Source: Desulfocapsaceae bacterium
GTDB taxonomy: Bacteria > Desulfobacterota > Desulfobulbia > Desulfobulbales > Desulfocapsaceae
DNA: 64,000 bases
Direction of reading: 5' to 3'
Assembly: GCA_028697885.1 (NCBI GenBank)
Contig: JAQVER010000003.1
Coordinates: 1-64,000, forward strand
A program made the translations under genes and the position numbers. Positions within the stretch are counted from its first letter, which is position 1. Every line of letters begins with the position of its first letter. Positions 1 through 64,000 of this stretch are shown piece after piece. The notes below the pieces were generated by a model, which was not told the DNA's origin, made no database searches, and was given only the letters and a program-made list of their open reading frames with translations.

Positions 1-1634
1 CCCGGCAGCCAACTGCCAAAATTCTCGATAATATGATGCTCAGTGTCGGTATCGACGGCGGAGAGTCCGTCGTCGATGATGACGATGGGACGGTCTAGCA
101 GCAGGGCCCGGGCCAGGGCGATCCGCTGGCGCTGGCCGCCGGAGAGGAGCAGCCCCTTCTCCCCCACCTTGGCCTGATACCCATCCTTGAAGGCCTCAAT
201 CTCTTCGTGGATTCCCGCCGCCCGGGCCGCCTGCACGATCTCGGCATCACTTGCCCCGGGACGGCCGAAGGCGATGTTGTTGCGGATGGTATCGGAGAAG
301 AGGATGGTCTCCTGGGGCACATAGGCGATCTTGGCCCGCAGTCCCGCCAAAGGGAGCCGGTTGTAATCGATCCCGGCCAGGAACAACCTGTCGTCCTCCA
401 CGGGATACAAACGGGCCAGAAGCTGGCACAGTGCCGACTTGCCGGAGCCGGTACGGCCGACGATTCCCAGCAGGCCGGGGGCTATATCGAGGCTCAGGTC
501 ATGCAGGGCCATGGTATTCTGGCCGGCGTAGCGGAAGGAGAGGTTGCGAACGGACAGGCTGGTGACGGCCGGCAGCTCCAGGGGGTTCCGGGGCTCGCGC
601 AACAGCGGTTCCTCTTCCATCACCCGGCTGATGCGGTGCAGCGAGGTGATCCCGCGCTGGAAGAGGTTGGCCACCCAGCCCATGGCCATCATCGGCCAGG
701 TCAACAGCCCCAGGTAGGTCATGAAGGCCACAAAGTCGCCGATGGAAATGGAGCCGGCAATGGTCAGTCGTCCCCCGAAAAAGAGTACCAGCAGCAGGCT
801 GGTACTGGCGATCAGGGTGGAAAAGGGTGTGAGGACTCCCTGGACCAGGGCCAGACGGATATTGTTGCGCACGAACTCTCTCCCCAGCCGGTCGAACTGC
901 TCGGTCTGGCGCTGCTCCTGGGTATAGGCCTTGATCAGCCGGATGGCCATCAGGGTGGAACGGGCAAACTCGGTGAGATCGGAGAACTGCTCCTGCACCC
1001 GGTTGTAACGCTTATGGAGCATGGCCGAGAGCAGTCCGGTCAGGATGGCCAGGACCGGCATGGGCGCCAGGGCCAGGAAGGTGAGACCGGGATGGATGTA
1101 GGCCATGAAACAAACGGCCGCGCCGGTCATCATGAAGGCATCGATGAAGGAGACGATGCCCATGCCGCAGGCCAGCTGGACGTTGGTGAGATCGTTGCCG
1201 GAAAGCGCCATGATCTCACCTGCCGAGCGGCGATTGAAAAAGGGGCGATCCAGCCGTACCAGACGGCTCAGGAGACGGCTACGCAGGTCACGTTCCAGGA
1301 GGCGGGAAAAGCCCAGGACCAGATATCTCCAGGTAAAGCGAAAGATTGCGATGCCGATGGCGAAGCAGATGATCAGACCGCCCTGACGAAGGAGGGAGGC
1401 GGAAGTGGCCTGGCCGAGTTGCAGAGCGTCCACCGCCTGCTTGATCACCCGGGGGATGTAGAGTTGGAGGAGATCAGTGCTCAGCAGGGCGAGGATCCCC
1501 CAGAGCAGCCGCTGCCAATATTTCTTGAAATACGGCACCAGCAGCCGGATGGTCTCGCGGGCCTGGATCAGCTGAGTAATGGTGGGAAAGAGTTTAATGT
1601 CGCAACCTTTTGCTTGGTAATAAGGATAAAACAC
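1..1634 (-). CDS. ABC exporter, fused membrane and ATPase domains (3' end cut by window)
   Basis: Reading the minus strand gives an MsbA/MdlA-like half-transporter: an N-terminal six-helix membrane domain followed by an ATPase domain with Walker A GRTGSGKSAL, signature LLSGGQRQR and Walker B IVIIDDGLSAVD. The last part of the protein lies outside the window. The reading frame has an upstream TGA and no early ATG; a GTG at 1634 is the most likely start, but it has no clear ribosome binding site, so the start is uncertain. Family knowledge suggests export of lipid or drug, often as a heterodimer with a second half-transporter. The GC-rich coding style contrasts with the AT-rich accessory DNA that follows. 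Confidence 0.85.
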   Translation of the reverse strand, partial: MFYPYYQAKGCDIKLFPTITQLIQARETIRLLVPYFKKYWQRLLWGILALLSTDLLQLYIPRVIKQAVDALQLGQATSASLLRQGGLIICFAIGIAIFRFTWRYLVLGFSRLLERDLRSRLLSRLVRLDRPFFNRRSAGEIMALSGNDLTNVQLACGMGIVSFIDAFMMTGAAVCFMAYIHPGLTFLALAPMPVLAILTGLLSAMLHKRYNRVQEQFSDLTEFARSTLMAIRLIKAYTQEQRQTEQFDRLGREFVRNNIRLALVQGVLTPFSTLIASTSLLLVLFFGGRLTIAGSISIGDFVAFMTYLGLLTWPMMAMGWVANLFQRGITSLHRISRVMEEEPLLREPRNPLELPAVTSLSVRNLSFRYAGQNTMALHDLSLDIAPGLLGIVGRTGSGKSALCQLLARLYPVEDDRLFLAGIDYNRLPLAGLRAKIAYVPQETILFSDTIRNNIAFGRPGASDAEIVQAARAAGIHEEIEAFKDGYQAKVGEKGLLLSGGQRQRIALARALLLDRPIVIIDDGLSAVDTDTEHHIIENFGSWLP

Positions 1635-1794
1635 CCATTGTCCCGGTATCGCCGGCAGTCATGCGTTCATTTTAGATAAACGTGGCCTGCCCCCGATTGT
1701 CCCGCAGGAGACAACCAAGAAGCCACCAAGTTAGTGGTATCATATTTGACACCGCTGTGACAATAAGTAAGAAGAATTGGGGACAAACCACATT

Positions 1795-1945
1795 TATCCA
1801 GAATCCGGCCCAATTCTTTTATTTTATTGAAGATGTTGTTTTTGCCTGCCGCATCATGTACTCTCAAAAAGTTATGTGAATATGTTGGACAAGGATGGAT
1901 TGTATGATATTCAAAAATGATACTGGACAGAATCTGCATAGTACC
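1795..1945. repeat. Direct repeat copy 1 flanking the PIN-like gene
   Basis: This stretch (starting TATCCAGAATCCGGCCCAAT) recurs at 3450-3600 with scattered mismatches; shared blocks include CTCAAAAAGTTATGTGAATATG. The two copies bracket a gene of foreign look and a transposon relic. It occupies most of the 392-base gap between the ABC exporter and the next gene; no convincing coding sequence was seen in the gap. Confidence 0.75.
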
Positions 1946-1960
1946 CTATTGGCCTATTCT

Positions 1961-1979
1961 GCCTAACACACTATTAGGC
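1961..1979. other. Cassette-like left boundary (GCCTAAC / ATTAGGC)
   Basis: GCCTAAC is followed after five bases by ATTAGGC. These resemble the R-type core sequences of integron attC sites. A matching GCCTAAC lies just after the stop codon of the following gene. No full-length attC hairpin and no integrase are visible, so this is a suggestion rather than an identification. Confidence 0.3.
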
Positions 1980-2026
1980 GAGATGATCTTCTCTTCGAAT
2001 TGGGCGGCCGTCTGCGTCGAAAGACC

Positions 2027-3052
2027 ATGAATAACATCTACTACCTCGAAACATCTGCTGTTAATAGACTTGCCGACGAATTCGACGATTTCGATTTGTT
2101 GAATTTCCTTCAGCGCTCCCTCAAGATCGATTTTTGCGTCTCGTCTGTTGTTCTTTGGGAGGTCTTACTCAATAGCTCGGCATCTCGAAAAGAGCGATTG
2201 TTGTTTTGGCTACAGTCTGCAAGCTCAAGTTATCTGCTAAAATCACCCTCTGAAATACTCGTTGCATATTTGGAGGCGGGCTTGCCGCTCAATGACCGAA
2301 AGGCATTCTGGTACAACCGTGCGTCGAAACATGATATCGCGAGAGTTTGGGCTAAAATTCATAGAAATACTGAGCGCACACTACTCAACGACCTAGAAGA
2401 GCTCAAAGAACGCACGGCGCCTCTCCGTCAGCTGTCCAAACTTCATACGGGTTTGCTTGATGCGATGACAGATTCAAGCCAGGAAGGCTACGACGATGAC
2501 TACTTCCATGGAGCGATGCTGCGACTCGCAGGATTCCTAGAGTCAGGCGAAAAATTGGTTAAGAATCATGAGAGAGAGGTTAAGACGAGTCTCATTCTAG
2601 CTTTCTACTTAGTTGCAATCGGTGTAGACCTCGACAATTCACCAATCAGAGAGTTTTGGGCGACCCAACACGGTGACGTGAGTGACCCCTTTGAACGGCT
2701 CGAAATACTGATATCTCACTATCCGAAACTATTCATTAGGGGGCCTCTAGCGGAAATGTCATTGATGGTGGACATGCAATCAGCGCGATCAAGAAACGCA
2801 AATCGAGGAATGATTCACGATAGCTTGCATACGATCTACTGCTATTACAGTGACAACTTCGTTACTGACGATGCGCATTTTATCGAGCTCCAGGCGGCAG
2901 GAATAAGCAGGCTGTTCGATGGTATAATATCTGCGGAAAAATTTGTATCGATGCTATACACGACTCGTGAAAAGGCGGTTGAGCTTTTTGTCCACAAAGA
3001 GCATGAGAGCAAAGCGCGAAGCGACGACAGAGGCAAGTTCGCGAACGATTAG
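2027..3052 (+). CDS. PIN-domain-like protein, function unknown
   Basis: A 341-residue protein beginning MNNIYYLETSAVNRLADE, which fits the first strand of PIN-like nucleases, where an early acidic residue and a Ser/Thr-x-N pattern are usual. Near the C-terminus a VTDDAHFIELQ segment fits the second acidic cluster of that fold. Between them the sequence is helical with no recognised domain. An upstream in-frame ATG at 2000 would add nine basic residues; I chose 2027 because the fold starts there. No antitoxin gene is adjacent. The gene sits alone between cassette-like ends and duplicated flanks, which suggests acquisition by transfer. The PIN assignment is an inference from short motifs. Confidence 0.6.
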   Translation: MNNIYYLETSAVNRLADEFDDFDLLNFLQRSLKIDFCVSSVVLWEVLLNSSASRKERLLFWLQSASSSYLLKSPSEILVAYLEAGLPLNDRKAFWYNRASKHDIARVWAKIHRNTERTLLNDLEELKERTAPLRQLSKLHTGLLDAMTDSSQEGYDDDYFHGAMLRLAGFLESGEKLVKNHEREVKTSLILAFYLVAIGVDLDNSPIREFWATQHGDVSDPFERLEILISHYPKLFIRGPLAEMSLMVDMQSARSRNANRGMIHDSLHTIYCYYSDNFVTDDAHFIELQAAGISRLFDGIISAEKFVSMLYTTREKAVELFVHKEHESKARSDDRGKFAND

Positions 3053-3064
3053 GTTGCGCCTAAC
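3048..3064. other. Cassette-like right boundary (ATTAGG ... GCCTAAC)
   Basis: The stop codon of the PIN-like gene lies in ATTAGG, followed by TTGC and GCCTAAC. A stop codon next to GCCTAACAA is typical of the left end of an integron attC site. The rest of an attC hairpin is missing because a REP/RAYT relic starts 14 bases further on. Confidence 0.3.
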
Positions 3065-3077
3065 AAAAAAAACAATA

Positions 3078-3330
3078 GGGGTCAGGTCTTGTAATCCAAT
3101 AATTGACCCTTTTGATAAATTCATGGCAAGACCGTTGAGAATAGAACTGGCGTGTGGCCTCTACCATGTGACCTCTCGCGGTGATCGGCGCGAGGATATT
3201 TTTCTCTGCGAGACGGACCGGTATGTTTGGCAGGAAATCGCGACCTGTTTCAGCGTTCATTATGCAACTGTAAGCCGGGCTGTAAGACAAAAGTAAAAGT
3301 TCTCGATGCTTGATTGCAAGACCTGACCCC
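3078..3330 (+). mobile_element. Miniature RAYT/REP element, copy A
   Basis: A 253-base element with inverted ends: GGGGTCAGGTCTTG at the left and CAAGACCTGACCCC at the right. Inside is an internally deleted REP-associated tyrosine transposase gene. The first 35 bases form the same REP unit found near 7520, 13250 and 13294, with GGGTCA near one end and TGACCC near the other, so each unit can fold into a small hairpin. Confidence 0.7.
3123..3296 (+). pseudogene. Internally deleted REP-associated tyrosine transposase (RAYT)
   Basis: The 57 codons give the RAYT N-terminus MARPLRIELACGLYHVTSRG and then jump to a C-terminal helix-turn-helix-like tail (EIATCFSVHYATVSRAVRQK). The central part with the HUH metal-binding motif and catalytic tyrosine is missing, so the product cannot be an active transposase. 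A second copy with the same C-terminal tail is at 13294-13591. Confidence 0.7.
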
Positions 3331-3449
3331 CATTTATTTCTTAACTTTGGCTTTGCTATACAGGGCGCGGCCGGCGGGAGTCGATCTTCCGATGCATCTT
3401 TTCAGTGAAAGTCTCTTTCCAGTCCAGGACAATCGGAGCTAGAGCACGG

Positions 3450-3600
3450 TTATCCTGAATCCGGCCCAATTCTTTTATTTTTGGAAGATATTGTTTTTGC
3501 CTACCGCATCAGGTATGCTCAAAAAGTTATGTGAATATGCGGGATAATCATGAATCGCATCGATACTCTGAAATGATAATGGAAAAAATCGGCATAACAT
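3450..3600. repeat. Direct repeat copy 2
   Basis: Second copy of the sequence at 1795-1945, in the same orientation. The 391-base gap up to the helicase gene contains this repeat and the left inverted repeat of the helicase cassette; no supported gene was seen in it. Confidence 0.75.
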
Positions 3601-3643
3601 CATATTTGCCTTTTTCTCCAGATACAGCGATAAAGAAAAATAA

Positions 3644-3658
3644 ACCTGTCCCCTTTTA
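3644..3658. repeat. Left 15-bp inverted repeat of the helicase/DarT/ARH cassette
   Basis: ACCTGTCCCCTTTTA here is the exact reverse complement of TAAAAGGGGACAGGT at 7518-7532. The three-gene cassette lies between the two. Confidence 0.65.
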
Positions 3659-3721
3659 TCCGATCTTTGCCTCTCTTATCGTGCGTGATTTTATACTTTC
3701 TATCCTCATAAGTTATACCCA

Positions 3722-5125
3722 ATGAAAACACTAGCCACAGTAATACCTACTGCAGAGCAATTGCCCATAATTTCTAACCCCCAAGCCGGTGTAACTCTAA
3801 TCAGAGGTGCAGCAGGGTCAGGCAAAACAACAACAGCCTTATTAATGCTTAGGCAGCTTTCCGAATTTTGGGTGCGGCATCGTGAGAGACTAGGTAATTT
3901 TGATCCTGTACGAGTGCTCGTATTAACTTACAATCGGACATTACAAGGTTATATCTCTCATCTAGCGAAGCAGCAATCTCCATCCTCCTTGCAAGCTAAT
4001 ATTGACGTAACAACATTCGGTAAATGGGCGAGAAAGTTGGTTCCTTATCCTGGCATGATTGACTATGAAACCCATAAACACATTATCCTCACACACGGAA
4101 GTGCTCTGGGCTTGTCGGAGGATTTTTTACTTGATGAAGTTGATTATTGCTTGGGTCGATTTCTAAGTGAAGATCGTGATTCTTATCTAACAGCAAAACG
4201 CATTGGGCGAGGCATAACTCCAAGGATGGAGAAACCACTTAGAGAAAGGCTTCTCAATGATGTTGTTGTCCCATATGACGATTACAAGGAAACTAAGGGG
4301 TTACAAGATTGGAATGATCTTGCTCTCAAACTCATAGCCACTCCCCAAGATTGTCGCTATGACATTATCATTGCCGATGAAACTCAGGACTTTTCCGCAA
4401 ACCAGATAAGGGCTGTAATAAGTCATGCCTCTGAACTATGCACCAAAGTATTTGTTCTTGATGCAGCACAAAGAATTTACCCAAGGGGATGGACGTGGAA
4501 AGACGTTGGCATTTTAATCAACCCCAATAGAAGCTTCCGCTTACAAGACAACCATCGCAACACTAAAGAAATATGTCGATTGGCCAAACCACTCTTGGAT
4601 GGCTTAGACTTGAGTGATGATGGAACTATCCCAAATCTTGAATCATGTACTAGGTCAGGCTCTGTTCCTACAATAATTAAAGGCCGATTTAGTGCTCAAT
4701 GTTCCCATGCTATATCTTCAATAATAAATACAATCGATTTAACTCAGGATTCCGTTGCTTTTGTACATCCTAAAGCGGGGAGGTGGTTTGACTATATTCG
4801 TCAAGAACTACACAAAAGTGATCTCGATTTTGTGGAACTAGCCAAGAGGTCGGACTGGCCTGAAGGAAGCGAAAATATTGCACTGATAAGCATGCACTCC
4901 ATTAAAGGCTTAGAGTTTGATCATATTTTTATTTTAGGGTTTGATAAATATACTACTCCTCACGGGAATGAAGACGGCGACACAGCATGGGAAAATCTTC
5001 GGCGTCTACTTGCTATGACTATTACTAGGGCAAGACAAACTGTGACTATAGGTTGCAAGCCAAAAGAAGCCTCCTCATTAATCGGATGCTTGGACCCAGA
5101 AAGCTACCAGAGCATAAACCTATGA
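3722..5125 (+). CDS. Superfamily 1 DNA helicase (UvrD/Rep-like), compact form
   Basis: A 467-residue SF1 helicase. Visible motifs: Walker A GAAGSGKTT (29-37), Walker B IIIADETQD (about 215-223), an NHRNTKEI motif, motif V SMHSIKGLEFDHIF (from about 390) and an arginine-finger motif VI TITRARQT near residue 435. It is much shorter than UvrD (about 720 residues), with small accessory subdomains and no nuclease domain. Its stop codon overlaps the start of the next gene (ATGA), so translation is probably coupled. The DNA is clearly more AT-rich than the flanking housekeeping genes. In this setting it is likely the DNA-sensing or processing part of a conflict system; that role is inferred from context. 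Confidence 0.85.
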   Translation: MKTLATVIPTAEQLPIISNPQAGVTLIRGAAGSGKTTTALLMLRQLSEFWVRHRERLGNFDPVRVLVLTYNRTLQGYISHLAKQQSPSSLQANIDVTTFGKWARKLVPYPGMIDYETHKHIILTHGSALGLSEDFLLDEVDYCLGRFLSEDRDSYLTAKRIGRGITPRMEKPLRERLLNDVVVPYDDYKETKGLQDWNDLALKLIATPQDCRYDIIIADETQDFSANQIRAVISHASELCTKVFVLDAAQRIYPRGWTWKDVGILINPNRSFRLQDNHRNTKEICRLAKPLLDGLDLSDDGTIPNLESCTRSGSVPTIIKGRFSAQCSHAISSIINTIDLTQDSVAFVHPKAGRWFDYIRQELHKSDLDFVELAKRSDWPEGSENIALISMHSIKGLEFDHIFILGFDKYTTPHGNEDGDTAWENLRRLLAMTITRARQTVTIGCKPKEASSLIGCLDPESYQSINL

Positions 5126-5763
5126 GCATCAGTGATATAATTTCACAATATGATATTAAAGAAATACTCCACTTCACTACTTCTAAAGGTATAACTGGTA
5201 TACTAGCGACTGATTATCTCTCATGCCGAAATATTTTACACCAAGATAATTATCTTGAGTACATCTATCAATACAATTGCCCTGACAGAAGCAGAGACAG
5301 GGATTGGTGGGGGTATGTAAATTTATCGGTTACTTCTGTGAATCGACACCTTTTCGGAATTTCATGTGGTAAATGGCATTCTAGCGAAGATTGTTGGTGG
5401 TGTGTATTGTCTTTCAAGCCAGAAATCTGTAATCATGCTGGTGTTCACTTTACAACAACAAACAACATGTATTCAGGCGTAATGCGTCAACAAGGAGAAA
5501 CAGGGCTCAAAACAATGTTTGCTCCACAAATAGCTCAGTGGCACGGAAAAACCATAAAACGTCTACACACTACTCCAAGCAACCAACCTACGTGTGAACA
5601 AGCGGAAGTACTTTACCCAAATAAATTATCTTTAAATAATATCAATTGTGTTTATGTAGAGAACGAAGAAAATGCTGCAAAATTTGATAGCATTAAAGTT
5701 CTTTTCAATAAATGGTCCGCTATTCCTTGTACAGTAAAAGCAGACCTTTTCAATAATAGGTGA
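5122..5763 (+). CDS. DarT-like DNA ADP-ribosyltransferase toxin
   Basis: A 213-residue protein that resembles the DarT (DUF4433) family. The N-terminal EILHFTT (14-20) fits the NAD-binding start of DarT, followed by GILATDYLSCRN; the QAEVLYP segment places a candidate catalytic glutamate at E162, close to where DarT carries its own. DarT enzymes attach ADP-ribose to thymidine in single-stranded DNA and block replication. The start at 5122 overlaps the helicase stop; a longer reading from 5053 would run inside the helicase gene and is unlikely. The next gene is an ADP-ribosylglycohydrolase that overlaps it by four bases, the expected place for the neutralising enzyme. Family assignment is by motif only. 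Confidence 0.7.
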   Translation: MSISDIISQYDIKEILHFTTSKGITGILATDYLSCRNILHQDNYLEYIYQYNCPDRSRDRDWWGYVNLSVTSVNRHLFGISCGKWHSSEDCWWCVLSFKPEICNHAGVHFTTTNNMYSGVMRQQGETGLKTMFAPQIAQWHGKTIKRLHTTPSNQPTCEQAEVLYPNKLSLNNINCVYVENEENAAKFDSIKVLFNKWSAIPCTVKADLFNNR

Positions 5764-7451
5764 AGTCGATGATAGAATATAAAACTATCAAAAATTCTAT
5801 GCTTTGGGCGGCTTACGGGGACGCTTTAGGATTTATTACAGAGATGTGTAATAAGGAAACTCTTAGGTATCGAACTAATGGTGTCAGCCATGTTTCAAGT
5901 TTAATCCCGTGGAAGAGGAAAATAGGAGGCCAATATGGTGTATCAGTAAATCTTCCTGCCGGATGCTACTCGGACGACACGCAATTACGCTTAGCCGTAT
6001 GTCGTAGTATCAACAATAATGGTAAATTTGATTTTGAAACATTTTCTAAGATTGAGCTTCCTGTTTTCCTGGCTTATGGTTTAGGTGTCGGAAAGGGGAC
6101 CAAGACAGCAGGAGAATCTTTACAAAAAAAATCGGTTCAATGGAATACAAACTTTTTCAATACCAAATACAGCCAATATGTTCATGCAGGGGGCAATGGC
6201 GCTGCGATGCGTATTCAACCCCATGTCTTATGCTCTCCCCAAGGATCTGAACATGAAATAATTACAAAAATCATGCGAGATACAATTATAACTCATGGTC
6301 ATCCAGTCGGTTGGGTCGGAGCAGTATTTCACGGATTAACACTTCACTACTGTTTAACTCATGGGAAATGTCCTGATATAAATCAATGGGAATTCTTAGC
6401 CTCGAAAACAAAACAAATTAACGATGTTTGTGTCAATGACCCGTTATTGAATAACATTTGGCTCCCGGCATGGGAACGGGAAGCTGGCAAAAAAATTGAA
6501 GATGGAATATCCGAAGCAGTACATGATCTGATTAAAGATATAAAAAAAATCGAGCAGCTTGTTATCGACACCTCTGCCAATAGTTTTGCTTCCACGGAGG
6601 AAGCAGTGAATAATTACCAACTTGCTGTTACGGCTCTCAATGCCTTAGACTCATCTGTCAGGGGATCAGGTACCAAAACTGCCCTATTAGCAACATTTAT
6701 CGGGCATTATTTCTCAAAAGACCCATTAATAGGCTTAGAAATATGTGTGAACACATTAGGTAGTGACACCGATACGATTGCAACAATGGCAGGAGCTCTT
6801 CTTGGGGCTTGTACTAAAAGTGAGCCTCCACAGAAAGTTTTAGACCAAGAATATATCGAAGACCTAGCATTGCGTCTTTTTAATATAAGCAACAACATAA
6901 AAGTCACACCTTTCCCATACCCTGATCTCCTCCACTGGGGTCTCCCAAAATCGCAAATTGACTTCGTGGGACAATTAAATAATCACCTTGTGATTACAGG
7001 GTTGGGCGAAGTTACTCCATCAGGAGAGAAAATAACTCACAATAAAGGCAACAACCTGTCCTTTCTACAATTTGCTCGAACCTCTTTTGGGCAAACGCTG
7101 CTATTGAAATACAGAGAAAAACCGCAATTGTTAAAACCACACCTAATACCCTCAAGGCAAAATAGTGAAATTGTCAGAGAAGAAGGACAGAATATTAGGG
7201 GGCAAAATCAAACAAAGAGCCAGGAAAAACAAGAAGGCACCCATATGGCTATTAAGCAAACCCAAAGTAGTTTGCCATTCGTTAAAACTACACTCGATGA
7301 TACAACTAATTTGTTGATTAAAAATGGTTTCAACGAGGCTGAAATTGGAAAACAGCTGTTGAAGTTTGCCGAAAATAATGATGGGCTTGAAAAGGCAATT
7401 GCATTCGCTGCGATAATTGTTAAAGCTAAACGCGCGAGACTAGGGCGGTAG
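5760..7451 (+). CDS. ADP-ribosylglycohydrolase (DraG/ARH type), likely antitoxin
   Basis: A 563-residue protein with an ARH/DraG core: WAAYGDALGF (16-25), metal-binding SDDTQ (71-75), GGNGAAMRIQP, HGHPVGWVGA, and a second metal motif GSDTDT (334-339) followed by a Gly/Ala-rich helix. These enzymes remove ADP-ribose using two magnesium ions. The core is about 360 residues; the remaining 200 include a low-complexity linker and a small helical C-terminal domain (from about residue 497) not seen in simple ARH proteins. It starts with GTG overlapping the toxin stop (GTGA); an in-frame ATG lies at 5769. In the described DarTG systems the antidote DarG carries a macrodomain, so an ARH partner is a replacement of the antidote fold. 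Confidence 0.85.
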   Translation: MKSMIEYKTIKNSMLWAAYGDALGFITEMCNKETLRYRTNGVSHVSSLIPWKRKIGGQYGVSVNLPAGCYSDDTQLRLAVCRSINNNGKFDFETFSKIELPVFLAYGLGVGKGTKTAGESLQKKSVQWNTNFFNTKYSQYVHAGGNGAAMRIQPHVLCSPQGSEHEIITKIMRDTIITHGHPVGWVGAVFHGLTLHYCLTHGKCPDINQWEFLASKTKQINDVCVNDPLLNNIWLPAWEREAGKKIEDGISEAVHDLIKDIKKIEQLVIDTSANSFASTEEAVNNYQLAVTALNALDSSVRGSGTKTALLATFIGHYFSKDPLIGLEICVNTLGSDTDTIATMAGALLGACTKSEPPQKVLDQEYIEDLALRLFNISNNIKVTPFPYPDLLHWGLPKSQIDFVGQLNNHLVITGLGEVTPSGEKITHNKGNNLSFLQFARTSFGQTLLLKYREKPQLLKPHLIPSRQNSEIVREEGQNIRGQNQTKSQEKQEGTHMAIKQTQSSLPFVKTTLDDTTNLLIKNGFNEAEIGKQLLKFAENNDGLEKAIAFAAIIVKAKRARLGR

Positions 7452-7517
7452 GATGGGCAAAGCGGAGCGTGCCCATCATGTCTGTGTCCATCCCCAAGAA
7501 TTGACGAATCAAAAGAG

Positions 7518-7554
7518 TAAAAGGGGACAGGTCTTGCAATCCAACAATTGACCC
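7518..7554. repeat. Right inverted repeat of the cassette merged with a REP unit
   Basis: TAAAAGGGGACAGGT (7518-7532) is the inverted partner of 3644-3658 and runs straight into a REP unit (TCTTGCAATCCAACAATTG then ACCC) like those at 3078, 13250 and 13294. This indicates that REP/RAYT-type ends bound the cassette. Confidence 0.65.
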
Positions 7555-7610
7555 TTTACAAATATGACCCCTTGACCCAGTGGTATCTCCGAATGCCAGA
7601 ATCCGAGCGT

Positions 7611-8006
7611 TTAGAACGAGTACTTTGTCATTGGTAATTGAGTTACTTCTACCTTGTTTTTTAGCCGCTCGAGATTTCCCATTGCAATTTTTGCGTCTTT
7701 CTTCGGTGTCTTTCGAGTTTTCTTAATAAACCCATGCAAGAGCACAATGTCGTTGTCTGCTGTTTTTACAAACAGTACCCGGGCCGACTCTTTCCCGCAA
7801 TCCACGCGAAGCTTATAAATGGTTCCTTTATAGCCCCATATCTTAGGGTTCAGAATTTTCAAGCTGTTGCAGCTATAAATGTCATTCAGTTCAGCGTACG
7901 CATGCATTTTTTTACATATAGCAGCTGCGAGTTTGCCTGAAACCGTATTCAAAAAGACTTCGAACTCTGGTAAGTCATTATACTCGTGTATATTTAGTAT
8001 CTTCAT
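7611..8006 (-). CDS. RelE/HigB-like toxin (phage Gp49-type), no antitoxin seen
   Basis: A 131-residue protein whose C-terminal half matches the RelE/HigB (Gp49-like) pattern: IWGYKGTIYKLRVDCG, RVLFVKTADNDIVLLHGF, then KKTRKTPKKDAKIA and a closing helix. Such proteins are usually ribosome-dependent mRNA nucleases. Family members normally have a HigA-type HTH gene directly downstream, but only about 160 bases separate this gene from the end of the ADP-ribosylglycohydrolase, and I find no antitoxin on either side. I chose the second in-frame ATG (MKILNIHEY) as start because upstream codons look non-coding. It may be an orphan or decayed toxin. Confidence 0.65.
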   Translation of the reverse strand: MKILNIHEYNDLPEFEVFLNTVSGKLAAAICKKMHAYAELNDIYSCNSLKILNPKIWGYKGTIYKLRVDCGKESARVLFVKTADNDIVLLHGFIKKTRKTPKKDAKIAMGNLERLKNKVEVTQLPMTKYSF

Positions 8007-8145
8007 GTGGCAAATGGGTGTTATTCTAAGTCGCCTGCAAAGCAATACCTTCGTCGACTGCACGGTGCGGCTCCTCACCGTGCTCTCTGTACTGCTTCGT
8101 CCCCGCTCGCTTCTCTTCTCGGTCTTGTTCTGAATACAACTGAGA

Positions 8146-9222
8146 ATGAGTGCTGAGATAAATAATCATATTCCAAAGAGACATTTCTTGAAACAATCCT
8201 TTTACGATCTCAATCATTCTGATCTGGAAACGGTTCTCAATCAGAATGATTTAAACCGCTCAGCAGCGGCGATTCTTTTTAACTGGCATTACAAGAAAAA
8301 AGAAGAGGCTCAATGCCATGAGAAGATTGCCAAAGGCTCCTTGGCCTTTTTCCAGAATAATTTCGATTTTTCTCTGCCCGCAATCGAGACGGTTCATGAG
8401 TCAGAAGATCGGACCGTAAAATTTCTCTTCAAGCTGAAAGACAATCACACGATTGAAACCGTCCTGATTCCCTTCCATAATAAATATTCGATCTGCCTGT
8501 CCTCACAGGTCGGCTGTGCCATGAATTGTTCTTTTTGTTCCACCGGAACCCAGGGACTTACCAGAAATCTGGCTACCAGTGAAATTGTCGGCCAGTTTCT
8601 CCAGGCCTGGCGCTGGCTCGCGAAAAACAGGCCGGGAGAAGAGCGAATTTTAAATATTGTTTTTATGGGACAGGGTGAACCCTTACATAATTTTGATGCC
8701 GTCAAAAAAGTGTGCGAGATATTTTTATCAAAACACGGAACTTCCATTGGTGTGCAAAAAATCACCATTTCAACGGCTGGCTATATCCCCGGACTTCAAA
8801 GATGGAGCCGGGAAATCCCCGGCGTGAACCTGGCGCTCTCTCTTCATTCAGCCTTTGCAGAAAAGAGAAATCAACTCATGCCCATTAATATGAAATATCC
8901 ACTGGCTGCAGTCCTGGCCCATATTGACCAGATACCTTTACATAAAAAACAATTTGTTACCTATGAATATATCCTGATAAAGGATTTTAATGATTCTGCG
9001 GCTGATGCTCAAAAATTAGGCACGGTACTGGCCGGTAAAAGTGCTTATATCAACCTGATTCCTTTTAACTCCTTCCCTGGATCACAATATAAGCGTCCGG
9101 ATGTGGATAAAGTTGAAAAGTTTAAAGAAATTTTGGATACCTTTAAAATCCCGACCTTAATACGAATCGCCAAGGGCGATGATGTATCAGCCGCATGCGG
9201 ACAACTCAATTCCAAGAATTAA
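8146..9222 (+). CDS. rlmN: 23S rRNA/tRNA adenine-C2 methyltransferase RlmN
   Basis: Radical SAM enzyme of 358 residues. The cluster-binding motif CAMNCSFC gives cysteines 124, 128 and 131; the methyl-carrying C-terminal cysteine is C351 in SAACGQL. GQGEPLHNFD and the NLALSLHS strand are typical of RlmN. By family knowledge it methylates A2503 of 23S rRNA and A37 of some tRNAs. The Cfr resistance enzyme shares this layout, but the length and the AACGQL ending favour RlmN. It stands alone, 55 bases before a phosphoesterase gene. Confidence 0.9.
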   Translation: MSAEINNHIPKRHFLKQSFYDLNHSDLETVLNQNDLNRSAAAILFNWHYKKKEEAQCHEKIAKGSLAFFQNNFDFSLPAIETVHESEDRTVKFLFKLKDNHTIETVLIPFHNKYSICLSSQVGCAMNCSFCSTGTQGLTRNLATSEIVGQFLQAWRWLAKNRPGEERILNIVFMGQGEPLHNFDAVKKVCEIFLSKHGTSIGVQKITISTAGYIPGLQRWSREIPGVNLALSLHSAFAEKRNQLMPINMKYPLAAVLAHIDQIPLHKKQFVTYEYILIKDFNDSAADAQKLGTVLAGKSAYINLIPFNSFPGSQYKRPDVDKVEKFKEILDTFKIPTLIRIAKGDDVSAACGQLNSKN

Positions 9223-9277
9223 AGAGCCAGCCAGTGCAGGTGCATGAGGCCGGACCCAGTTAACAGATTAGAAGACA

Positions 9278-9925
9278 ATGAAAATAGCATTATTCAGCGA
9301 TACCCATTCCTTACATGAGCAAATCCACATTCCGGACGCAGATATTTTAATTTTTGCCGGCGACATGACCCATTGCAGAACCGCCAGGGATCTTGCGGAC
9401 TTTAATCGTTTTCTGGGATCTCTGCCCCATAGGCATAAAATCGTGGTGGGCGGCAACCACGATCACAGGCTTGCCCATGATCCGGTAAAAGCCAGACTGC
9501 AACTCTCGGCAGCGATCTATCTTCTCGATGAATTTGTGGTCATCTCCGGGATAAAAATCTACGGAGCACCCTGGCAGCCCTTATTCAACGACCGGGCCTG
9601 TGACGCCTTTGCCTTGCCGCGGGGAAAAGCGCTGAAAGAAAAATGGGATCTGATCCCGCCTGATGTCGATATCTTAGTAACGCACACCCCTCCGGCCGGC
9701 ATTCTCGATCAGGACGGTCCCGTCGCCCATGGCTGTTCGGACCTCACTGCCGCCGTGGCCGCAATCAAGCCCAGGTATCATATTTTCGGCCATATCCACA
9801 GCAATCACGGAATGATTAAATGCGGCCCCACAACGTATATAAACTGCAACGTCCAGGGAGAAAACGGAGAGTTACGATCCGCACTCCTGCTTGATTATGA
9901 CTCAGGTGAACTCCTGAAGAGTTGA
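9278..9925 (+). CDS. Calcineurin-like metallophosphoesterase
   Basis: A 215-residue single-domain metallophosphoesterase. Metal ligands are recognisable as SDTH (D8, H10), AGD (D29), GGNHDH (N60, H61), VTHTPP and GHIHSNHG. No signal peptide, so it should be cytosolic. The substrate cannot be told from sequence; the small size fits the branch that cleaves phosphodiesters or nucleotides. It lies between rlmN and dbpA on the same strand. Confidence 0.85.
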   Translation: MKIALFSDTHSLHEQIHIPDADILIFAGDMTHCRTARDLADFNRFLGSLPHRHKIVVGGNHDHRLAHDPVKARLQLSAAIYLLDEFVVISGIKIYGAPWQPLFNDRACDAFALPRGKALKEKWDLIPPDVDILVTHTPPAGILDQDGPVAHGCSDLTAAVAAIKPRYHIFGHIHSNHGMIKCGPTTYINCNVQGENGELRSALLLDYDSGELLKS

Positions 9926-10052
9926 AGTCTATGAATAATACAATGAAGCGGCAACAATCGCATAGAGCGTGGCCCGACCCCAGACTGTTTAATGAAGTGG
10001 GATATCCCTGATACATGACAATGCAATTACCCTCATAAAAAAAAGACAAACT

Positions 10053-11486
10053 ATGACTGATTCCAACTTCTCCAGCCTTCCTCTTTCCAAGGCGATGCTC
10101 CATAACCTCGATGAAATCGGGTTTAAAGCAATGACCCCTGTTCAGGCCGAAAGTCTTCCCCATATTTTAAAAAATTGTGATGTTATTGTCCAGGCCAAGA
10201 CAGGTAGCGGGAAGACAGCCGCATTTGGACTCGGGGTACTGCACAAACTTCATGTTAAAAAATTCAGAGTCCAATCTCTTATTCTCTGCCCGACCCGAGA
10301 ACTGGCGGATCAGGTAGCCAAAGAATTACGTCGTCTAGCCCAGGCTACCCATAATGTTAAGATACTGACTCTTTGCGGCGGGGCTGCCTTTGCCCCTCAA
10401 TATGAATCGATACTGCATGGGGCTCATATCATTGTGGGAACTCCCGGGCGGGTGTTGCAGCATCTGGATAAAGAACATCTTTCTTTAAAAGATCTTGAGA
10501 CACTGGTCCTTGACGAAGCTGACCGTATGCTCGATATGGGATTTATTGACGACATCAATAGGATTATTGCCCATGCGCCTGAAAATCGTCAGACCTTGCT
10601 CTTTTCAGCCACCTATCCTGAAAAGATCATGAAATTAAGTTCTGCCGTTCAAAAAAACGCCCTTAACATTCAAACCATTTCCGGGGAACAGGCGAATAAG
10701 ATTACGGAATACTTCTACGAAGTGGCCCACGACAAGAAGACTTCAATGCTTATCAAGGCTATTGCCCATCACAAGCCCCAAAACATCCTGGTTTTCTGCA
10801 ATACAAAAGCAGAGACACAAGATGTTGCTGATGCCTTATCTGCTGCCGGGATTGATGCCCTGGCAATTCACGGCGACCTGGAACAATATCAACGAACCGA
10901 TGTTCTTGTCCGCTTTGCCAACAAAAGTTGTTCCGTACTGGTGGCAACAGATGTGGCGGCCAGAGGGCTTGATATCAAAGAACTTGAGATGGTGGTTAAT
11001 TACGACATACCCCAGGATGAAGAGACGTATACCCACCGTATCGGCAGGACAGGACGTGCCGGCAAAGAGGGCTTGGCTATTACCCTCTTTACCGACCATC
11101 AAGCATTTGCAATGGGAAACTATCGCAATACAACGCGCAGATTTGATGATATTAACAAGCTGAATAAGGTTGAAGATGTCACCCTGACCCCACCAAATGT
11201 CACCATTGTTTTAGAGGGCGGGAAAAAGGACAAAATGCGGCCTGGCGATATTCTGGGAGCACTCACGGGTGAGGCTGGTATTGAAGGTAAATATGTGGGG
11301 AAAATAGATATCTATGATCGGCAAAGCTATGTTGCAATTGAGCGCAGTATGGTTAAAAAAGCGTATTCTTATCTGAAGAACGGCAAGATTAAAGGACGCA
11401 CATTTCCTGTCTGGCTCTTTTCTGAAAAAAATTCAGGCGAGGGTGATAAGAAAAAAAAGGCCAAGCCCCCCAGAAAGCAATATTAA
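10053..11486 (+). CDS. dbpA: ATP-dependent RNA helicase DbpA
   Basis: DEAD-box helicase of 477 residues: Q motif around MTPVQAESLP, AKTGSGKTA, PTRELADQ, GTPGR, VLDEADRML, LFSATYP and HRIGRTGRAG in order. The last 75 residues (TIVLEGGKKDKMRPGDILGA to FPVWLF) match the DbpA RNA-binding domain that targets 23S rRNA hairpin 92, so a role in 50S ribosome assembly is likely. The tail is lysine-rich. It converges with the hsp20 operon across a shared hairpin. Confidence 0.9.
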   Translation: MTDSNFSSLPLSKAMLHNLDEIGFKAMTPVQAESLPHILKNCDVIVQAKTGSGKTAAFGLGVLHKLHVKKFRVQSLILCPTRELADQVAKELRRLAQATHNVKILTLCGGAAFAPQYESILHGAHIIVGTPGRVLQHLDKEHLSLKDLETLVLDEADRMLDMGFIDDINRIIAHAPENRQTLLFSATYPEKIMKLSSAVQKNALNIQTISGEQANKITEYFYEVAHDKKTSMLIKAIAHHKPQNILVFCNTKAETQDVADALSAAGIDALAIHGDLEQYQRTDVLVRFANKSCSVLVATDVAARGLDIKELEMVVNYDIPQDEETYTHRIGRTGRAGKEGLAITLFTDHQAFAMGNYRNTTRRFDDINKLNKVEDVTLTPPNVTIVLEGGKKDKMRPGDILGALTGEAGIEGKYVGKIDIYDRQSYVAIERSMVKKAYSYLKNGKIKGRTFPVWLFSEKNSGEGDKKKKAKPPRKQY

Positions 11487-11505
11487 GTTTTGGCGAAAGG
11501 AAAAG

Positions 11506-11544
11506 AACTGGAGGCCCGATCGCAGAGCAATCGAGCCTCCAGTT
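11506..11544. terminator. Bidirectional terminator between dbpA and hsp20
   Basis: Stem AACTGGAGGC (11506-11515) pairs with GCCTCCAGTT (11535-11544). No long T-run on the plus strand; on the minus strand it is followed by CTTTTCC. It lies exactly between two convergent genes. Confidence 0.55.
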
Positions 11545-11553
11545 GAAATAGGT

Positions 11554-11958
11554 TTATCCCGCCGTAACCGTTATTTGGCGGGGGACAGCTTTTTGAGCCT
11601 TGGGTAAGGATAAGCGGAGGACACCGTCTTCCAATTTGGCATTGATCTTGTCTTGGTCGATGGCGTCGGAGAGGGTAAACTGCCGGTAATACTTGCCGGT
11701 TTTAAATTCAGTCAACACCTCCGACTCCTCTGCGTTTTCCCACGGTTTGACGTCTCCGGAAATGGTCAGCACCCCATCCTGAAGGTCAATGCTGATATCA
11801 TTGGCGCCTACCCCCGGCATATCGGCCAGCAGGGTGAGTTCCCGGTCCGCTTCAAAAATATCCACTTCCGGCGTGAATACCAGTCCCGGCCGGGTCTGCT
11901 CGGCGGGAGTTGTGACTTCATGTTTTTCCTTGGCCTGGAGCTCTTTAAATTCAGTCAT
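11554..11958 (-). CDS. Small heat shock protein (Hsp20), third in operon
   Basis: A 134-residue alpha-crystallin domain protein: PEVDIFEADRELTLLADMPG opens the domain and GVLRLSLPKA closes it; a typical I-x-I tail motif is replaced by QITVTAG. Start set at MTEFKEL because GGAGGG lies eight bases before it. Small heat shock proteins hold unfolding proteins without ATP. It is the last gene of a run of three Hsp20 genes transcribed together. Confidence 0.88.
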   Translation of the reverse strand: MTEFKELQAKEKHEVTTPAEQTRPGLVFTPEVDIFEADRELTLLADMPGVGANDISIDLQDGVLTISGDVKPWENAEESEVLTEFKTGKYYRQFTLSDAIDQDKINAKLEDGVLRLSLPKAQKAVPRQITVTAG

Positions 11959-11992
11959 TTTTTTATCCCTCCACGTATTCTCTGATTGATAC

Positions 11993-12454
11993 TTATTTGA
12001 CGCTGATCTGTTTGGGTCTGGCGGCCTCTGCCTTGGCAATGGTGATCGTCAACAATCCGTTGGTCAGTTTTGCCTCCACACTGTTTATTTCGACATCGCC
12101 GGGCAGGCTGATAACCCGTGAAAATTTCCCAGCCTCTCGTTCCTTGCGATGATATCTGGCGTTCTCCCCTTCGGAAGGGATTTTTCGCTCTCCGGAAATT
12201 GCCAGGTTTCTGCCGGTGATTTCCAGATTGATGTCATCGGCCCAGATGCCGGGAAGTTCGGTGCGGACATAGTAGTTCCCCTTATCCTCACTGATATTGA
12301 CAGCAGGGAAGACCTTGGCGGAAAACATCGATGTTCCGGGTTTGCCGAGAATTCCGCCGGTCAGCCAGTTCATCTGCCGGGCCATGCGTTCCATTTCGTC
12401 AAAGGAAAGTGGCCAGCCCATTGACGGAATACCCATCATTTTTCGTGTGATCAT
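11993..12454 (-). CDS. Small heat shock protein (Hsp20), second in operon
   Basis: A 153-residue Hsp20 protein with an N-terminal arm rich in Met (MMGIPSMGWPLSFDEMERMA) followed by an alpha-crystallin domain (FPAVNISEDKGNYYVRTELP to GLLTITIAKA). An ATG lies five codons further upstream, but GGAGGA falls inside that extension seven bases before the second ATG, so the start at 12454 is better supported. Confidence 0.88.
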   Translation of the reverse strand: MITRKMMGIPSMGWPLSFDEMERMARQMNWLTGGILGKPGTSMFSAKVFPAVNISEDKGNYYVRTELPGIWADDINLEITGRNLAISGERKIPSEGENARYHRKEREAGKFSRVISLPGDVEINSVEAKLTNGLLTITIAKAEAARPKQISVK

Positions 12455-12523
12455 GACTAATTCCTCCATGTTTTGAGTTGTCTGCTTTCTTCCTGTAATG
12501 GTTGTTTGATGATAAGTAAAAAA

Positions 12524-13096
12524 TCAGCCGTTTTTGATCTCTATGTGTTTGACATCGGATTTCGGCGCTGTCTTCCGGGGCAGGGTCACGGTTAGAATCC
12601 CCTTGGCAAAAGATGCCTTGACGTTGTCTTGATCCGCATCATCCGGTAAACAAAGGATGCGCTGGAATGAGCCGTAGGAGCGTTCCATGCGATAGTAATT
12701 TTTCTCTTTTTCTTCCTTCTCCTGCTTTTTTTCACCGCGAATGGTGAGGGTGTCATTGACAATTTCCAGTTTGACGTCTTGTTCATCAACACCGGGTATC
12801 TCCACCGTGAGGGTATATTCATGGTCGGTGACTGCCAGATCCAAGGTGGGTTTAAGGATGATGGCGGCATGGGGTAGACCGGATGGGAACGAGGGATTAA
12901 AGATGGCCGAAGACAGGCCGAATCCTCTAAACGTCTGATCGAAAAGTCGGTCGATATCCTGATGAAACTGCTGGAGGGGATTGGTGAGCGTGTCGGCTTG
13001 TTCCTGCCGGCCTTCGTGTTGTACCGGGGCTGTTTTGCCGCTGCCTTCTTCTTCCTTTTGAAACCAGTTCCAGGGAATCCATTTTTTGATGTCCAT
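12524..13096 (-). CDS. Small heat shock protein (Hsp20), first in operon
   Basis: A 190-residue Hsp20. A long charged N-terminal part precedes the alpha-crystallin domain (KPTLDLAVTDHEYTLTVEIP to GILTVTLPRK); the tail ends HIEIKNG, which supplies an I-x-I motif for oligomer contacts. The AGGAGG six bases before MDIKKW fixes the start at 13096. Three adjacent paralogues could form mixed oligomers, with this one the most basic and longest. Confidence 0.88.
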   Translation of the reverse strand: MDIKKWIPWNWFQKEEEGSGKTAPVQHEGRQEQADTLTNPLQQFHQDIDRLFDQTFRGFGLSSAIFNPSFPSGLPHAAIILKPTLDLAVTDHEYTLTVEIPGVDEQDVKLEIVNDTLTIRGEKKQEKEEKEKNYYRMERSYGSFQRILCLPDDADQDNVKASFAKGILTVTLPRKTAPKSDVKHIEIKNG

Positions 13097-13249
13097 AGCC
13101 TGCCTCCTGTGTTGAAAAAAGAATTTTTTTACAACCATTGTTGCCGTTTGACGTGAAAAATAATTCTGTTTTTTTCTGCGTCAATAGAGGAAAAAAGTTT
13201 TTTTGAATTGAGACAACATGCCGATTCTAAAGCATAAAGCACATAGTCT

Positions 13250-13280
13250 GGGTCAGGCCCTGCAATCCAACACTTGACCC
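13250..13280. repeat. Solo REP unit
   Basis: GGGTCAGG at one end and TTGACCC at the other, with CTGCAATCCAAC between. It matches the first 35 bases of the RAYT elements and lies 14 bases before copy B, giving two REP units in tandem. Confidence 0.65.
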
Positions 13281-13293
13281 TTTACACATAACA

Positions 13294-13591
13294 GGGGGCA
13301 GGTCTTGCTATCCAGCAATTGACCCTTTATGATAAATTCATGGTAAGATCTTTGAGAATAGAACTGGGGGGTGGGAATCCTTGCGTGGCCAGATTATATC
13401 TCGGCTCGAAGGAGTTCGTGGACCGAAGGTAAATGTCAGTCGCGGACCGATCTGTAATAACCGAAATTCCCCGCGCCCAACGGCGATTATAGCATGCAGG
13501 AAATCGCGACCTGTTTCAGCGTGCATGATGCAACTGTAAGCCGGGCTGTAAGACAAAAGTACAAGGTGTCGATGCTTGATTGCAAGACCCC
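13294..13591 (+). mobile_element. Miniature RAYT/REP element, copy B (degenerate)
   Basis: Begins with a REP unit (GGGGGCAGGTCTTG) and the remains of the RAYT start (MVRSLRIELGG), then about 120 bases unrelated to copy A, and ends with the same tail (EIATCFSVHDATVSRAVRQK) and GATTGCAAGACC. The right end lacks the outer bases of the inverted repeat. With the solo REP it fills the 532-base gap between the hsp20 operon and thiD; nothing else was seen there. Confidence 0.65.
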
Positions 13592-13628
13592 ATTCATTTT
13601 ATGTCGCAGTCTTTTGGCTGGTAATGAG

Positions 13629-14453
13629 TTACAGGGCATGGACCAGCGGCCCGTTGGCGCCGCTTTTCACCAGTGAGATGGAGCTGCTCCTGCTGATGAT
13701 ACTGTCCATATAGGCAGCGGTCAGGGAAAACGCCTTGCGGTAATCATTTTCCAGGCAATGAAAGGCGGCAAAGGCTGAGGCATAGGTGCAGCCGGTTCCG
13801 TGCAGATTGGCGCTTTGGATGCGTCTTCGTTTGTTGACGATGACTTCCTTGTTGTTCATGACCAGATAATCGTGGATATCTGTCCTGTCAGGTTCAAGAT
13901 GTCCGCCCTTGACGATGACCGCCTGCAGATGCTCATGCCTGGCGAGGAGAGTTTCGGCACACTGCAGAGCTGCTTCTGGTGTTGTTATCTTCTGTGAACA
14001 GAGTTGTTCGAGCTCAGAACAATTGGGGGTCAGGACAGTGACCTTGCTGATGAGTTGAGTGCTCAGCTCGACAAGGTTGGAATTACTGAGCAGGGATTGG
14101 CCGGTGGTCGAGGACAGGACGGGGTCGTAGACCACCTCACCTGAATAATCTGCAAGGAGTTTCCCCAGGGCTGTGGCTATCTCCATGGTACCGATCATGC
14201 CGATTTTGATATGGGTCACATGGTGGTCGGCCAGTACGGCCTGAACCTGGCGAACCACAAGCCCGCCATCCAGAGGGACAGATTCTGTAACGCCCAGGGA
14301 GTTCTGCACGGTAATACAGGTAATCGCCGCCGCGCCATAGACACCGATGGCGGTCATGGTCTTCAGATCAGCCTGGATTCCGGCCCCGCCAGAGGGGTCT
14401 GAACCGGCAATGGTCAATACGGTTGGCGATAATTGGGGTTGCGTGCGATCCAT
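13629..14453 (-). CDS. thiD: Hydroxymethylpyrimidine/phosphomethylpyrimidine kinase
   Basis: ThiD of 274 residues: [20 protein letters not shown] near the N-terminus, [35 protein letters not shown] and the anion-hole motif [12 protein letters not shown]. It phosphorylates HMP and HMP-P for thiamine synthesis. It stands alone here, with no thiE or TPP riboswitch recognised upstream. Confidence 0.92.
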
Positions 14454-14486
14454 GCAAAATCCATAAAGAATAGAATAGTTTTCTTT

Positions 14487-14551
14487 TCGCGCGGAGACGC
14501 AGAGGCGCGGAGAGAAACTGTTCTTTATTGCTTTTTCATTCTCTGCGCGAG
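14487..14551. repeat. GC-rich repeat with imperfect inverted arms
   Basis: CGCGGAGACGCAGAGGCGCGG is a simple repeat of a type scattered in many deltaproteobacterial genomes. Its right part CGCGGAGAGAA can pair with TTCTCTGCGCG (14539-14549) with one mismatch. It lies in the divergent spacer of thiD and parE. Confidence 0.5.
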
Positions 14552-14666
14552 ATCATTCTTCTTTGCCATGAGCAGTTGATTAATATAATGAAATACAATA
14601 GTATTGCAAGGCTTGAATAAGAGTATAAAAAAAGCCCCTTATAAAACCTATATCCAGTATCATGTT

Positions 14667-16502
14667 ATGACAATATCTTCTCATAATTACGACGAAAGTA
14701 AGATTAAGACACTCAGCTCCCTCGAGCATATACGCAAGCGGCCCGGGATGTATATCGGCCGCCTTGGCACCGGAGCTCACCCGGATGACGGTATTTATAT
14801 CCTGCTCAAGGAGGTCGTTGATAATGCCGTTGATGAATATATCATGGGGGCGGGTAAGCGGGTCAATATCCATATCGGAGAAGACGGGATGGTGACGATT
14901 CGCGACTTTGGCCGGGGGATTCCCCTGGGCAAGATCGTTGACTGCGTCTCCACCATCAATACCGGCGCCAAGTACAATACCGATGTGTTTCAGTTCTCCG
15001 TTGGCCTGAACGGGGTGGGCACCAAGGCGGTGAACGCCCTGTCGTCCTACTTCAGGGTTACGGCCTTTCGCGACGGCAAGTTTGCCAGCGCGGTTTTCGC
15101 CAAAGGAGAGCTGGTCAGCCAGGAGAACGGCGAGAGCAGCGAGCCGAACGGCACCCTGGTGGAATTTATCCCGGACCGGGAGATGTTCCAGGATTTCACC
15201 TTTGATCTTCGCTTCATCGAAGAGAGGTTGTGGCGGTATGCCTATCTCAATGCCGGGATGAAGGTCTATCTGGACAAGACCTGCTATTATTCTGCCAATG
15301 GTCTTCTTGATCTGCTGGCCAAAGAGCTGGACGATCAGAACATATACGAGCCCATCTATTACCGCGATGCCACCCTGGAGTTTTGTTTTTCCCATACCGA
15401 CGGCTATGGCGACACCTATTATTCCTTTGTCAACGGCACCTATACCAGCGAGGGCGGCACCCATCTTTCCGCCTTCCGCGAGGGGATCCTCAAGGGGGTC
15501 AATGAGTTTTCCAAAAAAAGCTTTGTCGGCCAGGATGTGCGGGACGGCATTGTCGGCACCCTGGCGATCAAGATCAAGGACCCCCTCTTTGAATCTCAGA
15601 CCAAGAACAAGCTGGGCAATGGCGATATCCGTTCCTGGATCGTGAACAAGGTGAAAGACGCGGTCTCCAGCACCCTCTATAAAAATAGCGAGACAGCGGA
15701 TAGACTGTTGGAGAAGATCCAGCGCAATGAAAAGGTGAGGAAGGAGCTGCAGAGTGTCCGTCTGGAGGCCAAGGCCAAATCCAAAAAAGTGGCCTTCAAG
15801 ATTCCCCAGCTGAAGGACTGCAAGCATCATCCCACGCGCAAGAAACCATCACCAGACGGCAACGCCAATATGGTTTTCATCACCGAAGGGCAGTCGGCTG
15901 CCGGTTCCATTGTCTCCTCCCGTGACCCGTTGACCCAGGCGGTATTCTCCCTGAAAGGCAAGCCCATGAACGTTCTGGGGCAGAAACTGGCGCTCTTGTA
16001 TAAGAATGAAGAGATGTACTCCCTGATGCGGGCCCTCGACATAGAAGAGTCCATTTCCAATCTGCGCTATGACAAGGTGATCCTGGCCACCGATGCCGAT
16101 GTCGACGGGCTGCATATCCGCAATCTGCTCCTGACCTTCTTTCTCCACTACTTTGAACCGCTGGTAAAGCTCGGTTTCGTCTATATCCTCGAGACCCCGC
16201 TCTTTCGGGTCCGTAACAAGAAAGAGACCTTTTACTGCTACTCAGACAAGGAAAAGACCGCCGCCGTCAAAAAACTGCAAGGGACCAGCGCCAAGGCCGG
16301 CAATGTGGAGATGACCCGTTTCAAAGGACTGGGCGAGATCTCCCCCAAGGAGTTCAAGCAGTTCATCGGCCCTGATATCAGGTTGCAGCAGGTCAATATG
16401 GGGACCATCAGCGAGGTGAGCAAAATCCTCTCTTTTTATATGGGGAAAAATACTCCGGAACGCAAGCAGTACATCATGGAGCACCTGGTGACTACGATTT
16501 AA
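14667..16502 (+). CDS. parE: DNA topoisomerase IV subunit B (ParE/GyrB type)
   Basis: A 611-residue type IIA topoisomerase ATPase subunit. GHKL ATPase motifs: EVVDNAVDEY, DFGRGIPLG and GLNGVGTKAVNAL. The TOPRIM part shows ITEGQSAAGS and DADVDGLHIRNLL. The GyrB insert is absent and the length matches ParE. I prefer the ATG before TISSHNYDESK; an earlier ATG at 14604 adds an unlikely basic stretch. No clear ribosome binding site. The partner subunit follows 101 bases later. Confidence 0.88.
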   Translation: MTISSHNYDESKIKTLSSLEHIRKRPGMYIGRLGTGAHPDDGIYILLKEVVDNAVDEYIMGAGKRVNIHIGEDGMVTIRDFGRGIPLGKIVDCVSTINTGAKYNTDVFQFSVGLNGVGTKAVNALSSYFRVTAFRDGKFASAVFAKGELVSQENGESSEPNGTLVEFIPDREMFQDFTFDLRFIEERLWRYAYLNAGMKVYLDKTCYYSANGLLDLLAKELDDQNIYEPIYYRDATLEFCFSHTDGYGDTYYSFVNGTYTSEGGTHLSAFREGILKGVNEFSKKSFVGQDVRDGIVGTLAIKIKDPLFESQTKNKLGNGDIRSWIVNKVKDAVSSTLYKNSETADRLLEKIQRNEKVRKELQSVRLEAKAKSKKVAFKIPQLKDCKHHPTRKKPSPDGNANMVFITEGQSAAGSIVSSRDPLTQAVFSLKGKPMNVLGQKLALLYKNEEMYSLMRALDIEESISNLRYDKVILATDADVDGLHIRNLLLTFFLHYFEPLVKLGFVYILETPLFRVRNKKETFYCYSDKEKTAAVKKLQGTSAKAGNVEMTRFKGLGEISPKEFKQFIGPDIRLQQVNMGTISEVSKILSFYMGKNTPERKQYIMEHLVTTI

Positions 16503-16603
16503 TCGTCATTTTTAAGTATCGCGTTTTCAATCATAACTGAATTTATTATTTCCATTCCCCAGAAAGAGCTTTCAACTTTCAACTTTTAACTGTCAATTTT
16601 TTT

Positions 16604-18649
16604 ATGAACTCACAGTACGGAAGACTGCATAATCTCTTTGAAAAGAATTTTCTTGAGTACTCCTCCTATGTCATCAGGGAGCGAGCCATTCCCGATATTC
16701 ACGACGGTCTGAAGCCGGTCCAGCGCCGTATTCTTCAAACCCTGTTCAACATGGAGGACGGCCGTTTCCACAAGGTGGCCAATGTTGTGGGTGAGACCAT
16801 GAAACTCCATCCCCATGGGGACGCCTCCATCTTCTCCGCCCTGGTGAATCTGGCCAATAAGGAATACCTGATTGAGCGGCAGGGGAATTTCGGCAATATC
16901 TATACCGGTGATCAGGCCTCGGCCGCCCGCTATATCGAATGCCGTCTCACGCCCCTGGCCAAAGAGATCCTTTTCAACAAGGACCTGACCGAGTTCGTTG
17001 AGTCCTATGACAGCAGGATGTTGGAGCCGGTAACTCTGCCGGCCAAGATTCCCTTGCTGCTGCTGCTCGGGGCGGATGGGATTGCGGTCGGCATGGCCAC
17101 CAAGATCATGCCCCATAATTTCTGCGAACTCCTTGAGGCCCAGATCAAACTGCTGCACAATGAAGAGATCACCCTCTATCCCGATTTCCAGAAGAAGGGT
17201 CTGGTGGATGTCTCCCACTATGATCATGGCAATGGCCGGATCCGCTGTCGGGCCCGCATTGAGGAGGCCAGCGACAAGACCATTATTGTCAAGGATATTC
17301 CCCACGGGACAACCACCCAGTCACTGATCGAATCCGTTGAGAAGGCGGCCAAGGCCGGGAAGATCAAGATCCTCTCCATCAATGATTATACGGCGGAAGA
17401 TGTCGAGGTCGAGATCAATCTGGCCAGGGGGGTCTATGCCAAGGAGACCATTGAGGCCCTCTATGCCTTCACCGATTGCGAGGTTGCCATTACCCCCAAT
17501 CTTACCCTGATCAAGGACAATACCCCGCTCACCTGTACGGTCGAAGAGGTGCTGGAGCACAATACCCAGAAGCTTGTCCAGGACCTGACCAAAGAACTGG
17601 AGATTGACCTCGGAAGATTGCAGGAAAAACTGCACGCCAGGCTCCTGGAGCAGATCTTTATCGAGGAACGTCTCTACAAACAGATCGAGGAAGAGACCAG
17701 CTATAAGGCCGTGATCAAGAGCGTGGACAGCGCCTTGCAACCTTTCACCGCAGAGCTGCTGCGAAAGGTTACCAACGAGGATATCGAACGTCTGCTTGAG
17801 ATCAAAATCAAGCGCATCTCCCGTTATGATATCAATAAGCAGCAGAAAGAAATCAGGGACATCCGCAGCGAGATCAAGAAGATCAGTCATCACCTCAAGG
17901 ACATGGTCGGCTACACTGTCTCCTTCCTTGGCGACCTGCTGAAAAAATATGGCCATCTCTACCCGAGACAGACGGAACTCTGCGAGTTTGAGGAGGTCAG
18001 CGTGCGCAGTGCGGCCCTCGCCAATCTGGTGGTCGGCTATCAGCGGGCTACAGGTTTTCTGGGCCATAATATCAAGGCCGAGGATGAAAAGCAGGACTTT
18101 ACCCTGAACTGTTCCGAGTATGACCGGCTCCTGTTGATCTTTAACGACGGCATGTACAAGGTGATCCCGGTGACTGACAAACTCTTTATCGGTCATGAAC
18201 TGGCCTGGCTCGGGGTTGTCGAAGACGGCCTGATCTTCAATGTCCTCTATCGGGACGGCCAGGAAAACCTGACCTACGCCAAGCGTTTTACCACCCCTAA
18301 ATTTATCCTCGATAAGGAGTATAGGCTTTTCCCCGAAGACAAACGGTCAAAAATCCTTCTCCTGCTGATGGGTGAGGGGGCAAGCGCCCATGTCGGCCTC
18401 GCGCCTTCTCCTCGGGCCAAGAGCAATGTCTTAGAGGTTTATTTTGATGAGTATCTCTTGAAAAATCCAAATGCCAAAGGGAAACGGATCTCACCAAGGG
18501 TTGTACGAAGGGTGACGGATTCCACCGGTAAGGCCGCCCCGAAACCTTTGAAGCAGAATATGACCCTGCTTGATCTGGTAGATGCGACCAAAGAAAGCTC
18601 ACCTCAAAGAGGAAAGGAAGGGGAAGAAGAAGGAAAAGACAAGGAGTAA
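16604..18649 (+). CDS. parC: DNA topoisomerase IV subunit A (ParC/GyrA type)
   Basis: Catalytic subunit of 681 residues. IPDIHDGLKPVQRRIL, PHGDASIFSALV and SAARYIECRLTP (containing the DNA-linking tyrosine) are clear. A coiled-coil tower region follows (about 320-450), then a reduced beta-pinwheel domain and a charged tail. It is shorter than E. coli ParC (752) and far shorter than GyrA. With parE it forms a chromosome-decatenating enzyme; a separate gyrase should exist elsewhere in the genome. Confidence 0.87.
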   Translation: MNSQYGRLHNLFEKNFLEYSSYVIRERAIPDIHDGLKPVQRRILQTLFNMEDGRFHKVANVVGETMKLHPHGDASIFSALVNLANKEYLIERQGNFGNIYTGDQASAARYIECRLTPLAKEILFNKDLTEFVESYDSRMLEPVTLPAKIPLLLLLGADGIAVGMATKIMPHNFCELLEAQIKLLHNEEITLYPDFQKKGLVDVSHYDHGNGRIRCRARIEEASDKTIIVKDIPHGTTTQSLIESVEKAAKAGKIKILSINDYTAEDVEVEINLARGVYAKETIEALYAFTDCEVAITPNLTLIKDNTPLTCTVEEVLEHNTQKLVQDLTKELEIDLGRLQEKLHARLLEQIFIEERLYKQIEEETSYKAVIKSVDSALQPFTAELLRKVTNEDIERLLEIKIKRISRYDINKQQKEIRDIRSEIKKISHHLKDMVGYTVSFLGDLLKKYGHLYPRQTELCEFEEVSVRSAALANLVVGYQRATGFLGHNIKAEDEKQDFTLNCSEYDRLLLIFNDGMYKVIPVTDKLFIGHELAWLGVVEDGLIFNVLYRDGQENLTYAKRFTTPKFILDKEYRLFPEDKRSKILLLLMGEGASAHVGLAPSPRAKSNVLEVYFDEYLLKNPNAKGKRISPRVVRRVTDSTGKAAPKPLKQNMTLLDLVDATKESSPQRGKEGEEEGKDKE

Positions 18650-18720
18650 AAAGGAGAAGGGAAGAATGCGGGGAATTTGTTTGGTAAGTCTTCAACTCCT
18701 TCTCTCTAAGTACCATCCTT

Positions 18721-18748
18721 TTGACAGCGCAAAAAATAAACGTAGAAT
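18721..18748 (+). promoter_or_regulatory. Sigma-70 type promoter of rubredoxin
   Basis: TTGACA (18721-18726), a 16-base spacer and TAGAAT (18743-18748), 49 bases before the rubredoxin start. The -35 box is perfect and the -10 box matches five of six. Confidence 0.6.
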
Positions 18749-18797
18749 TATTAAATAAACTTAGAACTGTTAATCTTTTCTCAAATGGAGATGTGTC

Positions 18798-18956
18798 ATG
18801 CAAAAGTGGGAATGTCCTTGCGGTTATATTTATGATCCTGAAGAAGGAGATTATGAGCATGGGGTGGAGGCTGGTACTCCGTGGGAAGAAGTTCCTGAAA
18901 CCTGGGTTTGTCCTAAATGCGGTGCCGCCAAAGAAGATTTTTTTAAAGCTGATTAA
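18798..18956 (+). CDS. Rubredoxin
   Basis: A 52-residue protein too short for common length cut-offs. It has the two rubredoxin metal knuckles: CPCGYIYD near the start and CPKCGAAKEDF near the end, with EEGDYEHGV and PWEEVPETWVCP between, so one iron is held by four cysteines. The first knuckle is C-P-C-G where most rubredoxins have C-x-x-C-G, giving a one-residue-shorter loop that is known in some family members. GGAG lies seven bases upstream. It transfers single electrons in anaerobe metabolism or oxygen defence. It has its own promoter and a downstream hairpin. Confidence 0.9.
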   Translation: MQKWECPCGYIYDPEEGDYEHGVEAGTPWEEVPETWVCPKCGAAKEDFFKAD

Positions 18957-18966
18957 CTACAAATGG

Positions 18967-19011
18967 AACCTCCACTGGGGCGGAATTGTTGGTTCTGCTC
19001 CTGTGGAGGTT
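18967..19011 (+). terminator. Possible terminator of rubredoxin
   Basis: AACCTCCAC (18967-18975) pairs perfectly with GTGGAGGTT (19003-19011) across a 27-base loop; GTTCTTT follows. The long loop and weak T-run make it a moderate candidate. The rest of the gap to 19357 shows no supported gene. Confidence 0.45.
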
Positions 19012-19357
19012 GTTCTTTAATGTCTCCTGTCTCTTTTTGAGGAATGCCAACCCAAAACAGACTCTCTGTATTTGAGGATGGTATTGTCTAAGATCCCATG
19101 CTCTTTTATGGTGGTTATATCGTCGTTTTGACCATTGTTGCCGCCGTTTTATAAGTGCCTTTCCTGTCTCAAACCCTTTTCCTGCCCGCCTTGTTGGCGA
19201 TTCTTGTTCTAAACATCAACCCGCTCAAGAATTATTGCATATATTACCCGGATTTTTCCGCTGCTACAGCCTGCAGTAATACCGCCGTAAACTTGGGTAC
19301 ATTTTCTCTATACTCAATGAGTGGCAACTTTATATTGATAAGGAAAGGAGTATGCTC

Positions 19358-19447
19358 ATGGAGAAAGGAAACCGTAGCGCTTTAATCCTGATATTTATTC
19401 TCATCTTGACGGATCCTCTCTGCATGATCAATGTACTAGTTAATTAG
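19358..19447 (+). CDS. Putative 29-residue membrane peptide
   Basis: Starts at an ATG seven bases after AAGGAG and encodes a Lys/Arg-containing start, then a hydrophobic stretch (ALILIFILIL) and a short tail. One membrane segment is possible. No homologue recognised. It lies 77 bases before the MoxR-type ATPase gene. Support is the ribosome binding site and composition only. Confidence 0.3.
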   Translation: MEKGNRSALILIFILILTDPLCMINVLVN

Positions 19448-19524
19448 GCATTAATTTCCCCTTTTCCTTGTACCACTGTTCCGATACCTGGAAATGACAA
19501 TAAAAAATAAAGGAAGACAAAGAG

Positions 19525-20337
19525 ATGGACGGAGCCAATATCCCCCTTGATGAACATAGAATTGTGGAAAAACCCTATTATTTGGCTCAGGGCAGTGAGG
19601 TAGAAATTGCATGCGCTGCTTACCGTAGTGGCCTGCCTTTACTTCTCAAGGGCCCTACCGGCTGCGGTAAGACCCGTTTTATGCAGTATCTGGCCTGGAA
19701 GCTTGATCGACCCTTGATAACGGTTTCCTGCCATGATGATCTGTCTACCAGTGATCTTGTCGGCCGCTATCTGATCCGGGCCGGTGAGGCTGTGTGGATG
19801 GACGGCCCTCTGACCCTGGCGGTCAGAGCCGGGGCCATCTGCTATCTCGATGAGGTGGTTGAGGCGCGTAAGGACACAACCGTAGTCATCCATCCTCTGG
19901 CTGATGATCGTCGGGAACTGCCCATTGAAAAAAGGGGGGAACTGTTGATTGCCCCGCCGGAGTTCATGTTGGCGGTTTCCTACAACCCCGGTTACCAGAG
20001 TGTCCTTAAGGATCTCAAACCGTCGACCCGCCAGCGCTTTGTCGCCCTCAGCTTCAACTATCCAGAACTCGAGCAGGAGGTGGATATCGTCTGCCAGGAG
20101 GGTGGTCTGGAGCGGGATCTTGCCCTCTCTTTGGTTAAATTGGCTGTCATGACACGAAATCTCAAAGATTCCGGATTGCCGGAAGGGGCCAGTACCCGGC
20201 TCCTGATCCAGGCCGGAAAATTGATTGGTGACGGAGTGGATATCCAGACGGCCTGCCGGGTCGCGGTCGTCGAGCCTCTCAGCGATGATCCGGAGATGCT
20301 TGCTGCCGTGGAAGACATGGTCGGATCCATTTTCTAA
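19525..20337 (+). CDS. MoxR-type AAA+ ATPase, CbbQ/NorQ family
   Basis: A 270-residue AAA+ protein: Walker A GPTGCGKT (43-50), Walker B YLDEV (D109, E110), a conserved CHDDLSTSDLVGRYL loop and AVSYNPGYQ as sensor region. It belongs to the CbbQ/NirQ/NorQ group, which together with a VWA partner remodels large metal- or inhibitor-bound enzymes (Rubisco, nitric oxide reductase). The VWA partner follows after 79 bases. No target enzyme is encoded in this window. Confidence 0.88.
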   Translation: MDGANIPLDEHRIVEKPYYLAQGSEVEIACAAYRSGLPLLLKGPTGCGKTRFMQYLAWKLDRPLITVSCHDDLSTSDLVGRYLIRAGEAVWMDGPLTLAVRAGAICYLDEVVEARKDTTVVIHPLADDRRELPIEKRGELLIAPPEFMLAVSYNPGYQSVLKDLKPSTRQRFVALSFNYPELEQEVDIVCQEGGLERDLALSLVKLAVMTRNLKDSGLPEGASTRLLIQAGKLIGDGVDIQTACRVAVVEPLSDDPEMLAAVEDMVGSIF

Positions 20338-20416
20338 ATTCAATTTGTATTCAAGCCGGTACCTGCGTCGGCTACACCGCATGTGGTTTTTTATGTAAAA
20401 CCTTGTTGGATGACTG

Positions 20417-22723
20417 ATGAATTTTCCTGACCTTAACAAGCAGTTCTATCATCTTGTTGCCCCGGATATTCCCAACGACTGGGAGGTGGAGGAGCTGTTG
20501 GAGCCCTATCTTGACCAGAGCGATGAGGTGTGTCAGGAGGTCTTTAAGTGCATCCCGGCGATCTGGCCGATTTCTAGTTCCCTCTGCTGTGACTTCCTCC
20601 GGATTATGCCTGAGACCCTGAAAATTCTACCACTTTCCCAGTTGTCGACCTGGGTGGGGGAGATCCTCGATCGTTACGAGCTGGATGGTCTGCGGGCAGC
20701 GCAACGCCTTATGCGGAATGTGGAGAGCGGTTATATGAACCGAAGCAACGCGGGACTGGTGCTTCTGGGGGAGGTAGAGGGCCGCCTCCTCACCTTTATC
20801 CGGGGAGTGGCAGGACGGGATCTGTTTATTGCCCCCGGCAACGCGGTCTTTACCGATACCGAAACCATCTTTCTGCCACCAGAGCTGGCCGTCTTTTCAG
20901 CTTCTGCCGACAATGTTCTGCTTTATAAACTGATTCTTGCCTTCCAGTGGGCCTATATCGCCAATGGAAGTTTTACTCTTCCTGACCCTGTTACGCAGGA
21001 ACCATTGGTCGATTCCGAATCATCGCTGTGGTTGAACACCTTTTTTGCCTCTTTTTCTCAGCCCCTTTTTGCCCGTGATTGCTATTTCTTTCTCGAAACC
21101 GTTCGTGCCGCCCGTTTTCTGGAACAGGAACTTCCCGGCCTGATGCGGGCCTGGGCCAAGCTTCCCTGTTTTGTCCTCCCCGGGGTGGAGGATAAAAATA
21201 TCAGCCCTCAGGCCGCTTTCCTCAGTGATCTGCAGCTACGATTTCTGAATGGATCTCTGCTCGAGGCGAGCCGTGAAGAACCCCTTCCGCTTCTGAAAGA
21301 TTACTGGCACAGGCTCCTCGGCGAAGGGGTGAACGGGATGGACACCGTTGCCGCGGTCAAGGCGATTTGTGCGGCCCATGCACCCCATGAGGCAGAAGGG
21401 GAGGAGTACGAGGGAATAACGCCTTTACTCTTTCAGGGAGAGATCCGTCTGTCTGCTGTGGAGGCGGTGCATCGTCAGCGCTTTTTGCGCCAGGGTGAGG
21501 AGCTGGTTCATAGTCTGGCCCTCCATCTTGCTTCCCTGCCTAAGGAGCAATTGGAGCAGTTGCTCCGCTCGGAGGAGGAGAAAGAGAACGGCGCGACCGG
21601 GCTGGAGTCGGATGTCACTATGATCATGGACAGCGAGTTTGCCGGGACCGCTGCTGAGCCCCAGGCGCCGCTACTCATCACCATCAACAATGAGGAGGTC
21701 CGACTCGGCGAAGAGGTGGCAGAGCAGGTGAGACAGTTTCACGATGAGTTTGGCCATCTTCCCGGCCGCTTTCTCAGCAGCGCCGTGGGTCGAGCTGGTA
21801 AGGGGCTTGCTCCGGACGCCCACCCTGGCCCGGAACAGGGGGAGGAGTTACAGGCTCCGATCTGTTACGATGAATGGGATCATCGTCGCAAGGGGTTTCG
21901 TAAAAACTGGTGTATGGTCACGATCAAGGAACTCCCTGACCTGCGTTCCGGCTTCATTCGTCAGACTCTGGGCAAGTATCACGGTGTGGTCAACCGTCTC
22001 CGTCATCAGTTTGAGATGATGCGCACCAGTGATCGTTTTGCCCGGCGCCAGCGCGACGGTGACGATATTGATCTTGACGCCCTGGTGGAATCCCTGGCCG
22101 ATGGCCGGGCCGGGCTGCCTTCATCGGATCGGCTCTTTATCAAATTGCTCAGAGATGAACGCGATATCGCCGTGGTCTTCCTTATTGATATGTCCAACTC
22201 CACTGCTGGTTGGGTAGGGAATGCCATCAAGGAGTCTCTGGTTTTGATGACCGAGGCCCTTGAGGTCCTGGGCGACCGTTACGCGATCTATGGTTTCTCG
22301 GGGATGCGGCGGACCCGCTGCGAGCTTTTTCGCATTAAGGAGTTCGGTGAGCCCTATGGTGAGAGGGTGCGGGAGAGGATCGGGGCTATTTCTCCCATGG
22401 AATATACCCGGATGGGACCGGCGATCCGCCATGCGACATCTCTCCTGGCGAAGACCGATGCCAGGGTTCGTCTGCTTATCACCCTTAGCGACGGTAAACC
22501 CGAGGATTACGATGACTACAAGGGGGAATACGCCATCGAAGACACCCGCCACGCCCTCCTGGAGGCCAAAATGGCCGGTATCCATCCCTTCTGTATCACC
22601 ATAGATCATCAGGCCCATGACTATATGGACCACCTCTATGGTCCGGTTAACTATATCTTTGTCAATGATGTCCGTAAACTGCCCATGCGCATGCCGGAAA
22701 TTTACCGGGTGCTGACCACGTAG
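20417..22723 (+). CDS. VWA-domain protein, CbbO/NorD family
   Basis: A 768-residue partner of the preceding ATPase. The long N-terminal part is helical and lacks recognised motifs; the C-terminal von Willebrand A domain (about 580-768) carries a MIDAS motif DMSNS (591-595), with a conserved threonine in EYTRMGPAI and an aspartate in LSDGKPEDY. In CbbQO complexes this domain docks on the target enzyme while the ring of CbbQ drives remodelling. An internal acidic segment occurs near residue 390-400. Confidence 0.85.
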   Translation: MNFPDLNKQFYHLVAPDIPNDWEVEELLEPYLDQSDEVCQEVFKCIPAIWPISSSLCCDFLRIMPETLKILPLSQLSTWVGEILDRYELDGLRAAQRLMRNVESGYMNRSNAGLVLLGEVEGRLLTFIRGVAGRDLFIAPGNAVFTDTETIFLPPELAVFSASADNVLLYKLILAFQWAYIANGSFTLPDPVTQEPLVDSESSLWLNTFFASFSQPLFARDCYFFLETVRAARFLEQELPGLMRAWAKLPCFVLPGVEDKNISPQAAFLSDLQLRFLNGSLLEASREEPLPLLKDYWHRLLGEGVNGMDTVAAVKAICAAHAPHEAEGEEYEGITPLLFQGEIRLSAVEAVHRQRFLRQGEELVHSLALHLASLPKEQLEQLLRSEEEKENGATGLESDVTMIMDSEFAGTAAEPQAPLLITINNEEVRLGEEVAEQVRQFHDEFGHLPGRFLSSAVGRAGKGLAPDAHPGPEQGEELQAPICYDEWDHRRKGFRKNWCMVTIKELPDLRSGFIRQTLGKYHGVVNRLRHQFEMMRTSDRFARRQRDGDDIDLDALVESLADGRAGLPSSDRLFIKLLRDERDIAVVFLIDMSNSTAGWVGNAIKESLVLMTEALEVLGDRYAIYGFSGMRRTRCELFRIKEFGEPYGERVRERIGAISPMEYTRMGPAIRHATSLLAKTDARVRLLITLSDGKPEDYDDYKGEYAIEDTRHALLEAKMAGIHPFCITIDHQAHDYMDHLYGPVNYIFVNDVRKLPMRMPEIYRVLTT

Positions 22724-22782
22724 TGCTGTCATCTGTCCCGGCAGCCGATTTTGTGGTCATTCTGGAAGAATATTCTTTCGTT

Positions 22783-23847
22783 TTACTCAAACCAGCGGCT
22801 GCGCAAATTATGGGAGATGCGCAAGAGGGGATGTTCAACCAGTCGGTAGCCGAGCCAGCCGTAAGCAAGGACCGCGGCTGACATAATCAGGCAGGCTAGC
22901 ATATTATCAAAGAGGTTGTTCTGTATTGGCTTCGTTATTGACCAGAGGCGGCCAACTGCTGCTAACACAAGAATATGAGAGAGATAAATTGTGTACGACC
23001 TATCGCCAATGGATTGTAGAAATCGGGGAAGGCAAAATTTGTGTTTCATCTCAAGAGCCGTAAGACAAGTTAAGAGAAGTCCATAGAGCGTGCCAATGAT
23101 ACTGACCCGCATCAATCCTTCATTCTTGAGAATATTAAAAGCGTAAATAAGAGGCAGACCAGCCATTGGGATGATCACGATGCTTATAAATGACAGGCGT
23201 ATCGAGAGTGTGTCAAAATATTTACTGGTGGTGAAGATTGCAGCGAAGGCGCCAATGATGAATTCAAGAGAATAGGGATGGAGAACAATCCGGGCACCTG
23301 GCGATAAATTGGCCGTTGAGGTTACAGTGCTGGCAATGGTAATGATCAATCCCCAGACGACCAGAGACGGTAGCAGATATCTTGGATTAAACTTTAGAAA
23401 GATAGCGAACATGGTATAAAACCATAGTTCATGGATCAGTGACCAGGCAACCATGACAAACGGACGGTGATAGTCAGGCAGTAAGAGAATGGCTGAAAAG
23501 AACGTGGTTTGATGGTTTTGTGATGAATTAACCCAGTCTGGTTTGATGAAGAATACCGCTGCTGTCAGAATAAGGTAGACCCAATAGGTTGGATATATGC
23601 GACTGAGGCGGCTCCAGAGGAATCGGCTAACGCCCCCGCTGTTATTATCGCGTCCCTGTGTTATCGATACCATCACAAATCCACTGATGACAAAAAAGAG
23701 ATCCACGCCTGATTGGCCGAGTGTCAGGAACTCAGGAAGGAATAGATCTCCACCGGAATATTTTTTTTCGATGGTCATCAGGTGAAACAGCACGACTCCA
23801 AGAACCGCAAGGCCTCTGAGTGCTTGAATGGAGAACCATTTGTTCAT
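22783..23847 (-). CDS. Acyltransferase family 3 (OafA-like) membrane protein
   Basis: About ten membrane helices. Motifs: QALRGLAVLGVVLFHL near the start (with the conserved His), GVDLFFVISGFVM, RLSRIYPTYW and a C-terminal YRLVEHPLLR. These enzymes O-acylate surface sugars such as O-antigen. I take MNKWFSIQALRG as start because family members begin a few residues before the LRG motif; an ATG 43 codons upstream (23976) is an alternative. Confidence 0.85.
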   Translation of the reverse strand: MNKWFSIQALRGLAVLGVVLFHLMTIEKKYSGGDLFLPEFLTLGQSGVDLFFVISGFVMVSITQGRDNNSGGVSRFLWSRLSRIYPTYWVYLILTAAVFFIKPDWVNSSQNHQTTFFSAILLLPDYHRPFVMVAWSLIHELWFYTMFAIFLKFNPRYLLPSLVVWGLIITIASTVTSTANLSPGARIVLHPYSLEFIIGAFAAIFTTSKYFDTLSIRLSFISIVIIPMAGLPLIYAFNILKNEGLMRVSIIGTLYGLLLTCLTALEMKHKFCLPRFLQSIGDRSYTIYLSHILVLAAVGRLWSITKPIQNNLFDNMLACLIMSAAVLAYGWLGYRLVEHPLLRISHNLRSRWFE

Positions 23848-24046
23848 ATGAATGCCAGGGCGCTGGTCACTTCTTTGGAAAAATGATGGAAGGGGGGATG
23901 GAAAGCCGCTTGTCTTGTCCTTTGTTCTGTCGACGAAGTCGATTGCACTGAGTGGCTCGTCACTATATTGCATCATTGCTGCTTACTTATGATCACGGTG
24001 TCGCTTGAATGCTTGTTGAGAAAAAGACATAAAGTCTTGTACAAAG

Positions 24047-25144
24047 TTAACATGCCTCTTTGAGCGTTTCGACGTTGTTTCTGCCCGTAAATTCCTTGAT
24101 ATAGATATCTTGTTGCGGGTAAGGGATGGAAATTTTGTGTTCGGTAAAGGCATTGTAGATGTCTTTGAGAAGGTTGTGAGTTGTAATACCCTTCAGGCTC
24201 GGTTCGTCGACCCAGCATAGAAGTTCGAAATCCACTGATGATGCGCCGAAACTGCGCAGGCGGACACGGGCCGCCGGTTCCTTGATTACTGCCTTGTTTG
24301 CTGCCGCCACTCTCAGCAGAACTTCTTCGACCTGATCAAGCACGCTGCCATAGGCCACACCCACAGGTACCCGAATCCGGAAGCGGGGGATGGGTGCACT
24401 CTCGTTGATAATCTTGGAATTTGCCAGAATGGAGTTGGGAATGGTGATGAGTACGTCATCCCTGGTCTTGATTCGGGTTGAACGGATGCCGATCTCCATT
24501 ACCTCACCGCGTTCGGAATTGTCGAGAATGATATAGTCGCCAACGGTACAGGTTTTATCGGCAAAGATGGATATGCCCCCAAAAAAGTTGGACAGGGTCT
24601 CCTTGGCGGCAAGGGCGACGGCGATACCAGCAATACCGGCCGAGGCGAAGAGGGGGGCCATGTTGACATGCCAGATGGAAAGAAGCCAGAGCAAGCTCAA
24701 TATGATGATGATCACCCGAACCACATTTTTAAGCAGCATGAAGAGATCCTGGCCTATTTTACCCCGGGAAATGGCGTTATGCATATTGCTTTCCACAAGC
24801 AGGCTGAAAAACTTCAGGATGGCCGTGATCCAGAATAAAAGAATAATGGTCTTGGCAGCGGCAGGCAGGACCATCTCCCAAGGTGGTACAAGAGCAGGCG
24901 GCATGCTCAGGGCATGCAGAACCCCGATAAAGACGACCGTTACCAGCAGCGGCGCATGGAGTATGGGAACAATCTTGTCATCCAGGGTAAATTTAGTCTT
25001 GGCGGCGATCTTGACAAAAATCCTGATCACAAAAATATCAACCAGTTTGGCCATCAGGGCATAGATCAGAATTACCACCAGGCGATGCATGAATGGTATC
25101 GTATATAATTCTTTCAGATACTTGGCTACCTCTTGTACATCCAT
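24047..25144 (-). CDS. MscS-family mechanosensitive ion channel
   Basis: A 365-residue protein with four to five membrane helices. The pore helix region AGIAGIAVALAAKETLSNFF and the beta-domain GDYIILDNSERGEVMEIGIR are classic MscS. It should open under membrane tension to release solutes. AAGGA seven bases before ATGGATGTA supports the start at 25144; the longer reading begins with TTG and contains this ribosome binding site. Confidence 0.9.
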   Translation of the reverse strand: MDVQEVAKYLKELYTIPFMHRLVVILIYALMAKLVDIFVIRIFVKIAAKTKFTLDDKIVPILHAPLLVTVVFIGVLHALSMPPALVPPWEMVLPAAAKTIILLFWITAILKFFSLLVESNMHNAISRGKIGQDLFMLLKNVVRVIIIILSLLWLLSIWHVNMAPLFASAGIAGIAVALAAKETLSNFFGGISIFADKTCTVGDYIILDNSERGEVMEIGIRSTRIKTRDDVLITIPNSILANSKIINESAPIPRFRIRVPVGVAYGSVLDQVEEVLLRVAAANKAVIKEPAARVRLRSFGASSVDFELLCWVDEPSLKGITTHNLLKDIYNAFTEHKISIPYPQQDIYIKEFTGRNNVETLKEAC

Positions 25145-25298
25145 GTAATTATCCTTAACAAAATTCAAATACGGTAATTTTAGTCACTTCACTGGCTTTA
25201 GATGGGCTCACGACCGTAAGCTGATCTAACTTGTAGTTGCGTACGCAACCAGGGGCAAAAAGTCATTTCTCATTCTTATCATTTTATTAAATGGCACA

Positions 25299-26756
25299 TC
25301 AATATATTTCAGCCCCCTGTGAAGTCGATTTTGCCTGCCATCCGCCCCCCAGGGCCTTGAACAGGGCGATCAGATTGGTGGAAACCATGTGGTTGGACTG
25401 GGCCAGGGTATCCTCGGCAACATAGAGGGAGCGCTGTGCATCCAGTACACTGAGGAAATCGTTTTCTCCAGAGCGATAGAGGGCGGTGGCGAGCTCAACG
25501 GCAGTGCGGTTGGCCGTTACTGCCCGGGTCAGGGCCTGACGATGCTCTTCTTCCTTGGTTGAGGCGATCAGGGCGCTTTCCACTTCTCTCAGGGCGTTCA
25601 GGACGGTTTGTTGGTAGGCCATGAGCTGCTCTTCCTGGACGGCCTCCTGCAGCTCCAGATTGGCACGCCTGCGTCCCATGTCAAAGAGCGGCCAGTTCAG
25701 GGTGGGGCCGAGGGACCAGAAGCTGCTGGCTTGGTTGAAGGTTGAACTGAAGGTGTTGTTCTGGAGACCGAGGCTACCGGTGATGGTGAATTTGGGAAAG
25801 AGATCGGCTCTGGCCACTCCAATGCGGGCAGTGGCTGCATGAATCTTTGCTTCTCCCCTGCGGATGTCCGGTCTCCGCAGGAGGAGGTCCGAGGGTAAAC
25901 CCAGAGGAACCGTGGCCAGCGCCACGGGTAAGGGCACCTTGGATGTCAGTTCTGCCAGCAGGGTGGATGGCTCTCCGCCCAGCAGCAGGCTGAGGGCGTA
26001 GATTGTTTGACGGATCTGTGCCTCAAGGAGCGGGATCTGGCCGGCCGTGGTGGCAGCGAGTGCTTCCGCCCTTACTACGTCAAGTTTGCTGACAAAGCCG
26101 GTGGTGAAAAGTTGGCGGGTCAAGTCGACGCTGTGATCTTGGGCTGTCAGGTTCTGGCGGGCGATGGAAAGTCGTTCTTGCAGAGAACGCAGATTCAGAT
26201 AATTGCTGGCCACTTCGGCGCTCATGCTCACCAGCAGATCGCGCCGGTCTTCTATGGCCGCGTCCAGATCTGCACCTGTTGCCTCGATGCCGCGTCGCAA
26301 TCCGCCGAAGAGATCGATTTCCCAGCCTGCATCAAAGCCCATCTTGTAGAGATTGCTGGTTGTGCTTGCGCTGTTATTTCCGGATTCCGGTGTCTGGCTG
26401 CGCCTGAAGGAGGCTGTAGTGTCAACTGCCGGTCCAAGGTCTGCACCGGCTATCCCCAAGGTAGCGCGGGCCTGACGGATGCGGCTTTTAGCCATTTGCA
26501 GGTCCAGATTGGCCTGCATGGCCCGTTCAATCAGCGAGGTGAGAATCGGATCGTTGAAGATCTTCCACCACTGGGCCAGCTCCTGTTCGGCCGCGTCCGC
26601 GATTTGGGCTGGTGGTTCTTGGCCCAGCCACTGGGAGGAAACCTTGGCCTCAGGACGTTGGAATTCAGGGCCCAGCATGCAGCTGCTCAGCAGAAGCAGG
26701 CAGAGGCAGAGGGCTAAAGAGGTCCGGCAGGGAGTACGGTGCAGGCGAGGGATCAT
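25299..26756 (-). CDS. Outer-membrane efflux lipoprotein, NodT family
   Basis: A 485-residue TolC-like outer-membrane factor. Signal peptide ends in the lipobox LSSC (lipidated C26). Two repeats of the OEP family are visible: the first around DLQMAKSRIRQARATLGIAG, the second around RIGVARADLFPKFTITGSLG. It forms the exit duct of the MacAB-type exporter encoded just upstream on the same strand, from which it is separated by about 50 bases. Confidence 0.9.
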   Translation of the reverse strand: MIPRLHRTPCRTSLALCLCLLLLSSCMLGPEFQRPEAKVSSQWLGQEPPAQIADAAEQELAQWWKIFNDPILTSLIERAMQANLDLQMAKSRIRQARATLGIAGADLGPAVDTTASFRRSQTPESGNNSASTTSNLYKMGFDAGWEIDLFGGLRRGIEATGADLDAAIEDRRDLLVSMSAEVASNYLNLRSLQERLSIARQNLTAQDHSVDLTRQLFTTGFVSKLDVVRAEALAATTAGQIPLLEAQIRQTIYALSLLLGGEPSTLLAELTSKVPLPVALATVPLGLPSDLLLRRPDIRRGEAKIHAATARIGVARADLFPKFTITGSLGLQNNTFSSTFNQASSFWSLGPTLNWPLFDMGRRRANLELQEAVQEEQLMAYQQTVLNALREVESALIASTKEEEHRQALTRAVTANRTAVELATALYRSGENDFLSVLDAQRSLYVAEDTLAQSNHMVSTNLIALFKALGGGWQAKSTSQGAEIY

Positions 26757-26807
26757 GGATTTCCTTGCTCCTTGAAAAAATGGGCTGAAAGGCCGATCCT
26801 TTTGTCT

Positions 26808-28172
26808 CTATTCATAGCGCAGGGCCTCGATGGGGTCAAGGCGTGAGGCCTTCCAGGCCGGGTAAAAGCCGAAGATGATCCCCACCCCGGCAGAGACCAG
26901 CACTGCAGTAGCAATGGCCGCAGGCGAGGTTTGCACCGGCCAGCCGAGCACGAGCCGTACGAGCTGGGAACCGCCATGGCCAAGGACGATGCCCATGGCC
27001 CCGCCGGTGAGGCAGAGGACCACTGCCTCCACCAGAAACTGGCGGAGGATGTCGCGGCCCCGAGCCCCGACGGCCATTCGCAGACCGATTTCCCGAGTCC
27101 TTTCAGTGACGGACACGAGCATGATGTTCATGATTCCGACTCCCCCCACAACCAGTGAGATCATGGCCACGGCCAGCAGCAGATTGGTCATGAGCGTGGT
27201 AGTGGTGGAAAGGGTCGCGGTGAGCTCGGCCATGTCGCGGATGTTGAAGTCCTCGGGTTCTTCGGGGCGGATGCGGTGTCGTTCCCGGAGTACCTCGGAA
27301 ATTTGTTTAATGGCCAGGGGGATCTCTTGTGAACTGTTGGCTGCGGCCATGATCCAGTCGATATTAGCAAAGCGCACCGGCATGGGGTTGTCGGTCTGTT
27401 GGACGCTGGAGCGTTCGGGGTAGAGGCTGGGCTGGGCTGCCGGGTAGAGATTGGACAGGGTATTCACCGTGTCGGAGGTGCTGCCGGTACTCTGGGCAGT
27501 GGCGAGGCTCGTGCCGGTGACCCGGTATTTAATGGTGGTCCAGGGAGCGAGAATGACATCGTCCTGATCATGGCCCATCATGTTAGCGCCTTTGAGGGAG
27601 AGGACTCCGATCACCCGAAAGGAGATGTTCTGGATCCGGATTTCCTTGCCTACGGGCGAGACGCCTTCGAAGAGTTCCCGGGCCAATGTCTGGCCCAGAA
27701 TGCAGACCCGGTTACTGTTGAGCACATCCCGGTCGGTGAAAGGCTCGCCCTCGGCCAGAATGTTCCAGTCCTGCACATCAAGATAGGCGGGAGTGGTGCC
27801 GTAGATGGCGTTAGGAATCCAGTTGCGGTTACCGTAGACCACTTGAGCCCGGGCACGGACCATGGGGGCACCATTGCGGATGGCCGGGCATTCCCGGAGA
27901 ATGGCCTGGCAGTCTTCCGGGGTTAATGTGGTGCTGGTTCCTGCCCCGAAAGAGACACCGCCGCTGGAGGCGGTACCGGGCCGGATCACCAGGACATTGG
28001 CCCCCATGCTGGCGATGGATTTTTTGAGGGCCGTCGAGGCACCGGCACCGATCTCCATCATGGCGATGACTGCGCCCACCCCGATGACAATGCCCAGGGT
28101 GGTGAGCATGGCCCGCATGGGATTACGGCGCAGGGCTTTAAGGGCGATGCCGGCGGTGGCGTAGATCCTCAT
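26808..28172 (-). CDS. MacB-type ABC transporter permease
   Basis: A 454-residue permease with one N-terminal helix (MLTTLGIVIGVGAVIAMMEI), a large periplasmic MacB_PCD domain and three C-terminal helices of the FtsX domain (GGVGIMNIMLVSVTERTREI is diagnostic). Unlike E. coli MacB the ATPase is on a separate gene, which overlaps it by four bases (ATGA). It is a mechanotransmission-type exporter, not a pore. Confidence 0.9.
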   Translation of the reverse strand: MRIYATAGIALKALRRNPMRAMLTTLGIVIGVGAVIAMMEIGAGASTALKKSIASMGANVLVIRPGTASSGGVSFGAGTSTTLTPEDCQAILRECPAIRNGAPMVRARAQVVYGNRNWIPNAIYGTTPAYLDVQDWNILAEGEPFTDRDVLNSNRVCILGQTLARELFEGVSPVGKEIRIQNISFRVIGVLSLKGANMMGHDQDDVILAPWTTIKYRVTGTSLATAQSTGSTSDTVNTLSNLYPAAQPSLYPERSSVQQTDNPMPVRFANIDWIMAAANSSQEIPLAIKQISEVLRERHRIRPEEPEDFNIRDMAELTATLSTTTTLMTNLLLAVAMISLVVGGVGIMNIMLVSVTERTREIGLRMAVGARGRDILRQFLVEAVVLCLTGGAMGIVLGHGGSQLVRLVLGWPVQTSPAAIATAVLVSAGVGIIFGFYPAWKASRLDPIEALRYE

Positions 28173-28894
28173 TGTGCATCTCCCGAGGTTTGGGGAGTTG
28201 GTCCGTCAGTGGCTGCATCATCCTGAATCAGCCCGTCTTCGATGCGGATGATCTGTTTGGCGTGCCCAGCCACCTTTGGGTCGTGGGTCACCATGATAAT
28301 GGTAATGCCGTCTTCGGCATTGAGTTGCTCGAACATCTGGAGCACCTCTTCGCTGGTCCGGGAATCCAGGTTGCCGGTCGGCTCGTCGGCAAAGAGCACG
28401 GGTGGATGGTTGATCAGAGCCCTGGCGATGGCAACCCGCTGCTGCTGGCCGCCGGAGAGTTGCGAAGGGTAGTGGTTCAGCCGATCACCTAATCCCACCC
28501 GGCCCAGCATCTCGGCGGCTCGTTTCCTGGTCTCGGAGCTGCTCAGGTCCTCAACGGAGTAGGAGAGCGGCATGGCCACGTTCTCGATGGCACTGGTTCT
28601 GGCCAGCAGGTTGAAGCTCTGGAAGACGAAACCGAGTTTGCGGTTGCGGAGCAGAGCCCGCTCGTCGGCGGTGAGCAGGGAAGTTTCCTGGCCCTCCAGC
28701 CAGTATTCACCGGCAGTCGGTCGGTCCAGACAGCCCAGAATGTTCATCAGAGTTGATTTTCCGGAGCCGGACGAGCCGGTGAGGGCAACCAGCTCTCCCT
28801 GGCGAATGGCCAGGGAGATGCCTTTCAGTACGGGCACGGAAATATCACCCATCTGGTAGGTCTTTTCGATGCCGTGTAGGGTAATGAGTTCCAT
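28169..28894 (-). CDS. MacB-type ABC transporter ATPase (LolD/MacB class)
   Basis: A 241-residue ATPase: Walker [11 protein letters not shown]-loop FQSFNLLA, signature LSGGQQQR, Walker [13 protein letters not shown] and H-loop THD. I place the start at [10 protein letters not shown], eight bases past the stop of the adaptor gene; the longer reading runs into that gene. The stop overlaps the permease start. Confidence 0.9.
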
Positions 28895-28901
28895 GCGTGC
28901 C

Positions 28902-30179
28902 TTACTTGGTGCCAGAGGTGGAGCTTTTTTTGTTACGGTGCAGGTTCGGGAGGAAAGGATTCCCCCCCTCGTTCTTGCCATTATCAGAGTTCGCCAGGCT
29001 GATGCCGGTGATCACCTGCATTCCCTCGTGCAGATCCGCGCTTTCCACCATGGTGCTGGTCCCGTCGGTGGCTCCGGTCTGGACCTCTATCCGGCTAGGC
29101 TGCTCATTCTCGTCAACCACCCACAGGACCCCGTTGCTCTTGCCTTCCTCGGTTGTCTGGCCCATGGCTGCCGGCCTTTTTCTGGATCCCTCCTCGGCGG
29201 GTGGACTCCAGCGCAGGGCTGCATTGGGTGCTTGCAGGACATTTGTGAGCTGTTGCAGTTGAAACTGGACATTGGCGGTAAGGTAAGGCAGAAGACGACC
29301 ATCACTGTTGTCGGTGGTAATCTCCACCGTGTAAGTGACCACGTTCTGAGTCATGGAGGCGTTGAGTCGAACCTTGCCTACCTCACCCCGGAAGGTCTCG
29401 CCGGGGAAGGCGTCAACAGTGAAGGTTACCGGCAGTCCGGGGTGAATCTTGCCGATATCCGCTTCGTTCACCGCTACCCATACCTGTATGCGGGTGAGAT
29501 CTTTGGCCAACAGGAAGAGGCTGGGGGCGTTGAGGCTCGCCACCACGGTCTGGCCGGTATTGACCCTGCGGTCGATGATGATGCCCTTTACCGGCGAGGT
29601 GATGATGCAGTAGCCGAGGTTGCGCTGGGCACGTTTAAGGGCCGCCTCGGCCTGCTGGATAGCTGCCTCGCTCACCGCCACTTGGGCCAGTGCAATTTTG
29701 TATGCCGATTCGTAACCCACGTAGCTCGATTGTGCCAGGGCCTGGGAGGGGCCGAGTTGTTGGGCTCGCTTCCAGTTCTGCTGCGTCTGACTCAATTCGG
29801 CATTGGCCCGCTGCAGGCCGGCCTTGCTTGATAGTAACTGGGCCTCGGCCTGGGCAACGTCGGAGGCGTAGAGCGAGTCGTCAATTTTGGCAAGTACAGT
29901 GCCTGCCTCTACCACAGAACCGTAGTCCACTGTTTTACCCTTGGCGTCCAAACCAAAAGAGATGATCCGTCCGGCTACCTGGGCACCGACATCAATAACC
30001 TCTTCCGGCTCTACGGTACCGGTGGCGCTGATGGAAACCAGTAGATCACCGCGTGTGATCCCGGTGGTCCGGTAGGCAGTGTTATTCCCTTGGCGGCGGG
30101 TAAACTGCCAGGCTGTAAGGGTGCCGAGGAGTAACACGGCGATGAGGAAAATAAAGAAATTCTTGCCGGGATGTTTCAT
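28902..30179 (-). CDS. MacA-type periplasmic adaptor (HlyD/RND family)
   Basis: A 425-residue adaptor with an N-terminal anchor helix, a lipoyl half-motif (ATGTVEPEEVIDVGAQVAGR), a coiled-coil hairpin (about 100-170) and beta-barrel/membrane-proximal domains. The C-terminal tail is long and low-complexity. It is the first gene of the exporter operon (adaptor, ATPase, permease, outer-membrane factor). Confidence 0.9.
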   Translation of the reverse strand: MKHPGKNFFIFLIAVLLLGTLTAWQFTRRQGNNTAYRTTGITRGDLLVSISATGTVEPEEVIDVGAQVAGRIISFGLDAKGKTVDYGSVVEAGTVLAKIDDSLYASDVAQAEAQLLSSKAGLQRANAELSQTQQNWKRAQQLGPSQALAQSSYVGYESAYKIALAQVAVSEAAIQQAEAALKRAQRNLGYCIITSPVKGIIIDRRVNTGQTVVASLNAPSLFLLAKDLTRIQVWVAVNEADIGKIHPGLPVTFTVDAFPGETFRGEVGKVRLNASMTQNVVTYTVEITTDNSDGRLLPYLTANVQFQLQQLTNVLQAPNAALRWSPPAEEGSRKRPAAMGQTTEEGKSNGVLWVVDENEQPSRIEVQTGATDGTSTMVESADLHEGMQVITGISLANSDNGKNEGGNPFLPNLHRNKKSSTSGTK

Positions 30180-30437
30180 GATCTCATCTTCTTGTCTGAT
30201 TGTTGGGCCTGCCGGTCACGAAGTGCACGGACGACTGTCTATGTGGTTTATGGACATCATATAAAAAGAGGAGCGCCTGGGGACAACGTCAGGGGCCGGA
30301 CCAACCGGACAATCGACTGAAGAAAGCACGATCCTGGTCACGCTTTTCGGGCAGCATGACGAAGAAGAGGCAAGGTCCTCGGGATGGCGTTTGTATGATC
30401 TCCAACATGAAGAAACCTGCTGTACCCGTTACAGATT

Positions 30438-30794
30438 TTAATTGCAAGGTCGGTTAACGTATTCGGAATAGAGGTAATTCCCGTACTCATCATAATAATT
30501 GTAGGTGTCACGACAAATCCTCTGGGGCGGTGCTGGCGGTGGAACGTATGGCTGCGATAAGGCCATCACTCCCAAAACTGTACCGAAGATTGCCAGGGGC
30601 ACAATCCAGTCATTGTGATGGTGATGTGTTGATTCATATGGATAATATCCGCGGTGTCTTGCTCCTGAATAGGGTGGTGGGTAATAATGTCCGTATGATC
30701 GGTTCCCATATTGTGGCGGGTGATCGTAATGACCAGTAAAGCCGATAGTTGGACAGAGCAGTAGTATAAGGGCGAAAGCAATCCATTTTTTCAT
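30438..30794 (-). CDS. Small secreted His/Tyr/Pro-rich protein
   Basis: A 118-residue protein with a signal peptide (cleavage likely near residue 20), a Tyr/Pro/His-rich segment including HHHH, a second hydrophobic stretch (DWIVPLAIFGTVLGVMALS) and a tail rich in Tyr with a Cys near each end. No family recognised. The His run could bind metal; this is only a compositional guess. It reads away from the sbt locus. Confidence 0.6.
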   Translation of the reverse strand: MKKWIAFALILLLCPTIGFTGHYDHPPQYGNRSYGHYYPPPYSGARHRGYYPYESTHHHHNDWIVPLAIFGTVLGVMALSQPYVPPPAPPQRICRDTYNYYDEYGNYLYSEYVNRPCN

Positions 30795-31041
30795 GACCGT
30801 TCTCCTTTATGCATTGAGCTTTAATTCCATAACTATTTTTTTTTATTTTAACACTTTCCTGCGATAATGTCACAATAGCTTTTTTCCTGTTGGCCCGGGG
30901 CAAATTAATTTGTTCTTTATATCTTCATAGATAGATATTTGTGGGGAAATATCTGGGAAAGGTTTTTACTTACCTGTTTTGTTGTCGATCAGGTATGCGA
31001 TCTCGTAGTTCATACTCCTTTGCAAGACTTCGCTGGAGTAA

Positions 31042-31083
31042 ACTCAAAGGAATAAACTCCCTGTGGGGGCCATTCCTTTGAGT
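31042..31083. promoter_or_regulatory. Perfect 12-bp inverted repeat upstream of sbtA
   Basis: ACTCAAAGGAAT (31042-31053) and ATTCCTTTGAGT (31072-31083) with an 18-base spacer. There is no T-run, and it lies 57 bases before the -35 box of the sbtA promoter, so an operator is more likely than a terminator. It lies in the 452-base gap between the His/Tyr-rich gene and sbtA. Confidence 0.45.
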
Positions 31084-31139
31084 GGAATGACCATGATGGA
31101 TTCTTGCTGGTAGGTATTATAGTGCGAATTAAACTTTCC

Positions 31140-31168
31140 TTGACAGTGAAAGGGAGAGATAATAAGAT
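31140..31168 (+). promoter_or_regulatory. Sigma-70 promoter of the sbt locus
   Basis: TTGACA (31140-31145), a 17-base spacer and TAAGAT (31163-31168), giving a leader of about 70 bases before the sbtA start. The -35 box is perfect and the spacer ideal. Confidence 0.65.
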
Positions 31169-31246
31169 TTTCCTATGAAATGGCCTGTTGTTATAGCCTT
31201 TTTCTATGTGTTATTTCCCTTATTTTTTTCTTTAGAGGAGGTTTAC

Positions 31247-31606
31247 ATGGCAAACAAAGATCTCAAGAAGTTCCTGGCCAGTCTTAGTGTGGCTGGTTTG
31301 ATTAGTACGGGCGGCATTGCTCTGCCGGGCGCGCATGCTGCGGCGAGTGGCTGAAGCGCAAACAAAGACAGCGCAGGTGGCGCTGAACAAGTAGTAAAAC
31401 CGGCAGGCAGCGGCTGAAGTGGCAGTATGGACAGCGCCGTGAGCGCTGCAACAGAACAGGTTGAAGAAAAAGCAAAAGTGGAAGCAGATACTGAGGAAGT
31501 TGATAAAGCTGCTGATGAGACAAAAGCTGTTGTTGATGAGACAAAAGCTGCCGTTGATGAGACAACGAATACGAAACCTAAAAAAGCTGCCATTGAAGGT
31601 TGTTAA
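31247..31606 (+). CDS. sbtA: Selenocysteine-containing RiPP precursor peptide (SbtA type), two in-frame UGA
   Basis: Starts at ATG five bases after AGAGGAGG. Read with UGA as selenocysteine (U) it gives 119 residues ending EGC. The leader (1-33) begins MANKDLKKFLASLSVAGLIS, hydrophobic and Ala-rich, ending HAAA. Then come two SGUS motifs, with U36 and U57; the second is GSGUSG. The rest is Ala/Glu/Lys/Thr-rich with near repeats of DETKA. Evidence for recoding: the frame stays open and biased through both UGAs, and each UGA is followed 14 bases later by a 6-bp hairpin with GU in its loop. The next gene is a radical SAM/SPASM maturase. From memory this fits the predicted thio(seleno)oxazole peptide type SbtA, processed by SbtM. 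Product and function are unknown. Conventional calling would stop at codon 36 and lose the gene. Confidence 0.88.
31369..31385 (+). promoter_or_regulatory. Bacterial SECIS-like hairpin 1
   Basis: CAGCGC-AGGTG-GCGCTG: a perfect 6-bp stem with a 5-base loop containing GU, starting 14 bases after the UGA at 31352-31354. Bacterial SECIS elements lie inside the coding frame just after UGA and present a GU in the apical loop for SelB. Confidence 0.75.
31432..31448 (+). promoter_or_regulatory. Bacterial SECIS-like hairpin 2
   Basis: CAGCGC-CGTGA-GCGCTG: the same stem as hairpin 1 at exactly the same distance (14 bases) from the UGA at 31415-31417, with a different loop that keeps GU. The conserved stem and distance with varied loop argue for function. 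Confidence 0.75.
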
Positions 31607-31670
31607 GTGCCCTTCTTGAAGAAGTATCAATTCAGTAATTGCTTGAATTAATAATGAGTAATTATGCCTT

Positions 31671-31707
31671 AATAAAGCCGATGCCCGGATGAGGTGTCGG
31701 CTTTATT
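31671..31707 (+). terminator. Intra-operon terminator between sbtA and sbtM
   Basis: AATAAAGCCGA (31671-31681) pairs with TCGGCTTTATT (31697-31707), followed by TATTTTAT. It ends 27 bases before sbtM, so it probably lets a minority of transcripts continue, giving more precursor than maturase, as is usual in RiPP operons. Confidence 0.75.
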
Positions 31708-31734
31708 TATTTTATCTGAATTCTGCAGGAATCC

Positions 31735-33324
31735 ATGCCCGTGATCTCTCACCAACTTCCACCTCTGAAAACGCTTTATCCAATCACCAGCCGTTTTCTT
31801 GTTCATGATCCTGGATTTGATACACCTCACGATCTCTCAGGTTTTATACGGGCCAGGCCTGAAATCTGTCCTGAATACCCCTTTCTTGCTGACCTGGCAG
31901 CCGTTGAATATGCCCAATATTGTGTTTCAAAAATAGCAGGGCCAAAGGGTGAGGTGACGTTGAAATGTACAGTGAATCCGGCCTTGGAGATTGTACCCGT
32001 CCATTGGCATCATTTATTACCATTTCTTGACGATCAGACCATTGTCCCGGAGATGGGTGACTCGTGCGTTCTGGTGTTCAAAAGGCCGGGAACAGAAGTT
32101 GTGCAGACGATTACCGCATCAGGTCATGATCTCCTGGCTCTGAAAATAGTCAGCGAAGAAATAGGGTCCCAGGAGGCAGCCAGCTTGGCAGGTGTCACCG
32201 TGGGTGTTATTGATGATATCCTTGCTGCCGCGGTGCAGCGCGGCCTGCTGCTTTCTCCTGGATCTCTCCTCATTCGTCCGGATTCTTTTCCCCATGGCAA
32301 GAATATTGATCCACGCTATTTTTCGGCCCCCACTTTTACCTTGCAGTGGCATATTACCCAGGTCTGTGATCTGCACTGCCGTCACTGTTATGATCGCAGT
32401 GATCGTAAGGCCATGGACTTATCGCAAGGGATCAGGGTGCTTGATGACCTCTATGATTTCTGTAAGTCCCATCATGTCTTCACGCAGGTGACTTTTACCG
32501 GTGGTAACCCCTTGCTCTATCCTCATTTTAACGAACTATATAAGGAAGCGGCAGATCGAGGATTTATGACGGCTATTCTCGGGAATCCCATGCCGCGCAG
32601 GCGGATTGAGGAGATTCTTGCCCTGCAGAAACCTGAATTTTATCAAGTGAGTCTGGAAGGGTTAGCCGCGCATAACGATTATATCCGCGGCGCTGGACAT
32701 TTTGAGCGGACGCTTGATTTTCTTGACCTCTTGCGGGAATGTGGGATATATTCCATGGTCATGTTGACCTTGACCAGGGCGAACATTGATGAGGTTCTGG
32801 AATTGGCCGAAATACTGCGGGGAAGAGTGGATCTGTTTACCTTTAATCGTCTTGCCATGGTTGGTGAGGGAGCGGATTTGGCCTCGGTTGCACCGGAGGT
32901 CTTTCCCGGATTTTTACAGGAGTATCTGCAGGCGGCGGCAAAAAATCCATCCATGGGTGTAAAAGACAATCTGTTCAATCTGCTGCGCTATGAACAGGCT
33001 ATTCCGTATCGTGGAGGTTGTGCCGGGTATGGTTGTGGTGCGGGGTTTAATTTCGTTTCGCTTCTGCCTGATGGTGAGGTCCATGCCTGTCGCAAGCTGC
33101 CTTCGTTGATTGGGAATATGTACCAGCAATCCTTGGGGGAAATCTATCATGGTTTGCCGGCAGAGCGGTATCGTCAGGGCTCTGCTGCCTGTCAGGATTG
33201 TGAGATCCGGCCCCTCTGCGGGGGGTGTCTGGCGGTGGCTTATGGGTATGGTCGTGATATCTTCCATGATGTTGATCCCTATTGTTGGAAGCTTACGGAA
33301 ACAAAAATGGTTAGTGGAATCTGA
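31735..33324 (+). CDS. sbtM: Radical SAM/SPASM peptide maturase, SbtM type
   Basis: A 529-residue protein. Residues 1-195 form a leader-binding-like N-terminal region; the radical SAM motif is CDLHCRHC (C211, C215, C218), followed by TFTGGNPLLYP. The C-terminal SPASM domain has cysteines from about 429 (GGCAGYGCGAGF), LPDGEVHACRKLP, CQDC, CGGC and DPYCW, enough for two auxiliary clusters. This layout is that of peptide-modifying enzymes. Position right after the selenopeptide gene, with AGGA before its ATG, identifies the peptide as the probable substrate. The modification proposed for the family (thio- or selenoazole-type) is prediction, not shown here. Confidence 0.85.
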   Translation: MPVISHQLPPLKTLYPITSRFLVHDPGFDTPHDLSGFIRARPEICPEYPFLADLAAVEYAQYCVSKIAGPKGEVTLKCTVNPALEIVPVHWHHLLPFLDDQTIVPEMGDSCVLVFKRPGTEVVQTITASGHDLLALKIVSEEIGSQEAASLAGVTVGVIDDILAAAVQRGLLLSPGSLLIRPDSFPHGKNIDPRYFSAPTFTLQWHITQVCDLHCRHCYDRSDRKAMDLSQGIRVLDDLYDFCKSHHVFTQVTFTGGNPLLYPHFNELYKEAADRGFMTAILGNPMPRRRIEEILALQKPEFYQVSLEGLAAHNDYIRGAGHFERTLDFLDLLRECGIYSMVMLTLTRANIDEVLELAEILRGRVDLFTFNRLAMVGEGADLASVAPEVFPGFLQEYLQAAAKNPSMGVKDNLFNLLRYEQAIPYRGGCAGYGCGAGFNFVSLLPDGEVHACRKLPSLIGNMYQQSLGEIYHGLPAERYRQGSAACQDCEIRPLCGGCLAVAYGYGRDIFHDVDPYCWKLTETKMVSGI

Positions 33325-33341
33325 ACAAGGAGTGGAATCAA

Positions 33342-33869
33342 ATGCGGCAGAGAGATCCCGAGTTGAAGTATTGTCCGGTTTGTGATGAAGAATATCGGAC
33401 TGATATCAAGATGTGCGCTGTCTGTGCGGTGGAGTTGATTATTGGCCATGAAAAGATAGCTGCTGAAACAGTCCTTCAGCAGAAGAAGGTGGCTCGGTCT
33501 ATGGAATTGTTAGTGAATGATGATCTGGTGAACATTCGCAAAGGGCCATTGCTGGAGATGAAAAACTTACAGCATATCCTGGCCAAAGAACATATTCCGG
33601 CTTTGATTGCAGGCGAAAAAAAAGGCAACTGTGGCAAAGGATGTTGTGGAACGGAATTATATCTGCAGATCAGAAGAGAAGATGGTGAAGTGGCCATGGA
33701 GGCGTTGGCCAGGGAATTTAAAAGAACTACCGCCCTTGACCATCATGATTTGAGTCATATCCGTTCCGTGTATGATCCCGGAGCTGGCCAGACGGTGTGT
33801 CCGGCTTGTGGATTTAGTTTTTCCCCAACCACCACTACCTGCCCGGATTGCGGGCTCTGTTTTGCATGA
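33342..33869 (+). CDS. Zinc-ribbon protein with DUF2007-like domain
   Basis: A 175-residue protein: N-terminal zinc knuckles CPVC and CAVC, a central DUF2007-like part (ELLVNDDLVNIRKGPLLEMK to REDGEVAMEALARE), an inserted Cys-rich GNCGKGCCG segment, and a C-terminal ribbon CPAC/CPDC. AAGGAG precedes the start, 18 bases after sbtM, so it belongs to the same operon, which then terminates. DUF2007 proteins are thought to act in regulation or protein binding; here it could be a handling or sensing partner of the peptide pathway. No enzyme motif was seen. Confidence 0.75.
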   Translation: MRQRDPELKYCPVCDEEYRTDIKMCAVCAVELIIGHEKIAAETVLQQKKVARSMELLVNDDLVNIRKGPLLEMKNLQHILAKEHIPALIAGEKKGNCGKGCCGTELYLQIRREDGEVAMEALAREFKRTTALDHHDLSHIRSVYDPGAGQTVCPACGFSFSPTTTTCPDCGLCFA

Positions 33870-33904
33870 AGGAAACCTTCTTTGGAAAGAAGGGTAAGGG
33901 GAGA

Positions 33905-33934
33905 TGCATGTTGTGCTGAACATGCAAATTTTTT
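33905..33934 (+). terminator. Terminator of the sbt operon
   Basis: TGCATGTT-GTGCTG-AACATGCA followed by AATTTTTT. It stands between two convergent genes and ends at the stop codon of the cupin gene. Confidence 0.75.
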
Positions 33935-34376
33935 ATTCGGCTATTCCTGGATCCGGCCACAGGCTGTGAGCTAATTCCACTAAGGCTTCCTGCTGGTTGC
34001 TGTTGAGCGGACAGAACGGGGAATTGTCAAAGGTCGTATCCTTGTTTTCGACAATCAACACCATTGCATCCTCGCTCAAGGTGTGAGAATGCCAAGTCTT
34101 TTTTTTGACGTTATAGACAGTGTGTGGAATCATATCCTGTCCATAAATTTTGGTGATGGTTTGATCCCCCTGGCCTAAAAACAAAATGCACCGCCCCCGC
34201 AGCAGGACAAAGACTTCGTCGGTCTCGTTGTGACGCTGGAGGGCTGTGATATTCTCAGCTCGCAACTCTTTGCTGAAATTGAGGATGGCTACCCGCCAGT
34301 TGGCATAATCAATGACTGGCTTGTAGCCAGCCAGACTATGATCACGTATTTCGAGTAAGGTCTCGCTGATCTTCAT
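33933..34376 (-). CDS. Cupin-fold protein, function unknown
   Basis: A 147-residue protein whose centre has cupin motifs: RHNETDEVFVLLRGRCIL and the later HTVYNVKKKTWHSH. The His residues could bind a metal, and related small cupins bind sugars or act as isomerase-like regulators. The N-terminal part mentions no signal peptide, so cytosolic. It converges on the sbt operon. Confidence 0.7.
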   Translation of the reverse strand: MKISETLLEIRDHSLAGYKPVIDYANWRVAILNFSKELRAENITALQRHNETDEVFVLLRGRCILFLGQGDQTITKIYGQDMIPHTVYNVKKKTWHSHTLSEDAMVLIVENKDTTFDNSPFCPLNSNQQEALVELAHSLWPDPGIAE

Positions 34377-34803
34377 TAATGCATATCCTTTTTTTCCCTA
34401 CATTAACAGAATACGAAAATGTTACTTAGAAATTGCTCGTCCCTTGTTAATAACAATTTTCTCTGCCTCTGACATCTTTTTACCTACTCCTCATGTGAAA
34501 AACACACCTTGCTCTCTTTGTTATAGGTAATAGCACGAAACTTGCTTTTTCTCTGTCTCTCTGCTACATTGCAGCGTAAGTAGGTGATATCCGGTTTAGG
34601 AGTTGAGTTTGGTTTGTTTTTTTTAGTTTGGTCATATTCTTCGATCCGCACTTCCCCGGTAATCGATAAACTGCCAGTGTACCGAAACAGAATAGCATGA
34701 AGTATTAGTTTTTTTCCCTTCTACCGTATTTTCCCCTGTTGACCTGGCAATAACCCGTTGAAGAGTTTAGGCTCTTCTTGAATAATAGAATTATAGGTAC
34801 AAG
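34377..34803. other. Intergenic, upstream of citrate synthase and cupin gene
   Basis: This 427-base divergent spacer holds the promoters of both flanking genes. A possible -35 (TTGACC near 34740) lies upstream of citrate synthase, but no good -10 matches at the right distance. No coding sequence or RNA gene was recognised. Confidence 0.4.
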
Positions 34804-36096
34804 ATGTCAGAAAATCATGCAATATTGACCATTAAAGATCAGACGTATGAACTGCCGCTTATCGAAGGCTCTGAAGGCGATAAGGCCATGGATATTCGTA
34901 CTCTGCTCAAAGATACAGGTTATATCACTCTTGATTCGGGTTATATGAATACCGGATCGTGCAAATCCGCCATTACTTTTGTTGATGGGCAAAAGGGAAT
35001 CCTTAACTACCGTGGTTATGCCATCGATGAGCTTGCCGAGCGCTGCTCTTTTGTAGAGGTCGTATATCTTCTTCTTATCGGAGAGCTTCCTACCCGAGAA
35101 CAATTGAAAAATTTTCGCGAGCTCATGGCCAAGCATGCCTTGATCCATGAGGACATGATCCATTTTTTTGATCATTTTCCTCCCAATGCCTCTCCCATGT
35201 CCATCCTCTCAACTATGGTCAATACCCTCTGTAATTTTTATCCGGAACTGACTGCTGATACTGATGACGCTCTGCTGTCTGTGGCCGCAAGGCTCATCTC
35301 CAAGGTCAGAACCATTGCGGCCTTTTCTTACAAGAAATCAATCGGCCACCCTTTGGTTTATCCTCGTTATGACCTCTCCTATTGTGGTAATTTCCTCAAT
35401 ATGATGTTTGATAAACCGGTGAGACCTTATGTCGTGAAACCTGAATTGGTCGCCACCCTTAACAAGCTGCTTATTCTGCATGCTGACCATGAACAGAATT
35501 GCTCAACATCTACTGTACGTCTGGTTGGCAGCGCGGGGGTAAACCTTTATGCTTCAATCTCTGCCGGCATCAGTGCGCTCTGGGGACCACTTCATGGCGG
35601 TGCCAACCAGGCAGTTATTAAAATGCTCGAAGCAATCCACCATGACAATAATGATTTTGAGAAGTACATCAAAAAAGCCAAGGATCCTAACGATCCATTT
35701 CTTCTCTCAGGATTTGGACACCGGGTTTATAAGACTTTTGATCCGAGAGCTACTATTATCAAAGAGGCTTGTGAACAGACCCTGAAGGCCTTGAATGTAG
35801 ATGATCCCCTTTTGGAAATCGCCGAGAAACTGGAGGAAATTGCCAGAAATGACGATTATTTTATTAAAAGGAATCTTTATCCCAATGTAGATTTTTATTC
35901 AGGTATTATCTATCGTGCCATGGGCATCCCCACCGACATGTTCACTGTAATGTTTGCCATGGGCAGGCTTCCAGGCTGGATTGCTCACTGGCAGGAGATG
36001 ATACAGGATACCAAAGATCGAAAAATAGGAAGACCCCGGCAGATTTATACCGGTGCGAAAAAACGTAAGTTTGTTCCTTTCGATGAACGGGGTTAA
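34804..36096 (+). CDS. gltA: Citrate synthase
   Basis: A 430-residue type II (hexameric, Gram-negative) citrate synthase. The catalytic triad aligns with E. coli: H264 in LHGGANQA, H306 in GFGHRVYK and D363 in NVDFYSG. The N-terminal domain with SGYMNTGSCKS and FVDGQKGILNYRGY, and the family RNLYPNVDFYSG, are intact. It makes citrate from oxaloacetate and acetyl-CoA, so a TCA-cycle branch operates. Monocistronic, ending in a strong terminator. Confidence 0.95.
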   Translation: MSENHAILTIKDQTYELPLIEGSEGDKAMDIRTLLKDTGYITLDSGYMNTGSCKSAITFVDGQKGILNYRGYAIDELAERCSFVEVVYLLLIGELPTREQLKNFRELMAKHALIHEDMIHFFDHFPPNASPMSILSTMVNTLCNFYPELTADTDDALLSVAARLISKVRTIAAFSYKKSIGHPLVYPRYDLSYCGNFLNMMFDKPVRPYVVKPELVATLNKLLILHADHEQNCSTSTVRLVGSAGVNLYASISAGISALWGPLHGGANQAVIKMLEAIHHDNNDFEKYIKKAKDPNDPFLLSGFGHRVYKTFDPRATIIKEACEQTLKALNVDDPLLEIAEKLEEIARNDDYFIKRNLYPNVDFYSGIIYRAMGIPTDMFTVMFAMGRLPGWIAHWQEMIQDTKDRKIGRPRQIYTGAKKRKFVPFDERG

Positions 36097-36124
36097 TGCT
36101 TTCGATTCCTAAGACCTAAGAGAA

Positions 36125-36165
36125 CATCAAGAGCCTGGTCCAGTTTCTGGACCAGGCTCTTGATG
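36125..36165 (+). terminator. Strong terminator of citrate synthase
   Basis: A perfect 18-bp stem: CATCAAGAGCCTGGTCCA, loop GTTTC, TGGACCAGGCTCTTGATG, then TTTTATGG. Confidence 0.85.
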
Positions 36166-36328
36166 TTTTATGGAGATTGGATTTTAACGGGCGCTTGATC
36201 TTTGCTTTCAAAAAGCGAGGGAATGTGATTGAGCTTTGTTGATATGCTCCTTTCCTATTGAGTGAAGCTAGTTTAAAAACCGTCGCAAGCTAATGCTTCT
36301 CATTTTCTCTGTAACATAGCCATCTATT

Positions 36329-37315
36329 TTACTTTTTATGGCAATGATTGCAATATACAGCCATGTTACTGTTATCGTGATTCAATAGATTTTGTGTGTT
36401 GCCCGCATGGGGATTATGGCAGCCGGCGCAGGTGAATTCCTGGTCCGGCTTAAGTGGATTTTTGACTCCTCGTACCGGGTGCCCTTTGCCGAAAAAACCA
36501 GCGATAACATGGGTTCCTGACGCCTTATCCTCATGGCAGTTGATGCAAAGATCGGTGGTCTGCATCCGCAGAAGCGCAGGCCATTTTGATCCGTGTGGGT
36601 TGTGACAGAGGGTACACTGGCCGACTGCCGTGGGACCGTGCATGAGCTTCTTGCTTTTCCATTCTTTGACTTGAGAGTTGTGGCAAGGAAAACAAACCTT
36701 GTCGTCCGGCTTTGGTGTTGTGTACTTCCGTTCTCCTTGCAGCACTTCATGGCAGGCGAAACAGGTTCCTTGTGCAGCCGGATTATGCATAAAGGTGTTG
36801 TCGATGAATTTCTTGGCGTGGCAATCGTAACACGGCGATTCTTCTGGTTTTCCAGGCCGCAGGCTGCTGAGAGTCGGTTCCATATGATGGCACCCGGCGC
36901 AGCTTTTTTCATTATTGATAAAATGAAAAAAGTATCGGTTAAAGTCGGCAGGGGGATCTCGAAATTTTGGAAAGAGGGCGGAGCGGAAAAAAATATTTAC
37001 CTCTTTTTGATCCACAACCTTTCCCTGCTTCAGGCCAAGGAGCTTAATGGTATTCATCCCCTTGTTCAGGGTGAGTCCGAAGCAGGTGTTCGTACTGCCG
37101 GGACGGATGGATATTTCCTTGGACTTGTTTTCTCCAGTGACGACCCGTATGCTATCGATAGCCTCATTTCCCAAATGAAGAACAATACTGATCTCCTTGT
37201 TTTCCACAAAAGAGTTGTCAGGAGGAAATTGTACGGAAATTCCTGGTTCAGCCAGGCAGTCGATCGTGCAGAATAGTATTATGGCCAGTGCCGTTTGGAG
37301 AATGTATTGATTCAT
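36329..37315 (-). CDS. Octaheme c-type cytochrome with N-terminal Ig-like domain
   Basis: A 328-residue secreted protein: signal peptide (about 1-22), an Ig-like beta domain (about 25-110), then eight CxxCH motifs (CAGCH, CYDCH, CFACH, CFPCH, CTLCH, CINCH, CAGCH, CNHCH), several followed by NPH as in doubled-CxxCH cytochromes. It is the last gene of the cytochrome supercluster and overlaps the stop of the TlpA/TPR gene (ATGA). A periplasmic electron carrier is most likely; the Ig-like domain suggests docking to another protein. Confidence 0.88.
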   Translation of the reverse strand: MNQYILQTALAIILFCTIDCLAEPGISVQFPPDNSFVENKEISIVLHLGNEAIDSIRVVTGENKSKEISIRPGSTNTCFGLTLNKGMNTIKLLGLKQGKVVDQKEVNIFFRSALFPKFRDPPADFNRYFFHFINNEKSCAGCHHMEPTLSSLRPGKPEESPCYDCHAKKFIDNTFMHNPAAQGTCFACHEVLQGERKYTTPKPDDKVCFPCHNSQVKEWKSKKLMHGPTAVGQCTLCHNPHGSKWPALLRMQTTDLCINCHEDKASGTHVIAGFFGKGHPVRGVKNPLKPDQEFTCAGCHNPHAGNTQNLLNHDNSNMAVYCNHCHKK

Positions 37316-38445
37316 TTTCTGTTCAGAAGTTGTTTGAGAGCATTTTTATAACTCGTTGCTGCCTGTTCCATGTCGTTTTTTCCCTCAAACATTTTTCCCC
37401 GGTACACATTAATCTGGTAGTCCAAAGGGTTGATCTCTTCCGCACTGGCAAAAAGTTCGGTGGCTTTTTTCATATCGCCCTCTTTGCCGGTCAGATAGCC
37501 GAGATAATAGTAGCTCGGCACGTAGGACTCGTCCGCCTTTATCGCTTTTTCAAGCATTTTTCTTGCATCGGCGCTGGAACCTTCGTCTATCAGCAAAAGG
37601 CCCATTTTGCTCAGGGCTGCGGCATTTTCAGGGCTGCGGGTAAGGGCTTGTTGGAATTGTTCCTTGGCTTTGCCAAGATCGTCCTGCTTCTGGTAATAGC
37701 TTCCAAGACTGAGGTGCGGCAAGATGAAATTCGGGTCGGCAGATATGGCCTTTTTGAACCACATCTCAGCGGTATGGGCCGTACGTTCTGATTTAAGGGC
37801 TTTGACCCCCATATTCCATGCGCGCACAGCCTTTTTATCTGGTTGATATCCTGTTTTTTTCGTTACCTCGGTCGGGGCTTTTTTCCCCTCGATGGCTGTG
37901 GCAAGGAAGTGGATCATGTCCGTTGTGCCTACCAGCGGAAAGCCAGACATCTCGAATTTTATTTTTCTGTCTTTGTCCAGGATGACCGTGGTAGGCACGG
38001 CAATAATTCCATAGTCGTGAAAGGCGGTAAGGCCATGGTCAACCAGGTTGGGAAAGGATATTTTCAGGCGGTCGGTGGTTCCTTTAATATTCTTGAGGGC
38101 CTGGGCATCAATGGTCTGTTTTTCCACATTGATGCCAATAACGGAGAACCCTTGGCCTTTGTACTTCTGATACAGTTTTTCCATCTGCTTGAGGGCCTTT
38201 TCCGACTGTCTACTCCATGATGCCCAAAAGAGGATCACGGTCAGTTTATCTCCCTTCAGCGCCGAAAATCCTTTTTTGTTGCCGCTATAATCCTGAAGGG
38301 TGAAATCAGGAGCTTCGGTTCCAACCCCAAGGGTTTGCAGAGCGGGGCTGGAAATGCTGCTCTGCAGCAAGGTTATGGTCATTACTAGAATCATCAGGCA
38401 GGTCTTTTGTCTGAACGGAAAGTATGTTGTTGTTTTCACTGTCAC
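37312..38445 (-). CDS. TlpA-like redoxin domain lacking its cysteines, fused to TPR repeats
   Basis: A 377-residue exported protein (hydrophobic segment at about 16-35). Residues 40-190 form a TlpA/ResA-like thioredoxin fold, but the active-site motif is WSRQS (77-81): serines at 78 and 81 replace both catalytic cysteines, so it cannot do disulfide exchange. Residues 210-377 are TPR repeats. Starts with GTG one base after the previous gene. It probably serves as a protein-binding scaffold in cytochrome assembly rather than an oxidoreductase; that role is inferred from the missing cysteines and context. Confidence 0.8.
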   Translation of the reverse strand: MTVKTTTYFPFRQKTCLMILVMTITLLQSSISSPALQTLGVGTEAPDFTLQDYSGNKKGFSALKGDKLTVILFWASWSRQSEKALKQMEKLYQKYKGQGFSVIGINVEKQTIDAQALKNIKGTTDRLKISFPNLVDHGLTAFHDYGIIAVPTTVILDKDRKIKFEMSGFPLVGTTDMIHFLATAIEGKKAPTEVTKKTGYQPDKKAVRAWNMGVKALKSERTAHTAEMWFKKAISADPNFILPHLSLGSYYQKQDDLGKAKEQFQQALTRSPENAAALSKMGLLLIDEGSSADARKMLEKAIKADESYVPSYYYLGYLTGKEGDMKKATELFASAEEINPLDYQINVYRGKMFEGKNDMEQAATSYKNALKQLLNRK

Positions 38446-38946
38446 CTACCTCGTTTCTTGTTCATATGAACTGATACCCTGTTTGAATTGCGTAAGGGCA
38501 TTTTTGATATCGCCAAGTTTTTCATAAATAAGGCCAAGTTCATAATGGGTCCGTGCCGGATTGGGATTCAGCTTTAGCGCATCTGTCAAGATGGCTTCGG
38601 CTGCCTTAAGGTCACCGTTTTGCGCCAGGACAATTCCTTTTCCTGTTTTGGCGGCACTGGAGCGCGGTTGCAGCTCCAGTGCCTTGTCAAAAGATGCCAT
38701 TGCCTGTTGTGATTCACCTTTGTCAAGGAGAAGATCACCAAGAACGACATGCGCCTTGGCTTGTAAGGGGTTGTCAGCAATACACTGCCTGATGGCAGCA
38801 AGTCCCTCGTCCAGTTTTCCTGCATGGGCCAACATTGAGGCGTTCTTCTCGCACGAGGCATCATTGCTGGATGCCGATGAGGCATGCAGCCAGCCCGGCC
38901 CAATTACAAGAGCGATAAATAATAAGAAAAACGGTTTATTGTTCAT
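38446..38946 (-). CDS. Periplasmic TPR protein
   Basis: A 166-residue protein with a signal peptide (about 1-22) and three to four TPR repeats (for example AKAHVVLGDLLLDKGESQQA). It overlaps the 15-heme cytochrome gene (38943-38946) and is followed directly by the TlpA/TPR gene, so the three are co-translated. TPR proteins next to cytochromes often assist assembly or secretion. Confidence 0.8.
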   Translation of the reverse strand: MNNKPFFLLFIALVIGPGWLHASSASSNDASCEKNASMLAHAGKLDEGLAAIRQCIADNPLQAKAHVVLGDLLLDKGESQQAMASFDKALELQPRSSAAKTGKGIVLAQNGDLKAAEAILTDALKLNPNPARTHYELGLIYEKLGDIKNALTQFKQGISSYEQETR

Positions 38947-40325
38947 CTGTTTTTCACCTTCTTATCTCTGTCATACTTGAATTCCTGATGGCAACCCGGC
39001 AGGCATGAGCCGCCGTTTTTAGCTTTAACAAAGCCAACCGGCATCTGATAAGCCCCAAAGGGAACCGTATCGGTGATGTGTTTCGGGTTCTTCGTTGCAT
39101 GTGCATCGTGGCACGCCTTGCAAGTACGACCTTTAGGCGTTTTGTTGACATGCAGATAATGAAGGTTTTGGTCACCGTTACGGAAGCCGGTCAACGTGGT
39201 TGTTTTAGCATCTTTTACTAAGGTATCGTTATGGCACATGAAGCAGAGTTTGAAGTTGTCCGGGTTGTATGGTGCATAAAATTTTTGTGAAAAATTGCCC
39301 CTGAGTATACGAACATATTGTGACCCATGGGTGTTATGGCATGCAGAACAGTCTTTTTCTATAATGGGTCCGTGATGGTTTTTATTTTTTTCCAGCAGTA
39401 TTTTCATATTTGCCACTGAGGTGCCGTCGGCATGTTTATACTCTTTGTCATGGCAGGTAAGACAGAGATCCATGGGCGCCTTATCAAGCTGTTGAGAAAA
39501 CGAGGAAGCGTGTGGGTTATGACAAGCCAGGCAGCCCCTGTCTGTTGTAAGGCCGCCGTGTTTTACCGTAACCTTGGCGATTTCATCCTTCTTGTCGGTA
39601 TGACAGGTAAAGCAGAGGGCCTGGGTGCTTTCTGCCGGCAGATTGAATTTAAAGTTGCTGCTGTGGGGGCTATGGCACTCGATACAACCATCTGCAACGG
39701 GGCCATGAATAAACTCCTTGCTGGAAAATTCCTCCTGCTTGTCGGTGTGGCAGGAATAGCAGACATCGTTACCTTTAGCCATCAGTAATTTGGGTGAGTC
39801 GGAAGAGTGAGGTGAATGGCAGACGCTACAGCCGTCAGCAGCTACTGGACCATGAACAAACTTTCCACCACTGATTTTTTTATCGTGGCATCTGAAACAC
39901 AGAGCAGGGCCTGCACCTTTAAGTTGGAACTTATTGGCAGATTGGTGTGGATCGTGACATCCAGTGCATTTGCCCTCTGCAACAGGCTTATGGACAACAG
40001 AGCCGTTGTTTAATTTGTCATGGCACTCGTAACAAAGGGACTCGACACTTTTTATCGGTTGAAATATGTGCTGGTCTTTTTTGTCCTGCTTATGGCAGAA
40101 GGTACAGTCGCCTGTGGCCACAGGGCCATGGACAAATTTATCTTTTCCCATGGTAGTATGGCATCCTGAGGTAGCGCATGACTGACCGGCCTTGATCGAC
40201 ACGGCACTGGATTTATCCTTTGCTGCACAAGCCTCCAGTGCAAAAAAAGTAACTATACAGATCAATGGGCATATCTTGAGCCATGTTGACAATAAGTGTT
40301 TTTTCTTTCCTTTGTTTGTGTTCAT
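38943..40325 (-). CDS. Pentadecaheme c-type cytochrome
   Basis: A 460-residue secreted cytochrome with 13 CxxCH motifs plus a wide CATSGCH (CX4CH) first motif and a CLPGCH (CX3CH) last one. Repeats of F(V/I)HGPVA-GC-x-x-CH-SPH show doubled-CxxCH units. The leader ends near FFALEACAA; the C could be a lipidation site, though the lipobox is not perfect. The start at 40325 has AGAGGA six bases upstream. Its first third is duplicated in the next gene upstream. Likely periplasmic or surface electron conductor. Confidence 0.88.
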   Translation of the reverse strand: MNTNKGKKKHLLSTWLKICPLICIVTFFALEACAAKDKSSAVSIKAGQSCATSGCHTTMGKDKFVHGPVATGDCTFCHKQDKKDQHIFQPIKSVESLCYECHDKLNNGSVVHKPVAEGKCTGCHDPHQSANKFQLKGAGPALCFRCHDKKISGGKFVHGPVAADGCSVCHSPHSSDSPKLLMAKGNDVCYSCHTDKQEEFSSKEFIHGPVADGCIECHSPHSSNFKFNLPAESTQALCFTCHTDKKDEIAKVTVKHGGLTTDRGCLACHNPHASSFSQQLDKAPMDLCLTCHDKEYKHADGTSVANMKILLEKNKNHHGPIIEKDCSACHNTHGSQYVRILRGNFSQKFYAPYNPDNFKLCFMCHNDTLVKDAKTTTLTGFRNGDQNLHYLHVNKTPKGRTCKACHDAHATKNPKHITDTVPFGAYQMPVGFVKAKNGGSCLPGCHQEFKYDRDKKVKNR

Positions 40326-40439
40326 ACGTTTCCTCTCTTCTGTTTGTAGGGGAATTTCCTCTGTTATGGCCTTGTTAGAGGCATGCATTGTCGTCTGTAT
40401 CTTAAAATTAACAGATCACGCTACAATTCTTACTAACGA

Positions 40440-40895
40440 TTAGCCTCCACCAGACCCACCAGTTTGAACCTCTTTGAGTTGGAACTGATGGGCGGATTGG
40501 TGTGGATCGTGGCATCCTGTGCACTTGCCGTTTGTAACCGGCTTATGCACAACTACACTGCTGTTTAATTTCTCATGACACTCGTAACAAAGTGCTTCAA
40601 CATTTTCTATCGGTTGAAATGTATGTCGGTCTTTTTTGTCCTGCTTATGGCAAAAGATACAGTCGCCTGTGGCCACAGGCCCATGGACAAATTTGTCTTT
40701 TCCCATGGTAGAGTGACATTTAGAGGTTGCACATGACTTTTCGGCTTGTATCGACACGTCGCTGGCTTGAGCCGTGCTTGTACCTGCCTCCAGTGCAAAG
40801 CAGCTTGCAATACAGATTAAGTGGCATAGCTTGAGCCATGTTGACCATGGATGTTTTTTATTTCCTTTGCTGGTGACCAATGCTTCAATTCTCAT
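40440..40895 (-). CDS. Truncated tetraheme paralogue of the pentadecaheme cytochrome
   Basis: A 151-residue protein nearly identical in plan to the first third of the 15-heme cytochrome downstream: signal peptide, CATSKCH (CX4CH), CIFCH, CYECH and CTGCH, then HQSAHQFQLKEVQTGGSGGG and stop where the longer protein continues. The upstream DNA is also similar (both have AACAGAGG), so this is a tandem duplication with loss of the rest. The C-terminal GGSGGG is short and artificial-looking. It may be a functional tetraheme or a relic. Start is uncertain; no strong ribosome binding site. Confidence 0.7.
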   Translation of the reverse strand: MRIEALVTSKGNKKHPWSTWLKLCHLICIASCFALEAGTSTAQASDVSIQAEKSCATSKCHSTMGKDKFVHGPVATGDCIFCHKQDKKDRHTFQPIENVEALCYECHEKLNSSVVVHKPVTNGKCTGCHDPHQSAHQFQLKEVQTGGSGGG

Positions 40896-40992
40896 GATGA
40901 TCGTAAAGTTGCCTCTGTTGTGCCCCTGTGAGAGGCACCTTATATTTGTCTGTGTCATTCAAGATTAACAAGTCGCTATGCTGCAGTGCTTA

Positions 40993-42714
40993 CTATCGAT
41001 CATACCCTTTTGGCGCATGGATATGTCCGTGACAGATAAGAACGCATGTCGGTCTTGTTGCGTCATAATTATAGTAGAGTTCACCGTTATAGGGGCTGAC
41101 AACGTTTATGTTAAAATTGATTAATTTGCTGTTCTTGGATGAGGTCCCCTGGGTTGCGCTGATGCCGTGGGAGTCATGGCAGGTAGCGCACGATGTATTT
41201 TCCTGGACGATATGTTTGTAATGCTGAGGGAAATTGGTGCTTCCTCCCTGTGAGATATAGGCATTTTGGTTGTGACATTTGAAGCAGAGGGCATATGTGT
41301 CAGTTGTAGCGGTCCCGTCTTGGGTTGCATAGTTTGCCACCAGCAGGTGTTTGTTAATTGAACCGTGCGGCCCATTTGCCCCGGCCGTTGCATTGTCGGA
41401 GCCATGGCAGTCGGTGCAGTAGATGATACTGCTGCTGGTATAGGGCGCCAGGAGGCTTGGAATAGGTTCACTGGTCGAGGCTGCTTCTACCGGATGAGAT
41501 GAAGGGTTGCCGGGACTGAATTCAAGACGGGTGTCTACCTGGAAAATTTGACGTGTTATTTCAGGAGTTGTTATCACATTGTTAAGGGCGGCGGCATGAC
41601 ATTTAAAACAGATCTCATAGAGGTTCTGGGCATTTGTGGTCTTCGTCCCTGCGGCATCAATGCCCTGTACTCCAATGTTTTTTCCGGAAACGTAGGGTGC
41701 TACCGCTGTGGAACTATTTACCTGGTGGGGATTATGACAGTCTTCACACTCCACGTGCTTGGTCACCCCTCCAGAGAATGTGAAATCCTCGGTGGCGTCA
41801 TGCACATCGAGATAGTCGGCAACAGGATGGCGATAAAATTTACTCAGATCGACTGCAATATTGCTCTCAGTTGCAACCTGACCACTATGACAAACAAGGC
41901 AGTTATCCTCTTCATTGATCTGTTTCAGAAGCCGTTGATGTCTGCCCGCTGTGTGTGGCCGATGACAGTTGCCACAGGCGTTATCAGCCACAGTCAGGTA
42001 ATTGCTGTTGGGCCACGGATTAGTCCCATTCTTGTTCCATGTGGCGGTAGAGGTGGCATGGGTGCTGTTTGTCCAACCGCTTTTGTTATGACATTCGATG
42101 CAGAGCGCTGAAGCTTGATTGGTCATCACCAGGAATTTCCCCCAGGCATTATCATGGGGATCATGACAGGCTGTGCATTGGAGTTGGCCGGTGCTGTCGA
42201 GTTGAACGGGTGAGCTTGCCAATGCCGCAGCAGCGACAAGCTCAAGGTTTCCCGAATCAATACTGCTCTGATAGCTAAAGGATACGGGATGGTCATCGGA
42301 CAGGTCTGTTTCAAGAGAGGTATTCAGACCGCTAAGAGTACTAGCTCCAATAAATGATATCGGGGTCGGCTCAGAAAGAACTGCTCCCAGTGCGATGGTT
42401 CCGTCATGACAGCTCAGGCAGAGTTTTGAGGCACCTGTAGGCTGTCCAACAGTGGCAGACAGGGTGGAGCTGGCATAGGGAGTATAGGTGGTTGTTTGCG
42501 CCGAACGATTCCACAGGTAAGGGATATCCTGGCGGGCGTTGTGGGGAGTATGGCAGAAGACGCATACCCTGCTTTCTGTTGACGCGTGGATGTTATACTG
42601 GCCACTTATGGAAAGATTATGCTTGCTGTCAAGAATACTTTCTCCATGGGTAATTGCACCCTGGCCAAGTACTGTTGCTGTGACCAATATATAGATACTT
42701 GCTGTTTTTTTCAT
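40993..42714 (-). CDS. Dodecaheme c-type cytochrome
   Basis: A 573-residue secreted cytochrome: signal peptide (about 1-24), 11 CxxCH motifs and a final CVLICH (CX3CH). The N-terminal part (CVFCHTPHN, LWN, SKLCLSCHDGTIAL, DDHPVSF, CTACHDPHDN) is homologous to the entire small tetraheme at 48176-48817. Long Ser/Thr/Ala-rich linkers join the heme clusters, common in surface cytochromes. It overlaps the NHL-propeller gene before it by four bases. Confidence 0.88.
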   Translation of the reverse strand: MKKTASIYILVTATVLGQGAITHGESILDSKHNLSISGQYNIHASTESRVCVFCHTPHNARQDIPYLWNRSAQTTTYTPYASSTLSATVGQPTGASKLCLSCHDGTIALGAVLSEPTPISFIGASTLSGLNTSLETDLSDDHPVSFSYQSSIDSGNLELVAAAALASSPVQLDSTGQLQCTACHDPHDNAWGKFLVMTNQASALCIECHNKSGWTNSTHATSTATWNKNGTNPWPNSNYLTVADNACGNCHRPHTAGRHQRLLKQINEEDNCLVCHSGQVATESNIAVDLSKFYRHPVADYLDVHDATEDFTFSGGVTKHVECEDCHNPHQVNSSTAVAPYVSGKNIGVQGIDAAGTKTTNAQNLYEICFKCHAAALNNVITTPEITRQIFQVDTRLEFSPGNPSSHPVEAASTSEPIPSLLAPYTSSSIIYCTDCHGSDNATAGANGPHGSINKHLLVANYATQDGTATTDTYALCFKCHNQNAYISQGGSTNFPQHYKHIVQENTSCATCHDSHGISATQGTSSKNSKLINFNINVVSPYNGELYYNYDATRPTCVLICHGHIHAPKGYDR

Positions 42715-43793
42715 CGCAGCGCCTCTTCCTGTTTGAGATATTGAAAGATTTGAACGCGTTTGTTATAGGAATCAGCCACATAGATCTTGTCGTTCTGGTC
42801 AATCCATATACCGGCTGGCATCCAGAATTCTCCGTACTTCTGGCCTGCTCTGCCAAAATCCATCAGCAGCTGCCCTGTTTTGTTAAAGATCTGGATGTTG
42901 TCAAAAAGGGCGTCAACAACATAAATATTGCCGTCACTATCGCTGGCTACACCGCGGGGCCGGGAAAAATGGCCGGGACTGTTACCGGCACTGCCAAATG
43001 TCCCCTGAAAGGCTCCTTGGGACGAAAAAATTTGAATCCTGAAATTGAGGGCATCGGTAACGAGTATGGTTCCGGCGTCGGTCACAGTAATATTGGTAGG
43101 GTTGTTGAATTGTCCGTTTTCCACTCCCTTGCTGCCAAATGTTCCCTTCAACTGATGGTTGTCGAGATCAATTCTGAAGATCTGAGCCAGTTTTGTATCT
43201 ACAACAAGCAGTTCATTGTTTTCTTGATTTATAGCTATCCCTGTCGGCCGTTGAAATAGGCCGTCGCCAATGGTTGTAGGAGATGTGTCGTCTGTGCCGT
43301 TAAATACTTTTATAATACTGTCCTGGGAGTCGGTGACGTAAATCCGACCGATCTTATCAACGACAATACCGATGGGAGAGGACATGGGACTGTCGTCAGT
43401 GGGAAAAACAGAATACTCTCCAGCTGTCATGTCAAAGAGTTGGATCTTTTTCTGAAAGGTGTCCACGACATACATCCTGCCGGAACTATCCACTGTCACT
43501 CCATAGGGGGCGACAAGAGAGTCGTCAGCCTTGCCGATAACATAATTCCAGAAGCGCACTAAAGCACTTTGGGTGATTTGAAAATCTTCCGGTCTGGAGA
43601 TGCTGTTGATAAAACGGATTCTTGGTGTTTCTGCACCCAGGGGCCATACAAGGTCGACCTGAGGCGGGACTGGTTTGAGGTTAGGGGACATACAGCCGTA
43701 AAGCCCGAGAACCACACTGAGTGACAAGGCGATGAAGGTGGACCAAAGAGAAGAGTGGCCTGGGATGATTTTTTTAATCAATCTTTTGCACAT
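42711..43793 (-). CDS. NHL-repeat beta-propeller lipoprotein
   Basis: A 360-residue lipoprotein: lipobox LYGC (C34), then about six NHL repeats (for example GVTVDSSGRMYVVDTFQKKI and GVASDSDGNIYVVDALFDNI). The propeller should bind protein partners. It lies nine bases after the barrel gene and overlaps the dodecaheme start, so all three are made together. Such propellers occur beside outer-surface cytochromes in metal-reducing bacteria. Confidence 0.85.
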   Translation of the reverse strand: MCKRLIKKIIPGHSSLWSTFIALSLSVVLGLYGCMSPNLKPVPPQVDLVWPLGAETPRIRFINSISRPEDFQITQSALVRFWNYVIGKADDSLVAPYGVTVDSSGRMYVVDTFQKKIQLFDMTAGEYSVFPTDDSPMSSPIGIVVDKIGRIYVTDSQDSIIKVFNGTDDTSPTTIGDGLFQRPTGIAINQENNELLVVDTKLAQIFRIDLDNHQLKGTFGSKGVENGQFNNPTNITVTDAGTILVTDALNFRIQIFSSQGAFQGTFGSAGNSPGHFSRPRGVASDSDGNIYVVDALFDNIQIFNKTGQLLMDFGRAGQKYGEFWMPAGIWIDQNDKIYVADSYNKRVQIFQYLKQEEALR

Positions 43794-43802
43794 ATTTTAA
43801 AT

Positions 43803-45863
43803 TTACCACATGATGCGGATTAATTCCAGGCGAGCCAAGTGTTCCGTTCGCTGAGAGTCGGTCAGGATGTAGTTTTGGTCTGTGATTTCATAGCTGAGGC
43901 GCGCCGTCCAGATGCGGTAGCGGAACTCAAGGCCTGCCTTCATGCCAATGTTTTCCGTTTCTTCAAAATCTCCCAGGGTCTTGTCATAATAACCCTCAAA
44001 ACGAAGCTTACACCATCTGCTCAGCATCCAGTCAACGGTGGCGATCCCGCCATAAAAATCCTTGGTCTCTTCACGGTCTTTATAGTCGGTTTGGCCGAGA
44101 TATCCTTTCACGGAAAAGTAAAGCCACTGGGCACTGTAGTACAGCGTTTCCTGAAATTCACTCCGGGTATAGGCTGGAGCAGACAAGCGGTTGTTGTCTT
44201 CGTAACTGAGAGAGGTGTTTGACCAGCCGATATCATAGCGGATATCGACACTTTGAACGGTGTCGTCGACCAGGTTCTGCGGCGCCTGACCAGAGAGGAT
44301 GTTCTGCGTTACCCTAAGAAAATTGTAGGAAAAAAACCAGTCATGCCAGAGATCGAAATAGAATCCATAATTTTCGGTTAACAAGGCATCGTCATATTCT
44401 GAATCGCGAGAATAACGATAGTTGACTGAAACGATTTGTCCATCTGTTATTGAACCGAAAGGGAGACGACGTATCCGTACATAATCGTTAATTTTTTCAA
44501 CTGAGTAGTCTATGTTTTCAATATAGACGATGGTTCCGGAATTATTAGTGACAATGACGCTGTTAATGTCGACATTGTAATTATTCAGATAAATTTCTTT
44601 ACTAAGACTCAAACTATGCATCTCATTGGTAACCAGGACCTCGGTTGAGGTGAATCCACTGCGGTCAGTGTAGAGATAATCCCAACCCGTTTGTAAGCCC
44701 AATGTGGTCCAGGAAAGGGGCCGTCTGTAGGAAAAATTGAGAAAGCCATTTGCGGTGTTTTCCTTTCCGCCAGAGTACGTGTATTGATGGGTCCTGCTGC
44801 CGATATTGGTGGTCAAATTTTCATAAAGCAGATGTGTCAGCCTTGCTTCAAGTGCTGTCATGTCAGAATCAAAATTAGTTGATTCCTGACGAGTATGGGA
44901 AACTGAATAGTTTGACTGCAAGTTAGGGCGATGGCGCCAGTTCAGTTGTTCTCTGAGATAAATATTTTGCGTATCGAACCAGTTTGACTCTTGGGTTCTG
45001 TAAGTAAGTGTCGAGTTCAAGTTGACGTTGTTGTCATCGGTGATGTGAAAGTTGTTAAACAGACTATTATTAAATGTTTTTATTTGAGTCTCGAAATTTT
45101 CGCTATTTCTCTGGTCTTCACTGTAGGTGGAACTCAGACGAGTATTGCTTTTTTCAGTTTGATGTTGGGATGATAGATTGAAGTTGTCATAAATATCTTG
45201 TGATGTATAGAAACCGGTCTGGTCGGTTTTGGTGTGGGTATATCCAAGAGTGGTTGGCAGTATTTTGTATTTAAGTTGTCCCGTGGCACCAAAAGAGTCG
45301 ACAATAGATTCAGTATTCCCTGCAAAAGCAGCCCACACGGGTTCTTGTTGACGGTTGGCAAAAACATTGAGCGTATAGGGCTTTGGCTCAAGGAAAGTTG
45401 CCGTCATCGAATAATCCGGTGAAAAGGAGTTGATGTTAGCAGATTCCCCTGGATTCATTTTTTCTGTTGCCTGGGTCAATTCCGGTTCAATCATCAACGA
45501 GTATTGCATAAGAGCTGGATGGTATAGCCATCCAACTGTTTTGACGGCTATTTTTTCTTTAAATTTGTGGTAAGTGTCCTTGGTCGTTATGCTGTTGTGT
45601 GTTTGTGATTCATCTTTAAATTCGTAAATGAATTGGCCCCCAATGGTAGGCCGTTTCATAAAAAAATATTGGCTTTTCCCGCCGTTTTCCTTAGGGTCAA
45701 TCTGCCATTTACGAAATAGTGCCATGATCGGAGATACTTCCTGGGCAACGACCTCGACTGGTGCTGATTTGTTTTCTTCAGCCCGGAGGAGTACTGGGTC
45801 GACCCAAAAAAGAAGTTGTGATGCAAGGGCAAACAGCAATATGTTGAAGCAAGGGTGAATCAT
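43803..45863 (-). CDS. Outer-membrane beta-barrel, candidate conduit porin
   Basis: A 686-residue secreted protein without heme motifs or cysteines that would bind heme. After the signal peptide (about 1-28) and a short plug-like region, alternating polar/aromatic strands run to the C-terminus, which ends ...LELIRIMW, an aromatic final residue as in OMP insertion signals. About twenty or more strands are likely. It resembles PCC-type barrels in setting: flanked by a pentaheme lipoprotein and NHL lipoproteins. Sequence similarity to known PioB/MtrB/OmbB barrels could not be judged by eye. Confidence 0.78.
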   Translation of the reverse strand: MIHPCFNILLFALASQLLFWVDPVLLRAEENKSAPVEVVAQEVSPIMALFRKWQIDPKENGGKSQYFFMKRPTIGGQFIYEFKDESQTHNSITTKDTYHKFKEKIAVKTVGWLYHPALMQYSLMIEPELTQATEKMNPGESANINSFSPDYSMTATFLEPKPYTLNVFANRQQEPVWAAFAGNTESIVDSFGATGQLKYKILPTTLGYTHTKTDQTGFYTSQDIYDNFNLSSQHQTEKSNTRLSSTYSEDQRNSENFETQIKTFNNSLFNNFHITDDNNVNLNSTLTYRTQESNWFDTQNIYLREQLNWRHRPNLQSNYSVSHTRQESTNFDSDMTALEARLTHLLYENLTTNIGSRTHQYTYSGGKENTANGFLNFSYRRPLSWTTLGLQTGWDYLYTDRSGFTSTEVLVTNEMHSLSLSKEIYLNNYNVDINSVIVTNNSGTIVYIENIDYSVEKINDYVRIRRLPFGSITDGQIVSVNYRYSRDSEYDDALLTENYGFYFDLWHDWFFSYNFLRVTQNILSGQAPQNLVDDTVQSVDIRYDIGWSNTSLSYEDNNRLSAPAYTRSEFQETLYYSAQWLYFSVKGYLGQTDYKDREETKDFYGGIATVDWMLSRWCKLRFEGYYDKTLGDFEETENIGMKAGLEFRYRIWTARLSYEITDQNYILTDSQRTEHLARLELIRIMW

Positions 45864-45939
45864 TTTTGTATAACGGTGATAGGTCAGCCGGTTTTTTTTT
45901 TTGAAGTCGTTGTCGAAAATATTTTCCCGATAAACATCT

Positions 45940-46638
45940 TTAGTTGCCGTGTTCTTGTCCTTCAGGCATTAGTGTCACAGGCGTCTTTATTTCTTTATAC
46001 TCTTTTGTCAGGAGGTTTTTGTCAATGCCCATATGCGGGTTGTGACAGGAAAGACACTCTTCTCCTTTTTGATGCGCTGGTGTTGCCAGGAATTGTCCCT
46101 GCTTGTGACAGGGAAGACAGAGTATGGATGGCGGCTGACGCAAGGTTTTTTCGTTTTTACTTTGATGCGGATCATGGCATGCCAGACAGTCCCCCTTTGC
46201 CGTGGTGTTGTGCAGCCAAAGATTTTCGGCCAAAGCGCGTTTTGGGGTTTTGTCTTTATGACATTGGGTGCAGATTTCATTTTTGGCCTTGATCAATTTA
46301 GCGGGCATGCCGCCGCCTGTTTTGAAAACAGTTGTTGATGTTTTCTTGACACCGGGAGTGCGAAATATGCCTGTGCTCTCATGACAGGGACTACACCTGC
46401 CTGCTGCCCAAACGGGGTGTGAGAACAGGGGCGTGGAAGCTGGCGGGGTGGGTTCTGGAATCTGTGTGGGTGGGGGTGGGGGCTGCTTTTTGATTTCAGC
46501 AATCGTTTCTGGTTGATCTAGAGGGGGGACACCGGTAAAGAAGATAGTGAGTATCTTGTGTCGAGCTTGCGGCTCGCATCCAATCAGGGAGGCTGTCAAT
46601 AAAAGTATCATAACTATATGAGCAGACAGCCTGATCAT
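45940..46638 (-). CDS. Pentaheme c-type cytochrome lipoprotein
   Basis: A 232-residue lipoprotein: lipobox LIGC (C21), a proline-rich linker (PPPPPTQIPEPTPP) and five CxxCH motifs (CSPCH, CTQCH, CLACH, CLPCH, CLSCH). The linker could let the heme domain reach from the outer membrane. AAGGA eight bases before ATGATC fixes the start; a longer reading begins with TTG. It lies directly before the barrel gene, the position where conduit cytochromes are usually encoded. Confidence 0.85.
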   Translation of the reverse strand: MIRLSAHIVMILLLTASLIGCEPQARHKILTIFFTGVPPLDQPETIAEIKKQPPPPPTQIPEPTPPASTPLFSHPVWAAGRCSPCHESTGIFRTPGVKKTSTTVFKTGGGMPAKLIKAKNEICTQCHKDKTPKRALAENLWLHNTTAKGDCLACHDPHQSKNEKTLRQPPSILCLPCHKQGQFLATPAHQKGEECLSCHNPHMGIDKNLLTKEYKEIKTPVTLMPEGQEHGN

Positions 46639-46685
46639 CTTTTTTTCCTTTTTTTCTGTCAATACAGCAAGTTTGCAGAGGAGGT

Positions 46686-47789
46686 TTATTTCCCTGTCCA
46701 GTCGCCAAAGCCGTAGACATTGATTTTATTGGGCCCACTCAGATTGCAGACATAGAGGAGATATCTCAGCTTGAAATTTTTGTCGGCAAATTTATTAAAA
46801 AACTCGATATTGTCATAATCAATGTGCAACCCTGCTGGCAAGTACAAGTTCCCGGGACCGATTCCAGGCCCACCGAAGAATAAAAGCAGCTGGGCATTTT
46901 CGTTAAAAATTTGAGTATATTCAGAGGCGGCATCGACACTATACAGATGTCCTTCCCGGTCGATATCCAGCCCCTTGGGCCGAGCCATACCGCCGATCTG
47001 GTCGCCGTGAAAGCCGAATACTCTGACGAAATTTCCCTCGGGATCGAATTGCTGGACCCTGAAATTAAAGGCATCAGTGACAAAGAGGTTGCCTCGGTTA
47101 TCAACGGTGATATGGGTTGGTTTGTACAGCTCTCCTTCTGCAGACCCACCTTTACCAATATAAAGGAGTGGTTTACCTGAATCTTTGTCCAGCACTACAA
47201 CCTGATTTTTGGGCATGTCGCAGACAAAAATCCGGTTTTCGTGGACGGCAACATCAACAGGTTTTTCAAATAATTCTTTGTTGCCATAGGCTCGGACAAA
47301 GTTATTTTTGGCATCAAAGACAACGACCTGTTGTCGCTTCATATCGGCAATATATTTGACATCTTCTCGGCTGACCCATATGCCTGCAGGTGTACGGAGA
47401 GTGCCGAGGCCTTTGTCTTCTAATATTTTGAAATTCTTTGTGGCTAAATCAAGAATGAGGATCTTGTTAATTTCTCTGTCGGTAATATATATCTTTCCTG
47501 GTGAAGAACTGACGTCATAGGGGCGACCTATGACGGAAAAAGATAACTCAGGTCCAAGGAGAAAATTATTAAAACCATCTCTTTTTATTTCTAAATCCTT
47601 TTCTGAGGTGAGGGTGGTGAGAAACTGCAGCCTGGGTTGTTCTGGCGGTGTAGGATAGAAGGTAACCGGCGTTTTTTCTTCAACGTGCTGGGCGCAAGCA
47701 CTGAGAATGAGAAAGCAGAACAACGTGTAAAAGCTTTGTTTGAAGATAAAGAGTTGAGTTCTCTGCATGGCAGCCTTTGAAGGTTTCAT
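46686..47789 (-). CDS. NHL-repeat beta-propeller lipoprotein
   Basis: A 367-residue lipoprotein: lipobox LSAC (C32) and about six NHL blades (for example HITVDNRGNLFVTDAFNFRV). Homologous in plan to the propeller downstream of the barrel. First gene of the barrel operon; a 41-codon open frame overlaps its start. Confidence 0.85.
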   Translation of the reverse strand: MKPSKAAMQRTQLFIFKQSFYTLFCFLILSACAQHVEEKTPVTFYPTPPEQPRLQFLTTLTSEKDLEIKRDGFNNFLLGPELSFSVIGRPYDVSSSPGKIYITDREINKILILDLATKNFKILEDKGLGTLRTPAGIWVSREDVKYIADMKRQQVVVFDAKNNFVRAYGNKELFEKPVDVAVHENRIFVCDMPKNQVVVLDKDSGKPLLYIGKGGSAEGELYKPTHITVDNRGNLFVTDAFNFRVQQFDPEGNFVRVFGFHGDQIGGMARPKGLDIDREGHLYSVDAASEYTQIFNENAQLLLFFGGPGIGPGNLYLPAGLHIDYDNIEFFNKFADKNFKLRYLLYVCNLSGPNKINVYGFGDWTGK

Positions 47790-47911
47790 AATAAAAAAAA
47801 CAGGGTCATGACTAGAACAGAGGAGATTCTCTCAGGATCTTCAAGATCACTAAATAGAGATTTTACCTCTGTGATTTTTGAACGAGTTGCATACTTATTT
47901 TTTACTGTCAT
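47786..47911 (-). CDS. Possible 41-residue leader peptide gene
   Basis: ATG-initiated frame of 41 codons (basic N-terminal half, hydrophobic end MTLFLLL) whose stop overlaps the start of the NHL lipoprotein gene (ATGA). No ribosome binding site was found, and no family is recognised. The overlap could serve translational coupling; chance is not excluded. The rest of the 386-base gap up to 48175 has the terminator of the tetraheme gene and no other supported feature. Confidence 0.3.
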   Translation of the reverse strand: MTVKNKYATRSKITEVKSLFSDLEDPERISSVLVMTLFFLL

Positions 47912-48091
47912 AATTAGACTATAGCATAAATATTATGTCTCTGTTTTAATCATGACCCAAAAAATATTCAAAAAAATTATCTGCGAAGCGGCTTCAGTTT
48001 CAAAAGCAAGCACGGAAGAGTGGTGCCACAGTGATTGTGCAGCTCCATGTAAAGCGATAAAAGATTTTTGCCAGTATGTTATCAGTTTTTT

Positions 48092-48146
48092 AAAAAAAAT
48101 GCCGTCCCAAACATTCTAAATGTCTTAGGGTATGTATGGGACGGCA
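48092..48146 (-). terminator. Rho-independent terminator of the tetraheme cytochrome gene
   Basis: On the minus strand TGCCGTCCCA pairs with TGGGACGGCA (48137-48146 and 48100-48109) and is followed by a run of eight T. It separates the upstream cytochrome genes from the barrel operon. Confidence 0.8.
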
Positions 48147-48175
48147 ACAGATAGTAGATGAATCCGGCCTTGCTT

Positions 48176-48817
48176 TTATTTTATGTGACACGTAAGGCAA
48201 AGTTTCGATCCGTCATTGGGGGTGTTGAGCAGTCCAGTTCCTTTAAGGGTATCATGTTTGTTATGGACATCATGACAGGTTGCGCACTCCAACATGCCGT
48301 CAAACAGTGGAAGTCCCGCCACACCCACTTTAGTTGAGTCAGTGGGGGTCACAAGGCCGGTGACGCCCCCACCTGTAAGGGTATCAGCAGTAACAAGGGC
48401 AGAATCATAGAGGAACGAAATAGGATGGTCGTTACCCAAGTTGGTCCCGAGATTGGCGAAGCCAGAAATCCTTACATCGGTACTAGTAGAATGGCTGGAA
48501 TAGGCATCAAGCGCTATAGTGCCGTCGTGACAGGAAAGACAGAACTTGGATAAAGCAGCGGGTTGACCCGGTGTGAGAATGTCAAAAGTTGGACTGTCGT
48601 ACAGAGTATAGGTGGCGACTGTCGGATCATGATTCCACAGGAGGTCACCGGTGGCGTTTTGATTGTTATGCGGCGCGTGACAGGGCAGGCATATCTGACC
48701 ATCAGCCCAATTTGTAGCACTAAAATCATGGGCAGACCCTGTGATTGCTGCAGGAACAGTGGAGCTAATAGTAAGGCCGCCAATAAGTACTAATGATGCA
48801 ACTAGTAGTTTTTTCAT
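48176..48817 (-). CDS. Tetraheme c-type cytochrome
   Basis: A 213-residue secreted protein with CLPCH, CLSCH, CATCH and CLTCH. The whole mature protein corresponds to the first four-heme module of the dodecaheme cytochrome (CHAPHN, LLWN, SKFCLSCHDGTIAL, NDHPISFLY). GGAGAGGAG lies before ATGAAAAAAC, so the start is at 48817; the longer frame is non-coding. It is monocistronic with its own terminator, suggesting separate and possibly high expression. Confidence 0.88.
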   Translation of the reverse strand: MKKLLVASLVLIGGLTISSTVPAAITGSAHDFSATNWADGQICLPCHAPHNNQNATGDLLWNHDPTVATYTLYDSPTFDILTPGQPAALSKFCLSCHDGTIALDAYSSHSTSTDVRISGFANLGTNLGNDHPISFLYDSALVTADTLTGGGVTGLVTPTDSTKVGVAGLPLFDGMLECATCHDVHNKHDTLKGTGLLNTPNDGSKLCLTCHIK

Positions 48818-49321
48818 TTTTCTTCTCCTCTCCTTTAAAAATAGTAATATGCTTGTGTTTGGCTGAAAGAAACGATTATCTCTTCTGTTCTCCAGCAAGG
48901 TCGAACAGAGGGAATAAGGATTTTCCTTCAATGCGGCCATAGATATTCATTCTCCCTGTACCTCAGTCACACAAGCAGACTTGCAACTAATCCTTTGGTC
49001 TCACGACGACAAAACAAAAGGCTTTGCCGGCACAAGAAAAAATTTCAGGTTAAATATACTTAACAGTGCCTTGATATCTTTACTATCTCCCTGCAATTCT
49101 TATATCTAATAGTACTGTAACCATCCCGAACAAGAAAGAGGGGTTTCCCTGTTTTTGTGGTGCTAAAATCCTTTGTTTATTTTGTGAGGATGCATATCGT
49201 CTTGACCGTGCAAAGAGGTTTTAGCGATGCGCCAGGAAAGACTTTAGTCCCGTTTCGTATTTATTTTATAGTGTGGAATTTCGATTCTTTTCTGTATGTC
49301 CAAGACCCCCGCCAACCTCTA
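48818..49321. other. Intergenic, upstream of the tetraheme gene
   Basis: A 504-base gap between the 18-heme gene (stop side) and the tetraheme gene (start side). It must hold the tetraheme promoter, but I see no strong -35/-10 pair. Frames on the opposite strand have no family resemblance and were rejected. Confidence 0.35.
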
Positions 49322-51547
49322 TCAGGGTACTGGTCGGGGTTTTCTTTTTTTGCTGTCATGGTAGTATTTAAATCGGAACAGTGAATCGAGGCCGTGACAA
49401 TCCTTGCATATCATGTTGTAGGTCTGCATCCGTAAAAAACTGTTGATAACCCTGCCTTCGGAATTTGTGCCTGGGCCCTGTGATGCCTTCTTCGGGTCCC
49501 ATTGATGTACATCATGGCATGAGGCACATGCTATATCACCAACGGTTACGTAAGCCCCTGTGGTATTGTTAAACAGGGGGAAGTAATTTGCTTTTCCCTC
49601 GATGTTTCTTCCACGATTAGTAATCAGTTGTTTTTCCGGGTGAGTGGATACCTTTGGCACCTTGCTACGACCCGACCCTGTCTCACTATGGCAGCTGTTA
49701 CACATCCTATCCATGACACCTTTACCGATACCGTAGTCACGCCCCCAGAGGCGTACCTCGTTTTTCCCATTATGAATGATATGACAGGCTCCGCAGACTC
49801 CGGATTCCACGGGCGTCTGGCCCAGGATGTTTTTAGCCGTCGGAGCGGTTATGGTAAGATCGTGGTCTGTCTTTTCCACATACGCCTTTGTCTTATGGCA
49901 ATTACCACACAACACGGGCCTTGGTGCAACCTCAAGACGGAGAAAACTGTTTTCAGCGTTGCCTTCTGGATTGCCGCCGCCATGATCTCCTGGCTTTTTC
50001 GGATTCCATTGATGGGGATCGTGGCAGGTCAGACAGGCGACAACTCCATTACCAGCCTTTTTCCCCTGCCTGTCATAGAGGGGGAGTTTGGTGATAATAC
50101 CCTTTTTGGCAGGATCAATATCAACGGGATGGGAATGATCCCCGATCAGTTTTTTACCGGCCTCACCTTTGCTCTTATGACAAGTGAGGCAGAGGTCCTG
50201 GGCCGGGAAGGTACTCTTGCCAGGGACCTTTCTGGCCCACAAATTCTCTGTCTGTGCTCCATGCACCAGATGGCAGACACCGCACACGTCAGACTCGAGC
50301 GGCGACTGGCCCTTATCATTTTTTGTTGTGGGTCCCGTACTCCGTAGATCATGATCGCTCCCGACAATGCGGGCCTGTTGAACATGGCACTGCCTGCACA
50401 GCCTCTCCGGCTGACCACCCTCTACCCGAAGAAAACTGGAACGGGGAGGCGTCATCTTCGCCTGTCTGGCTGTTCCTCCCTGATGCGGGTCATGGCAGGT
50501 GAGGCAGGTGAAGAGGGCCTCCTTTGACTGGAATAGGACCCGCTTGCCCTTGAGATCATAGACTGGTAACTCAGGCTTCATCCCCTTGTCTTTGAGTGAG
50601 ATATTGACGGGATGTGCGTACCCCTTGAGAGACTTTTCAGGGGCCAGTCCCTGCCTGTTATGACAACTTATACAGAGGTCCTGGCTCATGTTTTTGCTAT
50701 TGGCGGGAAGCTCTCTTGCCCAGAGAGCTGCTTTCTTTGCCCCATGCACCAGGTGACAGGCACCGCAGACGCCTGACTGTTCCGGGGTCTGTCCCTTGCT
50801 GTTTTTTGTACCCGCTGCTGTGCGCCGCAGGTCATGTCCGGTGTTCACAAGGCCACCCTTCTCTGCATGACAGTCGAGACAGAGTTGGGCCGAATCGCGG
50901 TTGTTGTCCACGAGGAAATTGTCATACGGTGAGCCATGGACGTTATGACAGGATTGGCAGATGAGTTGCTTCTTGTCAGTTCCCTCGACACTGCCTCGGC
51001 CGAGCATCTTCTCGGGGATTGTCCGTTTTATTGTGCCAATGGGATGGTTGCCCGCTACAGGGCCGCCTTCTTTGCCCTTGTGACACATCATACACATGGA
51101 AGAGTTATCGTTTGAGGCACGGATAAAGACCGCCCTCTCTATCCCCATCTCACTGGATACACCGTGGGCGGTATGGCAGGTGAAACACTGCATGTTTCCC
51201 TTATCGTCCAAAGGGAAGATGGGCGGGATCTCCATACCCGGGGGCGGAGGTTTGTTGATGGGATGACGATGGTCATTGTAGACCTTTCCTCTTGAATCAA
51301 CCACACTGCCGTCATGGCAGGAAAAGCACATTTCAGGTTCGGCAACCACTTTTGTCGCTTGATAGGGAACCAAATCTGTTCCCTTGCCATCGATAAAAAA
51401 AGTGTCGATCCAGCGAAAGTGACAGATCGCACACTCTTTGGCTGAGTTTGGGTTGCGGGGAGGGGGTTGAACGGCGAGAGAGGTCGTATGGTACAAAAGT
51501 ATGGTGCTGAAAAGGAAGAAAAGGAGACAGGTTGAGGATCTGTTCAT
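49322..51547 (-). CDS. Octadecaheme c-type cytochrome
   Basis: A 741-residue secreted cytochrome with 18 canonical CxxCH motifs, the richest in the window. After the signal peptide (about 1-28) a 130-residue module recurs three times: each unit has HDL, then a KN-x-x-GQ-(S/T)-P segment, SGVCGACHLVHG-type motif and LWAR or LWGR. Long spacing between motifs suggests an extended, wire-like heme arrangement. The start is set 29 bases after the NHL stop, giving a normal signal peptide; no good ribosome binding site. Co-transcribed with an NHL propeller and an inner-membrane module. Confidence 0.88.
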   Translation of the reverse strand: MNRSSTCLLFFLFSTILLYHTTSLAVQPPPRNPNSAKECAICHFRWIDTFFIDGKGTDLVPYQATKVVAEPEMCFSCHDGSVVDSRGKVYNDHRHPINKPPPPGMEIPPIFPLDDKGNMQCFTCHTAHGVSSEMGIERAVFIRASNDNSSMCMMCHKGKEGGPVAGNHPIGTIKRTIPEKMLGRGSVEGTDKKQLICQSCHNVHGSPYDNFLVDNNRDSAQLCLDCHAEKGGLVNTGHDLRRTAAGTKNSKGQTPEQSGVCGACHLVHGAKKAALWARELPANSKNMSQDLCISCHNRQGLAPEKSLKGYAHPVNISLKDKGMKPELPVYDLKGKRVLFQSKEALFTCLTCHDPHQGGTARQAKMTPPRSSFLRVEGGQPERLCRQCHVQQARIVGSDHDLRSTGPTTKNDKGQSPLESDVCGVCHLVHGAQTENLWARKVPGKSTFPAQDLCLTCHKSKGEAGKKLIGDHSHPVDIDPAKKGIITKLPLYDRQGKKAGNGVVACLTCHDPHQWNPKKPGDHGGGNPEGNAENSFLRLEVAPRPVLCGNCHKTKAYVEKTDHDLTITAPTAKNILGQTPVESGVCGACHIIHNGKNEVRLWGRDYGIGKGVMDRMCNSCHSETGSGRSKVPKVSTHPEKQLITNRGRNIEGKANYFPLFNNTTGAYVTVGDIACASCHDVHQWDPKKASQGPGTNSEGRVINSFLRMQTYNMICKDCHGLDSLFRFKYYHDSKKRKPRPVP

Positions 51548-51575
51548 AGCAAACTGTTTGTTTGGTGACGCACTG

Positions 51576-52541
51576 TTATTGTGCATTGTCCAAGCTGAAG
51601 ACGCTGAGCCGCCCTGGAAGCATTTCCACAACATAGAGGCGCATTGAATCGTCAACAAAGAGTCCCACCGGGGTGGTGAATTTTCTTACCCCACCGCTTA
51701 CAGGATCACCGAGGACAGAATGAAATGTCCCTGTGATATTAAAGAGCTGAACCACTCCCATGTAGCTGTCGCTGACATAGGCGAGGCCGTTTTTATCAAC
51801 AGCGACCCCCTTGGGCCTGAAAAATTGTCCCTTTTCCACGCCCCAGCCTCCGATTAAGGTAACAAACTTGCCCTCTGTATTCACTACCTGTACCCTGGTG
51901 TTAATCACATCAACAATGTAGAGGTCTTTATTATGATGCAGATGCATGAGAAAAGGATAACGGAATTCCCACTTCTCAGCCCCTGGTTTTCCATAGCTGT
52001 TGGTAAGCTTTTTGGAACCAGTATCAAATCTGAGAATACGGTGATTATTGTTGTCTGCCACAAAGAACCACTTTCCCGAATCATCCACGGCCACATCCGT
52101 GGGGTCTGCCTTGTTACCGTTCTTATCCGGAACCGGGATCTCAGAGATGAAATCCCCCTTGGAGGTCAATATCTGGATCCTATGGTTTCTGGAGTCGGCA
52201 ACATAGAGCCTGCCTGATTTGTCAATATCCATTCCTAAAGGAAAGGCGAATTCTCCAGGACCGGTTCCCGGGTGTCCGATGGTGAAAAGATATTTTCCGG
52301 TTGGAGAAAATGCCTGTATCCTGCCATTGACTCCGTCAACCACATAGATGGTCCCATCCTGGGCAACGGTCAAATCACTGGGCTGATTGAAGGTATCTTT
52401 TATGTCAAAGAGGTGTTTTGCCATGGTCAGTTCGAGACCATCGGCTCTCGAGACACAAACGGTAAGAAAGAGGCAGATGGCAACGGGAAATATGCTTCGC
52501 TGCCATCTGCACTCCAGGAGGATTGTAAGCCATCCTAGCAT
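51576..52541 (-). CDS. NHL-repeat beta-propeller protein, secreted
   Basis: A 321-residue protein with an N-terminal signal-anchor-like segment (SIFPVAICLFLTVCVSRADG) and six NHL blades (for example LTVAQDGTIYVVDGVNGRIQ). No lipobox is evident, unlike the other two propellers in the cluster, so it is probably soluble in the periplasm or membrane-tethered. It sits between a triheme and the 18-heme cytochrome; start at MLGWLTIL is uncertain. Confidence 0.82.
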   Translation of the reverse strand: MLGWLTILLECRWQRSIFPVAICLFLTVCVSRADGLELTMAKHLFDIKDTFNQPSDLTVAQDGTIYVVDGVNGRIQAFSPTGKYLFTIGHPGTGPGEFAFPLGMDIDKSGRLYVADSRNHRIQILTSKGDFISEIPVPDKNGNKADPTDVAVDDSGKWFFVADNNNHRILRFDTGSKKLTNSYGKPGAEKWEFRYPFLMHLHHNKDLYIVDVINTRVQVVNTEGKFVTLIGGWGVEKGQFFRPKGVAVDKNGLAYVSDSYMGVVQLFNITGTFHSVLGDPVSGGVRKFTTPVGLFVDDSMRLYVVEMLPGRLSVFSLDNAQ

Positions 52542-52566
52542 AATATTTTTATCCACTTGTTCAGGC

Positions 52567-53463
52567 TTAGTGCTGTATCGGCAGTAGTTCCGGCTGCAGT
52601 TGCGGCGTGGCCGGTTTTTCACCTGGGCTCAACATCTTCGGCATATGAAATTCGGTATAATTTTTTATCATTCCCACCACCTCTGTGCTGGTGATTGAGT
52701 CAACTCGCGTCTGGGGATAGCCAAGCTCTGCGAGGGGGAGGGTTGGGTTGTTTTTTGTATGACAACTTTCACAGGTCACCGGGGTCTTGCTGATAATCTT
52801 ATGGATAAGTTTTTTTGCCTTGGACTTCTGGCCTTCGCTCAGGACCTTTTCATTTGTCTTGTAATCAGTGGCGAATTGGATCTTGTCTTCGCTGTCAATG
52901 CGGACGAGTTGACCGTTCTCGCGAATAAAGGGGATGATCTTTGCGTTATAGGTTCCCGGGGGAGCCCCATTAACCGGGCTGGCAACAATATCGCCGGTTT
53001 TTCGGTCATACCATTTGTAGACGTTTGTCTTTTCATCTTCTCCGAGTTTGACATGGCAGGTCTGACAGGCGATAAAGAAGGCGTGCATATTCAAAAAAGC
53101 ACGAATATCCTTAACTTTATCGTGCGGCATGTCACCGTGGCAGGGGCGACAGTAGGATCTGTTGTCCGGACCAATATCAAAACCGATATGGTGGAAATGG
53201 CCCTCTATTCGTTGCTCTTCAAGTACACGGTAGCCGAGGTAATGTTTAACCCTATCTTCGCTTTCAAGGATCATGGTATCAAATGTCTGTTTTCCTTGGT
53301 CCTTTTTTTCTGCTTCTCCAGTATGCTGGATGGATACATCACCTTTCCGCGCGTGGTATTCGTGGATAAGATGGGCAAAAGTCAATTTCCAGATGAGCGT
53401 ACTGAAGAAAATAACCAGTCCCATAAAAGCAAGGATATAGAGCTTGGTAAGAAAGCATTTCAT
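52567..53463 (-). CDS. Membrane-anchored triheme c-type cytochrome
   Basis: A 298-residue protein with an uncleaved N-terminal helix (LAFMGLVIFFSTLIWKLTF) and three CxxCH motifs (CRPCH, CQTCH, CESCH) widely spaced in the periplasmic part. It overlaps the cytochrome b gene by four bases. Several conserved His outside the motifs could be distal ligands. Likely relays electrons from the membrane b-subunit. Confidence 0.85.
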   Translation of the reverse strand: MKCFLTKLYILAFMGLVIFFSTLIWKLTFAHLIHEYHARKGDVSIQHTGEAEKKDQGKQTFDTMILESEDRVKHYLGYRVLEEQRIEGHFHHIGFDIGPDNRSYCRPCHGDMPHDKVKDIRAFLNMHAFFIACQTCHVKLGEDEKTNVYKWYDRKTGDIVASPVNGAPPGTYNAKIIPFIRENGQLVRIDSEDKIQFATDYKTNEKVLSEGQKSKAKKLIHKIISKTPVTCESCHTKNNPTLPLAELGYPQTRVDSITSTEVVGMIKNYTEFHMPKMLSPGEKPATPQLQPELLPIQH

Positions 53464-54365
53464 GAGCTGATCCCTCCCTGTGGTGCGGTATCATCGGGCT
53501 GTTCGGCGGCGGTAGTGTGGAACGGATTGTCTGGTTCCTCAGGTAAGGGTTTATTACAGAAGGGCTTGTGACCACCATGGGGTGGGAGGATTTCATCTTC
53601 CAGCCCCTCTTTGGTCATTACCCTGACATAATGTTCATAGTGCTCTTCAACCATCAACTCCTCTGGGAGATAACCCGTCAAAAAGACTGTGCCCATGGGG
53701 AAGACGGACGTGGAGAAATGAACATTGTACCAGTGCCATATGAAGAGAAAGAGAGCGGCCAGGAGCGCCTCGTCGCTGTGGGCGATAAGGCAGAGGTTGA
53801 TGAGCTCTCCTGGTATGATCTGGGTGGCAAGCACTTTGTTCCAGATAACGAGACCGGTAAGACCGATGACAAACATACCCCAGAACGGTGCCCAGTAATC
53901 AAATTTTTCCTTCCAGGTGAATTCATCTCCATCAGGGCGTACAGTGGTAAAATAGAGGAGATACTTCATCAGTCCTATGATGTCTTTGGCATCCTTCATA
54001 TTGGGGATCATAGGCTGCTTAATCAGTATCTTGGTGACTTGGCCAGCATTCATCTTTCCCTCTTTCTTGAGGGGTAAAATCTGTTTAGTCAGGATTTGGC
54101 CGACAACACGGATGACATGGTAAACAAAGAGAATGAGCATGATGGCACCGGTCACCTTATGTATTGTCGGGGCCATCTTACTTCCTCCGAAAAGAGCATA
54201 GAGGTACGGGGCCCAGCTTGTATCGCTGAACTTGAGAGGCATCCCGGTCAGCACAAGGATAATGACCGTGAGTGCCAGAATGATGTGCTGGATCCTTTGG
54301 TCCAGATTGAATCTATAAAAATATTTCTTTCCGTCTTTTATTTTTATGGCAGGATATCGTTTCAT
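53460..54365 (-). CDS. Membrane cytochrome b, formate-dehydrogenase-gamma/b561-like
   Basis: A 301-residue protein with four membrane helices. Candidate heme b ligands are histidines in QRIQHIILALTV, THKVTGAIMLILFVYHVIRV-type helix and FLFIWHWYNVH. The pattern fits the gamma-subunit b561 family, which oxidises menaquinol. Its ATG overlaps the stop of the octaheme gene (TAATG). With the two neighbouring cytochromes c it forms a likely quinol-to-cytochrome c module. The last 60 residues are a hydrophilic cytoplasmic tail. Confidence 0.82.
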   Translation of the reverse strand: MKRYPAIKIKDGKKYFYRFNLDQRIQHIILALTVIILVLTGMPLKFSDTSWAPYLYALFGGSKMAPTIHKVTGAIMLILFVYHVIRVVGQILTKQILPLKKEGKMNAGQVTKILIKQPMIPNMKDAKDIIGLMKYLLYFTTVRPDGDEFTWKEKFDYWAPFWGMFVIGLTGLVIWNKVLATQIIPGELINLCLIAHSDEALLAALFLFIWHWYNVHFSTSVFPMGTVFLTGYLPEELMVEEHYEHYVRVMTKEGLEDEILPPHGGHKPFCNKPLPEEPDNPFHTTAAEQPDDTAPQGGISS

Positions 54366-55426
54366 TATTTCTCTTTCCTCCGTCTAAAGGATGCATTGGG
54401 AAACAGGCGGCGAAGCAGGTCTAGAAACAGGATTGCCATCAGTGGCAACAGGGTACCGCCGGTGAGAATGATGAAAAATGTGGTAAACCAGTATATTACC
54501 GGATTTTGTTTCATGTTGAATTCGGCATGGACCTTGTAATTCGCGAAGTCTGTGGAGGCTCCTGGATGACAGTCCACGGAGTTACAGATTTGTCCCCTGT
54601 TCTCTTTATAAGTTGTGGCGCGGGGATCCTTGTTTTCATACATCTGGTGTACGGATTTCCCCTTCGGCACATGACAGTCCAGACAATCTGGCACCGATTC
54701 GTCGAGGAGGTTGGCTGCCTTGCCGTGAAAGGTTTGACCATAAGACCCTCCCGCGCTGGTAGAAAGATTGTGCCTGGCGACCAGTTTCGGGTCGTCATGG
54801 CAGCGAGCGCACGACTCTGCAATATTAAGGGGGCTTCTGCTCTTGTGCAGCCTGGTAGTGATGTGATTGTAAAACCTGTTGATAAATTCTTCTTGTGTAT
54901 GACAAACGCGACAGCGCCCCAGCGCATCCTCGGCAACACCGGGTCTGACTTTTTTAACAAAGGCAAGGGGTCTGAACATCGGGTTGTCATGACAGTCCTT
55001 GCAGGTGGGCATATCCTCACTGAATGGTTTCTCCTTGCCGTCCTTGTCCTTCTTGCTGTGAACACTGTCGTCTAAAGAGGTTGCAACACTTTTGTGGGTG
55101 AACTTCTGCTCCGAAGTCGGTTCTATGATGTGGCAAAGCACGAGGCAGTCGACCGGTTTGGCTGGTTCATGTGGAATTTTGGTTATATCTACGTGACATC
55201 CCTCACATTTAACCTTGCCATGGACGCTCTTGCTAAAAATATCCTCATTGACAAAGAGAAGCCGCATCTCTCCATTCTCGTCAACTCTGCTTAATCCCGG
55301 GTACTTGTGACATAATAGACAGTTGCCGACATCTGCCGCCAGCACACTTGCCGGCATGAAATAGATGGTAAGCAGTACAAAAATACCAATGTAACCAAAT
55401 GGTCCGAAACGTGACTTCAATCTCAT
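54365..55426 (-). CDS. Octaheme c-type cytochrome with C-terminal membrane anchor
   Basis: A 353-residue protein: signal peptide (about 1-31), six CxxCH motifs (CLLCH, CEGCH, CKDCH, CRVCH, CARCH, CLDCH), a CLVLCH (CX3CH) and a CNSVDCH (CX4CH), then a C-terminal helix (WFTTFFIILTGGTLLPLMAI) and a short basic tail. The anchored C-terminus places the hemes on the periplasmic face beside the cytochrome b subunit. Similar NrfH/Cbc-like modules feed periplasmic cytochromes in Geobacter relatives. Confidence 0.85.
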   Translation of the reverse strand: MRLKSRFGPFGYIGIFVLLTIYFMPASVLAADVGNCLLCHKYPGLSRVDENGEMRLLFVNEDIFSKSVHGKVKCEGCHVDITKIPHEPAKPVDCLVLCHIIEPTSEQKFTHKSVATSLDDSVHSKKDKDGKEKPFSEDMPTCKDCHDNPMFRPLAFVKKVRPGVAEDALGRCRVCHTQEEFINRFYNHITTRLHKSRSPLNIAESCARCHDDPKLVARHNLSTSAGGSYGQTFHGKAANLLDESVPDCLDCHVPKGKSVHQMYENKDPRATTYKENRGQICNSVDCHPGASTDFANYKVHAEFNMKQNPVIYWFTTFFIILTGGTLLPLMAILFLDLLRRLFPNASFRRRKEK

Positions 55427-55523
55427 CTCCTCTCCTTTTTTGTAACAGTTTAGGATGCACTCCGTTCTGTAAACAACTGTACCGCTATAGGTTTCGCAGT
55501 GGTGCGAAGGGATTTTTCACTTT

Positions 55524-56444
55524 TTACATGTTATGGCATGCCACACAGATACTGCCCCCTCCCCATGCTTTTCTCAGCCGGGCTTTATCGCTTGCACCGG
55601 TAGATGCTGCTTTTTCAGTGGGGATAACCCCCCGTTCATGGGGGTTGTGGCAGGTAATACAGGTGATTTTCCCCTCGTCGTTCAGTGGCAGTACGATCCA
55701 GAGATTTCTCTCAGACCAGTGCATTCTGGAGGTCACCTTTTCGGATGGTTTGACGCGATGGTTTTTATTGAGGGGGTGGTTGCCGGCTTTGTTATTGTGA
55801 CAGCGCAGGCAGAGTACTTCAAGATCACCGACAAGATGGACAGTATCTTCTCCCTTTTCTCGCGATTCCAGGGTCGCGTGTTGCTCGTCCGGCTTGGTTT
55901 CGTGGCAATAGAGGCATGATTCGGAGTTTATTGCCCCTGAGGCGTCCAGCTGTTTGTGGGGGTCAAGCATCTCGTATTGCTTCTCCTGATGACATTGAAA
56001 ACAGAGGAAGGTTCTGCCCAGAGAGGGGTCTGTTCGTAAAAATGCCTTATTGTAGTTTTTGAATTTGTATTTCGGTTCACATTGCAGAGCCATATTGTGG
56101 CAGGTGTAACAGGTGATTTTGCCGTCTGTGAGGGGAAACTCTGCCGGGATAGTGGCCTTTTTCTCCGCGGAGAGTGGTATGTCAACAGGATGGGTGTAAG
56201 TGTCGGGAGTGTATCCATGACACCTGCAGGTCTGTGTATAGTTTTCATATCTCAGCTGAACAGCATCACCCCTGTTTGGTCGCTGCAGATGACACTCGGT
56301 GCAGTATTGCTCGTTGAAGTGGATATTGGTTTCAGCTGTTACGCCCGGGGTGATGAAAGAAAGAGCCTGTTGGTTGTCGTTATTTGCCAGTGTTATGTGG
56401 CTGGCAGAGAGGAGAAACAAGGAGATACATGCTGTTTTCTTCAT
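55524..56444 (-). CDS. Heptaheme/octaheme periplasmic c-type cytochrome
   Basis: A 306-residue secreted protein: signal peptide (1-21) and seven canonical motifs (CTECH, CYTCH, CFQCH, CLYCH, CLRCH, CITCH, CVACH) plus an odd CRCH (CxCH) near residue 73. First gene of the supercluster in transcription order. AGAGGAC precedes its ATG. It may accept electrons from the inner-membrane module that follows. Confidence 0.85.
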   Translation of the reverse strand: MKKTACISLFLLSASHITLANNDNQQALSFITPGVTAETNIHFNEQYCTECHLQRPNRGDAVQLRYENYTQTCRCHGYTPDTYTHPVDIPLSAEKKATIPAEFPLTDGKITCYTCHNMALQCEPKYKFKNYNKAFLRTDPSLGRTFLCFQCHQEKQYEMLDPHKQLDASGAINSESCLYCHETKPDEQHATLESREKGEDTVHLVGDLEVLCLRCHNNKAGNHPLNKNHRVKPSEKVTSRMHWSERNLWIVLPLNDEGKITCITCHNPHERGVIPTEKAASTGASDKARLRKAWGGGSICVACHNM

Positions 56445-56870
56445 TGTCCTCTAGTATCAACTTTCCTATTTAATCAAAATGGTTACCCCCATAGAGGGGA
56501 GGCGTCTTTGTAGGATGATTTGATGTTATCATCATGGAGGGTACTTGAAAAGGGGGGGTTCCCTACTTGTAGGCTTCGAAATCCCTTGTTGTGCTTTTAG
56601 GTGGTGTAAAGGTGAGGGGGAAGGCAGGAAAAAGGATGAGGGATAAGATGGCTTTTTCCGATGCAGTGGGGATTGCCACAAGAAGGTCAATATCGTTGCT
56701 GGATTCATTAACCTCTTTATAAGAGGGGAACAAATGTCAAGAGATAAAGGGGAATTTCGAACCGTAGAATGACAAGGAGATATGTGAAATTCGATATTTT
56801 CCGGAGTCTTTGTTTTTTGGTTAGGTTACATGCAGTCCATCTTTAACATGCTACGGGCATACTCTCGAGG
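56445..56870. other. Intergenic between the response regulator and the cytochrome cluster
   Basis: This 426-base segment should hold the promoter and any operator of the cytochrome cluster. No clear -35/-10 pair, sigma-54 site or terminator was identified by eye. A small CCCCCAT...GGGG palindrome lies near 56490. Confidence 0.35.
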
Positions 56871-57512
56871 TTAGAGCTCTGTCAGACCTTCCCGGATGGC
56901 ATATTTGACAAGTCCGGCCACAGAGTTAATCTGCAGTTTTTCCATGAGTCGCCCACGCCGTCCTTCAATAGCCTTGACGCTGACAAAGAGTCTTTCGGCA
57001 ATTTCTTTGGTTGAACGACCCTCGGCAATCAGTTGCAGCACTTCACGTTCTTTGGTCGTGAGGTTTTCTTTCTTGGCCTCGGAGAGCAGGCGACGTCGGT
57101 AATCGTGAACAACCGTCCCGGCAATTTTGGGGCTGAGATAGGTCTGGCCGCTACGGACTGCATCTAGGGCCTGGTTGAGTTCCTGAAAGGCGCACTCCTT
57201 GAGAAGAAAGCCTGAGGCTCCGGCCTGAAGAGCACCGACAATGAAGCGTTTATCCGAATGCATGGACAGGACAATGATCTTACAAGAAGGCATCTCCTCC
57301 ATGATCGAACTGGTAGCATCAATTCCGTTCATCTCCGGCATGCTCACATCCATGATGATGATATCAGGTTTTTCCCGGCGTGCCACCTCGATGGCCTGCC
57401 TGCCGTTTTCCGCTCGGCCAACGATGGTGTAACCGGCGAGCCCGTCAATAAGTGAACAGAGTCCGTCCCTGACAATTTTATGGTCATCCACCACAATAAT
57501 TTTTAATATCAT
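56871..57512 (-). CDS. NarL/FixJ-type response regulator
   Basis: A 213-residue regulator: receiver domain with D9/D10 and phospho-acceptor D55 (IIIMDVSMPEMNG), and a LuxR-type HTH (LTTKEREVLQLIAEGRSTKE) at about 150-205. It overlaps no neighbour but lies five bases after the kinase gene, its likely partner. Position directly upstream of the cytochrome genes, same strand, suggests it controls them. Confidence 0.9.
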   Translation of the reverse strand: MILKIIVVDDHKIVRDGLCSLIDGLAGYTIVGRAENGRQAIEVARREKPDIIIMDVSMPEMNGIDATSSIMEEMPSCKIIVLSMHSDKRFIVGALQAGASGFLLKECAFQELNQALDAVRSGQTYLSPKIAGTVVHDYRRRLLSEAKKENLTTKEREVLQLIAEGRSTKEIAERLFVSVKAIEGRRGRLMEKLQINSVAGLVKYAIREGLTEL

Positions 57513-57517
57513 CTTCG

Positions 57518-59515
57518 TTAACTGCCGGATTGCGCGCAGGCCTCTTTGATTGGAATTGTTATGGTTATGGTTGTTCCTTGACCTTTTTGAGAATCAATCA
57601 CCACTGTGCCACCGATGTTGACTACCCGCTCACGGACGCTGAACAGGCCAAATCCTCCGCTTGTGTTCTCCCCGTCTTTTTGGTTCCCTTCTTTCATGCC
57701 GCAGCCATTGTCCATCACGGTTATACGGACACCTTTGCCTGTACATCGAACTTCTACCTCCGCAGTATCAGCATGGGCATGACGGACGACATTTATCAGT
57801 AATTCACGTATGGTACGGAAAATAAGGGCCAGAAAGGCGGGGGTGGTGCATTTGGGACACGCATCACATGCGGATTTGATTGTGAGGGAGTATTTTTTTT
57901 GAAAATCTTCAGCGAGCCATTCAAGCGCGGCCTTAAGGCCTAGCTCATACAAAATGGGCGGACTGAGTTCAAAGGTGAGGGTGCGCACATCCTGTACTGT
58001 CTGCTCAATGATGGTGGCGATAAGCTGAAGTTTTTCCAGGATGACATCGTTTGATGTGGAGGCAATGAGTCCATCCACATACATCTTCACAACCGAAAGG
58101 GACTGTCCTACCTGGTCGTGGAGGTCAGTGGCAAGCTGGCGTCGCTCCTTGTCTTCTATCTGCATAAGTTCCGATGAGAGGGCGCGAAGACGTTTCCTGT
58201 GGTTGATCAGTTCTTCCTCCTTCTCTTTGCGGGTCACAATTTCTTCCTGCAATACGATATTAGCCTGACGGAGCTCTCTGGTTCGTTTCTCGACCTGTTC
58301 TGCAAGATTTTTTTGGACCTCGTGCAGGTCGTTTTCAATTTGCAGCCTTTCTTTGATCTCTTTGACCATCTGCTCATTCAGCTGACGACGTGATGTCGTA
58401 TGTTCATTGATGATATTTTTTTGATATTCACTGGTTTGTTCAAAATCGGCGATCATGGAGCGGAGGTCATCACTTAATCTGGAAAATTCATCGGTGTTGA
58501 AGCCTATTGACAGTGGAGTCTCTGGTTGTGCTTTTATCCGGGAAGGTAAGGCTTGATCGATAAGGTCTCGGAATGTCGAAGTCACAACCCTGAGCTGATT
58601 TCGGTAAAAGACGAGAAGGAAAAGGAGGGTTATAAGACCTATGCCAATGTTTGAGAAAAGGACATAACGAAGGATCTTGCTGGATTGTTTGGTGATCGGG
58701 CGATCGGTCTGAACCTCAAGGAGCCACTGGGGTTTCTCCAGATAATCGGAAAGGAGGCTGTATACGGTGATTCTGTTTTCTGTATCATAAAAGACAAAGG
58801 GTGTTTCTGGGCCAAGTATGGATATATCGGCTGGAATCTTGGAAAGGGACTCTTGCTCATTGAGATCCAGAAGTCGGCATTCGACCTTGGTCTGTTTTTT
58901 TAATTTTGCCATTAACTCTTCGGTGAGCAAGCGGCCCAGCATCAGCGTTCCGACAATGGGCCCGGTGTTTTCACTGGTGATAATGGGGTGGGATGCGATC
59001 AAGAGTGGACCGCGCGCTGTTTTGAGAATTCCATTGATTGAACTGTCCACGTCGGGATGGCGCAGCAGGGGATGACTTCTGGCCAGGCCGGTCGGGGGAA
59101 GCTCAGCGAGGCCCATTTCCTGTTCTGTCTCTAGGTTGAGCAGTCTGCTCAATACCAGCGATCCGTCGAGGCGAAAGATATATAACAGATTTAACTTGAT
59201 ATTTGTAAAAGTGGTATTCCCCAGATTGGAGGTGATATATTCCGGGTTTACGTTTTGTACAAAATTATAGGTGTCATCCCAGGCCGACCAGTCATGAGCG
59301 ATGGTTCCCAAACCTTCTTCTTCCCGCAGCAGTGCTTCAATTATACGTTCCATCTCCTGTTGAGCCAGGTTATGTTCAAGTTGAAGATGGTGGGGGGAGA
59401 CAATCAGCTTAATAATGAAATAGTTGGCAAGTGAGTATATGGACACTAGGAGAAGAAGACTGAGGAACGCCTTTCCCTGTATTAATCTGATTTTCCCTGA
59501 CATCATCTTATGCAT
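57518..59515 (-). CDS. CHASE4 sensor histidine kinase (NarX-like)
   Basis: A 665-residue kinase: membrane helix (about 12-40), periplasmic CHASE4 sensor domain (HDWSAWDDTYNFV), second helix (about 285-305), coiled-coil segment, HisKA_3 with H466 in DLHDQVGQSL and an ATPase domain (RELLINVVRHAHAD, DNGCGM, GFGLFSVRERV). HisKA_3 kinases pair with NarL-type regulators, matching the next gene. CHASE4 ligands are usually small molecules outside the cell. Confidence 0.9.
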   Translation of the reverse strand: MHKMMSGKIRLIQGKAFLSLLLLVSIYSLANYFIIKLIVSPHHLQLEHNLAQQEMERIIEALLREEEGLGTIAHDWSAWDDTYNFVQNVNPEYITSNLGNTTFTNIKLNLLYIFRLDGSLVLSRLLNLETEQEMGLAELPPTGLARSHPLLRHPDVDSSINGILKTARGPLLIASHPIITSENTGPIVGTLMLGRLLTEELMAKLKKQTKVECRLLDLNEQESLSKIPADISILGPETPFVFYDTENRITVYSLLSDYLEKPQWLLEVQTDRPITKQSSKILRYVLFSNIGIGLITLLFLLVFYRNQLRVVTSTFRDLIDQALPSRIKAQPETPLSIGFNTDEFSRLSDDLRSMIADFEQTSEYQKNIINEHTTSRRQLNEQMVKEIKERLQIENDLHEVQKNLAEQVEKRTRELRQANIVLQEEIVTRKEKEEELINHRKRLRALSSELMQIEDKERRQLATDLHDQVGQSLSVVKMYVDGLIASTSNDVILEKLQLIATIIEQTVQDVRTLTFELSPPILYELGLKAALEWLAEDFQKKYSLTIKSACDACPKCTTPAFLALIFRTIRELLINVVRHAHADTAEVEVRCTGKGVRITVMDNGCGMKEGNQKDGENTSGGFGLFSVRERVVNIGGTVVIDSQKGQGTTITITIPIKEACAQSGS

Positions 59516-59762
59516 TTATTTCTTTTACTGCGGCCATCAGGTGACGTTGTATCTCTCTGAAACCTTTTGGTAAAATTTTACTATCCGTGGCATGGAATAC
59601 ACGTAACCCACGAAGCTCATCCACCGCCTGCTGAAAGTAAGCCCGTGTTGCTGTAATTTTTTTTCTCAAAAATGCTCTCATAACATTAAAAGTATCTACC
59701 ACCATCTGCAGTGGATCGATGTGAAGAAATTGAATTATCTGGCGAGACAAATGCCAACTCAT
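59508..59762 (-). CDS. Small hypothetical protein coupled to the kinase
   Basis: An 84-residue, mostly helical basic protein. Its stop overlaps the kinase start by eight bases, which supports translation of both. No motif, signal or membrane segment recognised. It could be a regulatory peptide of the two-component system. Confidence 0.5.
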   Translation of the reverse strand: MSWHLSRQIIQFLHIDPLQMVVDTFNVMRAFLRKKITATRAYFQQAVDELRGLRVFHATDSKILPKGFREIQRHLMAAVKEINA

Positions 59763-60199
59763 TTTATTAAGATGGTTGGAAATGTGCCGTTATGAACCGA
59801 AAACACGTCTAAATGAAAAAATATAAAGATAACAAATACAAAAGCAAGTAGTGATGTGAAACATAGATTAATACAGAGAAGAGCAGGCCCTTGTATTTGC
59901 CTGGAACTTAAAGATTATATTATAAGTATAGCAAAAAATACGTCTATTGCAAATAGGTGGATAGCGTATGTGGCGCTTCATCAGAGATTCATCTTCGTTG
60001 TAGAATTCGTTCATGAATTAATCATTTTTTTGAATAGTTATCACGGGTATTCTCCATACACCTATTGCAATATGAAGAATTAAGTCGAAAAACTGGTGAA
60101 CTCGTGCAGGCTTGAATGTCAAACATGATGAATTTGAAAAATAAATTTCAGATAAAAATACTCGGGGTGACATCTTAGTCGTTTTGCAAGAACCTTATA
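59763..60199. other. Intergenic, nothing recognised
   Basis: A 437-base AT-rich gap between the small gene upstream of the kinase and the TPR membrane protein. Only short frames without family resemblance are present. The promoter for the kinase operon should lie here. Confidence 0.35.
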
Positions 60200-61507
60200 T
60201 CAACTTTTTTCATTTTGCAGACTTCTGCGATAGGCCTGGAGATACTTTTTTGATGCGGGTTTCATAGACACGGCACAGGCAAACTGTTCTTTCGCTGCAG
60301 TTGAGTCACCTTTGGCCTGTAAGCATTTACCATACCAATAATAATTATCGGCATTAGATGGTTCTAATAATACCTTGTTATGGCTCTCCTCAATGGCTTT
60401 TGCCAAATGAAGGCGAGCTTTTTCCTGCTTACCGTTTTGTTGAAAACTCAGAAATAACGAGAGATTAACCTGTACCTGGTGAGGATCCCGACTATAATGA
60501 ATCATGTCAAGGCGAATGGCCTTACCATTGGTGGCAAGAAACCTCTGTTCATCCTCCATTTCTTTATAAGTATGGGCTAAACTGCGTAACAGAGCCCTGT
60601 CTTCCGGGCTTTTTTCAAGAAGCGCCTCATAGAGATCGGCCGCATTTTTCCAAGCTCCATAACTGCAATAGCGTTTGGCAAATTTTTTCTTTCCAGCGGT
60701 TATGCGCTTTACCATCTGGTCATGCAGTTCCGGAGATTTCCAGCAATACCAGCTCGCCGATCCTGCTCCAGCAAAACAGACAAGAACTACTCCGACCATT
60801 GCTATAGCCGGACCCCATGGAGTTGTATGTGGCCGTTTTCCCTGGCTCAGCAGGAGATAGTGCTGGGTCAGAAAGGCCAGAGCCATTGCAATAAGGAGCT
60901 CTGCAATCTCAGCCTCGTTAAATAAAAAAAGACGAACTTCACACAGCGCCCCTGTGATAAAGTAGGGGCTGAGGTAGAGTGGCGGGACAGGCAGTCCGTG
61001 GTCTGCCAAACATTGCGCCAATCTATTTCCGCTCCTCTGCAAAAGAGGGTAGATCAGACCATATCCTATCAAACCGGCAACAAGACCAATCTCAATGATT
61101 CTCTTTTGCCATGTTGCTGTTGGGCCGGTAAGAAAGTTGTGGAGGTTAACCTCCTGCTGAAGATTATGGTGCTGAAAAAACTCCGGGCTTGCAAAGGAAA
61201 ACAGACGTTGGCCCCAGGAAATTTCCTCGCCAACCACATAGAAGCAGGCCAGGGCGAGGATAGCAAAAAAGAGACGGTAGGGATGTGTGTACCGTGTCAG
61301 GAGAAGGGAACCAATAAGGGTTGCCGCAAAAAAGAAGACCTGGGTCCATTCCCCGAGGAGATCCTCATAGGTGGCAATGATATAGAGCCGCGGAAACTTA
61401 ACTGCCAGAATAACAAAGAGGGACACAACCCCAACAAAAAGTATGGTTGCTGTTATCCCTGCAGTATTTCTCGCAGAAATTATAGTATTTCCCTGAGGGT
61501 TACTCAT
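60200..61507 (-). CDS. Polytopic membrane protein with C-terminal TPR repeats
   Basis: A 435-residue protein. The first 240 residues hold about seven membrane helices with a conserved-looking loop (VGEEISWGQRLFSF, then FFQHHNLQQEVNLHNF); the rest has TPR-like repeats (around YWYGKCLQAKGDSTAAKEQF). The GEEISWGQR and NLHN motifs recur in an uncharacterised membrane family. No catalytic signature. It overlaps a small membrane peptide gene upstream. Confidence 0.65.
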   Translation of the reverse strand: MSNPQGNTIISARNTAGITATILFVGVVSLFVILAVKFPRLYIIATYEDLLGEWTQVFFFAATLIGSLLLTRYTHPYRLFFAILALACFYVVGEEISWGQRLFSFASPEFFQHHNLQQEVNLHNFLTGPTATWQKRIIEIGLVAGLIGYGLIYPLLQRSGNRLAQCLADHGLPVPPLYLSPYFITGALCEVRLFLFNEAEIAELLIAMALAFLTQHYLLLSQGKRPHTTPWGPAIAMVGVVLVCFAGAGSASWYCWKSPELHDQMVKRITAGKKKFAKRYCSYGAWKNAADLYEALLEKSPEDRALLRSLAHTYKEMEDEQRFLATNGKAIRLDMIHYSRDPHQVQVNLSLFLSFQQNGKQEKARLHLAKAIEESHNKVLLEPSNADNYYWYGKCLQAKGDSTAAKEQFACAVSMKPASKKYLQAYRRSLQNEKS

Positions 61508-61649
61508 GACATTCTCCTTTTACTTGAATTACTCTGCTCCTTCTGAATTTGTAACACAGGCTTTTGATCAACTGACCAACGATACTGATAGCCATGAAGC
61601 CAATTATAACTACAGCTACCAAACCAATATTTTCAGACACGCCATACAT
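61500..61649 (-). CDS. 49-residue single-helix membrane peptide
   Basis: ATG six bases after GGAGAGG; encodes an N-terminal polar start, a hydrophobic helix (IGLVAVVIIGFMAISIVGQL) and a basic tail. Its stop overlaps the start of the TPR membrane protein by eight bases, so the two are co-translated. Too short for usual calling limits. Probably an accessory subunit of the larger protein. Confidence 0.65.
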   Translation of the reverse strand: MYGVSENIGLVAVVIIGFMAISIVGQLIKSLCYKFRRSRVIQVKGECHE

Positions 61650-61701
61650 TTGAATCCTCTCCATTTAACATAATGTAATAATAGGTAATAAATAGAATGC
61701 G

Positions 61702-61740
61702 AAAAAACCCCTTTTCCGGCCACTCAAGACCGGAAAAGGG
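61702..61740 (-). terminator. Terminator upstream of the membrane pair
   Basis: CCCTTTTCCGG pairs with CCGGAAAAGGG (61709-61719 and 61730-61740), followed on the minus strand by six T. It ends transcription of the Asp-rich gene. Confidence 0.75.
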
Positions 61741-61805
61741 TAAATATGTGGGAGCTCTTGGTGGATTACATACCAACAAGACCCCTTGTTAGGGAACGAC
61801 CTTGA

Positions 61806-62282
61806 TTAATCTTCTTCAAGTCCACTATTGTCACTATCGCCATACACTTTAACAACTACAGGATCATCTTCATCATCATCATCATTATGATCTTCATCAT
61901 CGTCGCTATCATCACTGTCATCACCATCATCATGATGATCTCTGTCATCACCGACTACTTGATTGATGCAGGTACCGGCGACAACGACCTTAGGGCTCCA
62001 GTAAATGCCGGTCTTATAGTTCGGAGCCTGCCAGCGAAAGGTCACTGTCTTGGTGGAATTTTCCTTCAGGTACTGCTCGCTGCAGACCTTGCCCACCACA
62101 GTGCCGGCATCGTCATAAGCTGTAAGTTTAACAGCAGCTTTCAGGGCATTGTTTGTTGTGTTTTTAACATTCGCAGATATATATACGGACTCATTCATCT
62201 GTACTGAGCCGGCGGCCATGCCCATACTGGCGCTTGCCAAGGCGACTGCCATCGCCAAAAGAATTATTTTTACGATTTTCAT
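61806..62282 (-). CDS. Secreted protein with Asp/His-rich tail
   Basis: A 158-residue protein: signal peptide (1-23), a beta-sandwich-like domain (ESVYISANVKNTTNNALKAA, resembling FxLYD/CARDB-type modules) with two cysteines (67 and 104 approx.), then about 30 residues almost entirely Asp, with His and Ser. The tail could bind calcium or other metals. Function unknown. It is followed by a terminator and preceded by the choice-of-anchor-like gene. Confidence 0.65.
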   Translation of the reverse strand: MKIVKIILLAMAVALASASMGMAAGSVQMNESVYISANVKNTTNNALKAAVKLTAYDDAGTVVGKVCSEQYLKENSTKTVTFRWQAPNYKTGIYWSPKVVVAGTCINQVVGDDRDHHDDGDDSDDSDDDEDHNDDDDEDDPVVVKVYGDSDNSGLEED

Positions 62283-62330
62283 TCTATTCCTCCAATATTA
62301 AGAATAATCATTGTGTTAAAGAACCTTACG

Positions 62331-63785
62331 TTAGAGAACGGTGTTTGGGGCATTGATGCTGACCACGAATGCTGCAGGGTCAGTAAGGCCTGGCTCGGCC
62401 TGAGCCACGTCAGCGTCAAAAGTCGGAGTTGTCCTGATGGTGAAGCTGGCATTGCCGTTACCATCTGCAGTGGGCCAATTCTGGGCATTGGCTACAGAGA
62501 TGAAGGCATTAATGTTGACGTTAGCCAGATCGTCGATATCTCCGGGGATCATCAAGGGGTCAGCCATCCAGGCAAGGATGGTGTCAGCATCAACCGGAAT
62601 TGGGGCTCGGACATCGGTGCCCACGGCAGGCGCGAGTTCATTGACAATTCCGTCGCCATCGATATCATGAAGTTGATAATCCTCGCGGTAGGTCATCCAC
62701 TGGCCGTCACAACCGCCATTGGGGGCACCAGCCTGGCCAGCTACTTTATCAAAATCACCGTCGCAGTTGGCAACGATTAAATTATCAGTGTAAGGATTGC
62801 CATCGTCATCGTAGTAGAAAGCACCCTTCATCTGGTTGGACGGCAACCATTCACCAAACAGGTCACGATGAACTGCAGCCATTCCTGTAGTGGTGAGGGA
62901 GGTTTCCCCAGCCAGCACACCGAAGGTGGCTCGGACATAGGGGTTGAAATAACCGGTGCCGGTGTGATGTTTGTCAGCGGCGCCGAACAGGCCGTGGGCC
63001 ATGAGGGAATCAAGTTCCCCCTGATTCATGATTGTGCTTGGGGTGGGGGCGTAATCATCATAGATAGTGCCGTTTTTGGCACAGAAGGCAATACCTGTGC
63101 CGGGGGTGGCTTTTTGGAATTGACCATTAACGATAAAACCGATTTCCTGGGTATAACCGGTGACCCGTTGACCAGTCTGGTTGCCATATTTCTGCAGGAG
63201 ACGATAGATATCTTTGCTGCCGGTGGCGCTGACATTAAAGGTCAAATCAACGGGGCCATCCAGCACATAACTTACCATTTTGAAACGCTTACTGGACTGG
63301 AAGGGATCATCACATTGCTTGACATTGTCTATTTGTCCCCACCATTCGCTCATCAATGAATCATCAACCGGTGTCCATCCTGCAGACATGATACAATTAT
63401 TACCCTTAGCATCCTGGTTGACCACGTTTATTCCTGGCCCCTGCGTATCTCTCTCTTTCCAGGTCATGGCACCGTTCTGAATGGTTTTGGTGCTGTCGGT
63501 AAAGATATTCGTTTTTCCACCGGCAAAGAGAGACCAGCCGCTGGGCATGAAACCGCCACTGGCTACGGCACCGGTGTTTGGGTCCGTTAAACTGCCCGGT
63601 TCCACATAGTTAAAGATGTCAAAGGTAAAGGGGACACCGGTCGCTACAGCAACCTCCTGAGTCGTCGGCGCCGGAGATGTCAGTGACATATCCCATTGGC
63701 TGACAACATCCGCTTGAGCAAAGCCAGCGGCACCCACTAGGCCCAGTGCCGCAGCAGCGGCCATCAATTTTCTACTTCGTTTCAT
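62331..63785 (-). CDS. Secreted protein resembling choice-of-anchor F family
   Basis: A 484-residue secreted protein with a signal peptide (about 1-25) and features of the choice-of-anchor F group: FTFDIFNYVEPGSL, GGKTNIFTDSTKTI, WKERDTQGPGINVVNQDAKG, and a DxDGDG-like calcium site (HDIDGDGIVNEL). Family members usually end in a PEP-CTERM or GlyGly-type anchor, but this one ends APNTVL with no such tail, so it may be released. AAGGAG precedes MKRSRK, fixing the start at 63785. The upstream 215 bases to the window end hold a TTGACA-like box (on the minus strand near 63888) but no clear -10. Confidence 0.7.
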   Translation of the reverse strand: MKRSRKLMAAAAALGLVGAAGFAQADVVSQWDMSLTSPAPTTQEVAVATGVPFTFDIFNYVEPGSLTDPNTGAVASGGFMPSGWSLFAGGKTNIFTDSTKTIQNGAMTWKERDTQGPGINVVNQDAKGNNCIMSAGWTPVDDSLMSEWWGQIDNVKQCDDPFQSSKRFKMVSYVLDGPVDLTFNVSATGSKDIYRLLQKYGNQTGQRVTGYTQEIGFIVNGQFQKATPGTGIAFCAKNGTIYDDYAPTPSTIMNQGELDSLMAHGLFGAADKHHTGTGYFNPYVRATFGVLAGETSLTTTGMAAVHRDLFGEWLPSNQMKGAFYYDDDGNPYTDNLIVANCDGDFDKVAGQAGAPNGGCDGQWMTYREDYQLHDIDGDGIVNELAPAVGTDVRAPIPVDADTILAWMADPLMIPGDIDDLANVNINAFISVANAQNWPTADGNGNASFTIRTTPTFDADVAQAEPGLTDPAAFVVSINAPNTVL

Positions 63786-64000
63786 AGTTTTTTCTCCTTT
63801 GAAATTATTAAGGATACTTCCCTTTGCCTGAGTCTTAAGATTGCAGAAAACGTACCATGAAGAAGTGAAGAAATTTCTTTGGCAGTGAAAATGTGTCAAA
63901 TTATTGTTATGACAATGTAATTCTTTTTAAGAATGTGGTTGGTAGAAAAAAATAGAGGGAACATTCTAATCAATGATTAGGAACTGCTCATCAGCTCACT

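Follow-up and report, generated by a model that had tools for sequence, protein, structure and literature searches.

A probable SbtA/SbtM selenopeptide locus in a Desulfocapsaceae genome: two in-frame UGA codons, each followed by its own hairpin

Within a 64,000-nucleotide stretch of Desulfocapsaceae DNA (the window: contig JAQVER010000003.1, positions 1 to 64,000), a small frame beginning at position 31247 runs through two UGA codons and lies just upstream of a gene for a radical SAM/SPASM enzyme. Is such a frame a gene; what do its UGAs encode; how is the product modified; and where does it go? We think it highly probable that the locus is an SbtA/SbtM selenopeptide system, in which the UGAs of sbtA are likely read as selenocysteine, each with a hairpin of its own, and the maturase SbtM would oxidise the selenocysteines to selenooxazole.

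Reading frame and UGA codons of sbtA

Re-reading the sequence bears out the frame proposed in the initial annotation: it opens with ATG at 31247, crosses UGA at codons 36 and 57, both surrounded by an SGUS motif, and ends at UAA after codon 119.

31234..31241, + strand: Shine-Dalgarno-like AGAGGAGG, 5 nt upstream of the ATG (read from the sequence)
31247..31606, + strand: sbtA, 119-aa precursor with two in-frame UGA (ORF reading, TIGR04081, genus comparison)
31352..31354, + strand: UGA codon 36, predicted selenocysteine (ORF reading, genus comparison)
31415..31417, + strand: UGA codon 57, predicted selenocysteine (ORF reading, genus comparison)

With UGA taken as a stop the ORF has 35 codons, and all eight database relatives of SbtA at E <= 0.001 (P0002-P0009, from 69 candidates) show Trp at the UGA places, which is likely a trace of gene calling with the wrong code; both observations fit the suggestion that conventional calling loses the gene.

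Comparison within the genus indicates that the frame is under purifying selection beyond both UGAs. Specifically, i) UGA is retained at 23 of 23 positions in the 12 members read, one of which is without the first unit; ii) none of the 23 has become TAA or TAG, whereas the terminal stop varies (TAA in 9, TGA in 3); and iii) pN/pS, 0.21 ahead of the first UGA, is 0.35 between the two and 0.38 beyond the second, which is not what would be expected of homologues with ordinary stops and no conserved frame beyond them, the outcome that the initial annotation had named as telling against its reading. Nor is UGA a sense codon throughout the genome, because sbtM, the adjoining gene, terminates in UGA. 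Beyond the genus, SbtA sequences were read from 111 of 120 TIGR04081 matches, the window included, the nine outside these counts being eight under the cut-off (among them G013 of the same genus) and one above it (G080). At least one motif UGA is present in 105 of the 110 counted precursors, and the number per precursor, obtained with a simple rule for the last stop and leaving out one precursor that ends at a contig end, is 0 in 5, 1 in 12, 2 in 49, 3 in 24, 4 in 17, 5 in 2, and 6 in 1.

Family assignment and distribution

Both genes exceed curated NCBIfam cut-offs, in keeping with the initial assignment to an SbtA/SbtM selenopeptide system: SbtA, with C substituted for U, scores 44.5 bits against TIGR04081 over residues 1-27 (cut-off 30.5) in the search proposed at the outset, and SbtM scores 664.7 bits against TIGR04082 (cut-off 350). 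The novelty implied at the same time was overstated, since curated models exist and a 2026 review lists the family (TIGR04081, SGUG, two selenocysteines). The locus is another member of an already known family.

Among 193 genomes of the order, the present one included, SbtA was found in 104 (E <= 1e-3) and SbtM in 99 (E <= 1e-90). The two occur together: both are present in 96 genomes, SbtA alone in 8, SbtM alone in 3, and neither in 86. In a sample of 395 genomes from the phylum, 39 carry the SbtA leader. Judged by gene order and by SbtM identity (87%), Desulfocapsa sp. isolate N3_15 (L125) is one of the nearest named relatives. The two genes can lie apart, as in genus g6 (in G037 by ~0.6 Mb), and several SbtA may share one SbtM (G099 has four SbtA matches). 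The class is thus widespread yet little studied, gene finding loses sbtA, and the available parts of the SbtA/SbtM literature examined state no function for the peptides.

Conservation of the hairpins

Fourteen nucleotides after each sbtA UGA stands CAGCGC, a 5-nt loop, and GCGCTG, so that the recurrent 6-bp stem, the 14-nt spacing, and the loops AGGTG and CGTGA are all as first described.

31369..31385, + strand: bSECIS-like hairpin 1, 6 bp, loop AGGTG starting 20 nt after the UGA (covariance model, SECIS rules)
31432..31448, + strand: bSECIS-like hairpin 2, 6 bp, loop CGTGA starting 20 nt after the UGA (covariance model)

Both hairpins (stem 6, loop 5 with G as its second base, spacing 20 nt, energies -9.1 and -8.7 kcal/mol) satisfy the bacterial SECIS rules as quoted in the accessible text of PMC13188914. 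Folding energy of a single hairpin was dropped as proof, not being significant: shuffled sequences fold as well as the 44-nt windows do (z -1.34 and 0.04), and 4 and 26 of 200 shuffles equal the 25-nt windows. Recurrence of the stem may come partly from duplication of the core unit. The sbtA hairpins alone are unremarkable; the case for them rests on relatives.

In the family as a whole, a hairpin of -5 kcal/mol or below follows 250 of 269 motif UGAs, compared with 11.7% of mononucleotide shuffles; the exact geometry of the two sbtA hairpins recurs at 153 of 269 motif UGAs and at 153 of 9967 other codons; and a correctly spaced hairpin accompanies 237 of the 269 motif UGAs but only 4 of 16 motif Cys codons, two of which (L077, L085) are doubtful. 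Alignment A1, comprising 91 sites from other genera, has 97.1% of cells paired, 112 cells changed on both sides, and a covariation of 0.549 (0.271 in shuffles); two of its five measures do not rise above shuffles, namely double-change pairs (62 of 500 as high) and pair types (325 of 500). As these 91 sites were hand-picked from 162, all 162 unselected sites were counted too: with the geometry kept fixed 86.1% are paired, and sliding the partner gives 22-48%. The covariance model R1, built from the 91 sites and containing no member of this genus, carries out the comparison that the initial annotation had suggested and recovers both sbtA hairpins in a search of the 3.88-Mb genome, hairpin 1 with 47.3 bits (E 3.6e-6) and hairpin 2 with 42.4 bits (E 3.5e-5), the next match having E 3.26 among the best 150 of 1240 candidates; over the 64-kb window the third match has E 0.8.

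A stop codon falls within six codons at 80 sites, some of whose UGA 'stops' may themselves be selenocysteine codons (for example in L025, L069, and L094). Of the 80, 72 retain the hairpin, and 61 have it entirely past the stop, where it would encode nothing and only the RNA would be selected. Judged from these sites and from the alignments, the hairpin after UGA is conserved as an RNA structure.

SbtA loci outside the genus, L079, L057, L051, L080, and L090 among them, have C-terminal SGUSG units with a stop three codons after the presumed selenocysteine UGA (UGA in 21, UAA in 15, UAG in 1), and the hairpin lies past the stop in most. Where that stop is UGA, the loop of one hairpin stands ~20 nt from a UGA that is apparently selenocysteine and ~11 nt from a UGA that is apparently a stop. 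The family offers natural tests of UGA decoding, both in messages with several UGA-hairpin units (up to six among the 110 precursors) and in these C-terminal units, where one hairpin follows a predicted selenocysteine UGA (~20 nt) and a UGA that is a probable stop (~11 nt).

Decoding genes and a second UCA tRNA

Of the four decoding genes whose presence the initial annotation had proposed to check, three are clearly there: selC (70.6 bits; ARAGORN reads a UCA anticodon), selA (630.5 bits, over the cut-off), and selD (376.3 bits, over the cut-off). The fourth, selB, is seen only as a below-cut-off C-terminal half, matching model positions 221-580 with 107.6 bits (cut-off 242.25), and contig C142 ends inside the gene. 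The combined absence of selC and selB, named at the outset as counting against selenocysteine, is therefore not what the genome presents, selC being found and selB partly seen.

The selD gene (L123; C102:6495-7436 of the same genome) has an in-frame UGA of its own, in AAGUAAKLG, at what we take to be the active-site selenocysteine place of SelD, and is itself a predicted selenoprotein gene; we take this UGA as a probable second sign of selenocysteine decoding. Co-occurrence of selC with SbtA was discarded as proof, being uninformative: selC was found in 93 of 104 SbtA genomes and 73 of 89 others (p 0.15), 11 SbtA genomes showing none, and there is no association because most genomes have selC (166 of 193).

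The genome also holds a second tRNA-Sec-like gene (C82:16686-16784; L002 1501-1599, minus strand) with 58.7 bits, a UCA anticodon, and U before CCA, on which ARAGORN makes no call. It sits between hdrA-like and mvhD-like ORFs (named by eye), an arrangement also present in G003, G006, G009, G015, and G016. The available text of PMC7609411 describes selC* as a tRNA-Cys, in some cases with a UCA anticodon and U73, in delta-proteobacteria among others. Among the 12 SbtA-bearing genomes of the genus, five (G002, G004, G005, G008, G010) have canonical selC only, so that the second tRNA seems dispensable for the family; four (G000, G003, G006, G009) have both; in G016, whose SbtA nevertheless retains both UGAs, only the second type was found; G011 shows only another weak tRNA match, and G001 none. 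Another tRNA-like gene, unlike both selC types, occurs in G011 (L222) and G006 (L228), with anticodon loop CTTCAGC / CTTCAGA, read as UCA by eye.

What the UGA codons encode

We infer that the sbtA UGAs of this genome specify selenocysteine, and three other readings have to be set against this. Were they true stops, sbtA would yield a 35-aa peptide and the remainder would be a decayed gene or a non-coding RNA, as might be argued from the 35-codon ORF and from the UGA stop of sbtM next door; but a final stop that varies while none of the 23 genus positions turns to TAA or TAG, selection on the frame after both UGAs, and the 105 of 110 precursors in relatives that hold at least one such UGA make this exceedingly improbable. 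We give almost no credence to UGA as a Trp codon of the genome (code 4 or 25) with incidental hairpins: the Trp residues of P0002-P0009 are what that reading would predict, but UGA ends sbtM, and sbtA too in 3 of the 12 genus members, and covariation is seen in the hairpins that follow UGA.

The third reading is insertion of Cys by a selC*-like UCA tRNA, giving a thiooxazole peptide without selenium. The genome carries the hdrA-mvhD tRNA with the very features, a UCA anticodon and a U before CCA, described for some selC* tRNAs (PMC7609411, in the part available); G016 shows only this second type; and Cys is also a substrate of the characterised SbtM, according to the text of PMC11002830 accessible to us. 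We nevertheless hold it to be very unlikely, given that five of the 12 SbtA-bearing genus genomes have canonical selC only, that motif Cys codons mostly go without a hairpin, that selA is present together with a selD containing an in-frame UGA, and that Cys charging of the hdrA-mvhD tRNA is putative. On the selenocysteine reading, SelB would bind each hairpin and deliver Sec-tRNA(Sec) to the UGA that precedes its loop by 20 nt.

The maturase SbtM

The ORF downstream of sbtA is, as first described, a radical SAM/SPASM maturase, matching PF04055 and PF13186 in addition to TIGR04082.

31735..33324, + strand: sbtM, radical SAM/SPASM maturase, 529 aa, stop UGA (TIGR04082, PF04055, PF13186)
31735..32265, + strand: SbtM N-terminal domain, residues 1-177, fold of MNIO partners (NGO1945, TglHI chain A; predicted structure)
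32353..32811, + strand: SbtM radical SAM domain, residues 207-359, CxxxCxxC at 211-218 (domain search, alignment)
33034..33204, + strand: SbtM SPASM domain, residues 434-490 (domain search)

In 28 SbtM sequences C211, C215, and C218 are invariant, as are C429, C434, C452, C486, C489, C495, C498, and C517. Because VIA-align of whole SbtM barely tested the N-terminal part, that part was folded alone, and in the predicted structure it has the PME partner fold. The Pfam DUF2063 signature was detected in 0 of 28 SbtM at E <= 0.01, which places the domain nearer to the 'type 2' partners. Among the matches listed, we found no link between SbtM and DUF2063-type partners in the accessible parts of the partner and thiooxazole literature, where it may be published. 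According to the portion of PMC11002830 at hand, a characterised SbtM takes Cys and Sec substrates and carries out a -4H oxidation to thio(seleno)oxazole. By analogy, the partner-like domain would hold the SbtA leader, while the radical SAM centre would remove four hydrogens per selenocysteine and leave a selenooxazole ring. The new element here is the tie, made through a structure prediction, of SbtM to the partner fold, together with a signal-like leader on SbtA.

Leader and export

31247..31339, + strand: SbtA leader, residues 1-31, ends AHA; predicted Sec signal peptide (inference; AxA/lipobox in relatives)

The leader opens with charged residues, continues with a hydrophobic stretch, and ends in AHA ahead of the core; it may, more tentatively than the readings above, be a Sec signal peptide cleaved after AHA (residue 31). 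After modification it would then work as such, and the modified 88-residue chain would act outside the cytoplasm. An AxA motif lies within residues 21-40 in 66 of the 110 precursors (a raw count, with no chance control), and a lipobox-type Cys at residues 22-29 of 19 of 102 leaders (shuffle mean 4.8, maximum 13 in 2000), although these leaders are not independent because 7 of their 18 genomes belong to one genus. One export signal replacing another argues for export. The other reading is that the system is real but the leader serves SbtM recognition only, the product staying in the cytoplasm, e.g. to store selenium or to take part in redox chemistry. Across 51 sbtM loci, many of them incomplete, neither a conserved protease nor a conserved exporter was seen nearby (the ORFs common to more than 14 of the 51, judged from one example per cluster, overlap sbtM or are antisense to sbtA), and the available text of PMC12538549 reports no conserved protease at its thiooxazole cluster either. 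The SbtM domain, moreover, is without the DUF2063 signature of the partners that are paired with signal peptides; in the part of PMC12452194 available, the precursors that accompany 'type 2' partners have no signal peptide, and the nearness of the SbtM domain to this type speaks against the export step. Set against the AxA and lipobox counts, a cytoplasmic product seems to us rather unlikely.

Relationship to known systems

The closest known system is the SbtA/SbtM thio(seleno)oxazole RiPP ('selenobacteriocin', TIGR04081/TIGR04082), for which Lewis et al. 2021 is cited by PMC13188914, PMC11002830, PMC12538549, and PMC13097082, as far as their accessible text goes. Leader model and maturase model are the same, and so are the UGA in an SG-U motif followed by a hairpin and the number of selenocysteines, two, which in the present SbtA are predicted. 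The present SbtA differs in having SGUS at both sites, where the table of the 2026 review, in the part available, gives SGUG for the family; in its charged C-terminal part ending EGC, as in the 12 genus members read; and in its host, which is known as an assembled genome only. Other radical SAM/SPASM peptide maturases, SkfB, CteB (which we take structures 5why/5wgg to be), ChlB, SuiB, and anSME, are 16-21% identical to SbtM and perform other chemistry.

Bufferins, captophorins, and oxazolin, made by an MNIO with a PME partner (PMC12452194, PMC13097082, PMC12538549, PMC13419390, each in the excerpts available), work partly in the same way: one long precursor carries a number of (seleno)Cys residues that are oxidised, there is a partner fold with RRE and a thiooxazole product, and the leader is possibly a signal peptide. 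They differ in that SbtM is a radical SAM enzyme with the partner-like domain fused to it, that the modified residue is predicted to be selenocysteine, and that the DUF2063 signature of the partners is missing from all 28 SbtM. On the strength of its absorbance near 302-305 nm, excerpts of PMC13097082 and PMC12538549 place the SbtM product beside thiooxazole peptides, and they report that thiooxazole peptides bind copper. It is possible, and we propose it tentatively, that SbtA/SbtM is an anaerobic selenium branch of the bufferin/captophorin way, with an exported chain that binds soft metals, e.g. Cu(I). A signal-peptide precursor would then carry repeated core units, each with its own SECIS; the DUF2063/RRE-like domain fused to the radical SAM enzyme would hold it; and SbtM would make selenooxazoles without oxygen, as iron oxidases make thiooxazoles with oxygen. 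If true, the same domain and ring on two unrelated oxidation engines would amount to a striking catalyst swap. Given the predicted partner-type fold in SbtM and the signal-like leader of SbtA, metal binding is the first function to test.

Other features of the neighbourhood

31671..31707, + strand: terminator-like hairpin of 15 pairs in the sbtA-sbtM interval (pattern match only)

Upstream of sbtA, a promoter-like match at 31140-31168 was set aside, such matches being no commoner than in shuffles (4 vs 4.4). Beyond sbtM, the ORF at 33342-33869 encodes a zinc-ribbon (seleno)protein DG in its Cys form (NF049953, 223.7 bits; GCCG), the family motif being GUxG in the available text of PMC13188914; it was rejected as a third component of the system, since it stands beside sbtM in only 6 of 51 loci, all with SbtM at least ~79% identical. 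On the minus strand upstream of sbtA, 30438-30794 encodes a small, exported-looking His-rich protein with no NCBIfam match at E <= 0.001 and a relative in 4 of 51 SbtM loci. Further upstream on the same strand, 25299-30179 holds an efflux-like set of ORFs that, named by eye, comprise an outer membrane factor, permease, ATPase, and membrane fusion protein.
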